NCBI GenBank assembly: GCA_024643985.1
Contig: JAHELW010000004.1
Coordinates: 1-53,952, forward strand
Source: Myxococcales bacterium
GTDB taxonomy: Bacteria > Myxococcota_A > Polyangia > Polyangiales > Houyiibacteriaceae
DNA: 53,952 nt
Direction: 5' to 3'
Shown here: positions 1 through 53,952 of the stretch, one piece after another
How positions within the stretch are numbered: the first letter of the stretch is position 1
How the letters are laid out: each line of letters starts with the position of its first letter
Program-made: the position numbers and the translations under genes
Notes under the pieces: model-generated
Databases searched by the model: none
The model's input: only the letters and a program-made list of their open reading frames with translations
What the model was told of the DNA's origin: nothing

Positions 1-216
1 TTGAGGTCGATTCACCTCGACTTGGATGCTGACCACGGACGGCGAAACCGATTCGGCCACCGAGGTGAGCGCGCCTTCGAACGCCCGGGCGCGTGCGAGC
101 GCGTCTTCGTCGACCGTCCCCTGACGCGGTGACGCGGAAGCGGTGCCGAGCGCGACGAGCGCCAGCATCGCCGAGAGAGCGAGGGCCGCCCTCGTCGTAA
201 GCTTGGATGCGAACAT
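1..216 (-). CDS. HtrA/DegP-like secreted serine protease, N-terminal fragment
   Basis: Partial gene running off the left edge; 72 codons are visible. The product begins with a basic stretch, a hydrophobic Ala/Leu segment and an Ala-Ser-Ala cleavage-like site, i.e. a signal peptide, followed by a segment reading VAESVSPSVVSIQVE. That phrase is typical of the start of the trypsin-like domain in periplasmic HtrA/DegP proteases, which degrade or refold damaged envelope proteins. The start at 216 is preferred over the ATG at 222 because a GGGAGG ribosome site (224-230) then lies about 8 bases upstream. It follows two sensor-kinase genes on the same strand after a gap of about 100 bases, so co-transcription is possible. 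The catalytic triad lies outside the window, so the family call rests on the N-terminus only. Confidence 0.55.
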   Translation of the reverse strand, partial: MFASKLTTRAALALSAMLALVALGTASASPRQGTVDEDALARARAFEGALTSVAESVSPSVVSIQVEVNRPQ

Positions 217-323
217 CAACATGACCTCCCTATTGCGCCGACAACGCGCAGAGCAACGGTTTGATTCCACCCATGCGCCAGGCTCCCGCGTTCGGCGGAC
301 GGAAATGGCGCGATTTCGAGCGT

Positions 324-2012
324 TTACGCGGGCAGGCAGGGCAGCGTGACCAGGACGCGCGTACCGCCGCCGATGCGGCTGTCGATCTCGATCGCGCCGC
401 GGTGCCGCTCGACGATGCTCTTCACGATCGAGAGCCCGAGACCGGTCCCCTTGCCGCGGCGCCGCGTCGAGAAGAACGGCTCGAAGACGCGCTCGAGATC
501 GTCCGCCGCGATGCCCACGCCGTCGTCCTCGACGAGGATGTGAATGCGGTCCTGGCCGTGGAGGCGGGTCGTCAGCCGGATGGTGCCGCCTTCATCGTGT
601 GCGGCGTTGCACGCGTTCGTAATCAGATTGACGAAGACCTGGTGAAGCTGGCCCGGGACGGCGCTGACCTTGGGCAGGCTCGTAGCGTACTCGCGGACGA
701 CGGTCACTTGGGCCTCGCGGATCAGGTGCTCGCAGAAACCGACGGCTTCGTCGAGCACTTCGTGGACTCCGAGCGGTCGCGCCTCCTCCCTCGAGGGACG
801 GGCGTACGTCAGCAGGTTTCGAGTGAAGGACATGATTCGGTCCGAGCTTCTCAGGATTCGTTCGATGCGCTTGAGGTCGGACTCCTCCGCGCCGGTGCGT
901 CGGAGCTTGCTGAGCAGGTACTCGCCGTAGACGGAGATGCTCGTCAGTGGGTTGTTGATCTCGTGCACGATCCCCGCGGCGAGCTGCCCTAGCGTCGCGA
1001 GCTTCTCTGCGTGGATGACCTGTCCTTCGAGCTCTCGGACCTCCGTGCGGTCCTGGCCGATCGCGATCACGCCGGCGACGCGTCCCTCCGAGTCGAGGAT
1101 GGGCGCGAGGCTGAAACGAAGCCGGGCTTGTCCGCCCCCGGCTTTAGGCAGCCTGAGCTCGAATGGAGCGACGTCACGGCCGCGAAGCGCGTCGACGAAT
1201 GCGGAAAGGACACGCGCCCTCTCTCTCGGGCCCGCGAGTTGAAGCACGTCCCTCGTCTCCAGTGTGCCTCGATCGAGGCCCGTGATTCGAACGAACGAGC
1301 TACTCACCACTCGAATGCCGCGGTCGCGGCCGACGACCAGCACGGGAATGTTCGCGTGCTCGAGGAGCTTTTCGAGATAGTCGCGAAGGTGGAGCGCCTC
1401 TCGACGTAAACGCCCGCCTGTGAGCGCCGAGCTCACCTGGGCAGCCGCGATTAGCAGCGCGTCCTCGAGCTTGGTTGGCACCTCGGCCCCGCGGTCTAGC
1501 TCGGCCGCGACGACCCCGACGACCTCTCCTGCGATACAGAGAGGCGCATCGAGCCCGTCGCTCGGCTGCTCGGGGTCGGTGGGCCCCGCCGCGAGAATCG
1601 GCCGGTACGTGCGGCGCAGAGTCATTCCGGTGGGCTCCGAGTACGGCAGCGGCAATCCCGCTCGCGACAGCGCGGCCTCGGTGATCGAGACTTCGCTCGC
1701 CTCGTCGGGCCTGACGTGGTGCGTGGTCGCCTGGACGATCGCGGCCGGCTCGACGCCACGCGGGGCGAGTCTCATCGCGAAACGGGTCGTCGGATAGAGG
1801 CGCTCGAGCGCGTGCACGAACGAGCGCAAGATCCTCTCGTCGCTCGCGAACCCTTCGGTCTCGCGTTCTGCCTGGCGGAGCGACTCGAGGATTTGGGGTA
1901 GCGTGGTCGCCGCTTTCCCGCGACGCCTCGGTGAGATGATGGACTTCACCGCGGAGACTCGCGGCTCCGCGCTTGGACGGCTAGAGGACTTCTTTCGCGC
2001 GGAGTCGTCCAT
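324..2012 (-). CDS. GAF-like/PAS sensor histidine kinase
   Basis: A 562-residue soluble histidine kinase. Residues about 50-200 look GAF-like, 210-325 form a PAS fold, and 333-400 are the HisKA dimerisation helix pair with an H-box reading IVHEINNPL (phospho-acceptor His350). The ATPase domain (about 410-560) is complete: N-box FVNLITNACNAA near 460, G1 DDGVG at 496-500 and G2 GTGLGLS near 522-528. No transmembrane segment is evident, so it should sense a cytoplasmic cue. It lies 3 bases downstream of another PAS kinase that lacks an ATPase domain, so the two are almost certainly co-expressed and may work as a pair. No response regulator is adjacent, which is common for orphan kinases of Myxococcota. 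Confidence 0.9.
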   Translation of the reverse strand: MDDSARKKSSSRPSAEPRVSAVKSIISPRRRGKAATTLPQILESLRQAERETEGFASDERILRSFVHALERLYPTTRFAMRLAPRGVEPAAIVQATTHHVRPDEASEVSITEAALSRAGLPLPYSEPTGMTLRRTYRPILAAGPTDPEQPSDGLDAPLCIAGEVVGVVAAELDRGAEVPTKLEDALLIAAAQVSSALTGGRLRREALHLRDYLEKLLEHANIPVLVVGRDRGIRVVSSSFVRITGLDRGTLETRDVLQLAGPRERARVLSAFVDALRGRDVAPFELRLPKAGGGQARLRFSLAPILDSEGRVAGVIAIGQDRTEVRELEGQVIHAEKLATLGQLAAGIVHEINNPLTSISVYGEYLLSKLRRTGAEESDLKRIERILRSSDRIMSFTRNLLTYARPSREEARPLGVHEVLDEAVGFCEHLIREAQVTVVREYATSLPKVSAVPGQLHQVFVNLITNACNAAHDEGGTIRLTTRLHGQDRIHILVEDDGVGIAADDLERVFEPFFSTRRRGKGTGLGLSIVKSIVERHRGAIEIDSRIGGGTRVLVTLPCLPA

Positions 2013-2015
2013 CGC

Positions 2016-3404
2016 TCAGCCCTTGGCTCCTGAATCGTTGGGCGCATCGGCTGCCCGGTCCAAGTCGAAGATCTTTTGATGACCCACGTAGGCCGTCGTT
2101 TCGTAGCGCGTGATCTTGCCGATCTTGCGAACGATGTCGGCCATGCGCTCCGCTTCCTTGATGAGCACCTCCGCGGCCTTGGCGGCCGTCGAGCCGGGCT
2201 CGGACTGGCGCTGCAGGAGCTCCGCGTAGGCCATCATGCTGGTCAGCGGCTGGTTCAGCTCGTGTGCGGCCGTCCCTGCGAGCTCCGCCAAGACGCCCTG
2301 CTTCTCGGTGAAAGCGAGCTTCTTCTGGGCGTCCGCGAGCCGTTCCTCGACCCGGATGCGGTCGCGAAGATCGGCGAAAATCAGCACGATTGCCGAGGGC
2401 TCGCCTCCCTCGTAGATCAGCGAGGCGGAGAGCTGAACGGGGATCCGCTCGCCGTGGACGTTCAGCAGATCCAGCATCGTGGGCTCGAGCCGCCCCTCTC
2501 CCCCGTGCTCCGGCGCGAAGAGCCGTTTCATGACCAGCTCCGCGGCAGAGCGGCCCAACAGATCTTCGAGCTTGACGTTTCCGAGCGTGTCGGCGACGTG
2601 CCGCCCGGAGATCGTTTCTGCGCTCGGGTTGAACAAGACGACCCGCCGATCGATGTCGGTGGCGACGATCGCGTCGACGCTGGCATTGATCAGGGACTCT
2701 AGAAACTCCATGGTCTTCAGGAGCTCCCGCTCCGTCTCGCGCTGATCGGTGACGTCCTCGAACGAAATCACGGTGTGGTCCTCTGCGCCGATCAGCGGCG
2801 CAAAGGAGGCGCTGCAAACGATCTGGGTCCCATCCCGGCGGACGAGGCGGACGTCCATGCCGCGCGGATACTGCCCGTGGGAGAGAACCTCCCGAATCCG
2901 AGCCAGGTCTTCCCGAGAGACGAGCTCACCGATGTCGCCCGCAGCAATCGTCTCCTCGCGATGCCCGACGATTTCGAAGGAGCGCGGATTGGCAAACACC
3001 ATCTCGAGGTCCGAGTCGACCACCATGATGCCGAGCGCCATCGAGGCGAACGTCTTCGCATAGCGCCTGCGCAGGTTCTCGAGCGGGGAACGCGCGAGAA
3101 GGCGCTCCAGCCGCGTGACCAGCTCGGAGCCCTGCATGGGCCGGAAGCAGATGTCGTCGGCGACCTGGTCGGCGCCTTCGGGTGGCGGCTCCTCGACGAT
3201 CAGCAGCACCGGCTTGCCGCGCGGCGGGCTCCAGCCGGCGGCGGCCGGGTCGGATCCGTCGAGCACCACGACCTCCTGCGCGAGCACGCCCTCCTCGGCG
3301 GACTCGGGTGCGAGCCACTCGACGGACCAGTCAGCGCCCTCCAGCGCCGCGGTGAGCTGCTGGTAGAGAGTTCGATCGGTCGAGATCAGCGCCAGAGCAG
3401 GCAT
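2016..3404 (-). CDS. PAS-PAS-HisKA protein lacking the ATPase domain
   Basis: A 462-residue signalling protein. The first 100 or so residues resemble a diverged receiver domain (hydrophobic strand ending VVVLDGSD). Two PAS domains follow (about 115-230 and 235-350), then a HisKA H-box reading TAAHELNQPLTSM with His381. The protein stops 81 residues after that histidine, with no N-, G1- or G2-box, so it cannot bind ATP by itself. The stop lies 3 bases before the start of a complete histidine kinase. I saw no frameshift linking the C-terminus to a lost ATPase domain. ATG 3404 is chosen over an upstream TTG at 3461 because the longer form would run up to the start of the divergent murI. It may be a phosphotransfer or dimerisation partner for the downstream kinase; that is inference. 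Confidence 0.85.
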   Translation of the reverse strand: MPALALISTDRTLYQQLTAALEGADWSVEWLAPESAEEGVLAQEVVVLDGSDPAAAGWSPPRGKPVLLIVEEPPPEGADQVADDICFRPMQGSELVTRLERLLARSPLENLRRRYAKTFASMALGIMVVDSDLEMVFANPRSFEIVGHREETIAAGDIGELVSREDLARIREVLSHGQYPRGMDVRLVRRDGTQIVCSASFAPLIGAEDHTVISFEDVTDQRETERELLKTMEFLESLINASVDAIVATDIDRRVVLFNPSAETISGRHVADTLGNVKLEDLLGRSAAELVMKRLFAPEHGGEGRLEPTMLDLLNVHGERIPVQLSASLIYEGGEPSAIVLIFADLRDRIRVEERLADAQKKLAFTEKQGVLAELAGTAAHELNQPLTSMMAYAELLQRQSEPGSTAAKAAEVLIKEAERMADIVRKIGKITRYETTAYVGHQKIFDLDRAADAPNDSGAKG

Positions 3405-3463
3405 CTGCGCCCAGCCTACCAGAGACCACCCCCAAGTGGCTCTTTCAGGGCGGGTGTGCAACC

Positions 3464-4282
3464 TTGGCGCGCACGGGGCACGTGGGAAAGCCGATTGGCA
3501 TCTTCGACTCGGGGCTCGGCGGCTTGACCGTCGCCCGCGCCATCCGCGGCGCGCTGCCCGCGGAGCATCTCGTCTACCTCGGCGACACTGCGCGCGTCCC
3601 CTACGGCACGCGGAGCGCCGAAACCGTCGTGCGCTACGCCATCGGGTGCGCGGAGCGCTTGCTGAGCCACGACATCAAGCTGCTCGTCGTCGCATGCAAT
3701 ACGGCGAGCGGCGTCGCGCTCGAGGAACTTCGGAGCCGGCTCGACATCCCCGTCGTCGGCGTGATCGAGCCCGGCGCCCAAGTCGGGGTCAGAGCCTCGC
3801 GCAGCGGCCGAATCGGCGTCCTCGCAACGCCCGGCACGGTTTCTTCAGGCGCGTACGAGCGCGCAATTCACGCTGAAAACCCCGCCGCGCAGGTGTTTGC
3901 TCAGCCGGCGCCGCTCTTCGTGCCCCTCGCGGAGGAAGGCTGGGTGACCGGTGAGGTCCCGCGGCTGGCCGCCGACCGCTATCTCCGGCCGCTCGTCGAG
4001 GCCGACGTCGATACGATCGTCCTCGGATGCACCCATTATCCGCTCCTTCACGAGACGATCCACGACGTCGCAGCGGAGCTGCTGGGCCACGAGGTCGTCG
4101 TCGTCGATAGCGCCGAGGCGACCGCCGGGGCGCTCGGGGACCTAGAGCTCGATTTGGAGGCTGGGTCGGAGGGCGAGCTCCAAATCCTCGTCACCGATCT
4201 TCCCGGCCAATTTGCCGCCTCCGCCTCGAGATTCCTGGGGCGGCCGCTCGACGGGCTCGACATCCGCGCCGTCGACCTCTGA
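3464..4282 (+). CDS. murI: glutamate racemase
   Basis: Converts L-glutamate to D-glutamate for peptidoglycan stem peptides, in the cytoplasm. The 272-residue product carries the family hallmarks in order: FDSGLGGLTV near the N-terminus, YLGDTARVPYG, the first catalytic cysteine in VVACNTAS, and the second in LGCTHYPLL. Both catalytic cysteines are present, and the length is usual for the family. The start is uncertain: TTG 3464 or the in-frame GTG 3482, which would begin at VGKPIGIFDSG; an AGGGCGGG stretch upstream fits the TTG somewhat better. It is divergent from the PAS/HisKA gene and stands about 50 bases before a Ser/Thr kinase gene that has its own promoter-like sequence. Confidence 0.95.
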   Translation: MARTGHVGKPIGIFDSGLGGLTVARAIRGALPAEHLVYLGDTARVPYGTRSAETVVRYAIGCAERLLSHDIKLLVVACNTASGVALEELRSRLDIPVVGVIEPGAQVGVRASRSGRIGVLATPGTVSSGAYERAIHAENPAAQVFAQPAPLFVPLAEEGWVTGEVPRLAADRYLRPLVEADVDTIVLGCTHYPLLHETIHDVAAELLGHEVVVVDSAEATAGALGDLELDLEAGSEGELQILVTDLPGQFAASASRFLGRPLDGLDIRAVDL

Positions 4283-4284
4283 CC

Positions 4285-4313
4285 TTGAATTTACAGTGTC
4301 ACCGCTTTAGTAT
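4285..4313 (+). promoter_or_regulatory. candidate sigma-70-type promoter of the kinase-receiver gene
   Basis: TTGAAT (4285-4290) and TAGTAT (4308-4313) are separated by 17 bases in a conspicuously AT-rich island immediately after murI. Just downstream AGTAT...ATACT forms a short inverted repeat (4309-4322), and AAGGGGGG precedes the ATG at 4336. Pattern match only. Confidence 0.5.
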
Positions 4314-4335
4314 ATAAATACTGATAAGGGGGGAC

Positions 4336-5643
4336 ATGGTTGGACATGCGATTGCGGCTAGCGAGCCGCCCGTCGGCGAAGACAACCGGATCTTCGCGAC
4401 CGGGGAGCTGTTGGATGGGGTCTACGAGATCATGCAGCTTCTCGGGCGCGGCGGGATGGGCCAGGTGTTCGAGGCGCACGATCACCTGCTCAACCGGCGA
4501 GTCGCCATCAAGGCTGCCTGGCCGAACCCGTTGAGCCCGCCGCTTCGAAACGAGGCGCGTGCGCTCGCGGCCTTCCAACATCCGAGCCTAGTTGCCGTGC
4601 ACACGCTCGGAGAGCACCGCGGGATCGACTACTTGGTGATGGAGCGGGTCTACGGGGTGTCGCTGACCCAGCACGCGTCGACGCGTTGGGGAACCGGCCA
4701 GGAGTTCAGCCCAGAGGAGGTCGTTCAGATCGTGCTGCCTGCCGCCGAAGGGCTGAGCGTCGTTCACCGTGCCGGGCTGGTCCATCGAGACATCAAGCCC
4801 GACAACATCATGCTCACGCCGGCTCATCGCGTGATCTTGATGGACTTCGGCCTCGTCCTACCTCAGTTCGACGTCAACGGGCAGCAGCGCGTGGCCGGCT
4901 CGCCCCCCTACATGGCTCCCGAAGCGTTGATGAATACCGCCGAGCCCGGAAGCGGACACCTGGTCGACATCTTCGGACTCGGCGTCGTGGCTTACGAGCT
5001 TCTCACCGGAGCGCGTCCGTACGCGGGCATGACGATTCGGGAGGTGATCGCTGCGCACGAGCGAGGGCAGCCCGAGCCGCTCGCGGAGCTCCGACCCGAC
5101 TGTCCGCTCCCGCTTTGCCAGGCGGTCCACGAAATGCTGAGCCCGAACCCGCAGCTCCGAATTCAAAGCGCGGAGGCGGCCGCTTGGCAGATGCGGGCCG
5201 CGCAAAGCGACCGGGCCCAGAGCGAACAACGGGCTCTGCGCCATGCGAAACCGCTTTCGGTTCTCGTCGTGGACGACGACGTCGATCTCGCCAAGATTTT
5301 GAGCTTTTACGTTCGCCAGATCGTCGGCCGCGTGGAGATCCGCGTCGCCCACGATGGAGAAGAGGCCGTGAAGGCCGTCCAAAAAGAAGAGCCCGACGTC
5401 ATGCTGCTCGACCTGCACATGCCTCGTATGAATGGCGTCGAGGTCTGCATGCAGTTGAAAGGGGAGGGGCTCGCGCAGAATTGCTCGATCATCTCGGTCA
5501 GCGCGGGTGCGCAGGAGCACGACGTGCAGCTTCTACACCAGCTTGGCATTCACCATTTCCTCGAAAAGGGGTCGAACCTACGTGAGCGGCTTCGCACGGT
5601 CTTCGGTGAGGTGTGCGGCGATCGGACCCTAGCGGCAGAGTGA
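4336..5643 (+). CDS. Ser/Thr protein kinase fused to a C-terminal receiver domain
   Basis: A 435-residue soluble protein joining two signalling systems. Residues 28-290 are a eukaryotic-type kinase: glycine loop GRGGMGQV (37-44), catalytic lysine 59, HRDIKPDN with Asp152, DFG at 170-172 and an APE-like MAPE near 193. Residues about 306-430 form a response-regulator receiver: acidic DDD cluster near 313-315, phospho-acceptor Asp359 in LLDLHMP, a serine in the usual Thr/Ser position (ISVSAG) and a C-terminal Lys in FLEKG. No transmembrane helix or output domain follows, so the receiver probably gates or localises the kinase. ATG 4336 is preceded by AAGGGGGG at good spacing. The gene is separate from DUF4112 downstream by about 20 bases. 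Confidence 0.92.
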   Translation: MVGHAIAASEPPVGEDNRIFATGELLDGVYEIMQLLGRGGMGQVFEAHDHLLNRRVAIKAAWPNPLSPPLRNEARALAAFQHPSLVAVHTLGEHRGIDYLVMERVYGVSLTQHASTRWGTGQEFSPEEVVQIVLPAAEGLSVVHRAGLVHRDIKPDNIMLTPAHRVILMDFGLVLPQFDVNGQQRVAGSPPYMAPEALMNTAEPGSGHLVDIFGLGVVAYELLTGARPYAGMTIREVIAAHERGQPEPLAELRPDCPLPLCQAVHEMLSPNPQLRIQSAEAAAWQMRAAQSDRAQSEQRALRHAKPLSVLVVDDDVDLAKILSFYVRQIVGRVEIRVAHDGEEAVKAVQKEEPDVMLLDLHMPRMNGVEVCMQLKGEGLAQNCSIISVSAGAQEHDVQLLHQLGIHHFLEKGSNLRERLRTVFGEVCGDRTLAAE

Positions 5644-5664
5644 GACCGCGCCTACAGTCGACGC

Positions 5665-6162
5665 ATGGACGGCTCGACCGACTCCACGTCGAGGCTTCGA
5701 CGTTGGGCTGAGCGCCTCGTCACGCTACTCGACGATCGGTTTCGAATCCCGGGAACGGATGTCCGGTTCGGCCTCGACCCGATCATTGGAATCCTGTTTC
5801 CCGGGATCGGCGATGCGGTGACCGGCACGGGCGCGATCGGACTGCTGACCCTCGCGGTTCGACGCGGCGTGCCGCGAATCGTCTTGTGGCGCATGGTCCT
5901 CAACGTCTTCATCGACACGATCTTCGGCTCGCTCCCCGTCGTCGGCGACATCTTCGACGTGGCGTTCAAGGCCAATCGCCGAAATCTCGAGCTCATCCGC
6001 GCGCATGAGAGCCCCGACTCCAAGGCGGCACCGTGGGACTACGTCGTCGTGGCGCTCGGCGTGAGCCTCGCGATCGTGAGCATCGTCGCCCCGCTGGTCG
6101 CGGTGTTCTACTTTGGCTTCAACTACGGACCCGAGCTTCTCGAGCGTCTTCGCGCTCCGTGA
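5665..6162 (+). CDS. DUF4112 family membrane protein
   Basis: A 165-residue protein matching the DUF4112 pattern: an amphipathic N-terminus with LLDDRFRIPGT, a glycine/proline-rich membrane segment IGILFPGIGDAVTG, then LPVVGDIFDVAFKANRRN, and a final hydrophobic helix near 125-150. Two or three membrane segments are likely, so the product sits in the inner membrane. Function is unknown for the family. It follows the kinase-receiver gene by 21 bases and may share its transcript. Its last 44 bases overlap the convergent coiled-coil gene. Confidence 0.85.
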   Translation: MDGSTDSTSRLRRWAERLVTLLDDRFRIPGTDVRFGLDPIIGILFPGIGDAVTGTGAIGLLTLAVRRGVPRIVLWRMVLNVFIDTIFGSLPVVGDIFDVAFKANRRNLELIRAHESPDSKAAPWDYVVVALGVSLAIVSIVAPLVAVFYFGFNYGPELLERLRAP

Positions 6163-6412
6163 GGCGCGCTTCGGCCTCATGGAGCTCGCGCTCGAGGTCG
6201 CGGATGCGCCGATTCAAAGCCCGAAGGTCCTTTTGCGTCGCCAGACGCAGCCGGCCCGCCAAACGCTGAATCCGCCGATCCCAAGCCCCCTCGAGGCGCC
6301 CCCGCGCGCGAATCACCCGCACGGCGAGCCGTTGAGCGCGTGGGTCGCCGATCAGGGCCGCAAATCGCGGATCCTGCATGAGTGACAGGAGGCGCTCTCT
6401 CAGCCTACGCAT
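6119..6412 (-). CDS. small Arg/Glu-rich coiled-coil protein
   Basis: A 97-residue, highly charged, helical protein with heptad-like leucines in its second half (residues 55-90, LNRRIRDLERELHEAEARL). I do not recognise the family. It begins 12 bases after the SCP2-domain gene on the same strand and probably ends that small operon. It overlaps the 3' end of DUF4112 by 44 bases on the opposite strand, so part of the overlap could be artefactual, but the coiled-coil pattern and the tight spacing argue for a real gene. No enzyme motif is visible. Confidence 0.6.
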   Translation of the reverse strand: MRRLRERLLSLMQDPRFAALIGDPRAQRLAVRVIRARGRLEGAWDRRIQRLAGRLRLATQKDLRALNRRIRDLERELHEAEARLTEREDAREARVRS

Positions 6413-6424
6413 CGCCTTCGAAGC

Positions 6425-6748
6425 TCACCCGATGACCGACTGCAGCTTGGTCGCAAGCAGCGCGTTCCCGGTGACTCTGATCTTGCCTTGCATGAAGAAC
6501 TGCATCGCCGAGCCCGGCTTGTCGGTCATCGCCTTCCAGTCTTCGCTCGAAAGCTCGATCGTGCATTCCGCGTTGCCGGAGTCCCCTTCGCGGACGCCGG
6601 GCTCATCTTTCATGTCGACCGTCCAGACTCCGCCGCCGTCGCCGTTCACTTTGAAGAGGAATACCGCGTCGACTGCTTTGGCCTTCTCGACGTCGCTTGC
6701 AATGGACGCGGGGATGTCGTGCGTGAATGAAGTCTGCGCGTCGGGCAT
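6425..6748 (-). CDS. SCP2 sterol-carrier domain protein
   Basis: A 107-residue single-domain SCP2-like protein. The sequence contains the usual SCP2 run: a beta strand FLFKVNGDGGGVWTVD, an acidic turn, then CTIELSSEDWKAM and the closing helix SAMQFFMQGKIRVTGN. Such proteins form a hydrophobic cavity that binds fatty acids, acyl-CoA or sterols. ATG 6748 is preferred to the TTG seven codons upstream because the domain begins just after it; no strong ribosome site is visible for either. It sits between the GYNTN-type conserved gene (51 bases upstream) and the coiled-coil gene. A lipid-binding role is family knowledge; the ligand here is unknown. Confidence 0.85.
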   Translation of the reverse strand: MPDAQTSFTHDIPASIASDVEKAKAVDAVFLFKVNGDGGGVWTVDMKDEPGVREGDSGNAECTIELSSEDWKAMTDKPGSAMQFFMQGKIRVTGNALLATKLQSVIG

Positions 6749-6799
6749 GTGAAGAATCGGAGCTAACAACGCGGCCGAAGCGGTGTCAAGCCGCGCAGC

Positions 6800-7327
6800 T
6801 CACGTACCCGTCTCGAGGTCCTGCGCCAGGTACGCGAGGATGACCTCGTCGAGCGTCTTCTCGGTGAGAACCTCGTGGCCGAATGGCGCTGGTGGGATCT
6901 GCGAGATGCGCTTGTGTGAGCCGCTTCCGGGTCGAATCTGCTCGTAGGTCGGCGAGCCTTCGATGAGACGAGCCGCAGCGTGCTCGAGCACTTCGGTCGT
7001 GATCTGGTCGGGGGGCGGTGCATCCTCCGTGCCCTCTTCAGACTCGGCTGCGGCATCGTCGTCGTACTCGCCGTCGCGCAGCGAGATGAACACCCGCTTG
7101 TGCTGCTCCTGCATGAGCTGCTTTACGATCGCGGCGAGGTTCTCTGCCTGTAGATGCTCTTCGTAGGACGTCTTCTCCGATGCGAGTATGCGACCACCGT
7201 CCGCAAAAAGCTGGGTGATGACGTGCGGCCGCTTCACACCCGAATCCTCGGTTTGAATGTGATACAGCTTTCCCTTATGGCGCACGTTCGTGTTGTAACC
7301 CACGAGCGGTGAAGGACTCGCTGCCAT
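6800..7327 (-). CDS. conserved hypothetical protein, GYNTNVRHKGK type
   Basis: A 175-residue soluble protein of unknown function. Its N-terminal half is a strongly motif-like block (GYNTNVRHKGKLYHIQTEDSG, then HVITQLFADGGRILASEKTSYE), which resembles a conserved family I associate with Myxococcota. A central acidic, low-complexity linker (about 100-125) leads to a C-terminal tail with HEVLTEKTLDEVILAYLAQDL. The start at 7327 is chosen because the conserved block begins immediately after it; the reading frame open further upstream would run into the divergent YkgJ-type gene. It begins a minus-strand group with the SCP2 and coiled-coil genes. No catalytic motif is evident. Confidence 0.8.
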   Translation of the reverse strand: MAASPSPLVGYNTNVRHKGKLYHIQTEDSGVKRPHVITQLFADGGRILASEKTSYEEHLQAENLAAIVKQLMQEQHKRVFISLRDGEYDDDAAAESEEGTEDAPPPDQITTEVLEHAAARLIEGSPTYEQIRPGSGSHKRISQIPPAPFGHEVLTEKTLDEVILAYLAQDLETGT

Positions 7328-7396
7328 CTGAAAAGGATATCCCAGAAAACGGGGGTTGACCCCTTTTTCCAAGGATTGAGGAAACCGCGCTCCGCC

Positions 7397-8431
7397 ATGG
7401 CTGGAAACAAGAAGAAAAAAACCAAAGTACGACCGCTGTTGGCTCGGCCCGGGGCCCGGTACACCTGCTTCGGCGACGGCTTGTGCTGCACCGACATCCA
7501 CGGCATCGGACCGTTGACCAAGAAGGAGTGCGCGCAGATGCGCCGCATCGATCGGAGCTCGGCGGGCTGGAACGACGACCACGACGACTACATGCTCAAC
7601 ACGGCGGCAGACGGTGGCTGCGTGTTTCTCATGGCCGATCTACGCTGCGCCGTTCACGCCGAGCTCGGCGCGGAAGCCAAGCCCGATGGCTGCCGGCGGT
7701 TCCCGCTTGGACTGGTCGCGACGCCCGTGGGTGGCCGCATCACGACGGAGCACCGATGTCCGTGCAGAACGATGGGGGACCGACCGGACATCGAGCCGCC
7801 CGACGTCGAGCCCTCGGTGTCCGAGGGAGGGCGGTTGATCGCGGACCGCCGCATCAAGCGTGTGCCCATGACGTCCAAGCGGGACATCAAGTTCTCCGAT
7901 TGGGAGCCGATCGAGGCCGAGTACTTGGCCCGCCTTGGCGGTCGCGAGCCGCTGATTCGGATTCTGGATGTGGAGCCGTTTCCGGCGCTTCGTGGTAGCA
8001 GCTGGAACAAGCAGGCAGACGAGTTCATCGGAGCGCGCGATGGCACCCAGTTCGGCGTTGCGATGGCGTGGGTCGGCGACACGATCGTCGCGATGCGCAA
8101 CGGCCGGAGCCCCCGCCCACCAGGGAGACCATGGGCAGCCGCCTTCGACCGCGCAGAGGCACGTTCTCCCGAGCCGGCGACGAAGCGCGAGGTCTTCGGC
8201 GACTGGCTTGCCGACGAGATCTGGGCGCTCAAGTGGGCGGAGGACCATCACTTCGCGCTCGCGCGTGCGGAGCTCGCGACGCGGTTGGCCGTCGCCGAGG
8301 ACATCTGCAGGCGTTTGCGGAGCTCGGGGCTGCGCGCGGATCGCGCCGCCGCCGAAGCGGTCATGATGGTCGAGGTCGTCGGGGAGTCCGACTACTGGAC
8401 CGAGGTGAAGGACCGCATGCGTGTGTCATGA
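7397..8431 (+). CDS. YkgJ-type cysteine-cluster protein (paralogue 1)
   Basis: A 344-residue protein with the CxxxxxCC-type metal-binding pattern of the YkgJ/UPF0153 group: CFGDGLCC near 24, a Cys in GCVFL, CAVH, a Cys before RRFPLGL and CPCR near 126. A basic N-terminus (KKKKTK) precedes it. The C-terminal 200 residues are helical and include two blocks shared with the second copy in this window (DVEPFPALRG, and FGDWLADEIWALKW). The cysteines probably bind zinc or an iron-sulphur cluster; the function is unknown. ATG 7397 is used rather than a TTG at 7376. The stop overlaps the DUF501 start as ATGA, so translation is coupled. Paralogue 2 lies at about 17.9-19.0 kb. Confidence 0.85.
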   Translation: MAGNKKKKTKVRPLLARPGARYTCFGDGLCCTDIHGIGPLTKKECAQMRRIDRSSAGWNDDHDDYMLNTAADGGCVFLMADLRCAVHAELGAEAKPDGCRRFPLGLVATPVGGRITTEHRCPCRTMGDRPDIEPPDVEPSVSEGGRLIADRRIKRVPMTSKRDIKFSDWEPIEAEYLARLGGREPLIRILDVEPFPALRGSSWNKQADEFIGARDGTQFGVAMAWVGDTIVAMRNGRSPRPPGRPWAAAFDRAEARSPEPATKREVFGDWLADEIWALKWAEDHHFALARAELATRLAVAEDICRRLRSSGLRADRAAAEAVMMVEVVGESDYWTEVKDRMRVS

Positions 8432-8976
8432 GCGCGGCTCACGACGACGAAGTCCTCGCGCTTCAGATCGGGCGGCCGCTGCGCGCGACCTCGGCGGTCC
8501 TCCGGCGGTGTCACCTGGGCTTGCCGATCGTGGCGGAGGTGCCCCCGCTTCTCGATACGGGCGAGCCTTTCCCGACCCGATACTGGCTCACGTGCCCGCT
8601 TGCTCGCCTTCGCATTGCCCGCATCGAAGCCCGTGGTGGTGTGCGAGAGGCGCAGACCCGGATCGAGACGGACCGCGCGCTTTGTGAGGCCGTCGCCGCG
8701 GCCCACGCGAGATACGCTCGCGAGCGTGACGCGAGGCTTCCCCGAGATGCCATCCACCGCCCGGGCGGCGGCGTGGGCGGGTCGTCCGGGGGCGTGAAAT
8801 GCCTCCACGCCCACTACGCCGACTTCGCGGCGGGCAACGAGAACCCACTTGGCCGTGAAGTCCACGATGAGATCGGGGAGCCGCGCTGCGAAGTTCCATG
8901 CGTCCGATTCGTTGACGGCGAGCTCCGACGTAATCCAGACTGGCGGGAGCCTGTCGATGTCGACGAAGCCCCATAG
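8428..8976 (+). CDS. DUF501 family protein
   Basis: A 182-residue protein recognisable as DUF501: N-terminal IGRPLRATSAVLRRCHLG, then LLDTGEPFPTRYWLTCPLARLRIARIE, and a C-terminal segment with GGVKCLHAHYADFAAGNENPLGR and paired cysteines (RCEVPCV). Conserved cysteines and histidines suggest metal binding. The family is known best from actinobacteria and has no assigned function. The ATG at 8428 overlaps the preceding stop (ATGA), which fixes the start. Its own 3' end overlaps the next gene by 20 bases, so all three genes of this block form one operon. Confidence 0.85.
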   Translation: MSAAHDDEVLALQIGRPLRATSAVLRRCHLGLPIVAEVPPLLDTGEPFPTRYWLTCPLARLRIARIEARGGVREAQTRIETDRALCEAVAAAHARYARERDARLPRDAIHRPGGGVGGSSGGVKCLHAHYADFAAGNENPLGREVHDEIGEPRCEVPCVRFVDGELRRNPDWREPVDVDEAP

Positions 8977-9388
8977 CGCAACGAGCCAGCGCGTGATTTG
9001 GTCGATGGTGGCGGTCGGCAGCTTGGTCATCCTCGCGCTCGCGGCGCTCCTCGAGCCGGACGCCCGCGGCTACGGCACGCATACGCAGCTCGGCCTACCG
9101 CCTTGCGGACTTCGGGCTCTCACCGGCGCGCTCTGCCCTGGGTGCGGCCTCACGACGGCCTTTGCGCATGCGGTGCGCGGCGAGTGGTTGATGGCTGCAA
9201 ACGCCAACCCGCTCGGTCTCGTGTTGTTTCTGATCGTCTGCGCCTCCATTCCACTCGGCATCACCGCCGCGGTTCGCGACTGGTCCGTCGACGCGCTGAT
9301 CGAGCGGGCGGGAGCTCACCGCTGGGCCCTTGGCGTCGCCGTATGCGCGATCGCGGTTTGGGCCTTCCGGCTCGTCACTCCGCTCTAG
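8957..9388 (+). CDS. DUF2752 family membrane protein
   Basis: A 143-residue inner-membrane protein of the DUF2752 family. It shows three membrane helices (about 11-32, 80-102, 120-140) and the family signature: a Gly-Leu-Pro-Pro-Cys-Gly element, then LTGALCPGCGLTTAFAHAVRG near 55-75. The CPGCGxT motif suggests a metal or redox role, but the function is unknown. The start at 8957 lies inside the end of the DUF501 gene and precedes the first helix. It ends almost back-to-back with the convergent receiver-GGDEF gene, overlapping it by 4 bases. Confidence 0.85.
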   Translation: MSTKPHSATSQRVIWSMVAVGSLVILALAALLEPDARGYGTHTQLGLPPCGLRALTGALCPGCGLTTAFAHAVRGEWLMAANANPLGLVLFLIVCASIPLGITAAVRDWSVDALIERAGAHRWALGVAVCAIAVWAFRLVTPL

Positions 9389-10257
9389 TCGCCCTGCGCG
9401 AGACGGAGTCGAGCGTGTTTCAAGAGGTCGTCGCCGCTCTTCGACGTCACCTCGGGCGTGCTGACCATGGCGATCTCGACGTCCGGCCGCGGCGCGACGC
9501 CGCCGCTCCAGAGCTCGCCGGTCTCGACTTGGCCTTGCAAACGACGAAGCACGTAGCCTGCGCCGGTTCCGTCGGTTTCCGGCAGCAGGATGCAGAACTC
9601 GTCGCGGCGAAGGCGGAAGAGATGGTCGACCGCGCGGATGCAGCCTTTGAGCCCGGCTCCGATCAGGCCCATCGCGCGGTCGGCGGTACCATCTTGGCTC
9701 GCGGTCGCGATGTCGGCCGCGTTGCAGAGCCGCACCACCATGCAGGTCAGCGGGTGGCCGTACCGCGTCGCGCGAGTGTGCTCGTAGTCCAAGCTGATCA
9801 GCAGCTGCGACGGAGTTCCAGCACCGGTGACCGGATCGCGCTGGTCGGCCGGCGGCACGCTCTCCGGAATTCCGAGACGCTCGCGCCGGGTTGCGCGAAG
9901 CACGTTGCGGATTCGCTGCTGAATCTCGAACACGCGGTAAGGGCGAGTCAGCGTGTCCTCTGCGCCGAGCTCGATCCCGCGCCGTCGCTCGTCGTGGTCG
10001 CCTTCGTTGCTCACCAGCAAGACGGGAATGCTCCCCAGGTTCGCGTCCGCTTTGAGGATGCGTAGGATCTCGAATGCATCGATTTCGGACATCTTCGCGT
10101 CGAGCACCAAGAGGTCGGGCGGCTGTCTTGCAACCATCGCGAGCACGTCCGGGCCGTCGGCAGCCGTGATCACGTCGTATCCAGCCGCCTCGCAGGCCTC
10201 GTGGAGCAGGCGAAGGTTGAACGGGTCCGGGTCCGCGACGAGCACCAAAGCACTCAT
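9385..10257 (-). CDS. response regulator with degenerate GGDEF domain
   Basis: A 290-residue PleD-like protein. Residues 1-120 are a receiver: DPD acidic pair near 9-11, phospho-acceptor Asp in LLVLDAKMSEID near 53-58, LLVSNEGD, and conserved Lys/Arg replaced by TRPY. Residues about 135-285 align to a diguanylate cyclase fold, with DPVTGAG at its start, but the active-site loop reads RRDEF instead of GGDEF. Loss of both glycines predicts no cyclase activity, so it probably acts as a c-di-GMP or GTP sensor, or only as a scaffold. ATG 10257 is chosen because the receiver begins there. The gene is divergent from rsmB across about 110 bases and stands alone. Confidence 0.85.
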   Translation of the reverse strand: MSALVLVADPDPFNLRLLHEACEAAGYDVITAADGPDVLAMVARQPPDLLVLDAKMSEIDAFEILRILKADANLGSIPVLLVSNEGDHDERRRGIELGAEDTLTRPYRVFEIQQRIRNVLRATRRERLGIPESVPPADQRDPVTGAGTPSQLLISLDYEHTRATRYGHPLTCMVVRLCNAADIATASQDGTADRAMGLIGAGLKGCIRAVDHLFRLRRDEFCILLPETDGTGAGYVLRRLQGQVETGELWSGGVAPRPDVEIAMVSTPEVTSKSGDDLLKHARLRLAQGD

Positions 10258-10367
10258 GGCGTCATCCCGCCCTTCTTCCCCTGCCGCGCCACCGAGGTAC
10301 CGTATCACGCACGGTCGGCCGCCTCCAATCTCCGTGCCCGGTTCGACGAGCCGGCTAAGCTTGTCGA

Positions 10368-11693
10368 GTGGTAGCTGCCGCACGAGAAGTAGCGACGCGG
10401 GTTCTTCAGCGCGTCCTCCATGACGACGCGTGGGCAGCGCCCACTCTGGATGCCGAGCTTCGCCGCGCTGCGGTCGATCGTGCCGACGCCGCGTTGGGCA
10501 CTCAAATCGTATACGGAACGCTCCGCGCGTTCGCCGCGCTCGAGCAGCGTGTCGCGACGCACGCGCGGCGACCAGTCGAGCTGGACGATTGGTCTCGCGC
10601 CGCGCTCCTCGGTGGAGCCTACCAGCTGCTCCACCTCGGCAGGGTACCGCCTCACGCCGCCGTACACGATACGGTCGAGCTCGTTCGGCTCAAGCGCGGA
10701 AAGCGAGTTGCCGGGTTCGTCAATGCGCTTCTCAGAAAGGTCGCGATCGAACGGCCCGATACGCCGGAGCCGCCGACCTCCCTATCCGTTCCCACTTGGC
10801 TGAGAGAAGCGCTCGTTGCATCCCTCGGGCGCGAGCGTACGGAGCAGCTCTTGGAAATCGGGGCCGCGCCTCCTTCGATCGATCTCCGGGTCGGCGCCCG
10901 TGAGAATCGGCTTTCCTTGGCTGACGCGATCTCGAAGCGTCACACCGCCGCGAACGTGGAGCCTACCGCTCTTTCGCCCCTTGGGCTTCGTGTGTCCGGT
11001 GCTGGCGATCCGCGCGTGCTTCCGGGCTACGACCAAGGTGTCTTTGCCGTTCAGGAAGAAGGCGCACAGCTCATCGGTCTCCTGCTCGGTGCAAAGCCGG
11101 GCGAGCGGCTGCTCGACGCGTGCGCCGGCCGCGGCGGCAAGACCGCGATCCTCGTCGAAGCGCTCGAGGGACGCGGCGCCGCGATCGCCACCGACATCCA
11201 CGAGCATCGCCTCGATCGGATTTCCGGCGAGATGGCTCGGCTGAAGCTCGATACGACCACGCTGCAAACCGCGTGCGTCGATTGGACGATCGGCTCGGGA
11301 CCCGTCCGCGAGCCGGTCGATCGCGTCCTCGTCGATGCGCCCTGTACGGGGCTCGGCACGCTTCGCCGTAGGCCTGAAATTTTACTGCGCGCGAAGCCGG
11401 GCGATGCGGCCCGCATGGGTGAGATTCAGCGCCGTATCCTGGGCAACGCGTCCCGGGTCGTCCGACCGGGCGGCACGCTCCTCTACGCGGTCTGCTCGCC
11501 GCTGTCGGAGGAGGGTGAGGAGGTCGTTCGGAAGCTCGCGCTGCCCGGCTTCGAGCTCTTGGCCGATCGTGCGTCCGGTCTGAAATCACTGCGGTTTGAT
11601 CGCGACGGCCGCCTCGACCTCGGTCCATGGGTCGAAGGGGCCGGACCCTGGGCAGATGCCTATCAGATCTACATGTGGGTACATGTAGGATAG
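10368..11693 (+). CDS. rsmB: 16S rRNA m5C967 methyltransferase RsmB
   Basis: Methylates C5 of cytidine in 16S rRNA using S-adenosylmethionine. The 441-residue product has the NusB-like RNA-binding domain at residues 1-140 and a Rossmann methyltransferase domain after about 230. Visible motifs are the SAM-binding LDACAGRGGKT near 250, the conserved DAPCTGLGTLRRRPE with one cysteine, and YAVCSPLSEEGEE with the catalytic cysteine, where many family members have YATCS. GTG 10368 is the first start in frame after the divergent receiver-GGDEF gene. It is followed by a separate promoter-like sequence and tRNA-Pro. Confidence 0.93.
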   Translation: MVAAAREVATRVLQRVLHDDAWAAPTLDAELRRAAVDRADAALGTQIVYGTLRAFAALEQRVATHARRPVELDDWSRAALLGGAYQLLHLGRVPPHAAVHDTVELVRLKRGKRVAGFVNALLRKVAIERPDTPEPPTSLSVPTWLREALVASLGRERTEQLLEIGAAPPSIDLRVGARENRLSLADAISKRHTAANVEPTALSPLGLRVSGAGDPRVLPGYDQGVFAVQEEGAQLIGLLLGAKPGERLLDACAGRGGKTAILVEALEGRGAAIATDIHEHRLDRISGEMARLKLDTTTLQTACVDWTIGSGPVREPVDRVLVDAPCTGLGTLRRRPEILLRAKPGDAARMGEIQRRILGNASRVVRPGGTLLYAVCSPLSEEGEEVVRKLALPGFELLADRASGLKSLRFDRDGRLDLGPWVEGAGPWADAYQIYMWVHVG

Positions 11694-11697
11694 TTCG

Positions 11698-11726
11698 TTG
11701 ACAGCGCTCGACCATAACGCTAGCTT
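11698..11726 (+). promoter_or_regulatory. candidate promoter of tRNA-Pro
   Basis: A perfect TTGACA (11698-11703), a 17-base spacer and TAGCTT (11721-11726) place a start about 11 bases before the tRNA. The -35 match is exact; the -10 is weaker. Confidence 0.55.
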
Positions 11727-11743
11727 CCGCTGAGCTTGAAATA

Positions 11744-11819
<76 letters not shown>

Positions 11820-11830
11820 AGAATTCAACA

Positions 11831-11848
11831 CTGCAGTTACAACTGCAG
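11831..11848 (+). promoter_or_regulatory. perfect palindrome before the receiver-XRE gene
   Basis: CTGCAGTT-AC-AACTGCAG is an 18-base palindrome with 8-base arms. It ends 10 bases before the ATG and abuts the ribosome site GGAGG. It may be an autoregulatory operator for the XRE protein or a hairpin controlling translation; the loop would be very tight for RNA, which favours a DNA operator. Confidence 0.5.
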
Positions 11849-11858
11849 CGGAGGCAAG

Positions 11859-12467
11859 ATGGCAAAGGCGCTACCACCGGTACGAGTTCTCGTCGTCGAT
11901 GACGATCAGGCGATCCTGGAGTTCATGGAGACGTTCCTCACCAAGGACGGTTTCCAAGTGACCACGCTTGCCGACCCGAAGGACGCGCCTGAAGAGGTGA
12001 AAGACGGCGGCTATCACCTCGTCGTCCTCGACTTGATGATGCCCGGCATGGGCGGCGTCGAGGTCCTCGAGGCGATTCGCAAGGTCGACAGCGACGTCGC
12101 CGTCGTGATCTTCACCGGATACCCATCGCTCGAGACGGCGGTGCAGTCGATGAAGCTCGATGCCGTGGACTACCTCAAGAAGCCGTTCAACCCGGACGAG
12201 TTTCGCGAGGTTCTCGACCGAGTCATGCGAAAGAAGGGTCTTCTTCGAACCCCCGAGGAAAACCTGCATCGCGTGATCGGAGAAACCATTCGCGGGCTCC
12301 GCAAGGATCGCGGGCTGACCCTCAAGCAAATGGCTCGCCGAACCGGTTTGAGCGTATCGCTTCTTTCGCAAATCGAGCGCGCGGAGTCGAGCGCCTCGAT
12401 CAGCTCGCTCTACAAGATCGCAACGGCGCTCGACGTGCGCATCCAAGATCTCTTCGGCGAGTACTGA
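11859..12467 (+). CDS. receiver-XRE fusion transcriptional regulator
   Basis: A 202-residue regulator with an uncommon domain order. Residues 8-125 form a receiver: DDD at 14-16, phospho-acceptor Asp58 in LVVLDLMMPGMGG, Thr in IFTGY and Lys in LKKPF. A linker leads to a C-terminal Cro/CI-type helix-turn-helix (about 145-200) containing LKQMARRTGLSVSLLSQIERAESSASISSLYKIATAL, here broken for reading as the recognition-helix core SLLSQIE followed by SISSLYKIA. Most response regulators use OmpR, NarL, LytTR or Fis outputs; XRE is rare. ATG 11859 has GGAGG at ideal spacing. A palindrome lies directly upstream. No cognate kinase is adjacent. Confidence 0.92.
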   Translation: MAKALPPVRVLVVDDDQAILEFMETFLTKDGFQVTTLADPKDAPEEVKDGGYHLVVLDLMMPGMGGVEVLEAIRKVDSDVAVVIFTGYPSLETAVQSMKLDAVDYLKKPFNPDEFREVLDRVMRKKGLLRTPEENLHRVIGETIRGLRKDRGLTLKQMARRTGLSVSLLSQIERAESSASISSLYKIATALDVRIQDLFGEY

Positions 12468-12470
12468 GCG

Positions 12471-14018
12471 TCACCTAGCTCCGGTCTCCGAAGTGCGGAG
12501 CAGGCCGCGCAGGTGCGCGCGAAGCCTGGGGTCGTCGATGATTTCGACGAGGCTCTTCCCATGGCTCGAAGCCTCCTCCTCGCGCCCAGCCTTCTGCAGC
12601 AGCTCGACGAGCCGAACCCTCGAATGGAGGTCGCTGGGTGCGTGCGCGGTCCAGCGCTCGAGCACCTCGATTGCGCCAGGATAGAGGCCGCGTGACGCAA
12701 GCTGTTCCGCCGATGCGCGAGCGCGCAGCCGCGGCTCGCCAGATGCAGTGATCCGGACGCTCGCGTAATACGCAGCCGCTTCTTCGTAACGGCCCGCGCG
12801 CTCGAAGATCGACGCGAGGGCCGCCCGCTCGCGCTGGTCTTTCGGATCGAAAAGGCGAAGTCCGGCTCGAAGATCGCCGGCATCCACGTAGAGCGCGGCG
12901 AGCGCGCGACGTACTGGGAGTGATGCGTGAGGCGTGGCGCTGAGGGTCTCCGCGGCAGCTCCGCGCCGACCCTGCGATGCGGCGCACTCTGCCAACGCGA
13001 CTCGAGACGTTTCGTACGGTGAGGTTCCGAGCGGCACTCCCGCTAGCGTCGCCGCTGCCTCCAGGTACTTCCCAGCTTCGAGGAAGGCCCGTCCTCGCGC
13101 GTGCTGCACGCGGGGCGATCGCGCGGCTGCGGCCAAGAGCTCGAGCGTTCGCTCCTCCTCGTGAAGGTCGAGGAGCGCGTGCGCGCGATCCTCCACCGTC
13201 GCCCAGCGGGCGGCCCTGGGCGAGACGAGAAACCGGGTGGCCTCTTGGTGAGCGCCGCTCTGCGCAAGCGCATCCAGCCAGAGCGCGATGTTGTCTTCCG
13301 TGTCGAGCGCTCCCTCGACGAGACGCGCTGCGAGCGCCGGCCGGCCTCCCGCCAGTGCGAGTCGAGCCCCTTCCCGAGAGGCGGCCGCCGGCGTGGCGCC
13401 GGGCTCGAATGCCAAGGCCCGCGCGAGGGTCACCGGATCGTCCGTGCGCCGCGCGAGGTCGACCAGCGCCCGGCGCGCGGCTTGCGCGCCTTCCTTCGGC
13501 GCGATCTCGAGGTACTCCAGCAGGATCGTGCTCGCACGTTCGAAGTGGCCGCGGGCGGCGAGGGCATGGGCCATCGCGACGAGCGGCTCGCTCCACGTCG
13601 GTGCGCGGCGGGTTGCCCGAATGAAGGCCGCCAGCGCCTCGTCCGCTTGCCCCCGGCTCCGTCGGATGCGGCCCTCGGCCAAGGCCACCCGCGCCGAGCT
13701 CGGATAGGAACGCCGCGCGGAGGAGAGCGCACGGTCGGCCCGGCGCGTGGCGCCGCTGAGCTCGTATTCCTCTGCGAGCCGCGTGACGAGCAGAACGTCC
13801 CCCGTGGGCGCCGCGGTCGCGGTTTCAAATGCAATCGCTGCGTCGTCGTGTCGTCCTTGGACGGCAAGTCTTTCACCCTCGATGAACCACTCGTACGCGT
13901 ACGGGGCGACGGGGGGCCCTCGCTCGATCTCGCCGTCTACGATGCGCGGTACGGTGCGCGGAACGGAGGAGGCGCATGCCGAGAGGCCCAGCGCCAATAT
14001 CGAAGCCCAGCGGCCCAC
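12471..14018 (-). CDS. tetratricopeptide-repeat lipoprotein
   Basis: A 515-residue exported protein. The N-terminus after GTG 14018 is a short lipoprotein signal, WASILALGLSAC, with the lipid-anchored cysteine in a LSAC lipobox, so it should be attached to a membrane. The rest is an alpha solenoid with many TPR-like helix pairs (for example GRHDDAAIAFETA, GHFERASTILLEYLEIAP, GRYEEAAAYYASV, GLYPGAIEVLERW). A longer form from 14129 would put about 37 polar residues before the signal and is unlikely. It is divergent from the Fe-S oxidoreductase gene and convergent with the receiver-XRE gene. A scaffold role is inferred from the fold only. Confidence 0.82.
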   Translation of the reverse strand: MGRWASILALGLSACASSVPRTVPRIVDGEIERGPPVAPYAYEWFIEGERLAVQGRHDDAAIAFETATAAPTGDVLLVTRLAEEYELSGATRRADRALSSARRSYPSSARVALAEGRIRRSRGQADEALAAFIRATRRAPTWSEPLVAMAHALAARGHFERASTILLEYLEIAPKEGAQAARRALVDLARRTDDPVTLARALAFEPGATPAAASREGARLALAGGRPALAARLVEGALDTEDNIALWLDALAQSGAHQEATRFLVSPRAARWATVEDRAHALLDLHEEERTLELLAAAARSPRVQHARGRAFLEAGKYLEAAATLAGVPLGTSPYETSRVALAECAASQGRRGAAAETLSATPHASLPVRRALAALYVDAGDLRAGLRLFDPKDQRERAALASIFERAGRYEEAAAYYASVRITASGEPRLRARASAEQLASRGLYPGAIEVLERWTAHAPSDLHSRVRLVELLQKAGREEEASSHGKSLVEIIDDPRLRAHLRGLLRTSETGAR

Positions 14019-14161
14019 GCCGCCATCATAGTCGAAGCCTCTGCAGGGGGCTCGGTCGGTCGGGACACTGGATTTGACTTCGATGCTGGGCACCCCTAAA
14101 CACTCGCGAGCGCAACGCGGCATTTGCACGTGATTCGGCGCTCGTGCTCAGGGAGTGAACG

Positions 14162-16384
14162 ATGGGTCCGATTTGGATGACGCTGCTGTTGGTGACCATG
14201 CTCGGGTTCTTCTCGTGGTCGGCGTATCGGCGACTTCGGCAAGTGAAGGTCGGGGTTCCCGACACCCGCTTTTCCTGGACGGGCGAGCAGATCGCCGACC
14301 GGACCAAGACGCTGCTCGTCTACGCCTTCGGGCAGAAGAGAATGCCGAACTACTCGCTCGCCGGTTTCGCGCACGTCGGCATCTTCATCGCATTTCAGGT
14401 TCTGCTTCTGAACAGCATCATGCTCTGGGGACGAGGCTTCGATCCGACCTTCGACTTCTGGGGCATCTTGAGCACGAACCATATCGTCGGAAAGGCGTAT
14501 TCCTTTGCGAAGGAGCTTGCCGCGTTCGCGGCCATCGCAGGGTCCGTCGCGTTCCTCTATCTTCGATGGGGCAAGCGAGGCCAGGACAGCGGCGACCCGA
14601 AAGAGGTGAAGAACAAGCCGCGGATGACGATCGGCCACTACCCGAATCGCTACGTCTTCACGGAGCCGATTCTAATTCTGTTCATCATCATCACGATGAT
14701 GCTCGCCGACTACCTCTACGTCGGCTCGTCGCTGGTGCTCGAGTCGAACGCGTCGGGCGAGCCCATTCACGCTGGCTGGTGGGAGCCATTCGGAGGCATC
14801 TTCGCTCAGCTGATTTCCGGCGTTGAAAGCACCAAGGCCGTCACGGCGCTTCAGCACGCCGGTTTCTGGTGGCACGCCGCCTTCGTTCTGATCTTCCTGA
14901 ACATCCTGCCATACACGAAGCACTTCCACGTGCTCACGGTCATCCCGAACGTGTTTGCATACGACCGCAGGCCCAATGCGCTTCCCAAGGTCGAAGACCT
15001 GGAGGGCAAGGTCGAAAGGGAGGAGTCGCTCGGCATCAATCGTCTCAGCGACTTGACCTACAAGCACATCATGGACCTCTACACGTGCACGGAGTGCGGA
15101 CGCTGCAGCGACAACTGCCCCGCGTACATCACCGGCAAGAAGCTTTCGCCGAAGCACCTGACTCTGGCGATTCGCGATCACCTCTACGCCACCGAGAAGG
15201 ACATGTTCGGCAAGGACGCGCTGGTCGAGACACCCGGCGATGCGCCCGCGGCTCCGCCCAAGCCGAGCGACGCGGTCGAACCGATCCATACGTTCCCCGA
15301 GGCGCCCGAGGGCGGCTACTTCGTCGGAGAGACGGTCGTCGATCTCGTGCCGAACATCCTCCATCCGGACGTCATTTGGAGCTGCACGTCGTGCCGCGCC
15401 TGCGAAGAGCAGTGCCCCGTCATGATCTCGTACGTCGACAAGATCATCGGCATGCGGCGCGAAGAGGTCATGATGAAGAACGAGTTCCCAGGCGAGCTCC
15501 AGGGTGCCTTCAATGGCATCGAGACCAACGGCAACCCTTGGAACATCTCCGCGATGGACCGCGGGGACTGGGCCGACGGAATGGGCATCCCCACCTTGAG
15601 CGACAAGCCCGATGCGGAGGTTCTCTACTGGGTGGGCTGTGCAGCGAGCTACGACGACCGTGCCAAGAAGGTCGCCCGCGCGGTGTCCAAGCTTCTGCAA
15701 AAGGCACGCATCGACTTCGCGATTCTCGGCACCGAAGAGACGTGTACCGGCGATCCCGCACGCAGAGCAGGCAACGAATACCTATTTCAGATGCTGGCCG
15801 AGCAGAACATCGAGACCCTCAACGGCTACGAAGCCTCGAAGAAGACGATCATCACGGCCTGTCCGCACTGCTTCAACACGTTGGCCAACGAGTACGCCGA
15901 CTTCGGCGGCAAATACGACGTCGTCCACCACTCGGATTTCCTCAACGGGCTACTCGTGGCCGGCAAGCTCATTCCCTCGAAGCCCGTCAGAGGCAAGGTC
16001 GTGTACCACGACAGCTGCTATCTAGGCCGCTACAACAAGGTGTATGACTCGCCGCGAAAGATTCTCGAGTCGATCGAAGGCCTCGAGCTCACCGAGGTTC
16101 CGTACTGGAATCGCGACAAGGGGCTCTGCTGCGGTGCTGGCGGCGCACAGATGTGGATGGAAGAGCACGGCGAAGAGCGCGTCAACAACAAACGCACGCT
16201 CCAGCTCGTCGATACGGGAGCTACTACCATCGCGAGCGGCTGCCCGTTTTGCATGACGATGCTCACGGACGGTCTCAAGGCCCAGGAAAAGGAAGAAGAG
16301 ATCGGCCAGCGCGACATTGCGGAGATCCTCGCCGACGCCATCGAGCTCGACGAGGTCGAAGAGACTCCCGTCGCGGCAGAGTAG
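14162..16384 (+). CDS. membrane-bound (Fe-S) oxidoreductase, ETF:menaquinone oxidoreductase (EMR) type
   Basis: A 740-residue protein with an N-terminal membrane-anchored cytochrome-b-like part (helices near 2-20, 65-90, 115-140, 170-195, 230-260; His residues suited to haem b), two 4Fe-4S motifs (CTECGRCSDNC near 309 and CTSCRACEEQC near 408), and C-terminal heterodisulphide-reductase-type CCG domains (CPHCFN near 567, then HDSCYLGR, CCGAGG near 656 and SGCPFC). Related proteins pass electrons from electron-transfer flavoprotein to menaquinone during acyl-CoA oxidation. An acyl-CoA dehydrogenase lies 2.6 kb away in this window, consistent with that role. ATG 14162 has GGGAGTGA upstream. Lactate- or glycolate-oxidase Fe-S subunits are alternative relatives, but they usually lack the membrane part. 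Confidence 0.85.
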   Translation: MGPIWMTLLLVTMLGFFSWSAYRRLRQVKVGVPDTRFSWTGEQIADRTKTLLVYAFGQKRMPNYSLAGFAHVGIFIAFQVLLLNSIMLWGRGFDPTFDFWGILSTNHIVGKAYSFAKELAAFAAIAGSVAFLYLRWGKRGQDSGDPKEVKNKPRMTIGHYPNRYVFTEPILILFIIITMMLADYLYVGSSLVLESNASGEPIHAGWWEPFGGIFAQLISGVESTKAVTALQHAGFWWHAAFVLIFLNILPYTKHFHVLTVIPNVFAYDRRPNALPKVEDLEGKVEREESLGINRLSDLTYKHIMDLYTCTECGRCSDNCPAYITGKKLSPKHLTLAIRDHLYATEKDMFGKDALVETPGDAPAAPPKPSDAVEPIHTFPEAPEGGYFVGETVVDLVPNILHPDVIWSCTSCRACEEQCPVMISYVDKIIGMRREEVMMKNEFPGELQGAFNGIETNGNPWNISAMDRGDWADGMGIPTLSDKPDAEVLYWVGCAASYDDRAKKVARAVSKLLQKARIDFAILGTEETCTGDPARRAGNEYLFQMLAEQNIETLNGYEASKKTIITACPHCFNTLANEYADFGGKYDVVHHSDFLNGLLVAGKLIPSKPVRGKVVYHDSCYLGRYNKVYDSPRKILESIEGLELTEVPYWNRDKGLCCGAGGAQMWMEEHGEERVNNKRTLQLVDTGATTIASGCPFCMTMLTDGLKAQEKEEEIGQRDIAEILADAIELDEVEETPVAAE

Positions 16385-16445
16385 CCTCGGGCCTCGGCTC
16401 CGGGGCGGTTGACACGCGGCGTGCATCGAATGATGCTCGCCGCGC

Positions 16446-17945
16446 ATGTCAGGGCGCGACTTTCTGCACGCTGCGTTCCACGACCCGCGCACCCATGCGT
16501 ATCGAGTCGTCGAATCGACCGTTTGGGCTTTGATCCTCTCGTCGATTGCGCTTCTCGTCGCCGAGCCCTTCTTCGAAGAGGGCTCTCGCGGCGACCTGAT
16601 GCTTCAAAAGATCGATCGCGTAATCCTCTGGCTCTTTGCCATCGAGGTGAGCACGCGAATCCTGACCTTCCGTCCACCCGAGCTCGAGGTCTTCAACAAG
16701 CCCCCACTCGGCCGTCTTCGAAGCGAGATTTTCTCGCGAATTCGTTTTGCACTGACTCCGATGATGCTCGTCGACATCTTGACGGTCTTGGCGTTGGTGC
16801 CCGCCCTTCGCGGCCTTCGCGCGTTGCGTCTCTTGCGCCTCCTTCGAACGGCCAAGCTGTTTCGCTATGCCAATCCCTTCCAGGGGCTCACGCACGCGTT
16901 CGAAGAAGACCGGCTGCTGTTCACCTTTGCGTTCTCGGTGCTTGGAAGCGAAACGATCCTCGGCGGGCTGAGCCTCTACCTCGTCGAGCGCAACTACAAT
17001 CCGGAGATCAGCAGTCTCGGCGACGGCCTCTGGTGGGCGCTCGTGACGATTACGACGGTCGGGTTTGGCGACATCACCCCGATCACCAATGTCGGCCGTT
17101 TCATCGGCGGGGCCATGATGATTGGCGGTCTATTCACGTTGGCGTTGTTTGCGGGCATCGTCGGTCATAGCCTGCTCAACGCAGTCTTGAGCATTCGAGA
17201 GGAGCAATTCCGAATGAGCGGTTACGTCAATCACATCGTCGTGTGCGGGTACGAGATGGGGAGCGGCATGTTGCTCGACGTGCTCGGCAGCGAGATCGAC
17301 GTCCAGGAGCAGCGCGTGGTCCTGTTCGGTCCCTACGAAAGGCCCCGAGGCCTACGGCCCCAGTTCATGTGGGTGCAGGGCGACCCCACCAAAGAAAGCG
17401 AGCTCGACAAGGCGCGTATCACCCACGCGTCGACCGTCATCGTCACGGGGTCGCGTCGCGTCGTGCCTCAACAGGCCGACGCGACGACCATTCTCACCGT
17501 CTTCACCATTCGGTCGGCGCTCAAGAAGAGCCCTGCGGCCGCGAAGAGAAAACGACCGATTCGCATCATCGCCGAGGTGCTCGACTCCGAGAACGTGCAG
17601 CACGCGCGGACCGCCGGTAGCGACGAGGTCATCGAGACCAGGCGCGTCGGCTACTCGCTTCTCGCGCACGCGGTCGTCTATCCGGGCGTTGCCGACGCCA
17701 CGAGCCGAATGGTGTTCGATGGACACCAGAACCTCTACGTAGGCTACCTCCCCGAGACCATCGACACGCCGCTCACGTTCGAAAAGCTCAGTCAACACCT
17801 CCGCGCCGCGACCGGCTGTCTCGTCATTGGATATCGGGACCCCGAAACCGGAAAGGAGCAGGTCAACCCGCGGGGCGATGCCGTCGTCACGCCGGACATG
17901 GAGGTCTTGTACCTCTCTTCCGAGCCAAGTCTGAAGGGCCCGTGA
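16446..17945 (+). CDS. voltage-gated-like potassium channel with RCK/TrkA-N domain
   Basis: A 499-residue inner-membrane channel. The N-terminal half has about six membrane helices; an S4-like segment carries regularly spaced arginines (RGLRALRLLRLLRTAKLFR, about 120-138), and the pore loop contains the selectivity filter TVGFGD in WALVTITTVGFGDITP (about 198-213). The cytoplasmic part begins with HIVVCGYEMGSG, an RCK/TrkA-N Rossmann nucleotide fold, and extends to a TrkA-C-like end. It should conduct K+ and be gated by a cytoplasmic ligand and possibly voltage. Its stop overlaps the next start (GTGA), tying it translationally to the second YkgJ-type gene. Confidence 0.92.
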   Translation: MSGRDFLHAAFHDPRTHAYRVVESTVWALILSSIALLVAEPFFEEGSRGDLMLQKIDRVILWLFAIEVSTRILTFRPPELEVFNKPPLGRLRSEIFSRIRFALTPMMLVDILTVLALVPALRGLRALRLLRLLRTAKLFRYANPFQGLTHAFEEDRLLFTFAFSVLGSETILGGLSLYLVERNYNPEISSLGDGLWWALVTITTVGFGDITPITNVGRFIGGAMMIGGLFTLALFAGIVGHSLLNAVLSIREEQFRMSGYVNHIVVCGYEMGSGMLLDVLGSEIDVQEQRVVLFGPYERPRGLRPQFMWVQGDPTKESELDKARITHASTVIVTGSRRVVPQQADATTILTVFTIRSALKKSPAAAKRKRPIRIIAEVLDSENVQHARTAGSDEVIETRRVGYSLLAHAVVYPGVADATSRMVFDGHQNLYVGYLPETIDTPLTFEKLSQHLRAATGCLVIGYRDPETGKEQVNPRGDAVVTPDMEVLYLSSEPSLKGP

Positions 17946-18973
17946 AAGGCCGCGCACGAAGAGAGCCGTTGTTGATTCGTCCGGGCGCGCGCTTCGAGTG
18001 TGTCGGCGACGGTCTTTGTTGCAGCGACATCCACGCGGTCGGCGCGCTGACCGACGACGACTGCGAAATGCTCGCGATGATTTCGGAAGACGCGATCGAT
18101 CGGCACGAGGAAGAAGAGGCCGCGGTCATGATGATGCGTAGCGACACCGGCCGCTGCGTCTTTTGGAGCGAGGCGGGGTGCGCGATTCATGCGAGGCTCG
18201 GCGCGAACATGAAGCCCACGCCGTGCATTCAGTTCCCCTACGCGTTGACCGCAACGCCGGCCGGCGGGCGCGTCTCGACGCAGCACCGGTGCACGTGCCG
18301 GACCCTGGGTCCGCTGCCTCCGATCACGGAGGATTCGGCGCGTCCGTGCCTGCTCGATGCGAACGGCGAGCTCAAGATGGAGCACGTCGTGCTCGACGAA
18401 GTCCCATGGACCGCGACGGAAAAGATTCCATTCGCGGAGTACCAGGCGCGTGAGGCTCCACTCCTCGATGCCTTGATCGCGGGCCGCGGGCTCAAGAATG
18501 CGCTCGACGCGGAGCCGTTTCCCGCGCTCGAGGGCACGACATGGGATGCGGTGGTCGAAGAGCTTCTCGACTTTCGGGGACCCTCCCGCGCCGCGACGGC
18601 CTCGCGATGGTTCGGCGAAGCCCTCGGCTTCTTGGTCGAAAGGCGCGAGCGAACCGAGCAGGGTCGCCCATGGGCCGACGCCTTCGAGCATGCGGGCGCA
18701 CGCATCGTCGAGCCCGTGTCTCCCAACCGTGTGTTCGGAGACTGGTTGGCTGACGAGCTATGGTCGATGAGGTGGACTCACTATGGAAGCCTCGCTCGTG
18801 CTCGAGCCGAGTGGGCGACGCGGCTTGCCGTCGCGCGCCGCATCGCCGGCTGGCTCGACGTCAGCACCCCGAAACGGGACAACATCGCCGCCGCCGAGGC
18901 CGTGATGATCGTAGACGTGATCGGCACGACCGACCCGTGGGACAAGGTGCAACGGGCAATGACGGAGGCCTAA
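17942..18973 (+). CDS. YkgJ-type cysteine-cluster protein (paralogue 2)
   Basis: A 343-residue homologue of the protein at 7397-8431. Shared features in the same order are RPGAR, CVGDGLCCSDIHAVG, a Cys in GRCVF, CAIHARLGA, a Cys before the FPY segment, CTCRTLGPLP, DAEPFPALEG and FGDWLADELWSMRW. The conserved cysteine set probably binds zinc or an Fe-S cluster. GTG 17942 overlaps the channel stop by 4 bases, so it is co-translated with the channel. The stop codons of this gene and of the convergent acyl-CoA dehydrogenase share two bases (18970-18973). Function unknown; having two diverged copies 10 kb apart is notable. Confidence 0.85.
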   Translation: MKGRARREPLLIRPGARFECVGDGLCCSDIHAVGALTDDDCEMLAMISEDAIDRHEEEEAAVMMMRSDTGRCVFWSEAGCAIHARLGANMKPTPCIQFPYALTATPAGGRVSTQHRCTCRTLGPLPPITEDSARPCLLDANGELKMEHVVLDEVPWTATEKIPFAEYQAREAPLLDALIAGRGLKNALDAEPFPALEGTTWDAVVEELLDFRGPSRAATASRWFGEALGFLVERRERTEQGRPWADAFEHAGARIVEPVSPNRVFGDWLADELWSMRWTHYGSLARARAEWATRLAVARRIAGWLDVSTPKRDNIAAAEAVMIVDVIGTTDPWDKVQRAMTEA

Positions 18974-20148
18974 AAGCCCATGATCTTGGCCACCGCGTAG
19001 CGCATGACCTCGGTGGCGCCGCCTCCGATGCGGAACAGGCGGGCGTCGCGCCAGGCGCGCGCGACCCAGAGGTCTTCGAGATATCCCATGCCTCCATGGA
19101 ACTGCATGCACTGGTCCATGATCTCGGCGGTCACGTCGCCGACATACGCTTTGGCCATCGATACGATCCGGGTCGTTTCCATCGATAGCATGCCGTGGCT
19201 CACGTACTTATCTTCGTTGTACGCCGCGCACGCGTTGTAGGTGAGCGCCTTGGCAGCCTCGTATTTCGTGTAGAGGTCGACGAACTTCTGCTGCCAGTAC
19301 TCGCGCTTGATGAGAGGCTTGCCAAACGCAACGCGCTCGCGCCCGTACTGTACCGACCGGTCTAGCGCCAGCTTTGCTCCTTCGAGCCCGCTGACGCAGC
19401 CGACCAGGCGCTCGGACTGGAAGTTCTGCATCAAGTACACGAAGCCCATCCCCTCTTGCCCGACCAGGTATCGACGGGGAACGCGCACGTCCTCGAAAAA
19501 GAGCTCGGCCGTGTCGCTCGCCCAGTTCCCAGCTTTTTCGAGCTTCTTCGAGACGCTGAAGCCCTTGACGTCGGTCGGGCAAACGATGATCGAGATTCCG
19601 CTGTGGCCCGCCTCGGGGTCGGTCTTGACCATCAGCGTGACGAAGTCCGCGCGCGTGCCGTTCGTGATGTAGGTCTTCGATCCGTTGATGACGTAGTCGT
19701 CCCCTACCTTCCGTGCAGTGGTACGAAGCCCTGCGACGTCGGAGCCGGCCCCGGGCTCGCTCACCCCGAGCGCGGCAACCTTGTCGCCGCGAATTGCCGG
19801 AGCGAGGAACTCGTCCTTGACCTCCTTGGAGCCGAGGTCGTTGAGCACCGGGGTCGCCATGTCGGCCTGGACGAGCAGACCCATCGTCACTCCCGCGGAG
19901 CCGCAGCGCGTCAGCTCTTCCGACTTCACCACGCTCATCCAGAAGTCGCCGCCGCCGCCGCCGACGTCTTCGGGGTAGTGCGCACCGAGGATCCCAAGCT
20001 CGCCGGCTCGCTTGAACACCGAGCTCGGGAAGAGCTTCTCTTCTTCCCACTGGTCGACCTTGGGAGCGAGCTCGCTTTCGGCGAAGGTTCGGACCTGCTG
20101 ACGAAAGATCTGATGTTCTTCCTTGAAGGGCTGAAAAGTGGACGTCAT
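18970..20148 (-). CDS. acyl-CoA dehydrogenase
   Basis: A 392-residue FAD-dependent acyl-CoA dehydrogenase catalysing alpha,beta-dehydrogenation of acyl-CoA with electrons going to ETF. Visible signatures are SEPGAGSD near 130, KTYITNGTRADF and FHGGMGY near the C-terminus. At the C-terminal position where short- and medium-chain enzymes have the catalytic YEGT glutamate, this one has IGGGATE. Instead Glu246 in SERLV sits where isovaleryl- and long-chain enzymes keep their catalytic base, so the substrate may be branched or long-chain. A perfect operator-like palindrome (20171-20184) precedes the start. The nearby EMR-type oxidoreductase is a plausible electron acceptor via ETF. Confidence 0.93.
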   Translation of the reverse strand: MTSTFQPFKEEHQIFRQQVRTFAESELAPKVDQWEEEKLFPSSVFKRAGELGILGAHYPEDVGGGGGDFWMSVVKSEELTRCGSAGVTMGLLVQADMATPVLNDLGSKEVKDEFLAPAIRGDKVAALGVSEPGAGSDVAGLRTTARKVGDDYVINGSKTYITNGTRADFVTLMVKTDPEAGHSGISIIVCPTDVKGFSVSKKLEKAGNWASDTAELFFEDVRVPRRYLVGQEGMGFVYLMQNFQSERLVGCVSGLEGAKLALDRSVQYGRERVAFGKPLIKREYWQQKFVDLYTKYEAAKALTYNACAAYNEDKYVSHGMLSMETTRIVSMAKAYVGDVTAEIMDQCMQFHGGMGYLEDLWVARAWRDARLFRIGGGATEVMRYAVAKIMGF

Positions 20149-20170
20149 GAGCAGCCTCGCTTTAGAAATG

Positions 20171-20184
20171 AATGAACGTTCATT
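20171..20184 (-). promoter_or_regulatory. TetR-type operator palindrome upstream of the acyl-CoA dehydrogenase
   Basis: AATGAACGTTCATT is a perfect 14-base palindrome 22 bases before the ATG of the dehydrogenase gene. It resembles operators of TetR/AcrR-type fatty-acid regulators, which typically read TGAAC/GTTCA. No TetR gene is in the window, so the regulator would act in trans. Confidence 0.6.
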
Positions 20185-20238
20185 TAGTCGGAAGGCGCGG
20201 AAAACGCAAGCCCACAGCGCCCGACACCGCGAAAAAGC

Positions 20239-21183
20239 CTAGCGGTTGGCCTGCCCGGCGGGGTCCGCCGGCTGCTCGAGGACGATCGCCTCGATTCGCT
20301 CCGGATGGACCTCGGGCTTCACCTCTTGGCGCAACTTCACGATCAGCTCTTCGAGAGCGCCTTCGCGTTCCGTCCGCCAGAGCTTTCGCCGAATCAGACC
20401 ACTTGCCTTGTCCAAGGTTTGAATCCGCTCCGGGCGAATGCCAGTCAGCTCCAAGACGCTCCACTTGCCGTCTCCGAGGTCGAGCGGCTCGCTCACGTCT
20501 CCGGTCTTTTTCATGGAGAAGGCCGCTTTCGCGAGCGTGGCGTCGACGGTCCCGCTCGCCTCGCGCCCGACGACCGAGCCGTCGGCCGTGAAGTAGAGCA
20601 GGTCTCCCCCTCGGACTTTCGTCTCGCTGTCGAGACTGCGCTCTTTCGCGAGCGCTCGAAAGCTCTTGCCTCCTTCGCTTCCGAGTAGCTCCAGGATCTC
20701 CTGCGCGTCCGCTTCGCTCCCAACCAGAATGTGCCGCGCGCGGCGCATCTCCGGACGCCGGAACTCTTCGGCGTTCTCGCGATAGTATTCGGCGACCTCT
20801 TCGTCCGGCACGTCGTCGGGCGTGACCGTCTCCTCGAAGTCCTTGCGAACGAAAACCTTGACCAAGGTCTGATTGACGAAGCGCTGAACCGCCGGGTCGT
20901 CCCCGTAGCCGAGCTTGTCAGCGCCTTGGTAAAACAGCTCGTTCTTCACCTGCGCGTCAGCGAGCTGGCGAAGGGCGCTGAGCTCCTCGAAGCGCTTGCG
21001 CGCGTACGGCGAGCGTCTCGTGACCAGGTCCTCGAGCTCCCCGACGGTGATCGTGGCGCTGCCTATGGTGGCAAAGACCTTCGCGCGGCGCGCTTCGTCC
21101 GCGCCGGGTGGGTTCTTTTCGGCGAGCGCATGCATCACAAAGGCGCTCGCAAACACGAGGGAAAGCACCAGCGTTCGTCGCAT
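20239..21183 (-). CDS. exported PpiC/parvulin-type peptidyl-prolyl isomerase
   Basis: A 314-residue SurA/PpiC-like folding factor. The N-terminus is a cleavable signal peptide (about 1-22, RRTLVLSLVFASAFVMHALA). An N-terminal helical chaperone-like part is followed by a parvulin domain from about 135: RRARHILVGSEADAQ, then GGDLLYFTADG and KTGDVSEPLDLGDGKWSVLEL. Such proteins isomerise prolyl bonds in outer-membrane proteins in the periplasm. ATG 21183 fits the signal peptide; an in-frame GTG at 21201 adds six residues. It follows the hydrolase gene by 33 bases in the rseP-thiO group, suggesting a partly envelope-directed operon. Confidence 0.88.
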   Translation of the reverse strand: MRRTLVLSLVFASAFVMHALAEKNPPGADEARRAKVFATIGSATITVGELEDLVTRRSPYARKRFEELSALRQLADAQVKNELFYQGADKLGYGDDPAVQRFVNQTLVKVFVRKDFEETVTPDDVPDEEVAEYYRENAEEFRRPEMRRARHILVGSEADAQEILELLGSEGGKSFRALAKERSLDSETKVRGGDLLYFTADGSVVGREASGTVDATLAKAAFSMKKTGDVSEPLDLGDGKWSVLELTGIRPERIQTLDKASGLIRRKLWRTEREGALEELIVKLRQEVKPEVHPERIEAIVLEQPADPAGQANR

Positions 21184-21216
21184 GGGCCGGCAGCGTTTCA
21201 CGGCGCTATCGGGTGG

Positions 21217-22077
21217 TCAAGCGGCGTGCTCGGCGAAAAACGCGGTGAGCTCCGCGGCCAGCCGATCGGGCTCGAACCAGTGGATCATGTGGCCGACGCC
21301 TGCGATTTCGACGAAGCGACGATTGCGGATGTGGGCGACCCGCTCCTGCTCGTCCTTCAGGCGAAAGCCCCGCTCGCCCGCCACGACCAGCGTCGGAGTG
21401 ACGATCGCGTCGAGCAGCTCGCAAAACGCGGCCGCGCGAAAGGGCCGGGGCGCCCAGGTCTTGTGAAGCGGGTCGAAGGTCCACTGAATGCCCCCATCGA
21501 CTTTCTTCGTGCTCTTGCCGACTAGACGAAGGCCCAGCTCTTCGGGCAGCTCGGGGTTCTGGACACGCATTCGCGTCAACGCCGCTCGCGCATCCGGGAT
21601 GGGCCTCACGTGCTTGCGCCGAGCCTTCTCGACGCCGTCGAGCCATGCGCGCAGGCGCTTGGCGGGGTCGCGCGGCTCCATCTCCGGTGGCCCGATGCCT
21701 TCAACGAGGGTTAGCGTTCGAAGCTTTTCGGGCCGGGCCGCAGCGAACATCACGCTTGCCGATCCGCCCATCGAATGGCCGACGAGGTGGACCGGAGCAT
21801 CGCTCAGCTGCGGCAGGAGCTCGTCGAGGTCGAGGACGTAGTCCGGGAAGTGATAGTAGCCGCCGCGCCCGATCCACTCGGTCTGCCCGTGACCGCGCCA
21901 GTCGAAAGACGCGACGCCGTGTCCGGCTTCGACGAGCTTTGTCGCCACGGCGTCGAAGCTCCACGCGATGTCCAAGAAACCATGACAGAGCACGACGTCG
22001 ACCGGCCGGCTCCCCCATCGAATCACGTGGTGCGCAAGCCCGTTGGCGGTCAGCGTCTGCTCAGACGCGCCCGTCAT
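21217..22077 (-). CDS. alpha/beta-hydrolase
   Basis: A 286-residue soluble alpha/beta-hydrolase. Visible features are the oxyanion region LCHGFLD near 30, a DWRGHG element, the nucleophile elbow GHSMGG (Ser near 101), an acidic residue in the VAGERG region and the catalytic His in GVGHMIHW near 263. Substrate cannot be told from sequence; esterase or lactonase activity is likely. The ATG overlaps the thiO stop by four bases (22074-22077), so the genes are translationally coupled. It has no signal peptide. Confidence 0.88.
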   Translation of the reverse strand: MTGASEQTLTANGLAHHVIRWGSRPVDVVLCHGFLDIAWSFDAVATKLVEAGHGVASFDWRGHGQTEWIGRGGYYHFPDYVLDLDELLPQLSDAPVHLVGHSMGGSASVMFAAARPEKLRTLTLVEGIGPPEMEPRDPAKRLRAWLDGVEKARRKHVRPIPDARAALTRMRVQNPELPEELGLRLVGKSTKKVDGGIQWTFDPLHKTWAPRPFRAAAFCELLDAIVTPTLVVAGERGFRLKDEQERVAHIRNRRFVEIAGVGHMIHWFEPDRLAAELTAFFAEHAA

Positions 22078-23189
22078 GCACCCTGCTCCTCGAACCTCCG
22101 CGGCGAGAGCGCCTGGGCCTCCCGCGACGCGACCTCGCCCGACATCGCCGCAGCGACGAGCTCGGCGGTGAGCGGTGCGAGCAGAATGCCGTTTCGGTAG
22201 TGGCCACTCGCGACGAAAAGTCCCTCGATGTGCGTCTCTCCGACGAGCGGGAGCCCATCCGGAGTCCCGGGGCGAAAGCTCGACCAGTGCGACTCGATCG
22301 ACGCGGTCGAAAGGCTCGGCGCGATGCGCGTCGCTTTGCCGATGACGTCGGCCATCCCCCCGAACGTCGTACCACGCTGGAAGCCCACTCGCTCCATCGT
22401 CGAGCCGCAGAGCACGCGGCCGTCCGGGCGAGTCACCACGTAGCCGCCCGCGCCGAACACGACGCGGCGGAAAAGAGGCGGGCGCGTTTGGGTCGTCACC
22501 ATCTGGCCGCGCACGGGAAAAATCGTCTCCGTATCGTATGGGAGGCCCGGAATCAGCGTCGTCCAGCTCCCCGCCGCCACGACCACGCGGTCGCCGTCGA
22601 GGGCCTCGTCCGTGAGCTGAACGCCGCGCACGCGTCTTCCAGTCGCGTTGACCGCACGCACGGTCGAGCCGGTACGAAACGTCACGCCCTCCCGCTCGGC
22701 GCCGAGTGCGACGGCCGAAAGGAGCTTCTTCGGCTCGACCTGTCCGTCCTCGGGAATGCTGAGCGCACCGAGGGCCTCGCGATTACAGGCCGGCTCTTCG
22801 CGGACCAGCGTCTCGGCGCTCCACCGATCGGCGCGCACCCCTTGAACCCGCAAGCGCTCCGCCTGCTCGTCGAGCTCCGCTAGCTCGGCCTCGCCGAACG
22901 CCACCTTGAGGACGCCGCACCGCCGAAAACCGACGTCGATGCCGAACTGCTCGTCGAGCTCCTCGGCGAGCGTGGCGTGGAGCTCCCGGCTCCGACGGCC
23001 CAACTGAAGCGCGAGCGCATCGTCGAACGATTCGACCGCTGGTCCGAGAATGCCTGCGGCCGCCGACGAGGCCTCGGCGCCGGGGATGCTGCGCTCGAGG
23101 ACCGTGACGCGTGCGCCGTCCTTGGCGAGCCGGTAGGCCACACTGCAGCCCATGAGACCTCCGCCGACGACGATCACATCGCGATGCAT
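22074..23189 (-). CDS. thiO: glycine oxidase ThiO-type FAD-dependent amine oxidase
   Basis: A 371-residue FAD enzyme. It begins with the dinucleotide-binding motif VIVVGGGLMGCSVAYRLA and ends with the DAO-type block GHYRNGILLAPLTAEL, which is typical of ThiO. ThiO oxidises glycine to iminoglycine for the thiazole ring of thiamine. Internal segments GILGPAVE near 46, and WSSFRPGTPDGLPLVGE, also fit. No other thiamine gene is adjacent, so the alternative is another D-amino-acid oxidase of the same family. It lies 38 bases after rseP and overlaps the hydrolase gene. Confidence 0.85.
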   Translation of the reverse strand: MHRDVIVVGGGLMGCSVAYRLAKDGARVTVLERSIPGAEASSAAAGILGPAVESFDDALALQLGRRSRELHATLAEELDEQFGIDVGFRRCGVLKVAFGEAELAELDEQAERLRVQGVRADRWSAETLVREEPACNREALGALSIPEDGQVEPKKLLSAVALGAEREGVTFRTGSTVRAVNATGRRVRGVQLTDEALDGDRVVVAAGSWTTLIPGLPYDTETIFPVRGQMVTTQTRPPLFRRVVFGAGGYVVTRPDGRVLCGSTMERVGFQRGTTFGGMADVIGKATRIAPSLSTASIESHWSSFRPGTPDGLPLVGETHIEGLFVASGHYRNGILLAPLTAELVAAAMSGEVASREAQALSPRRFEEQGA

Positions 23190-23227
23190 CGCGGGAAGCT
23201 ACCCGGTCTCGGTCGCGGAGCAAGCCC

Positions 23228-24280
23228 TCAACCGAAGATGTCTCGGTACGTCACCAAGATCATCACGCCGAGCAGAAACACGATTCCAAACGCGTGAACC
23301 GCCATCTCGAACTGCTCGTTTGCACGCCGACGAGTGACCGCCTCGTACCCGAGGAAGATCAGTCGGCCCCCATCGAGTGCGGGAAAGGGAAGCAGGTTGA
23401 ACATGCCGAGCGCCACCGAAATGAACATGAGAATCCAGAGAAACGCAGGCAGCCCCGCCTGCGCCGCCTCCGCGACCATCTTGCCCATCATGACGGGCCC
23501 ACCGATCCCCTCGGTGCTCCGACGTTTGACCATTTCGGCGAGGCCGTTCAGCTGCGCCATGGTCATTTGATAGGGAAGCACCACGGAAAGCTTCGCGGAA
23601 TCCCACACGCCGAGCTCCTCGTAGAGCCGGATCATCTTTGCACCGACCCCGATCTGTCCCCGGCCGCCCCGGTCGAGCGGAACGATGACGATTGGCGGCA
23701 GGGCCTCGCCGTTTCGCTCGATCACGTATTCGGTCGGTTCTCCGGCCCGGGGCGCGGTCGCGTCGATCAGCTCCGAGACGTTGGCGATCGGCTGCCCGTT
23801 CGCCATGACGATCACGTCACCTTCTTCGAGGCCAGCTCCCGCTGCCGGCGAGTCCGGCACGACGTGTCCGACCTGCATGGGCTCAGCCGGCTGCATCGGG
23901 GGCAGGTTATCGGTGACTCCGAGGCCAAACACGATGGCCGAGGCGGTCAGGTAGTTGGCGATCGGACCTGCCGCGATGGTCGTGACCCGTGCAAAAAGGC
24001 TCTTGTTCGGATACAGCTCAGGGTCGTCTGGGTCGACTTCCTCGTTGGGATTCATCCCTGCGATCTGCACGTAGGCGAGAAAGGGAATCGCTGCGACTTG
24101 AAAAACGGTCGGGCTGCCCTTCGGCTGATATCGAAAGAGGGTCGGCCCGAAGCCGATGCTGTAGCGCAGCACGCGCATTCCAAACGCACGGGCTGCGAGA
24201 TAGTGACCCCCCTCGTGGATGATGATCAGAATCGATAGGGCAGCGACGGTGATAAGGACCTTGAAAAGCGTGCTCTCCAC
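23228..24280 (-). CDS. rseP: site-2 zinc metalloprotease RseP
   Basis: A 350-residue intramembrane protease. It has the zinc motif HEGGH (about 22-26) in the first membrane helix, one PDZ domain (about 115-195, with GLEEGDVIVMANGQPI), and the second active-site motif NLLPFPALDGGRL near 300. It should cleave membrane-bound anti-sigma factors or other type II membrane proteins within the membrane. Typical Escherichia RseP has two PDZ domains and about 450 residues; this shorter one-PDZ form is common outside gammaproteobacteria. It leads the group rseP-thiO-hydrolase-PpiC. Confidence 0.93.
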   Translation of the reverse strand: MESTLFKVLITVAALSILIIIHEGGHYLAARAFGMRVLRYSIGFGPTLFRYQPKGSPTVFQVAAIPFLAYVQIAGMNPNEEVDPDDPELYPNKSLFARVTTIAAGPIANYLTASAIVFGLGVTDNLPPMQPAEPMQVGHVVPDSPAAGAGLEEGDVIVMANGQPIANVSELIDATAPRAGEPTEYVIERNGEALPPIVIVPLDRGGRGQIGVGAKMIRLYEELGVWDSAKLSVVLPYQMTMAQLNGLAEMVKRRSTEGIGGPVMMGKMVAEAAQAGLPAFLWILMFISVALGMFNLLPFPALDGGRLIFLGYEAVTRRRANEQFEMAVHAFGIVFLLGVMILVTYRDIFG

Positions 24281-24482
24281 GCCCCCAGCATAACGCTCCG
24301 ATCCGACCCGTCGAGGCAGCTCGAGCCCCGGATCCGCCCCGAAAACCGTCTAGTCAGACTGGATCCCTACATTTCGCGGGGTCTTGGCACATCCGAAAAA
24401 AGTGGCTGTTTTTGCGAAACACTATCGCAGTCCGGGGAGGTTTTGCGTACTATCCCGGCCACCTGGCGAACAGGGGTAGGTT

Positions 24483-25310
24483 GTGCCGAAACATCATCAA
24501 CGATTCAATTCCATTCTCCGTCGCATTGCGACGGTTCTCGCATGCACGCTGGCCCTCGCTCTTTGGGCCCCCCCGACGGCCGCTGCCCAGGACGCCTTTA
24601 GCTGCATCGAGGAGCTGAGCGACGACGAGGTCCGTTACCGGATCCGCTACATCGAAGACAAGCTCCAGGACGGGAAGAAGCACGCGACTCGATGGCGGTA
24701 CACCTGGATGGGCCTTTGGCTCGCCGGAGGCGCCGGGATGACCTACGCGGCGGTGCGCGCGGCGCAGGGCCAGAACGACTGCCCGCCCGGCACGGAAGGC
24801 CAGTTCTGCCGCGACAACAACGGGGCGAACAGGTTTGGCTGGGCCTATCTCGCGGCGGGCGCATATTTCGTCGGGCTCTCGCACGCGATCCTGCCCGCCC
24901 CGGGGGTTTGGGGCGCCAAGCGCATCCGCAAGCAGGACGACAGCTCGGAGGCCGCGCGGCGGGCCAAGCTCGAGTACGCGACGAACACCTTGAAAAAGGC
25001 GTCCGGTGTCCAGAGCCTCAACGCGGGCGCCCTCGCCCCGGTGGGTGGTCTCATCTACGGAGTCGTTGGCGGCACGATCAAAGCGACCCAGTGGCCGGGT
25101 CAAAGCCGTGGCCTCACCGCGGGGATGTACGTTGCCCCTCCGATTCTTCTCGGTTTGCAGGCCGCGACGGCGCCGCGGGAAGGCGTGATGGCCTACGAGG
25201 CCTATCGTGGCATCGCCTGCTCGAGCAAGTACTACGACCGGCACGAGGAAGGTCCCGAGTTCGACTTCAGCGTCAACCCGGGCGGCGGCAGCTTCCGCGT
25301 CAGGTTCTGA
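24483..25310 (+). CDS. exported multi-pass hypothetical membrane protein
   Basis: A 275-residue protein that I do not recognise. It begins at GTG 24483 with a signal peptide (basic start, ATVLACTLALALWAPP, Ala-Ala-Ala-Gln cleavage region near 35). The mature part has hydrophobic glycine-rich segments at about 75-95, 120-140, 185-205 and 210-230, and paired cysteines (DCPPGTEGQFC). The final stretch FSVNPGGGSFRVRF ends in Phe, typical of an outer-membrane beta strand, though the rest looks helical. It is isolated, divergent from rseP over 202 bases and convergent with glmU. GGGGTAGG precedes the start. Confidence 0.7.
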   Translation: MPKHHQRFNSILRRIATVLACTLALALWAPPTAAAQDAFSCIEELSDDEVRYRIRYIEDKLQDGKKHATRWRYTWMGLWLAGGAGMTYAAVRAAQGQNDCPPGTEGQFCRDNNGANRFGWAYLAAGAYFVGLSHAILPAPGVWGAKRIRKQDDSSEAARRAKLEYATNTLKKASGVQSLNAGALAPVGGLIYGVVGGTIKATQWPGQSRGLTAGMYVAPPILLGLQAATAPREGVMAYEAYRGIACSSKYYDRHEEGPEFDFSVNPGGGSFRVRF

Positions 25311-25319
25311 CGGCCGCGG

Positions 25320-26729
25320 CTACGGCTTTTTTCTCTTTCGAAGGCGCGCCCGGAGTCGGGCCGCGTAGCCTTCTTTGTTTTCCTGCTTCGTCCGAGAGAG
25401 CGCGAGCGCGTCTTCGGGTACGTCGCGCGTGACCGTCGTGCCGCTCGCGACGTAGGCGCCCTTTTTGACGGTGACCGGAGCCACGAACTGGCTGTCGCTT
25501 CCGACGAACACGTCGTCTTCGAGCGTCGTCGTATGCTTCTTCTCTCCGTCGTAGTTGCAGAAGATCGTGCCTGCGCCGATGTTCACGCGCCTGCCGATCA
25601 CGCCGTCCCCCACGTACGAGAGGTGGTTGACCTTGGAGCCTTCGCCGAGCGAGGTCTTTTTGGTCTCCGAGAAATTGCCGACCTTGCTGCGCGGTCCGAG
25701 CGTCGTGCTCGGCCGCAGGTGACTGAAGGGGCCGACCTGGGCCCCTTCTCCGATCGTGGAGTCGGTGGCTACCGTGTAGGGAAGAACCTTTGCGTCCTTT
25801 TCGACGACGACGTCGGTCAAGACGCACCCGACGTCGATCGCAGCGCCTGCACGAACGACGCAGCGGCCACGCAGGTGAACGTTCGCGCCGAGGCTCGCCC
25901 CGGGTTCGACCTCGCAGGCAGCGTCGACATACACGCTGTCGAGGTCGACGATCGCCACCCCCTTCCGCGCAAGCTCCTCTGCAACTGCGCGGCGGCGTGC
26001 CGCCGCCGCGAGCGAGAGATCCCGTTGAGTATTGACGCCAGTGAGCTCGCTCATGTCTCCCTCGATGTCTACCACCGCGCCGGCAGCTGCCGCCAGCTCC
26101 ACGACGTCGGTGAGGTAAAGCTGCCCCTGGGCGTTGTCGGGGCTCAATCTGCGAATCGAGTCTCGGAGGAAAGCCGCCCGGAACGCATAGAGACCCGGAT
26201 TGACCTCTTCGATTGCCCGCTCCGCATTCGAGCAGTCCCGTTCCTCGACGATCCGCTGAACCTCGCCCGACGCCTTGCGGATGATTCTTCCGTACCCGTG
26301 CGGGTCGGCGAGCATCGCCGTGACGAGCCCGCAATCGGCATCGGCCGAACGTTCGAGGAGGCGCGTGAGAAGCGATGCCGGAATGAGCGGACAGTCGCCG
26401 TAGAGAACCGCGAGCCTCCCCGCGAGGTCGGGGTGGGCTTCCATCGCGCACCGCACGGCGTCCCCCGTGCCACGCTGTTCTGGTTGCAGGACGGTTTCGA
26501 CCTTCTCTGCGAAGCTGGCCTCGAGCTCGCGCTCCACGTCATCGCGCCCGTGCCCGACGACGACGAGACAACGATCGGCACCTGCGTCGAGCGCCGCCTG
26601 GACGACCCAGGTCACCAAGGCGCGTCCGGCGATTTCGTGCAGCACCTTCGGGCGGTTGCTCTTCATTCGCGCGCCCTCGCCCGCGGCGAGGATGATGGCG
26701 TTCCACCGGTGTGGGGACTCGGAGGCCAT
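25320..26729 (-). CDS. glmU: bifunctional GlmU (GlcN-1-P acetyltransferase / GlcNAc-1-P uridyltransferase)
   Basis: Makes UDP-GlcNAc for peptidoglycan and lipopolysaccharide. The 469-residue protein has the N-terminal uridyltransferase with LAAGEGARMKSNRPKVLHE near 14-32 and YGDCPLI near 110, and the C-terminal left-handed beta-helix acetyltransferase with hexapeptide repeats, KVGNFSETKKT, NHLSYVGD (catalytic His) and GAGTIFCNYDG. Length is slightly above the usual 455. It starts 6 bases after the ArsA-type ATPase stop, so both are on one transcript. A long opposite-strand frame over it is a GC shadow. Confidence 0.96.
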   Translation of the reverse strand: MASESPHRWNAIILAAGEGARMKSNRPKVLHEIAGRALVTWVVQAALDAGADRCLVVVGHGRDDVERELEASFAEKVETVLQPEQRGTGDAVRCAMEAHPDLAGRLAVLYGDCPLIPASLLTRLLERSADADCGLVTAMLADPHGYGRIIRKASGEVQRIVEERDCSNAERAIEEVNPGLYAFRAAFLRDSIRRLSPDNAQGQLYLTDVVELAAAAGAVVDIEGDMSELTGVNTQRDLSLAAAARRRAVAEELARKGVAIVDLDSVYVDAACEVEPGASLGANVHLRGRCVVRAGAAIDVGCVLTDVVVEKDAKVLPYTVATDSTIGEGAQVGPFSHLRPSTTLGPRSKVGNFSETKKTSLGEGSKVNHLSYVGDGVIGRRVNIGAGTIFCNYDGEKKHTTTLEDDVFVGSDSQFVAPVTVKKGAYVASGTTVTRDVPEDALALSRTKQENKEGYAARLRARLRKRKKP

Positions 26730-26735
26730 GATGGA

Positions 26736-27878
26736 TTATGCCGCGTCCGTGAGGTGAGCAGCCACTTTGGCGAGAGCAGCCAAGTCGTGAACGTCTTCGT
26801 CGAACGCGGGCACCTCGACGATTCCCGCGTCGTTTTCGAGCTGCTCGGTGAGTAGCTTCACCTGCGCCGCGTCCGCGACCGCCCACGTGCGCTCGGCATG
26901 AAGCGCCTCGGTCAGCCTCGGATGAATGTCCGCCGCGTCGATCGAGCTCGGTAGCGCCGCGCGGAGCGCATCCACCTGCTGATCGACCGGCACGCTCGGC
27001 TCTTCGATGAGCGGATGGACCTGGTTGACGATCACGCCGCGGCGATTCATCCGGGCTTCCTCGAGCTTGTCGCTGAAAAAGCGCGCCTCCCCGATGGCGA
27101 GCGGATCGGGGCTCGTGACGAGCACGAACGCGACTTCGGGGCTCCGTAGCGCATCCGAGACCTGCTCGGCGCGCTCCTTGAAGCCACCGAACAGATCGTT
27201 GATGCCGCTGACGAACTCGGCGACCTGTTCGAGGAAGGCGAGGCCGGTGATCCGTCCAATGCCTTTCAGCAGCACGGTCGCACCGCGCCCTACGAGACCG
27301 AAGGCCTCCTTCCCGGCGCCCTCGAAGACCTGAAGGAACCATCGCATCGCAGGCGAATCGATCGCATCGATCAATCGCTCCGGAGCCGTCAGGAAATCGA
27401 TCGCACTAGCCGTCGGCGGCGTATCGAGCACGACTAGATCCCACTTCGGGTCTTGGCGCACCTCGTGAAGCTTCTCCATGGCCATGTACTCCTGGGTTCC
27501 GGCCAGTGAGCTTGCGACGTATTGATAGATCTGATTGCCGAGGATCCGGTCACGCGCCTCTTCGTCGGAAGCGTACTTGTCGACCAGGGCGTCGAACGTC
27601 CGCTTCGTGTCCAACATCATCGCGGAAAGCGCGCCTTTGCACTCCAGCCCATGCTTTGCGAAGAGCGACTCGGGAACGTCCTGCTCGCTCGTCGTCATCT
27701 CGTCGAGCCCCAAGCTGTTGGCGAGGCGCCTCGCAGGGTCGATCGTCAGGCAAAGCACCTTGCGGCCCTGCATCGCAGCATGCACCGCCATCGCGGCGGC
27801 CGTGGTCGTCTTACCGACCCCGCCGCTGCCTACGGTGACCACCACGCGATGGCTTCCGAGCACATCCCGCAGACTCAT
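26736..27878 (-). CDS. ArsA/Get3-family ATPase
   Basis: A 380-residue P-loop ATPase. It has the deviant Walker A GSGGVGKTTTAAA (about 17-29), the family element TIDPARRLANSLGL, DTPPTASAIDFL and a C-terminal nucleotide-contact region around VNQVHP. Proteins of this group bind and release partners through ATP-driven dimer closure. Arsenite efflux is unlikely, since there are no arsB or arsR neighbours and no arsenite-binding cysteine cluster. Get3-like CxxC zinc cysteines are also absent. Coupling to glmU suggests constitutive expression; the partner is unknown. Confidence 0.88.
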   Translation of the reverse strand: MSLRDVLGSHRVVVTVGSGGVGKTTTAAAMAVHAAMQGRKVLCLTIDPARRLANSLGLDEMTTSEQDVPESLFAKHGLECKGALSAMMLDTKRTFDALVDKYASDEEARDRILGNQIYQYVASSLAGTQEYMAMEKLHEVRQDPKWDLVVLDTPPTASAIDFLTAPERLIDAIDSPAMRWFLQVFEGAGKEAFGLVGRGATVLLKGIGRITGLAFLEQVAEFVSGINDLFGGFKERAEQVSDALRSPEVAFVLVTSPDPLAIGEARFFSDKLEEARMNRRGVIVNQVHPLIEEPSVPVDQQVDALRAALPSSIDAADIHPRLTEALHAERTWAVADAAQVKLLTEQLENDAGIVEVPAFDEDVHDLAALAKVAAHLTDAA

Positions 27879-27946
27879 GGGACGGCCACCTTAGCAGCCC
27901 GTGTCGGGGTGTCGATCTCCCCGGAATCGCTGAGTTCTCCAGAATT

Positions 27947-27990
27947 TTGATCCGCCGCGCGTAGGATAATAGTCTACATCATCCTACATC
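27947..27990 (+). promoter_or_regulatory. promoter/operator-like region of the 28.0-kb gene
   Basis: TTGATC (27947-27952) and TAGTCT (27970-27975) are 17 bases apart. Overlapping them, GTAGGAT (27961) and ATCCTAC (27981) form an inverted repeat, and CTACATC occurs twice exactly 10 bases apart (27974, 27984). This looks like a regulator site over the promoter; no regulator is identified. Confidence 0.4.
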
Positions 27991-28001
27991 TTGGAGACCG
28001 C

Positions 28002-28391
28002 ATGAAAGATCGCCGCCGCACCCGAAGCCAGGATCCGTACCGTGCCCTCTGCCTGCAGCTCGAGCGCATTCGCGAGGACGGCGAGCTCGACGCGATGGTC
28101 GTCGCGATCGACAACGGCCTGCTCGTCGCCGGGGCAGGCGAAAGGTCCGTGTGCGAGGCGCTCAGTGCGGTTGCCCCGCTGATCGGCTCACCCTCGTTCA
28201 ACGGGCGGGTGCCCGGCGCGCTAGTGGGTCAACGCGTCGACGTGCGCTCGATCTCCCTCGAGGGCGAGACGGTCTACGTGGCGAGCGTTGGCCGATCGAC
28301 GAACGACGAGTGGATGAAACGATCGATCGGGGGCGTGCGGCGAATCCTCGGGTACGCGCCCTTGTCCGCAAGTCAGTTGCTGGTCAACTGA
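28002..28391 (+). CDS. small roadblock/LC7-like hypothetical protein
   Basis: A 129-residue soluble protein. The pattern LDAMVVAIDNGLLVAGAGE, a helix CEALSAVAPLIGS, then strand VRSISLEGETVYVASVG and a closing helix is reminiscent of roadblock/LC7 domains that partner small GTPases such as MglA in Myxococcota; this is a fold-level guess. The N-terminus is basic (KDRRRTRSQD). Upstream lies a repeat-rich promoter region. The stop codon is the mirror end of a palindrome shared with the convergent hemC stop. Confidence 0.7.
   Translation: MKDRRRTRSQDPYRALCLQLERIREDGELDAMVVAIDNGLLVAGAGERSVCEALSAVAPLIGSPSFNGRVPGALVGQRVDVRSISLEGETVYVASVGRSTNDEWMKRSIGGVRRILGYAPLSASQLLVN
28373..28391. repeat. palindrome joining two convergent stop codons
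   Basis: TCAGTTG-CTGGT-CAACTGA has perfect 7-base arms. Its left end is the hemC stop (read on the minus strand) and its right end the stop of the 28.0-kb gene. It could be a short bidirectional hairpin. Confidence 0.7.
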
Positions 28392-29353
28392 TCCCGCATC
28401 GCAGAGACCTCCGCCTCCCGAATCAGCTCGCGCGCTCCCTGCGAAAAAAGGTGCTCCGCGACCTCTTCTCCAAGCTCGTGCGCGCGTCTCAGCGCATCGT
28501 CGCCCCGGAGGTCGACGTACGCGTCCGAGGTTGCAGAAAGCATCTGGTCGCCGTCGTAAGAGGCCACCATTGCTTCCAGCCGGAGCCTGCCCTCGGCTGC
28601 GGTCGCATGGCCGGCGATCGACGAGTGGCAGTTACCTTCGAGCTTTTGCAGCATCGCGCGCTCCGCCGTGATTTGGATTCGCGCGGTAGAATCCTCGATG
28701 CTGGCGAGCTGACTGCGCAGGGTGTCGTCGGCCAACGCGCCCTCGATCGCCAGCGCCCCTTGACCCACTGCCGGAAGGCAGATCTCGGGTGAAAGAACGA
28801 CGTGAGGCGTTTCTTCGAGCACCCCCGTCCGCGCGAGACCTGCCGCCGCCAGCACTATCGCGTCGCATTGGCCCTCGTGAAGCTTGCGAATGCGTGTTTC
28901 GATGTTGCCTCGAAGTGGAACGAACGTGAGGTCGGGGCGCTGTCTTTGAAGCTGAACCACGCGCCGCCGCGACGTCGTTCCGACCTTTGCGCCGCGTGCG
29001 AGCGACTGAAGATCGCACCCGTCGACCGTCACGAGCACGTCGCGGGGATCCTGCCGTACGGGAACGCTGACAATCCCCATGCCCTCGGCCAGCGGTACGT
29101 CCCCAGGCACGTCTTTGAGCGAATGTACGGCGAAATCGGCTTCCCCTCGGACCACGACGGCCTCGACCTCGCTCACGAACAGACCCTTGCCACCGACGTG
29201 AGCGAGCGGCCGGTCCTGGATGCGGTCGCCCTTCGTGCGCACGTGCACCTCTTCGACTTCGAGTCCAGGAAGCTTCGCAGCGAGCTGGGTAGCCACCCAC
29301 CGAGTCTGTACGAGCGCGAGATTGCTGCCTCGAGTTGCGACGCGCAGCTTCAC
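28373..29353 (-). CDS. hemC: porphobilinogen deaminase HemC
   Basis: Polymerises four porphobilinogens to hydroxymethylbilane in haem synthesis. The 326-residue protein begins KLRVATRGSNLALVQT, has KDVP and SRRRVVQLQRQRPDL near 130-150, and the dipyrromethane-cofactor cysteine in LEGNCHSSIAG, where most members read GGCQ. The cysteine itself is kept. It overlaps the hemA stop by four bases (29350-29353) and ends the group hemX-hemA-hemC. Confidence 0.95.
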   Translation of the reverse strand: MKLRVATRGSNLALVQTRWVATQLAAKLPGLEVEEVHVRTKGDRIQDRPLAHVGGKGLFVSEVEAVVVRGEADFAVHSLKDVPGDVPLAEGMGIVSVPVRQDPRDVLVTVDGCDLQSLARGAKVGTTSRRRVVQLQRQRPDLTFVPLRGNIETRIRKLHEGQCDAIVLAAAGLARTGVLEETPHVVLSPEICLPAVGQGALAIEGALADDTLRSQLASIEDSTARIQITAERAMLQKLEGNCHSSIAGHATAAEGRLRLEAMVASYDGDQMLSATSDAYVDLRGDDALRRAHELGEEVAEHLFSQGARELIREAEVSAMRDQLTSN

Positions 29354-30711
29354 TTGGTCTCGCCCGTCTGTCCCGGCCCGGCCGCGGCCAGCTGCGCCAC
29401 GGCGGCATCCGTCTGCCCCTGCGCGGAGGCCTCCACGCGCTCCGGTTCTTCGTCCGCGGCAAGCGCGAACAGGCGCCGTACCGCGTCGATCAGGAGCGCG
29501 CCGTCGGGCTTGCGGGCGCCGGCCTTGAGCTCGGTCATCGGCTGGTGGAGCAGCTTGTTGACGAGCGAGCGCGACATGGCTTCGAGAACGACGCGGTCGC
29601 CTTCGCTCACCCCGTCGAGCCGCGAAAGCGCCCGGCGCAGCTCCTCGTCAGCGACCTCACCGAAGCGCTTGCGAAGGGCGACGATCGTCGGGGCGAGCTC
29701 CAGCGAGCGGCGCCACGTGAGAAACGATTCGACCTCTTCCTCGATGATGCTTTCGGCGTGCGCGGCCTCGCGCGCGCGGACCGCTAGGTTTTCTTCGGCC
29801 ACCTGCTGCAGATCGTCGACGTCGTACACGAAGACGTTGTCCATGTTGCCCACCCGGGGATCGACGTCGCGCGGAACCGCGATGTCGATGATGAACAGTG
29901 GGCGGTGACGGCGGGTTCGCCCGACGCTCTTCATGAGCTTGGGTGTGAGAATGAAGTTGGGGCTGGCGGTCGAGGCGATCACGACATCCGCCTCCGCAAG
30001 CTCCGTAGTGAGCCTCTCGTAGGGAACCGCCCGGCCGTCGCAGCTTTGCGCGAGCGCGTGTGCACGCTCGTCACTCCGGTTGATCACGTGGAGCTGGGTT
30101 CCAGTCTGCCGAAGGCTTTTCGCTGCTACTTCACCCATTTCGCCGGCTCCGAGCAAGAGCGTTTGGCGGCCCTGTAGGTCGCCGAAGATCTTCTTTGCGA
30201 GCTCGCACGCAATCGAGCTCACGCTTACGGTGCCTTCGGCGATGCCGGTCTCGTTTCGCACGCGCTTCGCCGCTGCAAACGCTTGCGTGAAGCATCGACC
30301 GAGCAGCGTTCCCATCGTGCCGGCGTCGTTGGCGGCGTCGAAAGCCTCTTTGACCTGCCCGAGGATCTGAGGCTCCCCAACGACCAGTGAATCGAGGCTC
30401 GAGGCTACGCGAAAGACGTGGCGGACCACGTCGATTCCCCGCTCCTGGTAGAGAACGTCGTCGGGCGCTGCGCCGGCAAGCCGTTTCGAGAGGGTCTGCT
30501 TGGCGCTTTGCGCTGCCTGGAGGGGGTTGATGCTGGTGGCGTAGAGCTCGACCCGGTTGCAGGTCGAAATCAGAAGCGCCTCCTCGAAGCCCGCCTCGTT
30601 TGCAAGTCCCCGGAGCTCGCGTTCGAGATCCACGGGCGCAACTGCAAGGCGCTCGCGCACTTCGACCGGCGCGGTGCGGTGTGAAAGGCCGACCACCACG
30701 AAATCGCGCAT
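29350..30711 (-). CDS. hemA: glutamyl-tRNA reductase HemA
   Basis: Catalyses the first committed step of the C5 haem pathway, reduction of glutamyl-tRNA to glutamate-1-semialdehyde with NADPH. The 453-residue product starts at MRDFVVVGLSHRTAPVE (ATG 30711) and has the catalytic cysteine in LISTCNRVELYA, and NADPH-binding GAGEMGEVAAKSL near 185. A nine-codon longer form would overlap the hemX end. The C-terminal 40 residues are a loose, Glu/Gln/Ala-rich extension. The start overlaps the hemX stop by one base (TGATG). Confidence 0.95.
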   Translation of the reverse strand: MRDFVVVGLSHRTAPVEVRERLAVAPVDLERELRGLANEAGFEEALLISTCNRVELYATSINPLQAAQSAKQTLSKRLAGAAPDDVLYQERGIDVVRHVFRVASSLDSLVVGEPQILGQVKEAFDAANDAGTMGTLLGRCFTQAFAAAKRVRNETGIAEGTVSVSSIACELAKKIFGDLQGRQTLLLGAGEMGEVAAKSLRQTGTQLHVINRSDERAHALAQSCDGRAVPYERLTTELAEADVVIASTASPNFILTPKLMKSVGRTRRHRPLFIIDIAVPRDVDPRVGNMDNVFVYDVDDLQQVAEENLAVRAREAAHAESIIEEEVESFLTWRRSLELAPTIVALRKRFGEVADEELRRALSRLDGVSEGDRVVLEAMSRSLVNKLLHQPMTELKAGARKPDGALLIDAVRRLFALAADEEPERVEASAQGQTDAAVAQLAAAGPGQTGETK

Positions 30712-31511
30712 CAGGCGTTGCCTCCGACAGCGCGCCATGCGTATCCGACAAGCACGAGGAGTGTGAATACGAAGCCCATCATCGTGCCGAGCGCGGCTTT
30801 ACGCCCCCGCCAGCCCGCGGCCACTCGGAGCACGATCACGCCGGCAAAGATGGCCCAAGCGACCAAGCCGAGCGCCTGGCTGACGTAGAACTGAGAGCCG
30901 TCCGAGCGAAGCAACCAGAACGTCCCCGTGACCATTCCGAACGTCAGGAGCGGAAAGCCCGTGAGGACCGACCGGAGGCCGATCGTGTCGAGCACGCCGA
31001 GAGACGGCAGACGCTGAAACGCGCCCGTGAGCTGCCGCTGCCGGAGCAGGTGCTCCTGCAGCATGTAGGCTACGCCCGCGACGAAAGCGAGCGCAAAGGC
31101 GACCAGCCCGAGCACGTTCGCACCGATGTGCAGGGTCAGCATCGCAGACTGGACGCGCGGCGACACCGGCGCGTAGCTGCTGCCGAGCCCGGCAGCGAGG
31201 AACAGCATGAGCGAAAGCGGGGCCACGAATGCGCCGAGAACCGTCACGTCGAAACGGTACGAAGCGAGCAAGAAGGCAATGCCGAGTCCGAAAGAGGACA
31301 CGCTCAGGATCTGCGAGATGTCGGCGAGCGGCGGCTCGCCGGCCTGAGGCGCGTCGAGCAGCAGAAAGGCGAGGTGGGCGCCGAGCGCAGCTACGAACAC
31401 CGTGCCGGGCATTCGCTGCGCCTTATCGGAGCCTCGCGTGAGCAGAAACAAGTAGAGGACGCAGGCGATTGCGTACAGGGCCGCGGTAGCGATAAAGAGG
31501 CCAGCTTTCAT
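30711..31511 (-). CDS. hemX: HemX/CcsA-like cytochrome c assembly membrane protein
   Basis: A 266-residue inner-membrane protein with about eight hydrophobic helices and the CcsA-like block HIGANVLGLVAFALAFVAGVAYMLQE near 125-150. HemX-type proteins precede hemA in many bacteria and influence glutamyl-tRNA reductase level or cytochrome c haem handling; CcsA relatives transport haem for cytochrome c assembly. ATG 31511 (MKAGLFIAT) is used because 32 upstream codons would be non-hydrophobic. It heads hemX-hemA-hemC with overlapping starts and stops. Confidence 0.85.
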   Translation of the reverse strand: MKAGLFIATAALYAIACVLYLFLLTRGSDKAQRMPGTVFVAALGAHLAFLLLDAPQAGEPPLADISQILSVSSFGLGIAFLLASYRFDVTVLGAFVAPLSLMLFLAAGLGSSYAPVSPRVQSAMLTLHIGANVLGLVAFALAFVAGVAYMLQEHLLRQRQLTGAFQRLPSLGVLDTIGLRSVLTGFPLLTFGMVTGTFWLLRSDGSQFYVSQALGLVAWAIFAGVIVLRVAAGWRGRKAALGTMMGFVFTLLVLVGYAWRAVGGNA

Positions 31512-31600
31512 CGTCTGTTGGAGGCCTCCGCGACTGTGGGGCAGGCCACGAAAAAGCCTACCATGCCGCGGTTTTGCGCGGTAGTCGCGGCGGGGTTGCG

Positions 31601-31629
31601 TTGACAACCCGACCGACCGTCCTTACTTA
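31601..31629 (+). promoter_or_regulatory. candidate trxA promoter
   Basis: A perfect TTGACA (31601-31606), 17 bases and TACTTA (31624-31629) stand upstream of trxA, which has AGGAG before its ATG. The -10 is weak. Confidence 0.45.
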
Positions 31630-31662
31630 GTCCACTCGAAACAACCCCGAACAGGAGCACAG

Positions 31663-31992
31663 ATGGCTGGTCCCAACGTACACGCGGTCAACGACCTGAA
31701 CTTCGACACGGAAGTCCTGCAAGCGGACTCTCCCGTCCTCGTCGATTTCTCGGCGGTGTGGTGCGGACCGTGCAAGCAGATCGCGCCGCTGATCGATCAG
31801 CTCGCGGACGAGTACGTGGGGAAGGTCAAGGTGACCCACCTCGACATCGACGAGAGCCCGGGCACGGCTTCGAAGTACGGCATCCGCGGCGTCCCGACGC
31901 TGATGGTATTCAACGGCGGCGAGCTGGTTGCCCAACACGTCGGCGCAGCTCCGAAAACGACCATCGCGCAGTTGATGGATCGCGCGCTGTAA
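31663..31992 (+). CDS. trxA: thioredoxin
   Basis: A 109-residue thioredoxin with the redox motif WCGPCK (about 33-38), the preceding VLVDFSAVWC strand, the cis-proline in GIRGVPTLMVF near 76, and a C-terminal helix. It reduces protein disulphides in the cytoplasm. ATG 31663 with AGGAG upstream. It is a single gene, convergent with dut and separated from it by 6 bases. Confidence 0.96.
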   Translation: MAGPNVHAVNDLNFDTEVLQADSPVLVDFSAVWCGPCKQIAPLIDQLADEYVGKVKVTHLDIDESPGTASKYGIRGVPTLMVFNGGELVAQHVGAAPKTTIAQLMDRAL

Positions 31993-31998
31993 CGGGCG

Positions 31999-32445
31999 TC
32001 AACGCCCCGTGCTTCCGAAGCCCCGGTCGGCGCGATCGGTGCGGCCGAGATCGGCCTCGTCTTCGACCGTTTCGACGTCCACTTGTACGACCGGGGTCAC
32101 CACGAGCTGTGCAATGCGCTCACCGTGCGTGACCGTAAACGATTCGGGGCCGTGGTTGATCAAGAGGACCTGGAGCTCGCCCCGGTAGTCCTCGTCGATC
32201 GTGCCCGGCGCGTTGAGCACTGTGACGCCGTGGCGCGCCGCCAGCCCGGACCGCGGGCGGACCTGGCCCTCGTGCCCGGACGGGAGAGCCACTCGCAAAC
32301 CCGTGGGAATACGCGCGGTCGCGCCCGGCTCGATGGTGAGCATGGTGTCCAAGCAGGCGGCGAGGTCGAGCCCCGCCGCACCGCTCGTCTCGTAGCGCGG
32401 AATGATCGCGTCGGCGCGCATCTTGTAGACGCGCAGCCTCGACAT
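31999..32445 (-). CDS. dut: dUTP diphosphatase
   Basis: Hydrolyses dUTP to dUMP and pyrophosphate. The 148-residue trimeric-type enzyme shows AGLDL near 23, [12 protein letters not shown] (phosphate loop), [14 protein letters not shown] with catalytic Asp, ERIAQLVV and the flexible C-terminal motif RGFGSTG. The start overlaps the pnp stop as TGATG, so it is translationally coupled to pnp. Confidence 0.96.
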
Positions 32446-34940
32446 CAGTCGTTCTGCTCTTGGGCGCGGGGGCGATCTCGATCTCGATCTCGATCTCGAT
32501 CTCGATCTCGATCCCGATCCCGATCCCGGTCCCGGTCCCGGTCCCGGTCCCGATCCCGATCCCGGTCCCGGTCCCGGTCCTGGTCCCGATCCCGGGCGCG
32601 GGGCTGATCTCGGTCTCGGTCGCGATCTCGGTCGCGGTCACGGCCGCCGCGGTCTCGGTCTCGGTCTCGGTCTCGGTCGCGGTCGCGGTCGCGGCCGCGA
32701 TCTCGGTCTCGGTCTCGGTCGCCGGCGCGGGCGCGGCCTCGATCTCGATCCCGGCCGCCGCGGCCTCGATCCCGGTCGCGGCCTCCACGTCCTCGACCTC
32801 CGTCTCGGCCTCCACGTCCGCCCTCGCGCCGTTCCTTGCGCTCCGGCTCGACGTAGCCTTCGGGCTTCTCGAGGAGCTGTTTGCGCGAAAGCCGGATGCG
32901 GCCGTCGCGGTCGATGTCGCTGATCATCACCTCGACCTCGTCGCCGAGATCCATCACGTCAGCGACTTTCTCGACGAAGCCCCAGTCCATGTCGGTGATG
33001 TGAAGCAAGCCGTCCTTGCCTGGCGCGATTTCGAGGAAGGCCCCGTAGTTTTCGACGCGGCGAACGATGCCCTTGTACTTGCTTCCGATTTCCGGCTCGA
33101 CCGTGAGGCTTTCGATGATCTCGATCGCCTTCTTGAGCGCCTCGCCGTCGGGCGACGCAATGCTCACCGTGCCGTCGTCGGCGATGTCGATCGTCGCGCC
33201 GGTCTGCTCGGTGATCGCCTTGATCATCTTGCCGCCGGGGCCGATGACGACCCGAATCTGATCGGGCTTGACCTTGAGCGTTTCGATTCGCGGTGCGTAC
33301 TTCGAGAGCTCCGGGCGAGCCGTCGGCATGACCTCGTTCATCTTGCCGAGAATGTGGAGCCGGCCCTCACGCGCCTGCTCGAGCGCCTCGCTCATGATCT
33401 CTTGCTTCAAGCCTTCGATCTTGATGTCCATCTGAATGGCGGTGATGCCTTTGTCGGTGCCGCAGACTTTGAAGTCCATGTCGCCGAGATGGTCCTCGTC
33501 GCCGAGAATGTCGGTTAGGACGGCGTACTTCTCGCCCTCCATGATCAAGCCCATCGCGACGCCGGCGACCGGCGCTCTGATCGGCACGCCCGCGTCCATC
33601 ATCGCGAGGCTTCCGCCGCAAACGGTCGCCATCGAGGACGAGCCGTTCGACTCGGTGATTTCCGACACGATGCGCATCGTGTAGGGGAAGTCTTCGTGCG
33701 GGGGCAGCACCTTGGTCAGCGCCCGCTCGGCGAGATTTCCGTGACCGACCTCACGTCGGCCCGGTCCGCGAAGAAACTTCGTTTCACCGACCGAGTAGGG
33801 CGGGAAGTTGTAGTGAAGGATGAACGGCTTGTAGTACTCCTCGGTGAGACCGTCGATCTTCTGCTCGTCTTGACGCGTACCGAGCGTCGTCGTGACGATG
33901 CCCTGCGTTTCGCCGCGCGTGAAGAGCGACGAGCCGTGGACGCGCGGAAGGAGGCTCACCTCGATTGCAATCGGGCGCACGGTCGCGTAGTCGCGGCCGT
34001 CCACGCGGCGCTTTTCGTCGAGCACCTGCGCGCGCATCGTGTTGTAGCGAAGATCTTCGTAGGCGGCCTTGATGTCGCTTTCCTGCTCCGGGAACTGCTC
34101 GGCGAGCTCAGCCACGACTTCCTTCTTGATCTCACTGAAGCGATCGTAGCGCGAGTGCTTTTCGCCGATGTTGCACGCCTCGATGACCTTCGAAAGGCCG
34201 ACCTCTTTGACGCGAGCGTCGATCTTCTCGTCGCGCGCAGGCGGCGCGAAAGCCCACTTCTCTTTACCAACGGCCTCGCGGATCTTCTCGATCAGCTCGA
34301 GGACCCCCTGTACCGACTTGTGGCCAAACTGGATTGCCTCGACCATGTCGGCCTCGGTCATCTCCTCGGCTTCGCCCTCCACCATCACGATGGCGTCTTT
34401 CGAGGCCGCGATCAGGAGCTCGCAGTCGCTCTTCTCCTGCTCTTCGTAGGTCGGGTTGGCGACGAGCTGCCCGTCGATGCGCGCCACACGCACACCGGCG
34501 ATCGGCCCAGCCCAGGGAAGTGGGCTGATGTGAATGGCCGCCGAGGCGCCGATCATGGCGAGCACGTCGGAGGGATTGATCGCGTCGGCGCTCATCACCG
34601 TGGCGATCACCTGCGTCTCGGCCATGTAGCCGTCCGGGAAAAGCGGGCGGCAAGGCCGGTCGATCAAGCGCGAGGTGAGCACCTCGTTGTCCCGGAGCTT
34701 GCCTTCTCGCTTGAAAAAGCCACCGGGGATCTTGCCGGCCGCGTACGTCTTTTCGACGTAGTCGACGGTCAAGGGGAAGAACGGTTGGCCCGGTCTCGCC
34801 TCCTTGGCGCCGCACACGGTGACCAGGACCATCGTTTCGCCACAGCTGACGAATACCGAACCGGCTGCCTGCTTGGCAATCCGGCCCGTTTCGATGGTGA
34901 TCTCCTTGTCACCAACTTTGACGGATTCTCGAATTATCAT
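32445..34940 (-). CDS. pnp: polynucleotide phosphorylase with an Arg-Asp repeat tail
   Basis: Phosphorolytic 3'-5' exoribonuclease of the RNA degradosome. The 831-residue protein has the first RNase PH domain (about 1-225, including [11 protein letters not shown]), the helical linker, the second RNase PH domain (about 325-555, with [20 protein letters not shown]), KH (about 560-620, [12 protein letters not shown]) and S1 (about 625-695) domains. About 125 extra residues follow, made almost only of Arg-Asp dipeptides with some Gly, Ala, Pro and Gln. Ordinary PNPases end near 700. The tail is disordered and may bind RNA or phase-separate (inference). The gene follows rpsO, the usual neighbour. 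Confidence 0.95.
32473..32740. repeat. degenerate hexamer array encoding the PNPase RD tail
   Basis: Plus-strand CGATCT units, then CGATCC/CGGTCC units (32473-32598), and a second block of CGGTCT/CGGTCG/CGATCT units (about 32609-32737). The array is in phase with pnp and encodes (Arg-Asp)n. Runs of identical units indicate recent slippage; codon changes between blocks suggest ageing. Confidence 0.9.
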
Positions 34941-35121
34941 TGCTCTCTAACTGCTTTCCGCGCGGTTCGACCGCGCCTGCGGTCCGCGTTCACGTCGAGA
35001 GCGGTCTCGGTCCCCGATTCCAGGATTCGAGGCGGTCCTCAAATCATCGAAGCGAAGAGCGAACGCCGGACTCGACGTCACGTACACCAAGTTGTACCGG
35101 GACAACGCCCCGGGGCCCAGC
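34941..35121. other. rpsO-pnp intergenic stretch
   Basis: About 180 bases between the rpsO stop and the pnp start. In other bacteria this interval holds pnp control hairpins cleaved by RNase III; I see no clear long stem here and no gene. Confidence 0.4.
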
Positions 35122-35391
35122 TTACTTCCGAATGCCGAGCTCTGAAATGATCTTGCGGTATCGCTCCACGTCCTGCGAGCGGACGTAGTCGAGGAGCCGG
35201 CGTCGCTGGCTGACCAGCTTCAGCAGGCCTCGGCGGGAGTGATGGTCCTTTTTGTGGGTCTTGAAGTGCTCGGTCAGATAGCCGATCCGCTCACTCAAGA
35301 TCGCGATTTGAACCTCGGGGGATCCCGTGTCCTTCTCGTGGGTGCGGAATTGACCGATCAGCTCGGACTTTCTATCGGCGGTCAGTGCCAT
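35122..35391 (-). CDS. rpsO: 30S ribosomal protein S15
   Basis: An 89-residue S15 with the diagnostic segments [47 protein letters not shown], and RRRLLDYVR. It binds 16S rRNA helix 22 in the small subunit. ATG 35391 matches the standard S15 start; an open frame 58 codons longer reflects the GC-rich leader. Upstream are a palindrome and a GC hairpin in the leader that may serve autoregulation. It is followed by pnp, as in many bacteria. Confidence 0.97.
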
Positions 35392-35415
35392 GCTTTCTCG
35401 CGCTAAATCTCTGAA

Positions 35416-35462
35416 AAATACGTATTTCTGTCGTTGAAGGGGCCGGAATATGCGCCGGCCCC
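35416..35462 (-). promoter_or_regulatory. rpsO leader hairpin and palindrome
   Basis: GGGGCCGG (35439-35446) pairs with CCGGCCCC (35455-35462) around an 8-base loop. Closer to the start, AAATACGTATTT (35416-35427) is a perfect AT-rich palindrome. Both lie within 71 bases of the rpsO ATG and could form an S15 autoregulatory leader, or the palindrome could belong to the promoter. Confidence 0.45.
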
Positions 35463-35630
35463 TCGAAGCCGTCAAGCAGGCAGTGAAGCCGGCGAACTCG
35501 GGCCGCGGGCCCAGGGCCCGTGACACCCCGCTTCCGACTGCCCGCCTCGCTGAATGCTTGAACATCCCACCAGTATTCTGATACCCCGTTCGCGGACACC
35601 GTTGTTCGGGACGGTGCAGGAGGCTGGGCG

Positions 35631-36038
35631 ATGAAGAAGAGGCAAATGATTTATGCGATCGCGTTTGGCGCGATGCTGGCGGTGACGGGCTGTGGCGACG
35701 ACGGTGGCGACGGCGGTGGCGGCTCGGGGGGCTCGGGCGCCAGCGCAGGCTCCGGAGGTTCGTCGGGCTCTGGCGGCTCGTCGGGGTCAGGGGGCGCGTC
35801 GAGCAGCACCTGCGAGGCGATTTGCAGCAGCACCTGCGTCCTCCAGGGTGTCGATCCCGAGGGCAATCAGTGCCTGACGCAGTGCCAGGTGGGCGTCCCG
35901 CAGTTCGATGACAACTGCGGCTCGCAGGCCGACGCTTACCTGCGCTGCATCGAAGGCGTGAACTGCGAACCCGAGGCGAACGAGTGTGATTCCGAGGCGG
36001 TCGCTTGGGGCACCTGCATCGCAGGCGCCTTTCAGTAG
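35631..36038 (+). CDS. Cys-rich lipoprotein with Gly/Ser linker
   Basis: A 135-residue lipoprotein of unknown function. The signal ends in an AVTGC lipobox (Cys near 21). A Gly/Ser/Ala linker of about 40 residues follows (repeated GGSSGSGG), then a compact domain with ten cysteines (CEAICSSTC ... CLTQC ... NCGS ... RCIEGVNC ... ECDS ... TCIAG), presumably in disulphides. Such linker-plus-cysteine lipoproteins are frequent in Myxococcota. AGGAGG precedes ATG 35631. It is divergent from rpsO over 239 bases and convergent with the F420-type gene. Surface display is likely but unproved. Confidence 0.8.
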
Positions 36039-36050
36039 CCGGTCGCGCGG

Positions 36051-36911
36051 TCAGAGCTTGGCCCGGGAGGCGATCAGGTCGATCGCCTTCTTCGGGTCTG
36101 GCTCTCCCGTTGCGCCAAGCAGCACGACGACACGACTCAGCCCGAGCTCCTCGAATTCGCGGAGCGCGTTCGGTCGGGCCTTAATCCGCCAGCTCGTGGT
36201 GATGTCGAGCGAGTCGAACGGGCGCCCCGCCTCGTCGGCGAGCCGCCGAAGCGCGGTGAGCTTTTTCTCGAGCAGTTCCTGAGAGTCGCTCGGTGCGTAC
36301 CAGCCGTCGGCGACATCGACGACGCGCTTCAGCGTCCTCGTGCTGGTGCCCCCGATCAGGATCGGGGGATGAGGCTTCTGCACCGGGGTGGGGTGACTCT
36401 TGAAGCCGTGCCACGAGAGGAACTCGCCGTCGTGCTCCACGACGTCGCCCGTCCACACCTTCTTGACCGCGTCGAGGTAGTCGTCGAACCGCGCGCCGCG
36501 CCTTGCGAACGGCGTGCCCATCGCCTCGTACTCTTCGGCGAGCCATCCGATGCCGAGCCCGAGGGTCAGCCGGCCTCCGCTGAGGACGTCGAGCGATGCG
36601 GCCTGCTTGGCAAACAGCAGGGGGTTGGTTTGGGCAAAGATGTTGACGCCGGTCCCCAGCCGAATCGTGTTCGTCGCCGCGGCCACGTGTGAAAGCGCGA
36701 TGAGCGGATCGATGAACCAAGCCTCGGGCGCGATCGGCATCTTGCCAGAACGCGCATAGGGATACTTCGACTCGTATTCGAGCGGCACCACGACGTGCTC
36801 GAAGGTCCACACCGACTCGATCCCGGCCGCCTCCGCGTGCTGCGCAATCTCGATCATCCGCTCGGCCGTCTCCGGCCCACCCACGTTAATGGGAACGATC
36901 CCAATCTTCAT
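36051..36911 (-). CDS. LLM-class F420-dependent oxidoreductase
   Basis: A 286-residue TIM-barrel luciferase-like monooxygenase-fold protein. The beginning [26 protein letters not shown], the segment [26 protein letters not shown] and the block [28 protein letters not shown] match the F420-dependent class. It should transfer hydride to or from an unknown substrate using F420. ATG 36911 is used rather than an in-frame start six codons upstream. No F420 biosynthesis gene is in the window. It lies beside the fold-back element, whose left end starts 17 bases upstream of the gene. Confidence 0.88.
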
Positions 36912-36927
36912 AAGACCCGGTAATACC

Positions 36928-37471
36928 ACGGGGACATTCTCCCCCCTCTAGACCCCCCTGATTCCAACCACTTACGACCCACACCGCGAAAACCCGGGAT
37001 GCGGTGCTGGGTGGTTGCCGGATTGGGGGCGTGGTTTGGTTTAGTTATATCCGACCCACCCACCCCCACCCGTAATCCTCCCTCCGCGCCTGCGCTGCGC
37101 TCCGGCTTGGCGGCGCATGCGCGCCGGGCTTCGCCGTTCCGGCTCGCGCTTCCGCCTGCATCACGCCCGCCTGAGTAGGGGCAAAACGGTCTGCCTAGGG
37201 GCTCGGAAAAAACGCGACGTGGGTCGGAGCGGACGTGCCAAGTGCCAATCGCCACAACAGCAACCACCGGCGATTGGCGCGCAGCCCGAGGGAGGGCGTG
37301 CGTGGCCTACACCTCCAGTCTTACGGGCCACCTTTGCAGGCCCTCCCGCTCCGCGGAGCGCCCGCGTCGTGTTTTTTCCGAGCCCCGTATGCAGGGCGAA
37401 TTCGGGTTTTCGCGGTGTGGGTCGTAAGTGGTTGGAATCAGCGGGGTCTAGAGGGGGGAGAATGTCCCCGT
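36928..37471. repeat. fold-back element with 69-bp inverted ends
   Basis: The left end (36928-36996) and right end (37403-37471) are inverted copies identical at 68 of 69 positions; the only mismatch is within GACCCC-x-CTGATT. Inside are further nested inverted repeats: 37198-37219 with 37365-37386 (21 of 22), GCCAATCGCC with GGCGATTGGC (37244, 37269), GGAGGGC with GCCCTCC (37291, 37340), GTGGCC with GGCCAC (37302, 37326), and the palindromes at 37111-37126 and 37347-37360. There is no coding capacity for a transposase and no clear target-site duplication. It may be a MITE-like non-autonomous element or a structured-RNA locus. Confidence 0.85.
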
Positions 37472-37472
37472 T

Positions 37473-37502
37473 AAACAGAGAAGCCGACTCTTTCGAGCCG
37501 GC
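37473..37502 (-). terminator. intrinsic terminator of the 6S RNA candidate
   Basis: On the minus strand GCCGGCTC-GAAA-GAGTCGGC (37502-37483) makes an 8-bp stem with one G-U pair and a GNRA tetraloop, followed by a T-rich run TTCTCTGTTT. This fits a Rho-independent terminator just downstream of the RNA. Confidence 0.7.
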
Positions 37503-37510
37503 CCCCCAAG

Positions 37511-37706
37511 CAGTCCTGACCATCGTTGCCGTGGGATATCAGTTGAGTCGAACCCCTACTTTTTCTAGTAGGTGGGAACCGATGCCGTCCGCTTCAGGCC
37601 CCCCGATGACGCTAGCCGGGTCCGCACACCACGTCCGTTGTTGGCTCCCAATTCGACCTAGTCAGGGATTCTCACTCCTTCCTCACCTGCAGCGACAGAG
37701 GGACTG
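37511..37706 (-). ncRNA. ssrS: candidate 6S RNA
   Basis: A transcript of about 196 bases on the minus strand folds like 6S RNA, the RNA polymerase-sigma70 inhibitor. A closing stem joins the ends (CAGTCC with GGACTG; GTCGCTGC with GCAACGAT, 7 of 8). An inner stem TGGGAGCC/GGTTCCCA (37643-37650 with 37573-37580) flanks a large bubble, whose 3' side holds the typical small hairpin CCTACT-AGAAAA-AGTAGG (37555-37572) followed by GGTTCGA and ACGGCAAC, resembling the conserved CCACCT...AGGGTTCA...CGGC order of known 6S RNAs. A promoter and terminator bracket it precisely. Identification is by eye; a covariance search would decide. Confidence 0.7.
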
Positions 37707-37712
37707 ACATCC

Positions 37713-37741
37713 AAGGTAAAGCCCGGGTCACGGGCGGTCAA
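37713..37741 (-). promoter_or_regulatory. promoter of the 6S RNA candidate
   Basis: Read on the minus strand: TTGACC (37741-37736), a 17-base spacer, TACCTT (37718-37713), then seven bases to a start at about 37706, exactly where the closing stem begins. It lies between the stop of the MXAN_5187-like gene and the RNA. Confidence 0.65.
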
Positions 37742-37742
37742 C

Positions 37743-39551
37743 TCATGGCTTTACGGGGCTCGCTTTGAGCGCTGCACGCCCTTCCTTGACGTACACGGTG
37801 AAGCGAACCTCCTCCGCATTGTGTCGTTTCATGACTTGGTCGCGCGCGGCATGAAGCTTGCGTACGAATTTGTCGAACGTGAGCCCGCTCACCGACGCTC
37901 CACACTCTCTCTGCATCGCGACGAACTGTTCGAAGACCTTGCGGAAGTGGTCTTCCTCGCCGTCCGCCGCGGGTGCCGACGCATCGAGAAGGGACTGTGG
38001 CACGTGCTTCACCTGCGTGCTCTCCTCTGGCTCGTCGAATCCGTCGTAGTCCTCGAGCGACGCGTTCGGCCGAGTTGGCGGGTCGTCCGGCGCTGGAGTC
38101 ATGCCTTCCTCACCGTGTCGCACCGTCGCGGCCGCCGGCTGGCGCTTGGACGGAGACCGGCTCGGCCAAGACGAGACGCGCTTGGTTCGCGAGGTGACTG
38201 GCTGCTCCGGCTGCACGGTCGGCGTGTCTACGGGTGTCGCCGTCGTTGATCCTGGCCCCTCTGGCGAATCGCCCTCGATCGGCGCCATGTGGTTCTTCGG
38301 CTTCTTCGGCTTCTTCGGCGCTTCGGCAACGGCCGTGCGCTTCGCAGTGGGGGCCTCCGCGGCGGGATAGCCGAAGTAGCCCGTGTCGGCGGTTTCGCGC
38401 GTGGAGTTGAGGATGTGGTCGAGGTCTACCGACGAGCGCTGCTCGGCATCCTCTTGGTAGCCGACGCCGGTGCGAAGTGCCTCGTTCACGTGTTCGGCGA
38501 TCTTTCGGTAGTGCCGGCGAAGCGCCCCCTCCGGCAGGCTCGTGAGCTCTTTGCGGGAAAGCGCCGCGGCGCTCCGACGAAGGATTTTCACGCCTCTGTC
38601 GTGCTCGAGATACAGAAGCCCCAGGCCGAGAAGCAGCAGCAAGAGCGGCACACCGATCACCACTAGCCACGGCAGGGATGCGACATCTTCCTTGAAGGTG
38701 TTCGCGAAAAGTCCGCCGAGCCCCACGCTGCTACCCTTGCGACCGATCAGATATCCGACCTTCGAATGCGCCGCGCCGCCGCGAATCGGCGCTGCAACGG
38801 CTCGAGTGCGCTCACCCACCTCGATCGAGTCGGCGTCGGTGGCCATTTCGTCGACGACGCGCGGTAGGATGCTCTTGAGCTCCGTGCTGGTCGGAGCGGT
38901 GGCCCCGCCGGAATGCGCCGCGATCAGCCGGTCTCGATGGAAGAACACGATCGAGGCATTCGGCAGCTTCGCGCCCAGACGTCTCGCGAGGTCGTCTCCG
39001 ATCTTCATGCCGTGAACGATAACTCCGACGTACCGGCCGCCGTCGAACACTGGGCGCGCCGCCATGCGATAGACCTCGCCGTTGTAGACCCAGACGTCGT
39101 CGCGCATGAAGCCCCGAAGCGCATCTCGCACGAGCGGCATTCGGCTCAGCTCCTCCGATCCGGTCGCGTCCCGGTCGAGTGTCGCTACGACCTCGCCTTC
39201 GTTATCGACGGCGAATATCAGGTCTCCCCGACCTTCCTCGAGCTTCGCGTTCAGGGCGTCGAGCTTGATGCTCAATCGACGCCTCGCGTTGGCCCCGGGC
39301 GTTCCCGTTCGGCCGCTCGAGCTTCGCAGCGTTTGCCGAACCTCGGATTCGACGGCGATCGACGCCAATGCGTCGAGGCGCAGGCGTGCATCGAGGCGCA
39401 TCCAGAGCTCTGCTTCGACGCGGTCGCGACGGAGCTGTTCTTCGAGCTGGAACTCTGCCTCGCGGCTTGCAGCGGACTTGTTCAGGAACGCTCCCGCCAG
39501 AGCAGCGCCGACGGCCAGAGCAAGAACTGAATACCAAAGGCGAGACAGCAT
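37743..39551 (-). CDS. MXAN_5187 family sensor-like membrane protein
   Basis: A 602-residue protein. An N-terminal membrane helix (about 5-25) and a second at about 300-325 bracket an extracytoplasmic Cache-like sensor with DNEGEVVATLDRD and VWVYNGEVYRMAARPVFDGGRYVGVIVHG. A HAMP-like segment and a long Pro/Lys/Thr-rich disordered stretch follow. The last 70 residues (FRKVFEQFVAMQRECG ... VYVKEGRAALKASPV) match the C-terminal domain named after Myxococcus xanthus MXAN_5187. No kinase or cyclase domain is present. It lies 3 bases after a cupredoxin-like exported protein, its likely partner. Confidence 0.85.
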   Translation of the reverse strand: MLSRLWYSVLALAVGAALAGAFLNKSAASREAEFQLEEQLRRDRVEAELWMRLDARLRLDALASIAVESEVRQTLRSSSGRTGTPGANARRRLSIKLDALNAKLEEGRGDLIFAVDNEGEVVATLDRDATGSEELSRMPLVRDALRGFMRDDVWVYNGEVYRMAARPVFDGGRYVGVIVHGMKIGDDLARRLGAKLPNASIVFFHRDRLIAAHSGGATAPTSTELKSILPRVVDEMATDADSIEVGERTRAVAAPIRGGAAHSKVGYLIGRKGSSVGLGGLFANTFKEDVASLPWLVVIGVPLLLLLLGLGLLYLEHDRGVKILRRSAAALSRKELTSLPEGALRRHYRKIAEHVNEALRTGVGYQEDAEQRSSVDLDHILNSTRETADTGYFGYPAAEAPTAKRTAVAEAPKKPKKPKNHMAPIEGDSPEGPGSTTATPVDTPTVQPEQPVTSRTKRVSSWPSRSPSKRQPAAATVRHGEEGMTPAPDDPPTRPNASLEDYDGFDEPEESTQVKHVPQSLLDASAPAADGEEDHFRKVFEQFVAMQRECGASVSGLTFDKFVRKLHAARDQVMKRHNAEEVRFTVYVKEGRAALKASPVKP

Positions 39552-39554
39552 CGG

Positions 39555-40244
39555 CTACTTCCTCCGACTCTTGCTCAAGCTGAGCGGATCGACCTGTAGG
39601 CTCTTGCCGGGGGCCACCGTGACCCTGCGCACCGCTACCTGTTCCCCGCCTCGAAGAATTCGGAGCGAATAGGGGCCGGGCGGAACATCGTCGAAACGAA
39701 ACCTTCCGGCTGTAGTGACGCTGGCGCATGCGACGAGCTCACGAAGCGAGTGTAGGTGACCGTCGACGTGCCCGTAGAGCCGGTCACTCAGCTTCCACGG
39801 ACCCCCCGCGGGCACCGAGAAGACGCGCGCTTTACCGGGACCCGCTTCGAGCGGCGTGAAGCCCGGCAAGCCTTCTACCGCGAGCTCGTGCGTGAACCCG
39901 TCGCGGTTTTCGACCTTGAGCTTCGTCCCGGTGCGTGCTGCAAGGGTCGAAGGGTCGAGTGCACCTCCCCGAAAACGAAACGTGCATCCGATGGGCGGCC
40001 CCGTGAACTTGCCCGTTAGAACCGCAAGCACGTCGTCGTGATCCGCCTTGAGTCGTTGTTCGGGAAGCGCTCCGTTCCAAACCCGCCAATAGTGGTCTTT
40101 CCGATCGGCCTCCGAAGGCGCGTCCGTGCTAGGGCTGGCCTTGATCGATCCCTCGATCGACTCGGCCCTCACTCCCCCGATTGCCACGAGCACTGCGACC
40201 ACACACCCGGCTCCTACCGTGATCCAATTCCTCAGTGTTCCCAT
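39555..40244 (-). CDS. exported cupredoxin-like/carboxypeptidase-regulatory-domain protein
   Basis: A 229-residue exported protein. A signal peptide (helix VGAGCVVAVLVAIGGVRA) precedes a cupredoxin-like beta domain (about 80-165) with TFRFRGGALDPSTLAARTG and NRDGFTHEL, which includes histidines, and HVDGHLHSL further on. The C-terminal 60 residues (GRFRFDDVPPGPYSLRILRGG) look like a carboxypeptidase regulatory beta sandwich. Copper binding is possible but the full ligand set is not certain. An AT-rich promoter region lies upstream. It is 3 bases from the MXAN_5187-like gene, so they form a two-gene operon. Confidence 0.78.
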   Translation of the reverse strand: MGTLRNWITVGAGCVVAVLVAIGGVRAESIEGSIKASPSTDAPSEADRKDHYWRVWNGALPEQRLKADHDDVLAVLTGKFTGPPIGCTFRFRGGALDPSTLAARTGTKLKVENRDGFTHELAVEGLPGFTPLEAGPGKARVFSVPAGGPWKLSDRLYGHVDGHLHSLRELVACASVTTAGRFRFDDVPPGPYSLRILRGGEQVAVRRVTVAPGKSLQVDPLSLSKSRRK

Positions 40245-40259
40245 TGGTATTTATGTATT

Positions 40260-40289
40260 ATTACAGCTCCATTGAGAGAAAGGGTACAA
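40260..40289 (-). promoter_or_regulatory. promoter of the cupredoxin-like operon
   Basis: On the minus strand TTGTAC (40289-40284), an 18-base spacer and TGTAAT (40265-40260) fall within an AT-rich island just before the ATG at 40244. Confidence 0.45.
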
Positions 40290-40337
40290 AATTCCCGATT
40301 CCTGCCGATCTAGTCCAGATGGGCGGCGGCACGCGGG

Positions 40338-41354
40338 CTAGAGGGCGTTGTAGTCGATGAGCCGGATCGGATCGGGGTGCAGGTGTGCTCGCATCGATCG
40401 GGTCATCCCCTCGGGATCACCCCCGATTTCGATGGCGGTCGGCTCATCGAACTCGAGCTCTACGTCCTCGGCGAAGAAATCGAGGAGGTTTTCATGCCGG
40501 TACGTACCCCTCCATGCGCTGAGCATGTGTGCAGCGATGTGCAGCGGATGGCTGGCGACGATACGCACGCAAAAGCGGTCGGGGGGGCGGCTCTCGGCAA
40601 ATGGAAACACCTTCGCGCCGAAACCCCAATAGGGAACGGTCGACACCAACGCAGCAATGCAGCTGCCTTCGAAGAGGAGGTCGCCCCGTGCGATGGGGCG
40701 GCCGGTGGGCCGGCCAGCGTCGTCGAGCCTTTCGGCGGCGTTTCCGCGATTGATGACTCGGACATGGATCCGCGGACGAAGCGCGAGCTCCGGAATCGTG
40801 AGCGCCGGGATCGAGATCGCGTAGGACACCGCTCCGGTCGCGCGCTTTCCCACGAACGGCAGGTGTCTCACGACGGCGCGGACCTCGTGGAAGTGCTTGA
40901 GCCCCAAGGCATCGAATCCAGCACCTGCGAAAGGAGTGAGCAGGTTCTGAGCTTCAATCAACCGGAAGTCGCGATGCGAGCTGTTCTCGCGAAGTCGCGC
41001 TAGATCCGCGAAGACGCCGCCGCGGGTCGTGCCTGCGCCGAGAGACCGAGCAAGCGAGTTGCCAGTGCCGAGCTTCAGCAGCCCGAAGCGTGGCGCCTCT
41101 CCACCCCTCGCCTTTGCTTCCCGCGTAATCGAGGTGACCATATGCACGAAGGTCCCGTCGCCCCCGCCGGTGAGGACGGTCGGGTAGCGAGCTTCCACGA
41201 TTGCTTCGGCAATCCGTTGCGCGTCGTCGAGGCTCCGAGATAGAAACAAGTCGCCGCTTCCAACGACTTGGTCGAAGCTTTCGGCTAGTTGCTCGGTGAC
41301 CTGCCTCGCGTTGCCGTTGAGAACGACGGCGACCCGCCCCGCCTTGTCAGGCAC
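40338..41354 (-). CDS. diacylglycerol kinase catalytic-domain lipid kinase
   Basis: A 338-residue cytosolic or membrane-associated lipid kinase of the DgkB/YegS group. It starts VAVVLNGNARQV near residue 7, has the nucleotide motif TGGGDGTF near 75, LLKLGTGNSLARSLG near 105-120, and a beta-sandwich C-terminal half with FVGKRATGAVSYA and DPIRLIDY. It should phosphorylate diacylglycerol or a related lipid. GTG 41354 is chosen since it lies 4 bases after the fabH stop; the longer form would overlap fabH by 44 bases. It is co-transcribed with fabH. Confidence 0.88.
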   Translation of the reverse strand: MPDKAGRVAVVLNGNARQVTEQLAESFDQVVGSGDLFLSRSLDDAQRIAEAIVEARYPTVLTGGGDGTFVHMVTSITREAKARGGEAPRFGLLKLGTGNSLARSLGAGTTRGGVFADLARLRENSSHRDFRLIEAQNLLTPFAGAGFDALGLKHFHEVRAVVRHLPFVGKRATGAVSYAISIPALTIPELALRPRIHVRVINRGNAAERLDDAGRPTGRPIARGDLLFEGSCIAALVSTVPYWGFGAKVFPFAESRPPDRFCVRIVASHPLHIAAHMLSAWRGTYRHENLLDFFAEDVELEFDEPTAIEIGGDPEGMTRSMRAHLHPDPIRLIDYNAL

Positions 41355-41358
41355 GAGG

Positions 41359-42357
41359 CTAGAGCCGCACGAGCGCTGCTCCCCAGGTAAACCCGGAGCC
41401 AAACGCAGGCATGAGGATGAGGTCGCCCTTCTTCGCGCGGCCCTCCTGAATGGCCTCGCTCAGGGCGAGGGGAATCGAGGCGGCGGTCGTGTTGCCATAT
41501 CTCTGGATGTTGTGGACGACCTTGTCCGCTGGGATCTCGAGCTTCTCTCCCACGAACTCGTTGATGCGCTTGTTCGCCTGATGCGGAACGACGAGATCCA
41601 AGTCCGCAGTAGCGACTCCGTTTCGTTCGAGCACCGACCGGCTCACCTCCGGCATCTTCGCGGTTGCCCAACGGAAAACCTGTCGCCCGTTCATGGCGGG
41701 CCAGACCCTCCGGTCGTCGATCATCTCGTGGGTGAGTCGAGGCATGTACTTGCTTGCCGGCGCCTCGAGCCACAGCTCTTGAGCGCCGCTTCCGTCGGCG
41801 TGAATCTCCACGTCGACGACACCTACCGTCTCATCGTCGGTGGGTCCGAGCAGCGCGCAAGCCGCGCCGTCGCCGAACAGCACCGTTACGTCCCGACCCT
41901 CATCCGTGAAGTCGATGCCCGTGGAGTGCACCTCCGCCCCAACGAGCGCGACCCGTTTGTACATGCCGCACTTGATCCAAGCATCGGCGACCTGCAGCCC
42001 GTAGAGAAAGCCGCTGCACTGGTTCCGTACGTCGAGCGCTGGCACCCCTGGAAGCCCTAGCTTGTCGCCCAACAACACACCGCTTCCGGGGAAATTGTAA
42101 TCGGGAGACAGCGTCGCGAAGATGATCGCGTCGATTTCCGCGACATCGACCCCCGCGTTCTTGCACGCCATCTGTACCGCGGGAACCGCGAGGTCGCTCG
42201 CCCCAATGCCGTCCTTTTCGATGTAGTGGCGCTCCTTGATTCCAGTGCGCTGCTGAATCCATTCGTCGCTGGTGTCGAACATCTTGGCGAGGTCGTCGTT
42301 GGTGACGACCTTTGGCGGGACGTAATGCCCCATCCCCAAAAATGCGGTCCTGGTCAT
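41359..42357 (-). CDS. fabH: beta-ketoacyl-ACP synthase III FabH
   Basis: Condenses acetyl-CoA with malonyl-ACP to start fatty acid synthesis. The 332-residue protein opens with FLGMGHYVPPKVVTND, has the catalytic Cys in VRNQCSGFLYGLQ near 114, His in VPHQANKRINEF near 256 and Asn in YGNTTAASIPLAL near 283. Near the end AFGSGFTWGAALVRL is diagnostic. ATG 42357 is used rather than a start 22 codons upstream. Downstream is the lipid kinase, and divergently upstream lies tRNA-Leu. Confidence 0.95.
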   Translation of the reverse strand: MTRTAFLGMGHYVPPKVVTNDDLAKMFDTSDEWIQQRTGIKERHYIEKDGIGASDLAVPAVQMACKNAGVDVAEIDAIIFATLSPDYNFPGSGVLLGDKLGLPGVPALDVRNQCSGFLYGLQVADAWIKCGMYKRVALVGAEVHSTGIDFTDEGRDVTVLFGDGAACALLGPTDDETVGVVDVEIHADGSGAQELWLEAPASKYMPRLTHEMIDDRRVWPAMNGRQVFRWATAKMPEVSRSVLERNGVATADLDLVVPHQANKRINEFVGEKLEIPADKVVHNIQRYGNTTAASIPLALSEAIQEGRAKKGDLILMPAFGSGFTWGAALVRL

Positions 42358-42501
42358 GGATCGAACCCCTTCTGATTGCGGCGAGCCTAGCCAAGTCCAC
42401 GATCCGCCACAAGCCGTTGACAATGTGGCATGGCTTCCGCTCGACCGAGCGCACCCAGCTGCTGCACAACTGCCCGAGCCTGCTATATGAGCGGCGCCCT
42501 C

Positions 42502-42585
42502 GGCCGAGTGGCGGAATTGGCAGACGCGCCGGATTCAAAATCCGGTGCCCGCAAGGGCGTGTCGGTTCGAGTCCGACCTCGGCTA
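42502..42585 (+). tRNA. tRNA-Leu (anticodon CAA)
   Basis: An 84-base leucine tRNA with a long variable arm. Acceptor GGCCGAG pairs with CTCGGCT (42578-42584) including a terminal G-U. The anticodon stem CCGGA/TCCGG encloses TTCAAAA, anticodon CAA for TTG codons. The variable arm GCCCGCAAGGGC and T-arm GTCGG-TTCGAGT-CCGAC are clear. CCA is not encoded. An extended -10-like TGCTATAT lies 14 bases upstream. Confidence 0.92.
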
Positions 42586-42629
42586 CCGAAGCGGTCGCGC
42601 GCGGCGCGAACGCCGATACTGACTTCAAG

Positions 42630-42830
42630 GCCCAGCTCGGGCCCCGGGTCTCGGGCCTCGGGTCTCGAGCTCGGGCCTCGGGTCATACGTGCGGATCGCG
42701 GGCCTCGGGCCGCGGCTCTCGGGCCCCGGGCCAAATGCGCACGTCACGAATGGACTCGCGACCCGAGGCCCACGGCCCGAGGTCCGGGGTTGATACGTTT
42801 GACCCGAGACCCGAGGCCCGAGGCCCGCGA
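42630..42830. repeat. inverted field of CGGGCCTCGGG-like repeats
   Basis: Between tRNA-Leu and the kinase stop, copies of TCGGGCCTCGGGTC and variants occur directly at about 42651, 42671 and 42699, and inverted as GACCCGAGG/CCCGAGG at about 42770, 42801 and 42813. The two halves can form a long hairpin. No gene is seen in this 270-base interval. Confidence 0.8.
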
Positions 42831-42858
42831 TGTCGGCCGCGTGTCTGAAGGGCTAGAT

Positions 42859-44592
42859 CTACCGAGCGGCGACGTGCTTTTCCATCAGCTCCTGGAGCTC
42901 CGATGGCTTTTCGTCGGGGTCTTGGCCGGCGCGGGCTCGATCGATGTCTTCGAGCAGCTCGCGGCACTCCGGTTTGTCGCGCAGATGGTCGAGCAAGAGG
43001 TTGGAAGCCTCCCCGAACGCTTTCTCGTAGGTCAGCGCCTCTCGGACACGGTTGGCGATGCGCTCACGACCGGTCTGAAGATCGTTTTCGAGCGCCTCGC
43101 TGTAGCGCTTGAGCTGGGCCCGAAGCTCTTCGATTTGCTTTCGCCGTTCGCCCGCTACGTCTTCCTTTGCGCGGGCTCGGCGCTCGTAGTCCCGGGCCAC
43201 GCCTTCGAGCGTTTCGACCTCTGCGCGCGCGGCGCCCAATGCTTCGTAGCCTCGCCGGATGCGCTCGACGTGCTCGCCAGCGGCCTGGACCTCGGCCTGC
43301 GCCGTGCGGTACTCGCGCTGTGCACGCTTCCGCTTCAGGATCAGCTGGCTGAGCATGTCCCGCTCGGATGAAGCGTCCCGCAGCGCCCGGGACTCCTCGC
43401 CCGCCAGGTCTTCGACCTTTCGACCGATCTCCGCGCGAAGGGCACGGCCTCGCTTTTCGATTGCCTCGAGCTTCTTCGAGTGGCTCTCGAGCTCGCCCTC
43501 GAGCCTCGAGGCGCGCGACGCGAGCTGCCAAATCTGGTCCGATGCTCCCTGAACGTCGTCTGGCGCGTTGCCGTCTGGATAGGCTCGCGCCACTGCACGC
43601 AAGAAGTTGGCTGCGGTGCGACTCCACTCGACGACGCCCGGCGTCTGAGCCGGCGGTGGAGGGGGCGGCGCCACCGGCGCGGTCTCCGTCGGCGCGTCCC
43701 ACTCCCGCGAGGGAAGGGCGCGCTGCATTTCCTTGAGCTCCTCTTTGAGATGGTGTCCATCTCGGAAGCGATCCTCTGGATCCTTTTCGAGCAGCTTGAG
43801 AATGATCTTCTCCGCCTGATCCGGGATATCCGGCCGATACTTGCGCGGACTCGGCGGGGCGGCCTTGCGCTGCATCTCGAGGAGCTCGTCGCGATCTCCC
43901 GAACGGAACGGAAGCCGGCCCGTCAGCATCTCGAAGAACAAAACACCGAGCGCGTAGAGATCGCTTCCTGCAATCGCATCCTCGCCTCGCGCCTGCTCGG
44001 GCGACATGTACTCGGGCGTTCCAAACACCGCTCCTTTGGGCGCGAGCCGCGGGTCGCGCGTGAGCGCTGCGAGCCCGAAGTCGAGGATCTTCACGAAGTC
44101 CTTTCGACCCCCTCGCCCCGTGATCATGATGTTGTCACTCTTCAGGTCGCGGTGAACGACGCCGAGATCGTGCGCACGCGCGAGAGCTGCCGTCATCTGC
44201 TCCAAGATGTCGACCGCGCGTGGGATCGGCATGGGGCCCTTCGAGATCTGCGACGAAAGCGAGTCTCCAATCAGGTACTCCATCACCAGATAGAGCTCAC
44301 CGTCCTCCGTCTCACCGACGTCGTGGATGTCCACGATGTGCGCGTGGTCCACGCGGTTCGCAGCGCGCGCCTCGCGCACCATCCACGCACGAAGATGCGT
44401 CTCGCCCCTGAGGTCCGGGCGAATCAGCTTGAGAGCCACCACGCGGTCGATGAGGACGTGGCGCGCCCGGTAGACGACGCCCATGCCCCCTTCGCCGAGC
44501 TGCGATTCGAGTCGATACCGACCGGCGATGACCTTCCCGAGTAGCGGGTCTTTCGATTTTTTTGAACGCGAAGCCTTCCGGACAATCCCCAT
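42859..44592 (-). CDS. Ser/Thr protein kinase with C-terminal coiled coil
   Basis: A 577-residue soluble kinase. The N-terminus is a lysine-rich extension, then the kinase domain (about 25-290): GEGGMGVVY, VALKLIRP with the catalytic Lys, HRDLKSDN, DFG and MSPEQARG. A proline-rich linker (PPPPPPAQTP) leads to about 240 residues of charged coiled coil (about 350-560, for example RLEGELESHSKKLEAIEKR and YERRARAKEDVAGERRKQIEELRAQ). The tail may oligomerise the kinase or recruit substrates. ATG 44592 follows GGGGGAACC. It is divergent from another kinase 149 bases away. Confidence 0.92.
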   Translation of the reverse strand: MGIVRKASRSKKSKDPLLGKVIAGRYRLESQLGEGGMGVVYRARHVLIDRVVALKLIRPDLRGETHLRAWMVREARAANRVDHAHIVDIHDVGETEDGELYLVMEYLIGDSLSSQISKGPMPIPRAVDILEQMTAALARAHDLGVVHRDLKSDNIMITGRGGRKDFVKILDFGLAALTRDPRLAPKGAVFGTPEYMSPEQARGEDAIAGSDLYALGVLFFEMLTGRLPFRSGDRDELLEMQRKAAPPSPRKYRPDIPDQAEKIILKLLEKDPEDRFRDGHHLKEELKEMQRALPSREWDAPTETAPVAPPPPPPAQTPGVVEWSRTAANFLRAVARAYPDGNAPDDVQGASDQIWQLASRASRLEGELESHSKKLEAIEKRGRALRAEIGRKVEDLAGEESRALRDASSERDMLSQLILKRKRAQREYRTAQAEVQAAGEHVERIRRGYEALGAARAEVETLEGVARDYERRARAKEDVAGERRKQIEELRAQLKRYSEALENDLQTGRERIANRVREALTYEKAFGEASNLLLDHLRDKPECRELLEDIDRARAGQDPDEKPSELQELMEKHVAAR

Positions 44593-44740
44593 GGTTCCCC
44601 CGTACCTAAAGGACATTTGAATGATAGACAGGAACGAGCGGGAGTCCCAAGTGTTCCGCTCTCGCTGAAACGGGGACTAACCTGACAGCAAGCGCCCGAG
44701 CCGCGTATGATGAGGGAGTCGGTCACGGACGGAGGGATGT

Positions 44741-46744
44741 GTGAGCGAAGAACGGCCGCTGCTCGGGCCGTACCGCATTGAGCGCCGCTTGGCGGCCGGG
44801 GGGATGGCCGAGGTATTCGTCGCGCGCCGCGAAGGGCTGCATGGCTTTTCGAAGCGCGTCGCGCTCAAACGAATTCTCCCGCAATACGCGAGCGATCCCG
44901 ACTTCGTGTGGATGTTCATCGACGAGGCGCGTCTCGCGGCGATGCTAGAGCACCCCAACATTGTTCAGGTGTTCGACTTCGGCACGATGGGTGAAGACCT
45001 CGTGCTCGTGATGGAGCTCGTCGACGGCTCCAACGTCAGCCGACTCCTCCGAACCGCGCCGCCCGACTCGCCGATTCCCTGGGACGTGGCGCTTCACATC
45101 GCCTATCAGACCGCCCAGGCGCTCGACTATGCGCACCACGCGGTCGACGACCAGGGCGAATCGCTCGAGTTCGTTCACCGCGACGTCAGCCCGGCCAACA
45201 TCCTGCTCACCCGCACCGGTCACGTGAAGCTCACGGACTTCGGGATCGCGACCGTACGCAGCCGGGCCCCCACGACCGAGGACGGCCAGGTGCGCGGAAA
45301 GCTCGGCTACATGTCGCCCGAGCAGGTGCTCGGCAAGGACCTCAGCGGAAAGAGCGACGTCTTCACGCTGTCCACCGTGCTGGCGGAGATGCTGATCGGC
45401 GAGCCTCTCTTTCAGGGCGAAAGCGAGCTCAACGTGCTCCTTCAAATTCGAGACGCCGATCTTCGCGTCCTAGCCCGGTGTGAGCGACGCATTCCCCAAG
45501 ACATCCGCGCGGTCGTGCTCAGAGGGCTTCAGCGCGACCCTCAGGAACGTCCGACCGCACATGCCTTTGCCGAGGCCTGCGCGGAGGTGATGCGACGCCG
45601 CGGAATGGGCCATGGTCCCGATCGCCTCGCACGGCTGCTCGCGCAGTTGAAGCTCGTAGAGGGCGAGGCGCCAGAGGTCCATTTCCCGGACGCCGACGTG
45701 CCTTCGCTCGTCGACAGCGATCTCATGAATCAAGCTGCGGCCGGCCGCGACCTCATTCCACAGGCGGTCACGTCACCGACGATCTACCGCGTGCAGCTCC
45801 CCGACGGGAGCGTGATGGGGCCGATGAGCTATCCACGCTTGATTCAGCTTCTCACGACGGGCGTCATCGACAGCAGAAGCAGCCGGATCTCGAAAGCCGA
45901 CGGGACCTATGTCGATCCGTCTCAGCTCCCCGAGCTCACCCGGTTCGTGACCTCCCCGGGCCTTCAGTGGAAGCTCGAAGAGCTCGCGCAAGCGGAGAAG
46001 CAAGGACAGCTTCGGGCCGCGACTCTGCTTCCGGTTTTCTATGACATCGTCGCGAAGCGGCAGACGGGGGTCCTCCATCTGTGGCAGCGGAACCGACGAA
46101 AGAAGATCTACTTCGTCGACGGCAAGCCCGAGTTCGTGGCGTCCACCGACAAGTCCGAGCTGCTCGGCGAATACCTCGTTGCGACCGGCCAGTGTCTCCG
46201 CATGGAAGTGGAAATGGCGCTGGCGCTTCTGCCGAAGTACGGGGGACGGCTCGGAGACGCCCTCGTCGGGTTGGGCATCCTTCGTCCGGTGGAGTTATTT
46301 CGTGCCATTGGCGAGCAGGTGCGCGGCCGGCTGATGGAGGCGTTCAGGTGGCGCAAAGGAGAGTGGGCTTTCGTTCGTGGCGCGCGAAGCCACGAGGAAA
46401 CGTTTCCGATGGGTCAGGATCCGTACGAGCTATTGAGAGACGCTGCCCAAGAGGCTCACCTCGAAGAAATCGAATCGGTGCTCGAGCCGCTCCGCGAGCG
46501 AGTCGTCGAACGATGCGACGATGGTCCGCCCCTAGCCGCCTTCCGGCTCGACTCGAGCTGGGCGAGCGCGTTGGACGCGGTTTCCGGAGACACGACGCTC
46601 GGCGGGCTGTTGGCGCGGGAAAGCGCTTCCGGGGCCGATCTCGAGCCCGTGTATCGCGCGCTCTACCTTGGACTTGCGTGTGGGCTGGTTCGGACCAAGG
46701 TGACTCCTTCGGAGATGCCGTTCCGAGAAACGTTCAGCGCCTGA
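44741..46744 (+). CDS. Ser/Thr protein kinase with GYF-like and DUF4388/PATAN-like C-terminus
   Basis: A 667-residue soluble kinase. The kinase domain (about 8-280) has LAAGGMAEVFVARREG, VALKRIL with Lys and a catalytic loop HRDVSPANIL, in which Ser replaces the usual Lys two residues after Asp, common in myxobacterial kinases; DFG and YMSPEQVLG follow. After about 340 comes a GYF-like segment (RVQLPDGSVMGPMSYPRLIQLLTTG), then a DUF4388/PATAN-like region with RQTGVLHLWQRNRRKKIYFVDG near 445-465 and LGEYLVATGQC. GTG 44741 has GGAGGG upstream. It is 8 bases before the N-formylglutamate amidohydrolase-type gene and divergent from the coiled-coil kinase. Confidence 0.9.
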   Translation: MSEERPLLGPYRIERRLAAGGMAEVFVARREGLHGFSKRVALKRILPQYASDPDFVWMFIDEARLAAMLEHPNIVQVFDFGTMGEDLVLVMELVDGSNVSRLLRTAPPDSPIPWDVALHIAYQTAQALDYAHHAVDDQGESLEFVHRDVSPANILLTRTGHVKLTDFGIATVRSRAPTTEDGQVRGKLGYMSPEQVLGKDLSGKSDVFTLSTVLAEMLIGEPLFQGESELNVLLQIRDADLRVLARCERRIPQDIRAVVLRGLQRDPQERPTAHAFAEACAEVMRRRGMGHGPDRLARLLAQLKLVEGEAPEVHFPDADVPSLVDSDLMNQAAAGRDLIPQAVTSPTIYRVQLPDGSVMGPMSYPRLIQLLTTGVIDSRSSRISKADGTYVDPSQLPELTRFVTSPGLQWKLEELAQAEKQGQLRAATLLPVFYDIVAKRQTGVLHLWQRNRRKKIYFVDGKPEFVASTDKSELLGEYLVATGQCLRMEVEMALALLPKYGGRLGDALVGLGILRPVELFRAIGEQVRGRLMEAFRWRKGEWAFVRGARSHEETFPMGQDPYELLRDAAQEAHLEEIESVLEPLRERVVERCDDGPPLAAFRLDSSWASALDAVSGDTTLGGLLARESASGADLEPVYRALYLGLACGLVRTKVTPSEMPFRETFSA

Positions 46745-46752
46745 GCTTCCCA

Positions 46753-47598
46753 GTGTCCTTCGTCGAGCTAATCGCACCCAAAGCCGCTCCGACTCCCGTG
46801 CTGGTGGAGGTGCCTCACTCGGGCCTTCAGGTGCCTACGGAAGTCGAATCGGAAATCGACGCGAGCCCGCTCGCGGTTCTGCGCGACTCGGACATCTACG
46901 TCGACCAGCTCTATGAGCGGGCGCCCGAGGGGGGAGCCACCTTGCTCGTCTCCCGCGTCTCCCGGTACGTCGTCGATCTCAATCGCGGTCCGGACGAAGT
47001 CGACTCTGCAGCGGTTCCGAGGCACCCGAAAGCGCGACGCATCCCCGCGCGCGGAGTGGTGTGGCGAGCGCGCACCGACGGGACTCCGCTCCTACGCGCG
47101 CCCCTCACGACCGCGCAGTTCGCGCGTCGCCTCGAGCTCTACTACGAGCCCTACCATCAACGTCTACGCGACGCTGCAGCGCGGATGCGTGAGGAGCACG
47201 GCCACGTCGTCATCTTGGCTGCGCATTCGATGCCCTCCGCCGGCCGGCGAACCTTCAGCGGACGGCAGGTGCGACGAGCGGACGTCGTGCCTGGCACCAG
47301 GGGCCGTTCCACCGCCGACGGGCGCATCATCGATTTGATCGATCGACACTTCCGGGATGCAGGCCTCACCGTGAAGCACGACGATCCCTACCGCGGTGGT
47401 TGGACGACAGCCAGCTATGGAGCCCCGAAGCGTGGGCAGCATGCGGTACAGATCGAGCTCAACCGCGCGCTCTACGTCGACGAGCAGACCAGCGAGGTCA
47501 AACGTGATGAGTTCGTCGCACTACAGCGCGTGCTCGACGAGCTCGTCGTCAAGCTCGGGCAACTGATGAAGGCGGAAGCTCAGTTCGCGACCGGCTGA
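46753..47598 (+). CDS. N-formylglutamate amidohydrolase family protein
   Basis: A 281-residue metal-dependent amidohydrolase of the FGase group. Recognisable elements are VEVPHSG near 19-25, SRYVVDLNRG near 75, and ILAAHSMPS near 155, followed by DPYRGGWTTASYG and VQIELNRALYVDE. In histidine degradation such enzymes release formate from N-formylglutamate, but no hut gene is nearby, so the substrate is uncertain. GTG 46753 is chosen, 8 bases after the kinase stop; the frame extends upstream only as a shadow over the kinase. The 3' end overlaps a small convergent gene by 19 bases. Confidence 0.82.
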   Translation: MSFVELIAPKAAPTPVLVEVPHSGLQVPTEVESEIDASPLAVLRDSDIYVDQLYERAPEGGATLLVSRVSRYVVDLNRGPDEVDSAAVPRHPKARRIPARGVVWRARTDGTPLLRAPLTTAQFARRLELYYEPYHQRLRDAAARMREEHGHVVILAAHSMPSAGRRTFSGRQVRRADVVPGTRGRSTADGRIIDLIDRHFRDAGLTVKHDDPYRGGWTTASYGAPKRGQHAVQIELNRALYVDEQTSEVKRDEFVALQRVLDELVVKLGQLMKAEAQFATG

Positions 47599-47855
47599 TC
47601 GACCACGCCCGATTCGTCCGAGCGTACCTCGAGCCGGTAGCGGCTGTTTGCGGTCTGCAGGTAGTATGTGTCTTGGCCGCAAAGTTGAAGCACGCGCTTC
47701 ACCGGCGTGGTCACGTATTCGTGAAGCCCGTCCGCGAACTCGATGACCACCACCGAGCCTTTTCGTGGCGGGCGCAAAAGGCGCCCCACGACGGCTCGAC
47801 CCGACTTGCGGCCAACCTTGCGAAGGACGACTTCCACGTTTCGAAAATAGCACAC
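47580..47855 (-). CDS. small basic hypothetical protein
   Basis: A 91-residue protein that I do not recognise. It has a beta-rich look: VEVVLRKVGRKSGRAVVGRLLRPP, then GSVVVIEFADGLHEYVTTPVKRVLQL and DTYYLQTANSRYRLEV. GTG 47855 is preceded by GGTGAGG. It overlaps the convergent amidohydrolase-type gene by 19 bases. The alternation of hydrophobic residues suggests a small SH3- or Tudor-like barrel, which is a guess. Confidence 0.6.
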   Translation of the reverse strand: MCYFRNVEVVLRKVGRKSGRAVVGRLLRPPRKGSVVVIEFADGLHEYVTTPVKRVLQLCGQDTYYLQTANSRYRLEVRSDESGVVDQPVAN

Positions 47856-48026
47856 CTCGCCTCACCGGCAAAGCGGGCGCGGAAAAATCCAGCGTTCTTG
47901 TGCTTCCGCCAAACTTGCGCGGCGACGCACGCGTTGCCGCGGCGAATCCGCTGTCCTATGCGGCAAAACGCCGCGGCCGCCGAAACCCGTACGCGATTTT
48001 CGCCACGTTTTCCGTGCGCCGCTTCC

Positions 48027-48040
48027 GGCACGGTTACTGC
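48027..48040 (+). promoter_or_regulatory. sigma-54-type -24/-12 element before the RpoH-like gene
   Basis: GGCACGGTTACTGC matches the -24 GG and -12 GC dinucleotides with exactly ten bases between, and the surrounding consensus (GGCACG-N4-YTGCA) is nearly complete. The predicted start at about 48052 is only 3 bases before the ATG at 48055, implying an almost leaderless mRNA. Confidence 0.5.
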
Positions 48041-48054
48041 ATTGCGGCCCCGGC

Positions 48055-48864
48055 ATGGCATCCCTTCACCCCGCGACGGCACTGGACCGATACCGCGCAT
48101 CTTTGAAGCGAGTCGAGATCCTCGATGCCGAAGCTGAACGCGATCTTGCGAAGCGCTGGGCAGACGGCGACGAGCACGCCGGCGCCCAGCTGATCGAGTC
48201 GAGTCTACCTTTCGTCATCGCCATCGCTCGCGAGTACCGCCGCTGGGGCGTACCGCTCGAAGACCTCGTTCAGCAGGGCAACTTGGGGCTTCTGAAAGCA
48301 GCTTCCAAATTCGATCCCGAAAAGAAATGCAGGCTGATCACGTACGCCGCATATTGGATTCGCGCCGAGATTCGCGACTACGTGGTCCGCTCTTACCGAA
48401 TCGTGCGGCTCGGCACCACGCGCACGGAGCGACGTGCGATGCGTGCATTCAGGCGCAAAGCCGTCGAGTCGCCAGAGGCGCTTGCCGAAGAAAGCGGCAT
48501 GCCGCTCACGCGCGCGAAGCAGCTGTGGCCCCTTCTCACCCGCGGCGATCTGTCGCTCGACGCGACCGTGTCGGACGCACCCGCGGCGATGGAGCGCATG
48601 AGCTACAAGCAGGCGACCCCGGAGGAAAGCGTCGCGCGTTCCGAAGCGATTCACAGCGTGCGAGCCGCGCTGGAGTCCGCCTTGGAGAGCTTGACCGACC
48701 GCGAGCAACGCATCGTGGAAGCACGCATCCTCGCCGACGAGCCGCGCACTCTCGAGTCGCTCGGTCAAGAGATGGGCGTCAGCAAGGAACGCGTGCGTCA
48801 GCTCGAGGTGCGTGCGCGCCAGAAGCTCCGCGATCAACTCGAGCATCTGCGTCCCGCGGCCTGA
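48055..48864 (+). CDS. rpoH: RpoH-like (sigma-32 group) sigma factor
   Basis: A 269-residue group of sigma-70 proteins lacking region 1.1. Region 2 (about 45-115) reads SSLPFVIAIAREYRRWGVPLEDLVQQGNLGLLKAA and CRLITYAAYWIRAEIRDYVVRS, typical of heat-shock sigma factors; GTTRTERRAMRAFRRK stands where the RpoH box lies. Region 4 (about 205-262) has the helix-turn-helix RTLESLGQEMGVSKERVRQLEVRA. It would direct RNA polymerase to stress promoters. No ribosome site is obvious before the ATG. A sigma-54-like element lies directly upstream. Confidence 0.88.
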   Translation: MASLHPATALDRYRASLKRVEILDAEAERDLAKRWADGDEHAGAQLIESSLPFVIAIAREYRRWGVPLEDLVQQGNLGLLKAASKFDPEKKCRLITYAAYWIRAEIRDYVVRSYRIVRLGTTRTERRAMRAFRRKAVESPEALAEESGMPLTRAKQLWPLLTRGDLSLDATVSDAPAAMERMSYKQATPEESVARSEAIHSVRAALESALESLTDREQRIVEARILADEPRTLESLGQEMGVSKERVRQLEVRARQKLRDQLEHLRPAA

Positions 48865-48920
48865 GCTGTCCTGCGCCTTGCTTGACTCTGCAGGGTAACA
48901 GCAGCAAGGTGAGCGCCTAG

Positions 48921-50045
48921 ATGCGGTCTGGCCTCTTTGCTTGCTGTCTATTGCTCTTCGCCAGCAGTGCCCTCGGTTGCAAACGCGACCTCGGCGAGTG
49001 CAACCTCGACGGCACGACACCGGACGGGCGCGAGATTCCCGGGCCTGCGGCTTTCGACATCGCCTATCGGATCACCGACGGGTTGCCGATGTACGAAGGA
49101 CAAGCCTTGGTGCAGTCCACTTGCGGAGATGGGGCCTTTTGCCATGCACCCGGAGCGCGGGGTTCGGATCGTATTGGCGCACCTGCCCAGCTCGACTTCG
49201 ACCTCTCGCTCGCGTGCACGGACGAGACGAACGATGCCACGTGTGCGCAACCGTTACAGAGCTGCGAGGGGGGCCAGGCCGACACGCCGTACTGTGTGCG
49301 GCTCCGTCGTCAGCACGGCAACCGCGGCAACATTCGAGGATGGGCAGAAGTCGCCATCCAAGAGATTCGCTCGGGCACGATGCCACCGGGGGACGCGGGG
49401 CGAAACGTGCGCAACCGGACTCCCTGGCTCCGCAAATCGGACGCATCGGAGCTACCTTCGATCGACTCTGGAGACGGGCAGGAGATCGTCCGCAACTGGC
49501 TGGCCTGCGGGTCGCCCGTCGTGGCGCGTACCGAAACGGCGCCGTCCGAAGACCTTCAGCTCGAGCCCTGCACCAGCGTAGACGACGAGACCTGCGTGTA
49601 TAGCGGTCCGCTCGGCGATCTGCCCGATCCCACGTGGAGTGACATCTACTGGAGCATCGCGTTCACCCAGTGCGTCCTGTGCCACGGCCCGAGCAACGAC
49701 AACGTCGACCAGAATCCCAACAATCCTCTCGGCGGTGACATCCCGGGAGGCGCCAGCGCGGACGGCCTGGCGGTGCTGGATTTGACGGGGGCTGACGTCA
49801 ACGACACGAGCGCCTGGGCGGCCGAGTCGTGGTCCGCGCTAATCAACGTGTCCGCATCCACCGCCGGGCCCTGCGCCGGTCAGGGCATTCTCGTGATCCC
49901 ATCGGATTCCGAGGGCTCCCTGATGATCGAGAAGATGCGCGGTGTGCAGTCCTGCGGCGGACCGATGCCCTTGACCGGCCTCATTGCTCAGCCGCTGGTC
50001 GACATCGTCGCGGAGTGGATCGACCTCGGCGCGGCCAACGACTAG
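48921..50045 (+). CDS. cytochrome-c-like lipoprotein with two haem-type domains
   Basis: A 374-residue lipoprotein. The signal ends in a lipobox ALGC (Cys20). The first domain has C68-x5-C74-His75 (CGDGAFCH) and a downstream SGTMPPG (Met154); the second has a canonical haem motif CVLCH (251-255) and a later GGPMPL. This is the layout of two c-type domains, each with a Met-Pro axial segment, although the first motif is non-canonical and may not hold haem. It could transfer electrons at the outer membrane or surface. The stop overlaps the next start by one base. Confidence 0.72.
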   Translation: MRSGLFACCLLLFASSALGCKRDLGECNLDGTTPDGREIPGPAAFDIAYRITDGLPMYEGQALVQSTCGDGAFCHAPGARGSDRIGAPAQLDFDLSLACTDETNDATCAQPLQSCEGGQADTPYCVRLRRQHGNRGNIRGWAEVAIQEIRSGTMPPGDAGRNVRNRTPWLRKSDASELPSIDSGDGQEIVRNWLACGSPVVARTETAPSEDLQLEPCTSVDDETCVYSGPLGDLPDPTWSDIYWSIAFTQCVLCHGPSNDNVDQNPNNPLGGDIPGGASADGLAVLDLTGADVNDTSAWAAESWSALINVSASTAGPCAGQGILVIPSDSEGSLMIEKMRGVQSCGGPMPLTGLIAQPLVDIVAEWIDLGAAND

Positions 50046-50857
50046 TGGCGCGCGCGGGTCTCATCGCCGTCGCCGGTTTCGCGCTCACCCTCGGCGCATG
50101 CAGAAGCGCGCCTTCCTGCCCCACGCAGGTGCGGACCGATCCCGGCCGGGCGCTCTCGGATCACGAGAGCCAGCGCGCGAGCTGGCGCTCCCTCAAAGCA
50201 GAAGCGCGCGTCACGCAATGGGCGGACCGAGGACGCATTCGTGGAAACGTGTTGATGTTCCTCGAGCAGCCAAACCGAGTCCGCTTCGACGTCATGACGC
50301 AGTTCGGGCCCGCGGCGGTGTTGACCAGCGACGGCCAGAGCTTTCAGCTCAGCGATCTGCGCGAAAAGACGTTTCTGCAGGGGCCCACCTGTCCGCAGAA
50401 CATCGCGCGGTTGCTCGGTGTCTCGATCGGGGCCGAAGAAATCATCGGAATCCTGACCGGCAACACGCCGACGCTCGATGCGATCGCGGAGTCGATGGAA
50501 TGCCGGGACGGTCTCTACGTCGTCACGCTCGTCGCTGCCGATCGTTCGACTCAGGAAGTCGCTTTTTCGGTTCGCGAGGCCGATCGACAGAAGCCCCCCG
50601 AGGAGCAGATTCTTCAGCTCCGCCGCTCGACCGAGCGAGGTCCGGACGGCGTACGCCGTTGGGAGGCGAGCTACGACGACTACGTCGACGTCGACGGGCA
50701 GTCCTTTCCGACCCAAATCCGTTTCGTCGATGCGGTGAACGGCGCAGAGACGACGGTTCGCGTGAAGTCGATAACGCTCGACCCGGACATTCCCGACGGC
50801 ACCTTTCATCAGACGCCCGCGCCAGGCATGTCGATCGAGCTCGCGTCATGCTCATGA
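50045..50857 (+). CDS. DUF4292/LolB-like lipoprotein
   Basis: A 270-residue lipoprotein starting at GTG 50045, one base overlapping the preceding stop. The signal carries TLGAC as its lipobox. The mature part is a single beta-rich domain with RGNVLMFLEQPNRVRFDVMTQFGPAAVLTSDGQSFQL near 65-105, the pattern of LolA/LolB-like and DUF4292 lipoproteins that bind lipid or lipoprotein acyl chains in an incomplete barrel. It is coupled translationally to the cytochrome-like lipoprotein. Its exact role, whether lipoprotein insertion or another envelope step, is not determined. Confidence 0.82.
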   Translation: MARAGLIAVAGFALTLGACRSAPSCPTQVRTDPGRALSDHESQRASWRSLKAEARVTQWADRGRIRGNVLMFLEQPNRVRFDVMTQFGPAAVLTSDGQSFQLSDLREKTFLQGPTCPQNIARLLGVSIGAEEIIGILTGNTPTLDAIAESMECRDGLYVVTLVAADRSTQEVAFSVREADRQKPPEEQILQLRRSTERGPDGVRRWEASYDDYVDVDGQSFPTQIRFVDAVNGAETTVRVKSITLDPDIPDGTFHQTPAPGMSIELASCS

Positions 50858-50898
50858 AAAGCAGGGCATTTCGCGACTGGTGCTAAGGTAGGCGGCGC

Positions 50899-51876
50899 AT
50901 GACCGAACCGCTGTTGAGCCTGCGCCATTTGGTCACCGCCTTCGACACCGACGAGGGCTACCTGAGGGCCGTCGACGACGTTTCGTTCGACGTCATGCCT
51001 GGCAAGACGCTCGGCATCGTCGGCGAGAGTGGCTGCGGCAAGAGCGTCACCGCACTCTCCATTTTGCGGCTCATCCCGAGCCCGCCCGGTGTCATCGAGC
51101 AAGGGGAGGCGATCTTCGGCGGTAGGGACCTGTTCCAGCTTCCCGAATCGCAGATGCGAAGCATTCGAGGAAACGACATCTCGATGATCTTCCAGGAGCC
51201 GATGACCTCCCTCAACCCCGTCTACACCGTCGGCTCGCAGATCGTCGAGGCGATCCGGCTGCACCGGAAGGAGAGCCGGCGTGCCGCCAAGGCGCGCGCG
51301 GTCGAGTTGCTCGACCTGGTGGGAATCCCCGCGCCGTCCGAGCGGATCGATTCGTATCCACACACGCTTTCCGGCGGCATGCGTCAGCGCGCCATGATCG
51401 CAATGGCCCTTGCGTGCGAGCCCCGCCTGCTGATCGCAGACGAGCCCACGACCGCGCTCGACGTCACGATACAGGCGCAGATCCTCGATCTGCTTCGCAA
51501 CCTCCAAGCGGAGCTCGGGATGAGCATAGTCTTCATCAGCCACGATCTGGGCGTGATGGCCGAGTTCACCCACGAGATCGCGGTGATGTACGCGGGAAAG
51601 ATCGTCGAGCACGCGCCGACGGCAGCGTTGTTTGCGACCCCGCGCCATCCCTACACGCTAGGGCTTCTGCAGAGCCTGCCGAGCCAACGCAACCGCGGAG
51701 AGCGCCTAGCAACGATTCCCGGAATCGTCCCCGATCTGAGAGCGCTGCCGCCCGGGTGCCGCTTCCAAGACCGATGCGATCGGGCGACCGACGTGTGTCG
51801 CGGCGAGGAGCCGGCGCTCCGCCTCGTCGCGGAGTCCGAGGTGGCGTGCTTTCACCCAGAGGAGGGGCAGGCATGA
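50899..51876 (+). CDS. oppD: oligopeptide/dipeptide ABC transporter ATPase, OppD-like
   Basis: A 325-residue ABC ATPase with Walker [10 protein letters not shown] near 41-49, the Q-loop in [11 protein letters not shown], signature LSGGMRQR near 155, Walker [13 protein letters not shown], and H-loop SHDLG. The C-terminal part carries the oligopeptide-specific block with [14 protein letters not shown] cysteines that may hold an Fe-S cluster in some OppD/F proteins. It energises peptide import with OppF. ATG 50899 follows AAGGTAGG. Its stop overlaps oppF (ATGA). No permease or binding protein is in the window. Confidence 0.92.
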
Positions 51877-52850
51877 TCGAACCGCGGCCCATCGTGCGTG
51901 CGGAATCCCTCCGCAAGTCGTTTCGCGGACCGTCGAAAGGTTTTCGACGCGGCCACGCGGAGCTGCGCGCGGTCGACGGGGTCACGCTCGACGTGATGCC
52001 CGGTGAAACGCTCGGCCTCGTCGGGGAATCCGGCTGCGGCAAGAGCACGCTGGGCCGGCTCCTTCTTCGCCTCTACGAGCCGACCAGCGGGCGCGTCTAT
52101 TTCGATGGCACCGAGATCACGACGTTGTCTCAGTCTGCGCTCCGACCCTTTCGCAGAAAGATGCAGATCATCTTTCAGGACCCCTACAGCTCGCTGAACC
52201 CGCGGATGACCGTGCGTGCGACTCTTGCCGAGGCACTGCGAGCGCACAGTCTCGTCGGTTCGAGCTCGGAAGAGGAGGAGCGGATCGCGGCGTTACTTCG
52301 ACGCGTCGGCCTTCGTCCGGAGCACATGCGGCGCTACCCGCACGAGTTTTCCGGTGGGCAGCGTCAGCGCATCGGCATCGCGCGTGCGCTCGCGGTGTCG
52401 CCGAGCTTCATCGTCGCGGACGAGCCGGTGAGCGCGCTCGACGTGTCGATTCAAGCGCAAATCGTCAATCTGCTGAGCGATCTCCAGCAGGAGCTCGGCT
52501 TGAGCTTTCTGTTCATCGCGCACGATCTTCACGTGGTGGAGCACGTCAGCCGCCGAGTGGCCGTCATGTATCTCGGTCGCGTCGTCGAGCTCGCCACGTC
52601 GGAGCAGATTTACGAAAATCCCCGACATCCCTACACGCAGGCGCTTTTGAGCGCGGCGCCGGAGCCGGATCCTCACGCCGAAAAGCGGCGCCTCATCCTC
52701 GAGGGCGACGTCCCGAGCCCGCTCGACCCGCCTCCGGGCTGCTTCTTCCATCCGAGGTGCCCGATCGCCGAAAAAGGTCTGTGCGATCGGGAGGTTCCCG
52801 CGCTCCGGAGGGTCGAATCGGGGCATGAAGTGGCCTGCCACCTCGCGTGA
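51873..52850 (+). CDS. oppF: oligopeptide/dipeptide ABC transporter ATPase, OppF-like
   Basis: A 325-residue partner of OppD. It has Walker [10 protein letters not shown] near 51-58, Q-loop [12 protein letters not shown], signature FSGGQRQR near 158, Walker [13 protein letters not shown], and H-loop [12 protein letters not shown]. The end includes GCFFHPRCP with cysteines. ATG 51873 overlaps the oppD stop, which fixes the start. A Crp-like regulator follows about 43 bases later. The ATPases may serve permeases encoded elsewhere. Confidence 0.92.
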
Positions 52851-52892
52851 TAGCGGTTGCCGGTCTCGGGGGCCCTGGGGTACCTACGTCAG

Positions 52893-53546
52893 ATGGTCGA
52901 GCCTCGGGCCGAGCTAACGATCGAGAGCTACTATCGGAGCTTTTCTGCGGGCAGCATCCTCTACTACGCGGGCTCGCCTGCGCGTGACCTGTTCTTGATT
53001 CGCGACGGCCGCGTTCGGCTGCTGAAGCGGGCACGCGGCATCGAGCGAACCACCGGGCTGTTCGGGGCAGGCGACCTGGTCGGTGAGGAAGCGCTCCTGC
53101 CAGGCGCGCACCGCTGGGCCACCGCGGAGGCGATCGAGCCCGTCACGGCACTGGTTATCGAGAGCGACACCTTCCGGGCACTGACCCGGAAACGTCCCGA
53201 CGTGGGAGAGGGCGCCATGCAGCAGCTCGTCCGCCGGCTTCGTCGCGCAGAGGAGCAGATCGAGAACGCGTCGCTCCCAGATCCCACGATTCGCGTCGTC
53301 AACACACTGCTTCACGCGCTCGAAGACGACGAGCACAACGTCATTTCGCTTTCGCCGCTCGAATTATCCACCCGAACTGGACTCGATCTCGACGGCGTCC
53401 AGGCGGTCGTCGGCCAGCTGCGTGAGCGCGGGTATCTCGACGTGGGTGATCAAACGATCACCATCGACGATCCGGGCGCGCTTCGCGAGCTGCACGAGCT
53501 GTTGGCGCTGAAGGAGGACGTTCGGCACGGGCTCAGCTGTCGGTAA
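52893..53546 (+). CDS. Crp/Fnr-family cyclic-nucleotide-binding regulator
   Basis: A 217-residue regulator. Residues about 15-125 are a cNMP-binding barrel with GSILYYAGSPARDLFLIRDGRVRLL and GDLVGEEALLPGAHRWATAEA, close to the usual phosphate-binding cassette. The C-terminal winged helix (about 140-205) is recognisable as SLSPLELSTRTGLDLDGVQAVVGQLRERGYL but diverged. It lies close to oppDF on the same strand and may control that transport module or unrelated genes. ATG 52893 is chosen over a TTG at 52857 because GGGG sits nearby; either is possible. Ligand unknown. Confidence 0.82.
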   Translation: MVEPRAELTIESYYRSFSAGSILYYAGSPARDLFLIRDGRVRLLKRARGIERTTGLFGAGDLVGEEALLPGAHRWATAEAIEPVTALVIESDTFRALTRKRPDVGEGAMQQLVRRLRRAEEQIENASLPDPTIRVVNTLLHALEDDEHNVISLSPLELSTRTGLDLDGVQAVVGQLRERGYLDVGDQTITIDDPGALRELHELLALKEDVRHGLSCR

Positions 53547-53562
53547 ACCGACACCCCCGTTC

Positions 53563-53591
53563 TTGACCCGAGTCCAAGGGCTAAGTAGACC
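53563..53591 (+). promoter_or_regulatory. candidate promoter of the TPR lipoprotein gene
   Basis: TTGACC and TAGACC lie 17 bases apart in the 50-base gap before the gene. A weak match; recorded for completeness. Confidence 0.35.
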
Positions 53592-53606
53592 CTTCAGGTG
53601 GCTCGG

Positions 53607-53952
53607 ATGTGGGGATGGGTTGGGCTTGCGCTTTTCGCGGTCGGTTGTGCGACCGGGTCGCAGGCCGTGACGCCGGACGGCGAGCGTTCGTACCGGGAGT
53701 TCCAACTGGCGGCAAGCCTTCGCGACGAGGGGCAAACGGCCAGCGCGATCGAGCATCTTCGCAAGGCGCTCGATCTCGACCCGGAGAACGCAGAGGCTCA
53801 CCTGCTGCTCGGCTTCATCCAAATGGAGCGCCGTGACTACCCAAAGGCGGAGCAGCACCTGAGCACGTCGATCCGGCTCCTCCAGAAACAGGACCGCCAG
53901 GGCACGATTCTCGCGGAGGCGCGCAACATCTACGGGTTGTGCCTCATCGAGC
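53607..53952 (+). CDS. PilF/PilW/Tgl-like TPR lipoprotein, N-terminal part
   Basis: Partial gene running off the right edge; 115 codons are visible. The signal ends in FAVGC, a lipobox, and TPR repeats follow (YREFQLAASLRDEGQTASAIEHLRKALDLDPENAEAHLLLGFIQMERRDYPKAEQHL). This resembles the pilotin PilF/PilW of type IV pili, called Tgl in Myxococcus, which helps PilQ secretin assemble in the outer membrane. Other TPR lipoproteins are possible since the C-terminus is missing. The in-frame GTG at 53598 is an alternative start. Confidence 0.65.
   Translation, partial: MWGWVGLALFAVGCATGSQAVTPDGERSYREFQLAASLRDEGQTASAIEHLRKALDLDPENAEAHLLLGFIQMERRDYPKAEQHLSTSIRLLQKQDRQGTILAEARNIYGLCLIE

Follow-up and report, generated by a model that had tools for sequence, protein, structure and literature searches.

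A 540-bp element at positions 36930-37469 of the window, i.e., the whole 53,952-nt stretch of DNA analyzed here, is very probably a composite, non-autonomous representative of a mobile-repeat family of the TIRtron/REPIN type, as judged from sequence comparison. The MITE-like mobility proposed in the initial annotation is supported by dispersed copies, defined ends, occupied and empty sites, and transposase genes with arms of the same kind. The inner module B of the element is probably a structured RNA that hitchhikes in the mobile repeats. The window belongs to the draft genome of an uncultured myxobacterium (3.5 Mb in 288 contigs, 80% complete), referred to below as the window genome.

Boundaries and structure of the element

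The boundaries were defined by copy comparison, in which GGGGACATTC...GAATGTCCCC were the ends common to all copies. The initial annotation had placed the element at 36928-37471; its arms were confirmed, and the outer AC/GT (36928-36929 and 37470-37471) belongs to the flanks and pairs by chance. The 69-bp inverted ends described there (36928-36996 and 37403-37471) were recovered as 69 nt with 99% complementarity and 406 nt between them. The features of the element and its neighbors are listed in Table 1.

Table 1. Features of the 540-bp element and of the genes next to it.
Feature	Position	Strand	Remarks
Left terminal inverted arm (TIR)	36930-36996	+	GGGGACATTCTCCCC at the end, a middle part that varies, and CTTACGACCCACACCGCGAAAACCCG as conserved core
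Right terminal inverted arm (TIR)	37403-37469	-	Inverted-repeat search, copy comparison, and arm alignment
Module A	37011-37159	+	Interspersed repeat of ~120-150 bp; in sister species also solitary or paired in inverted doublets
Module B	37198-37389	+	Covarying structure of ~192 nt; ~39 copies in the window genome
6S RNA gene, outside the element	37513-37704	-	30.1 bits, E 4e-4; below the Rfam gathering score of 46.4
Luciferase-like monooxygenase gene (PF00296), outside the element	36051-36911	-	Start codon ~20 bp from the left end

No Pfam match was obtained for the ORFs in the element, in agreement with the earlier statement that it holds no coding sequence. Folded as a single strand, it is more stable than each of 100 dinucleotide shuffles (z = -17.6; 0 shuffles as stable). 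Of the internal inverted repeats, previously put at five or more, one strong pair (37198-37223/37361-37386) was retained by the repeat finder, and two additional hairpins nested within this pair by the comparative fold.

The arm identity of 98.6% in the window copy is an outlier above all other pairs measured; in 8 other arm pairs of the window genome, the left and right arms agree at ~70-90%. Recent mobility had been deduced from the near-identical arms. Mobility itself is supported by other evidence; arm identity is a weak argument for recent mobility, since in other copies the arms have diverged and since conversion within the element or short-read assembly could equalize them. One of these two processes may be the source of the 98.6% identity.

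Copies in the window genome and in the genus

The search of the window genome for further copies revealed ~40 or more dispersed copies that match it over much of its length. The same end is shared by almost all of the ~40 copies, and many are located at contig ends. The arm core occurs 138 times with at most 3 mismatches (reversed control: 2), and GGGGACATTCTCCCC is found 89 times with at most 1 mismatch (control: 0). A single copy with arms conserved at one locus in many species, named in the initial annotation as an argument against mobility, is thus not what was found.

The elements range from bare dimers of ~154 bp up to ~600 bp, and their interiors vary. As in REPINs, the window genome has inverted doublets that can fold to a single hairpin and are more numerous than their transposase; as in TIRtrons, it has dispersed TIR copies including dimers. 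Compared with the TIRtron end motif GGGGWSAS, the ends in the window genome are mostly GGGGACAT, agreeing at 7 of 8 positions, and GGGGACAG/C variants occur as well. The GT(A/G)G head that immediately precedes the 20-40 bp palindrome of canonical REPs is absent; the ends begin with GGGGACA and the preceding bases vary. When 18 other genomes of the genus were searched, the interior modules were present in most of them and the window-type arm sequences were absent from most.

Transposase genes framed by inverted arms

Y1_Tnp genes above the cutoff were detected in 12 of the 19 genus genomes. The RAYT group of the sister species comprises proteins of ~217-240 aa, for which HVH and AYxxLNPVRA motifs could be read from the sequences. 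These proteins score above the cutoff for Pfam Y1_Tnp (PF01797), with both the HUH motif and the catalytic Tyr, and below the cutoff for NCBIfam NF047646 'REP-associated tyrosine transposase' (E 1e-14 to 4e-17). Their genes are framed by inverted arms of 62-70 nt starting with GGGGACA or GGGACA, so that a Y1 HUH gene and inverted arms of the same kind as those of the element occur together in sister species.

Two subfamilies with distinct arms were distinguished, RAYT1 with the core AAAGATCGCAGCG and RAYT2 with the core CACCGCGAAAAC. The RAYT2 arm of G010 matches the window-type arm with 76% over 63 nt (E 2e-9), and the RAYT2 arms of G006 and G012 also align with the window arm. The RAYT1 arms of sister species, GGGGACAC, fit the GGGGWSAS motif. 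Other species have dispersed GGGGACACTCTCCCC repeats that contain the RAYT1 core, likewise at gene ends.

In the 80%-complete assembly of the window genome, no Y1_Tnp gene was found, and the search for a RAYT2-like gene yielded nothing closer than distant Y1 homologues, in 301-aa and 344-aa frames. For RAYT2, no PDB sequence match was obtained. The other Y1 genes examined gave no meaningful match to modules A or B beside them. A second palindrome, AAAAGGGGACTGTCCCCTTTT, is repeated near the 6S junction in G011, G008, G013, and G015 (loci L225, L226, L229, and L232), and it also flanks another Y1_Tnp gene in G012 (L049).

Occupied and empty sites

Comparison of sites across the sister species, as suggested in the initial annotation, revealed both occupied and empty states. 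At the mglA-leuS junction, eight species (G001, G003, G005, G006, G008, G013, G015, and G017) carry an armed RAYT, the window genome carries a 276-bp arm dimer and G014 a 153-bp dimer. In G004, G007, G010, G011, and G012, the junction consists of a short gap only. The target duplication that was to be looked for at such sites was not found, and no consistent one, the TA model included, was seen in copies with both ends visible.

The 6S candidate next to the element is supported, and, as had been noted, the boundary of the element lies immediately beyond its terminator-like hairpin. A 6S match was obtained in 12 of the 19 genus genomes, and the same 602-aa protein gene adjoins it in 12 of 12; among these 12 species, the element lies 3′ of the 6S RNA in the window genome only. 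Adjoining the luciferase-like gene, module A was found in G003 and G015, module B in G011, and a different palindrome, AAAAGGGGACTGTCCCC, in G013; the other species have nothing of this kind there. The junction of luciferase-like gene, element, and 6S RNA (36910-37500) is not collinear with relatives. Since this adjacency is absent in relatives, recombination between copies or misassembly at the repeat is possible, and the position of the element between the two genes indicates either a breakpoint of a rearrangement or a join made in assembly. Upstream of the luciferase-like gene, intergenic imperfect 6-base repeats (e.g., CAGTGC/CAGTGT) were observed in several species (L080, L081, and L091).

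Arm ends next to stop codons

For 72 arm ends enough flanking sequence was available, and 48 of them lie at -9 to +2 from the stop codon of an ORF with 80 or more codons, compared to 3.1% of random positions taken from the same stretches, which contain the repeats. The binomial p of ~1e-54 is indicative only, as the ends are not fully independent. TAG stops make up 30 of the 48 at arm ends vs. 13 of 42 in baseline genes (Fisher p 0.003), and CTAG 25 of 48 vs. 4 of 42 (Fisher p 1e-5). Insertion at the CT of CTAG is a plausible, if unproven, explanation of this preference because TnpAREP enzymes cleave at CT (PMC8266576). GTAG REPs supply TAG stops to neighboring genes, and therefore the closeness of repeats to stop codons is not new by itself.

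Alternatively, the repeats could be fixed bidirectional terminators or mRNA-stabilizing hairpins of convergent genes that multiplied through gene conversion and persist because of their function and not their mobility. This would account for the strong seam at the stop codons of convergent genes, for the position of the element after the 6S terminator and for the reports of REPs as 3′ elements elsewhere. This explanation is improbable given that the sites differ among sister species, many being empty with the genes intact, that transposase genes are bordered by arms of this kind, and that interiors vary in elements of ~154 bp to ~600 bp. A classical DDE-transposase MITE, to which the inverted ends, the missing coding sequence, and the high copy number would be suited, is highly unlikely: no consistent target duplication was seen, the ends match Y1/RAYT arms and no DDE gene with GGGGACATTC-type ends was seen at any copy inspected.

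Mosaic interior and module B

Module A is often solitary or forms inverted doublets 3′ of stop codons. Among the copies inspected, the repeat lying before module B is in most cases module A, repeat C, an arm, or the other palindrome, and the distance from module A to module B is 68-101 nt. Copies of the arms and of module A that lack B exist, as do, in other species, copies of B that lack window-type arms. From this arrangement it follows that the element is a mosaic in which arms of the window lineage surround an A + B unit common in the genus. Module C (GGAGAATCGGTCGGGATGCCCAGCACAGCGAG...) was observed as a further interspersed palindromic repeat of the mosaic upstream of module B (L044 3180-3300, L042, and L016).

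Module B folds into an outer helix, a three-way junction and two hairpins with conserved loops. In an alignment of 29 sequences, standard pairs account for 97.6% of the paired cells, and 23 of the 52 pairs show changes on both sides, which is reached by 0 of 500 shuffles. Pairing drops to 39-46% in slid controls, so that the covariation exceeds both shuffled and slid controls. There are 122 G.U cells vs. 3 A.C cells, and therefore one strand is the folded one, the + strand of the window. Template switching between arms alone would not produce such a wobble polarity. The RNA nature of module B is likely rather than proven, because single-stranded DNA recognized by a transposase could show the same polarity.

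With a covariance model, whose E-values are rough, 39 copies of module B were counted in the window genome and 1-42 in 17 other genomes of the genus, with single copies in G016 and G018 and none in G009. The stretches of G016 and G018 that were inspected did not contain the module. Beyond the genus, a few copies were found in G021 (same family) as well as in G042 and G047 (same order), and none on plasmids. Pattern matches in viral contigs were rejected as they failed the covariance model.

The initial annotation had also considered a large structured RNA, which holds for the inner module B, on the basis of covariation, and does not hold for the whole element. That the entire 540 bp form one such RNA, as the very stable fold and the covarying module B could suggest, has very little probability, since arms and modules are separable as described above and the middles of the left and right arms diverge in other copies. 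There is about an even chance that module B represents a new structured RNA family, carried as cargo by several unrelated repeats (TIR dimers, module A, module C, and short REP-like palindromes) in one myxobacterial lineage, some species of which have one copy only, and thus a mobile ncRNA domain and not a passive spacer.

Proposed mechanism and implications

For the mobile repeat family, the following mechanism is proposed. A Y1 HUH (IS200-like, RAYT/TIRYT) transposase, presumably of the RAYT2 type, would recognize the ~67-nt inverted arms as single-strand hairpins, might cleave at the CT of CTAG and would copy or join the arm-bounded element into new sites. Insertion would be tolerated almost solely right after a stop codon or terminator, often a CTAG stop. 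In the element, the arms would enclose two other interspersed repeats, A and B, of which B would be a one-strand module, most likely an RNA, with a putative function if any, that travels with the mobile repeats.

With these data, an uncultured myxobacterial lineage is added to the known hosts of palindromic repeats linked to transposases. Natural experiments are provided by the mglA-leuS and 6S junctions, where transposase, dimer, and empty states can be compared directly. That stop codons, above all CTAG, are preferred gives a hint as to how such repeats spread without breaking genes, and the covarying module riding in them raises the testable question of whether mobile repeats distribute functional RNA.

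Comparison with known systems

Module B covaries like the structured RNA families in Rfam; unlike these, it has no match in Rfam 15, even at E-values up to 10. Like bacterial interspersed mosaic elements (BIMEs), the element is a mosaic in 3′ intergenic space put together from several kinds of palindromic repeat; it differs from them in its repeat modules, one of which is a long covarying structure. With REPINs (Bertels and Rainey, 2011, PMC3116915) it shares the non-autonomous inverted doublet of transposase-associated ends, which forms one long hairpin, and a transposase kept at one locus. Unlike in REPINs, there is no GTAG/GTGG head, the arms have ~67 nt whereas REPs are short, and the elements reach up to ~600 bp with cargo.

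Ends of the type GGGGWSAS have been described for TIRtrons, along with TIR dimers at dispersed sites (Di Nocera et al., 2013, PMC3733652), and the TIRtron/TIRYT transposase belongs to TnpAREP subclass 2.1 (PMC6006769). In contrast to TIRtrons, the arms described here possess an additional conserved core, the interior contains the large modules A and B, the GGGGACAT ends of the window genome are one base off the GGGGWSAS consensus, the elements are located at stop codons with a preference for CTAG, and the host is a myxobacterial lineage. Common to both are a Y1 transposase with long flanking TIRs starting with GGGG as well as dispersed TIR copies and dimers, and the RAYTs of the sister species with their arms match the published description of TIRtron/TIRYT.
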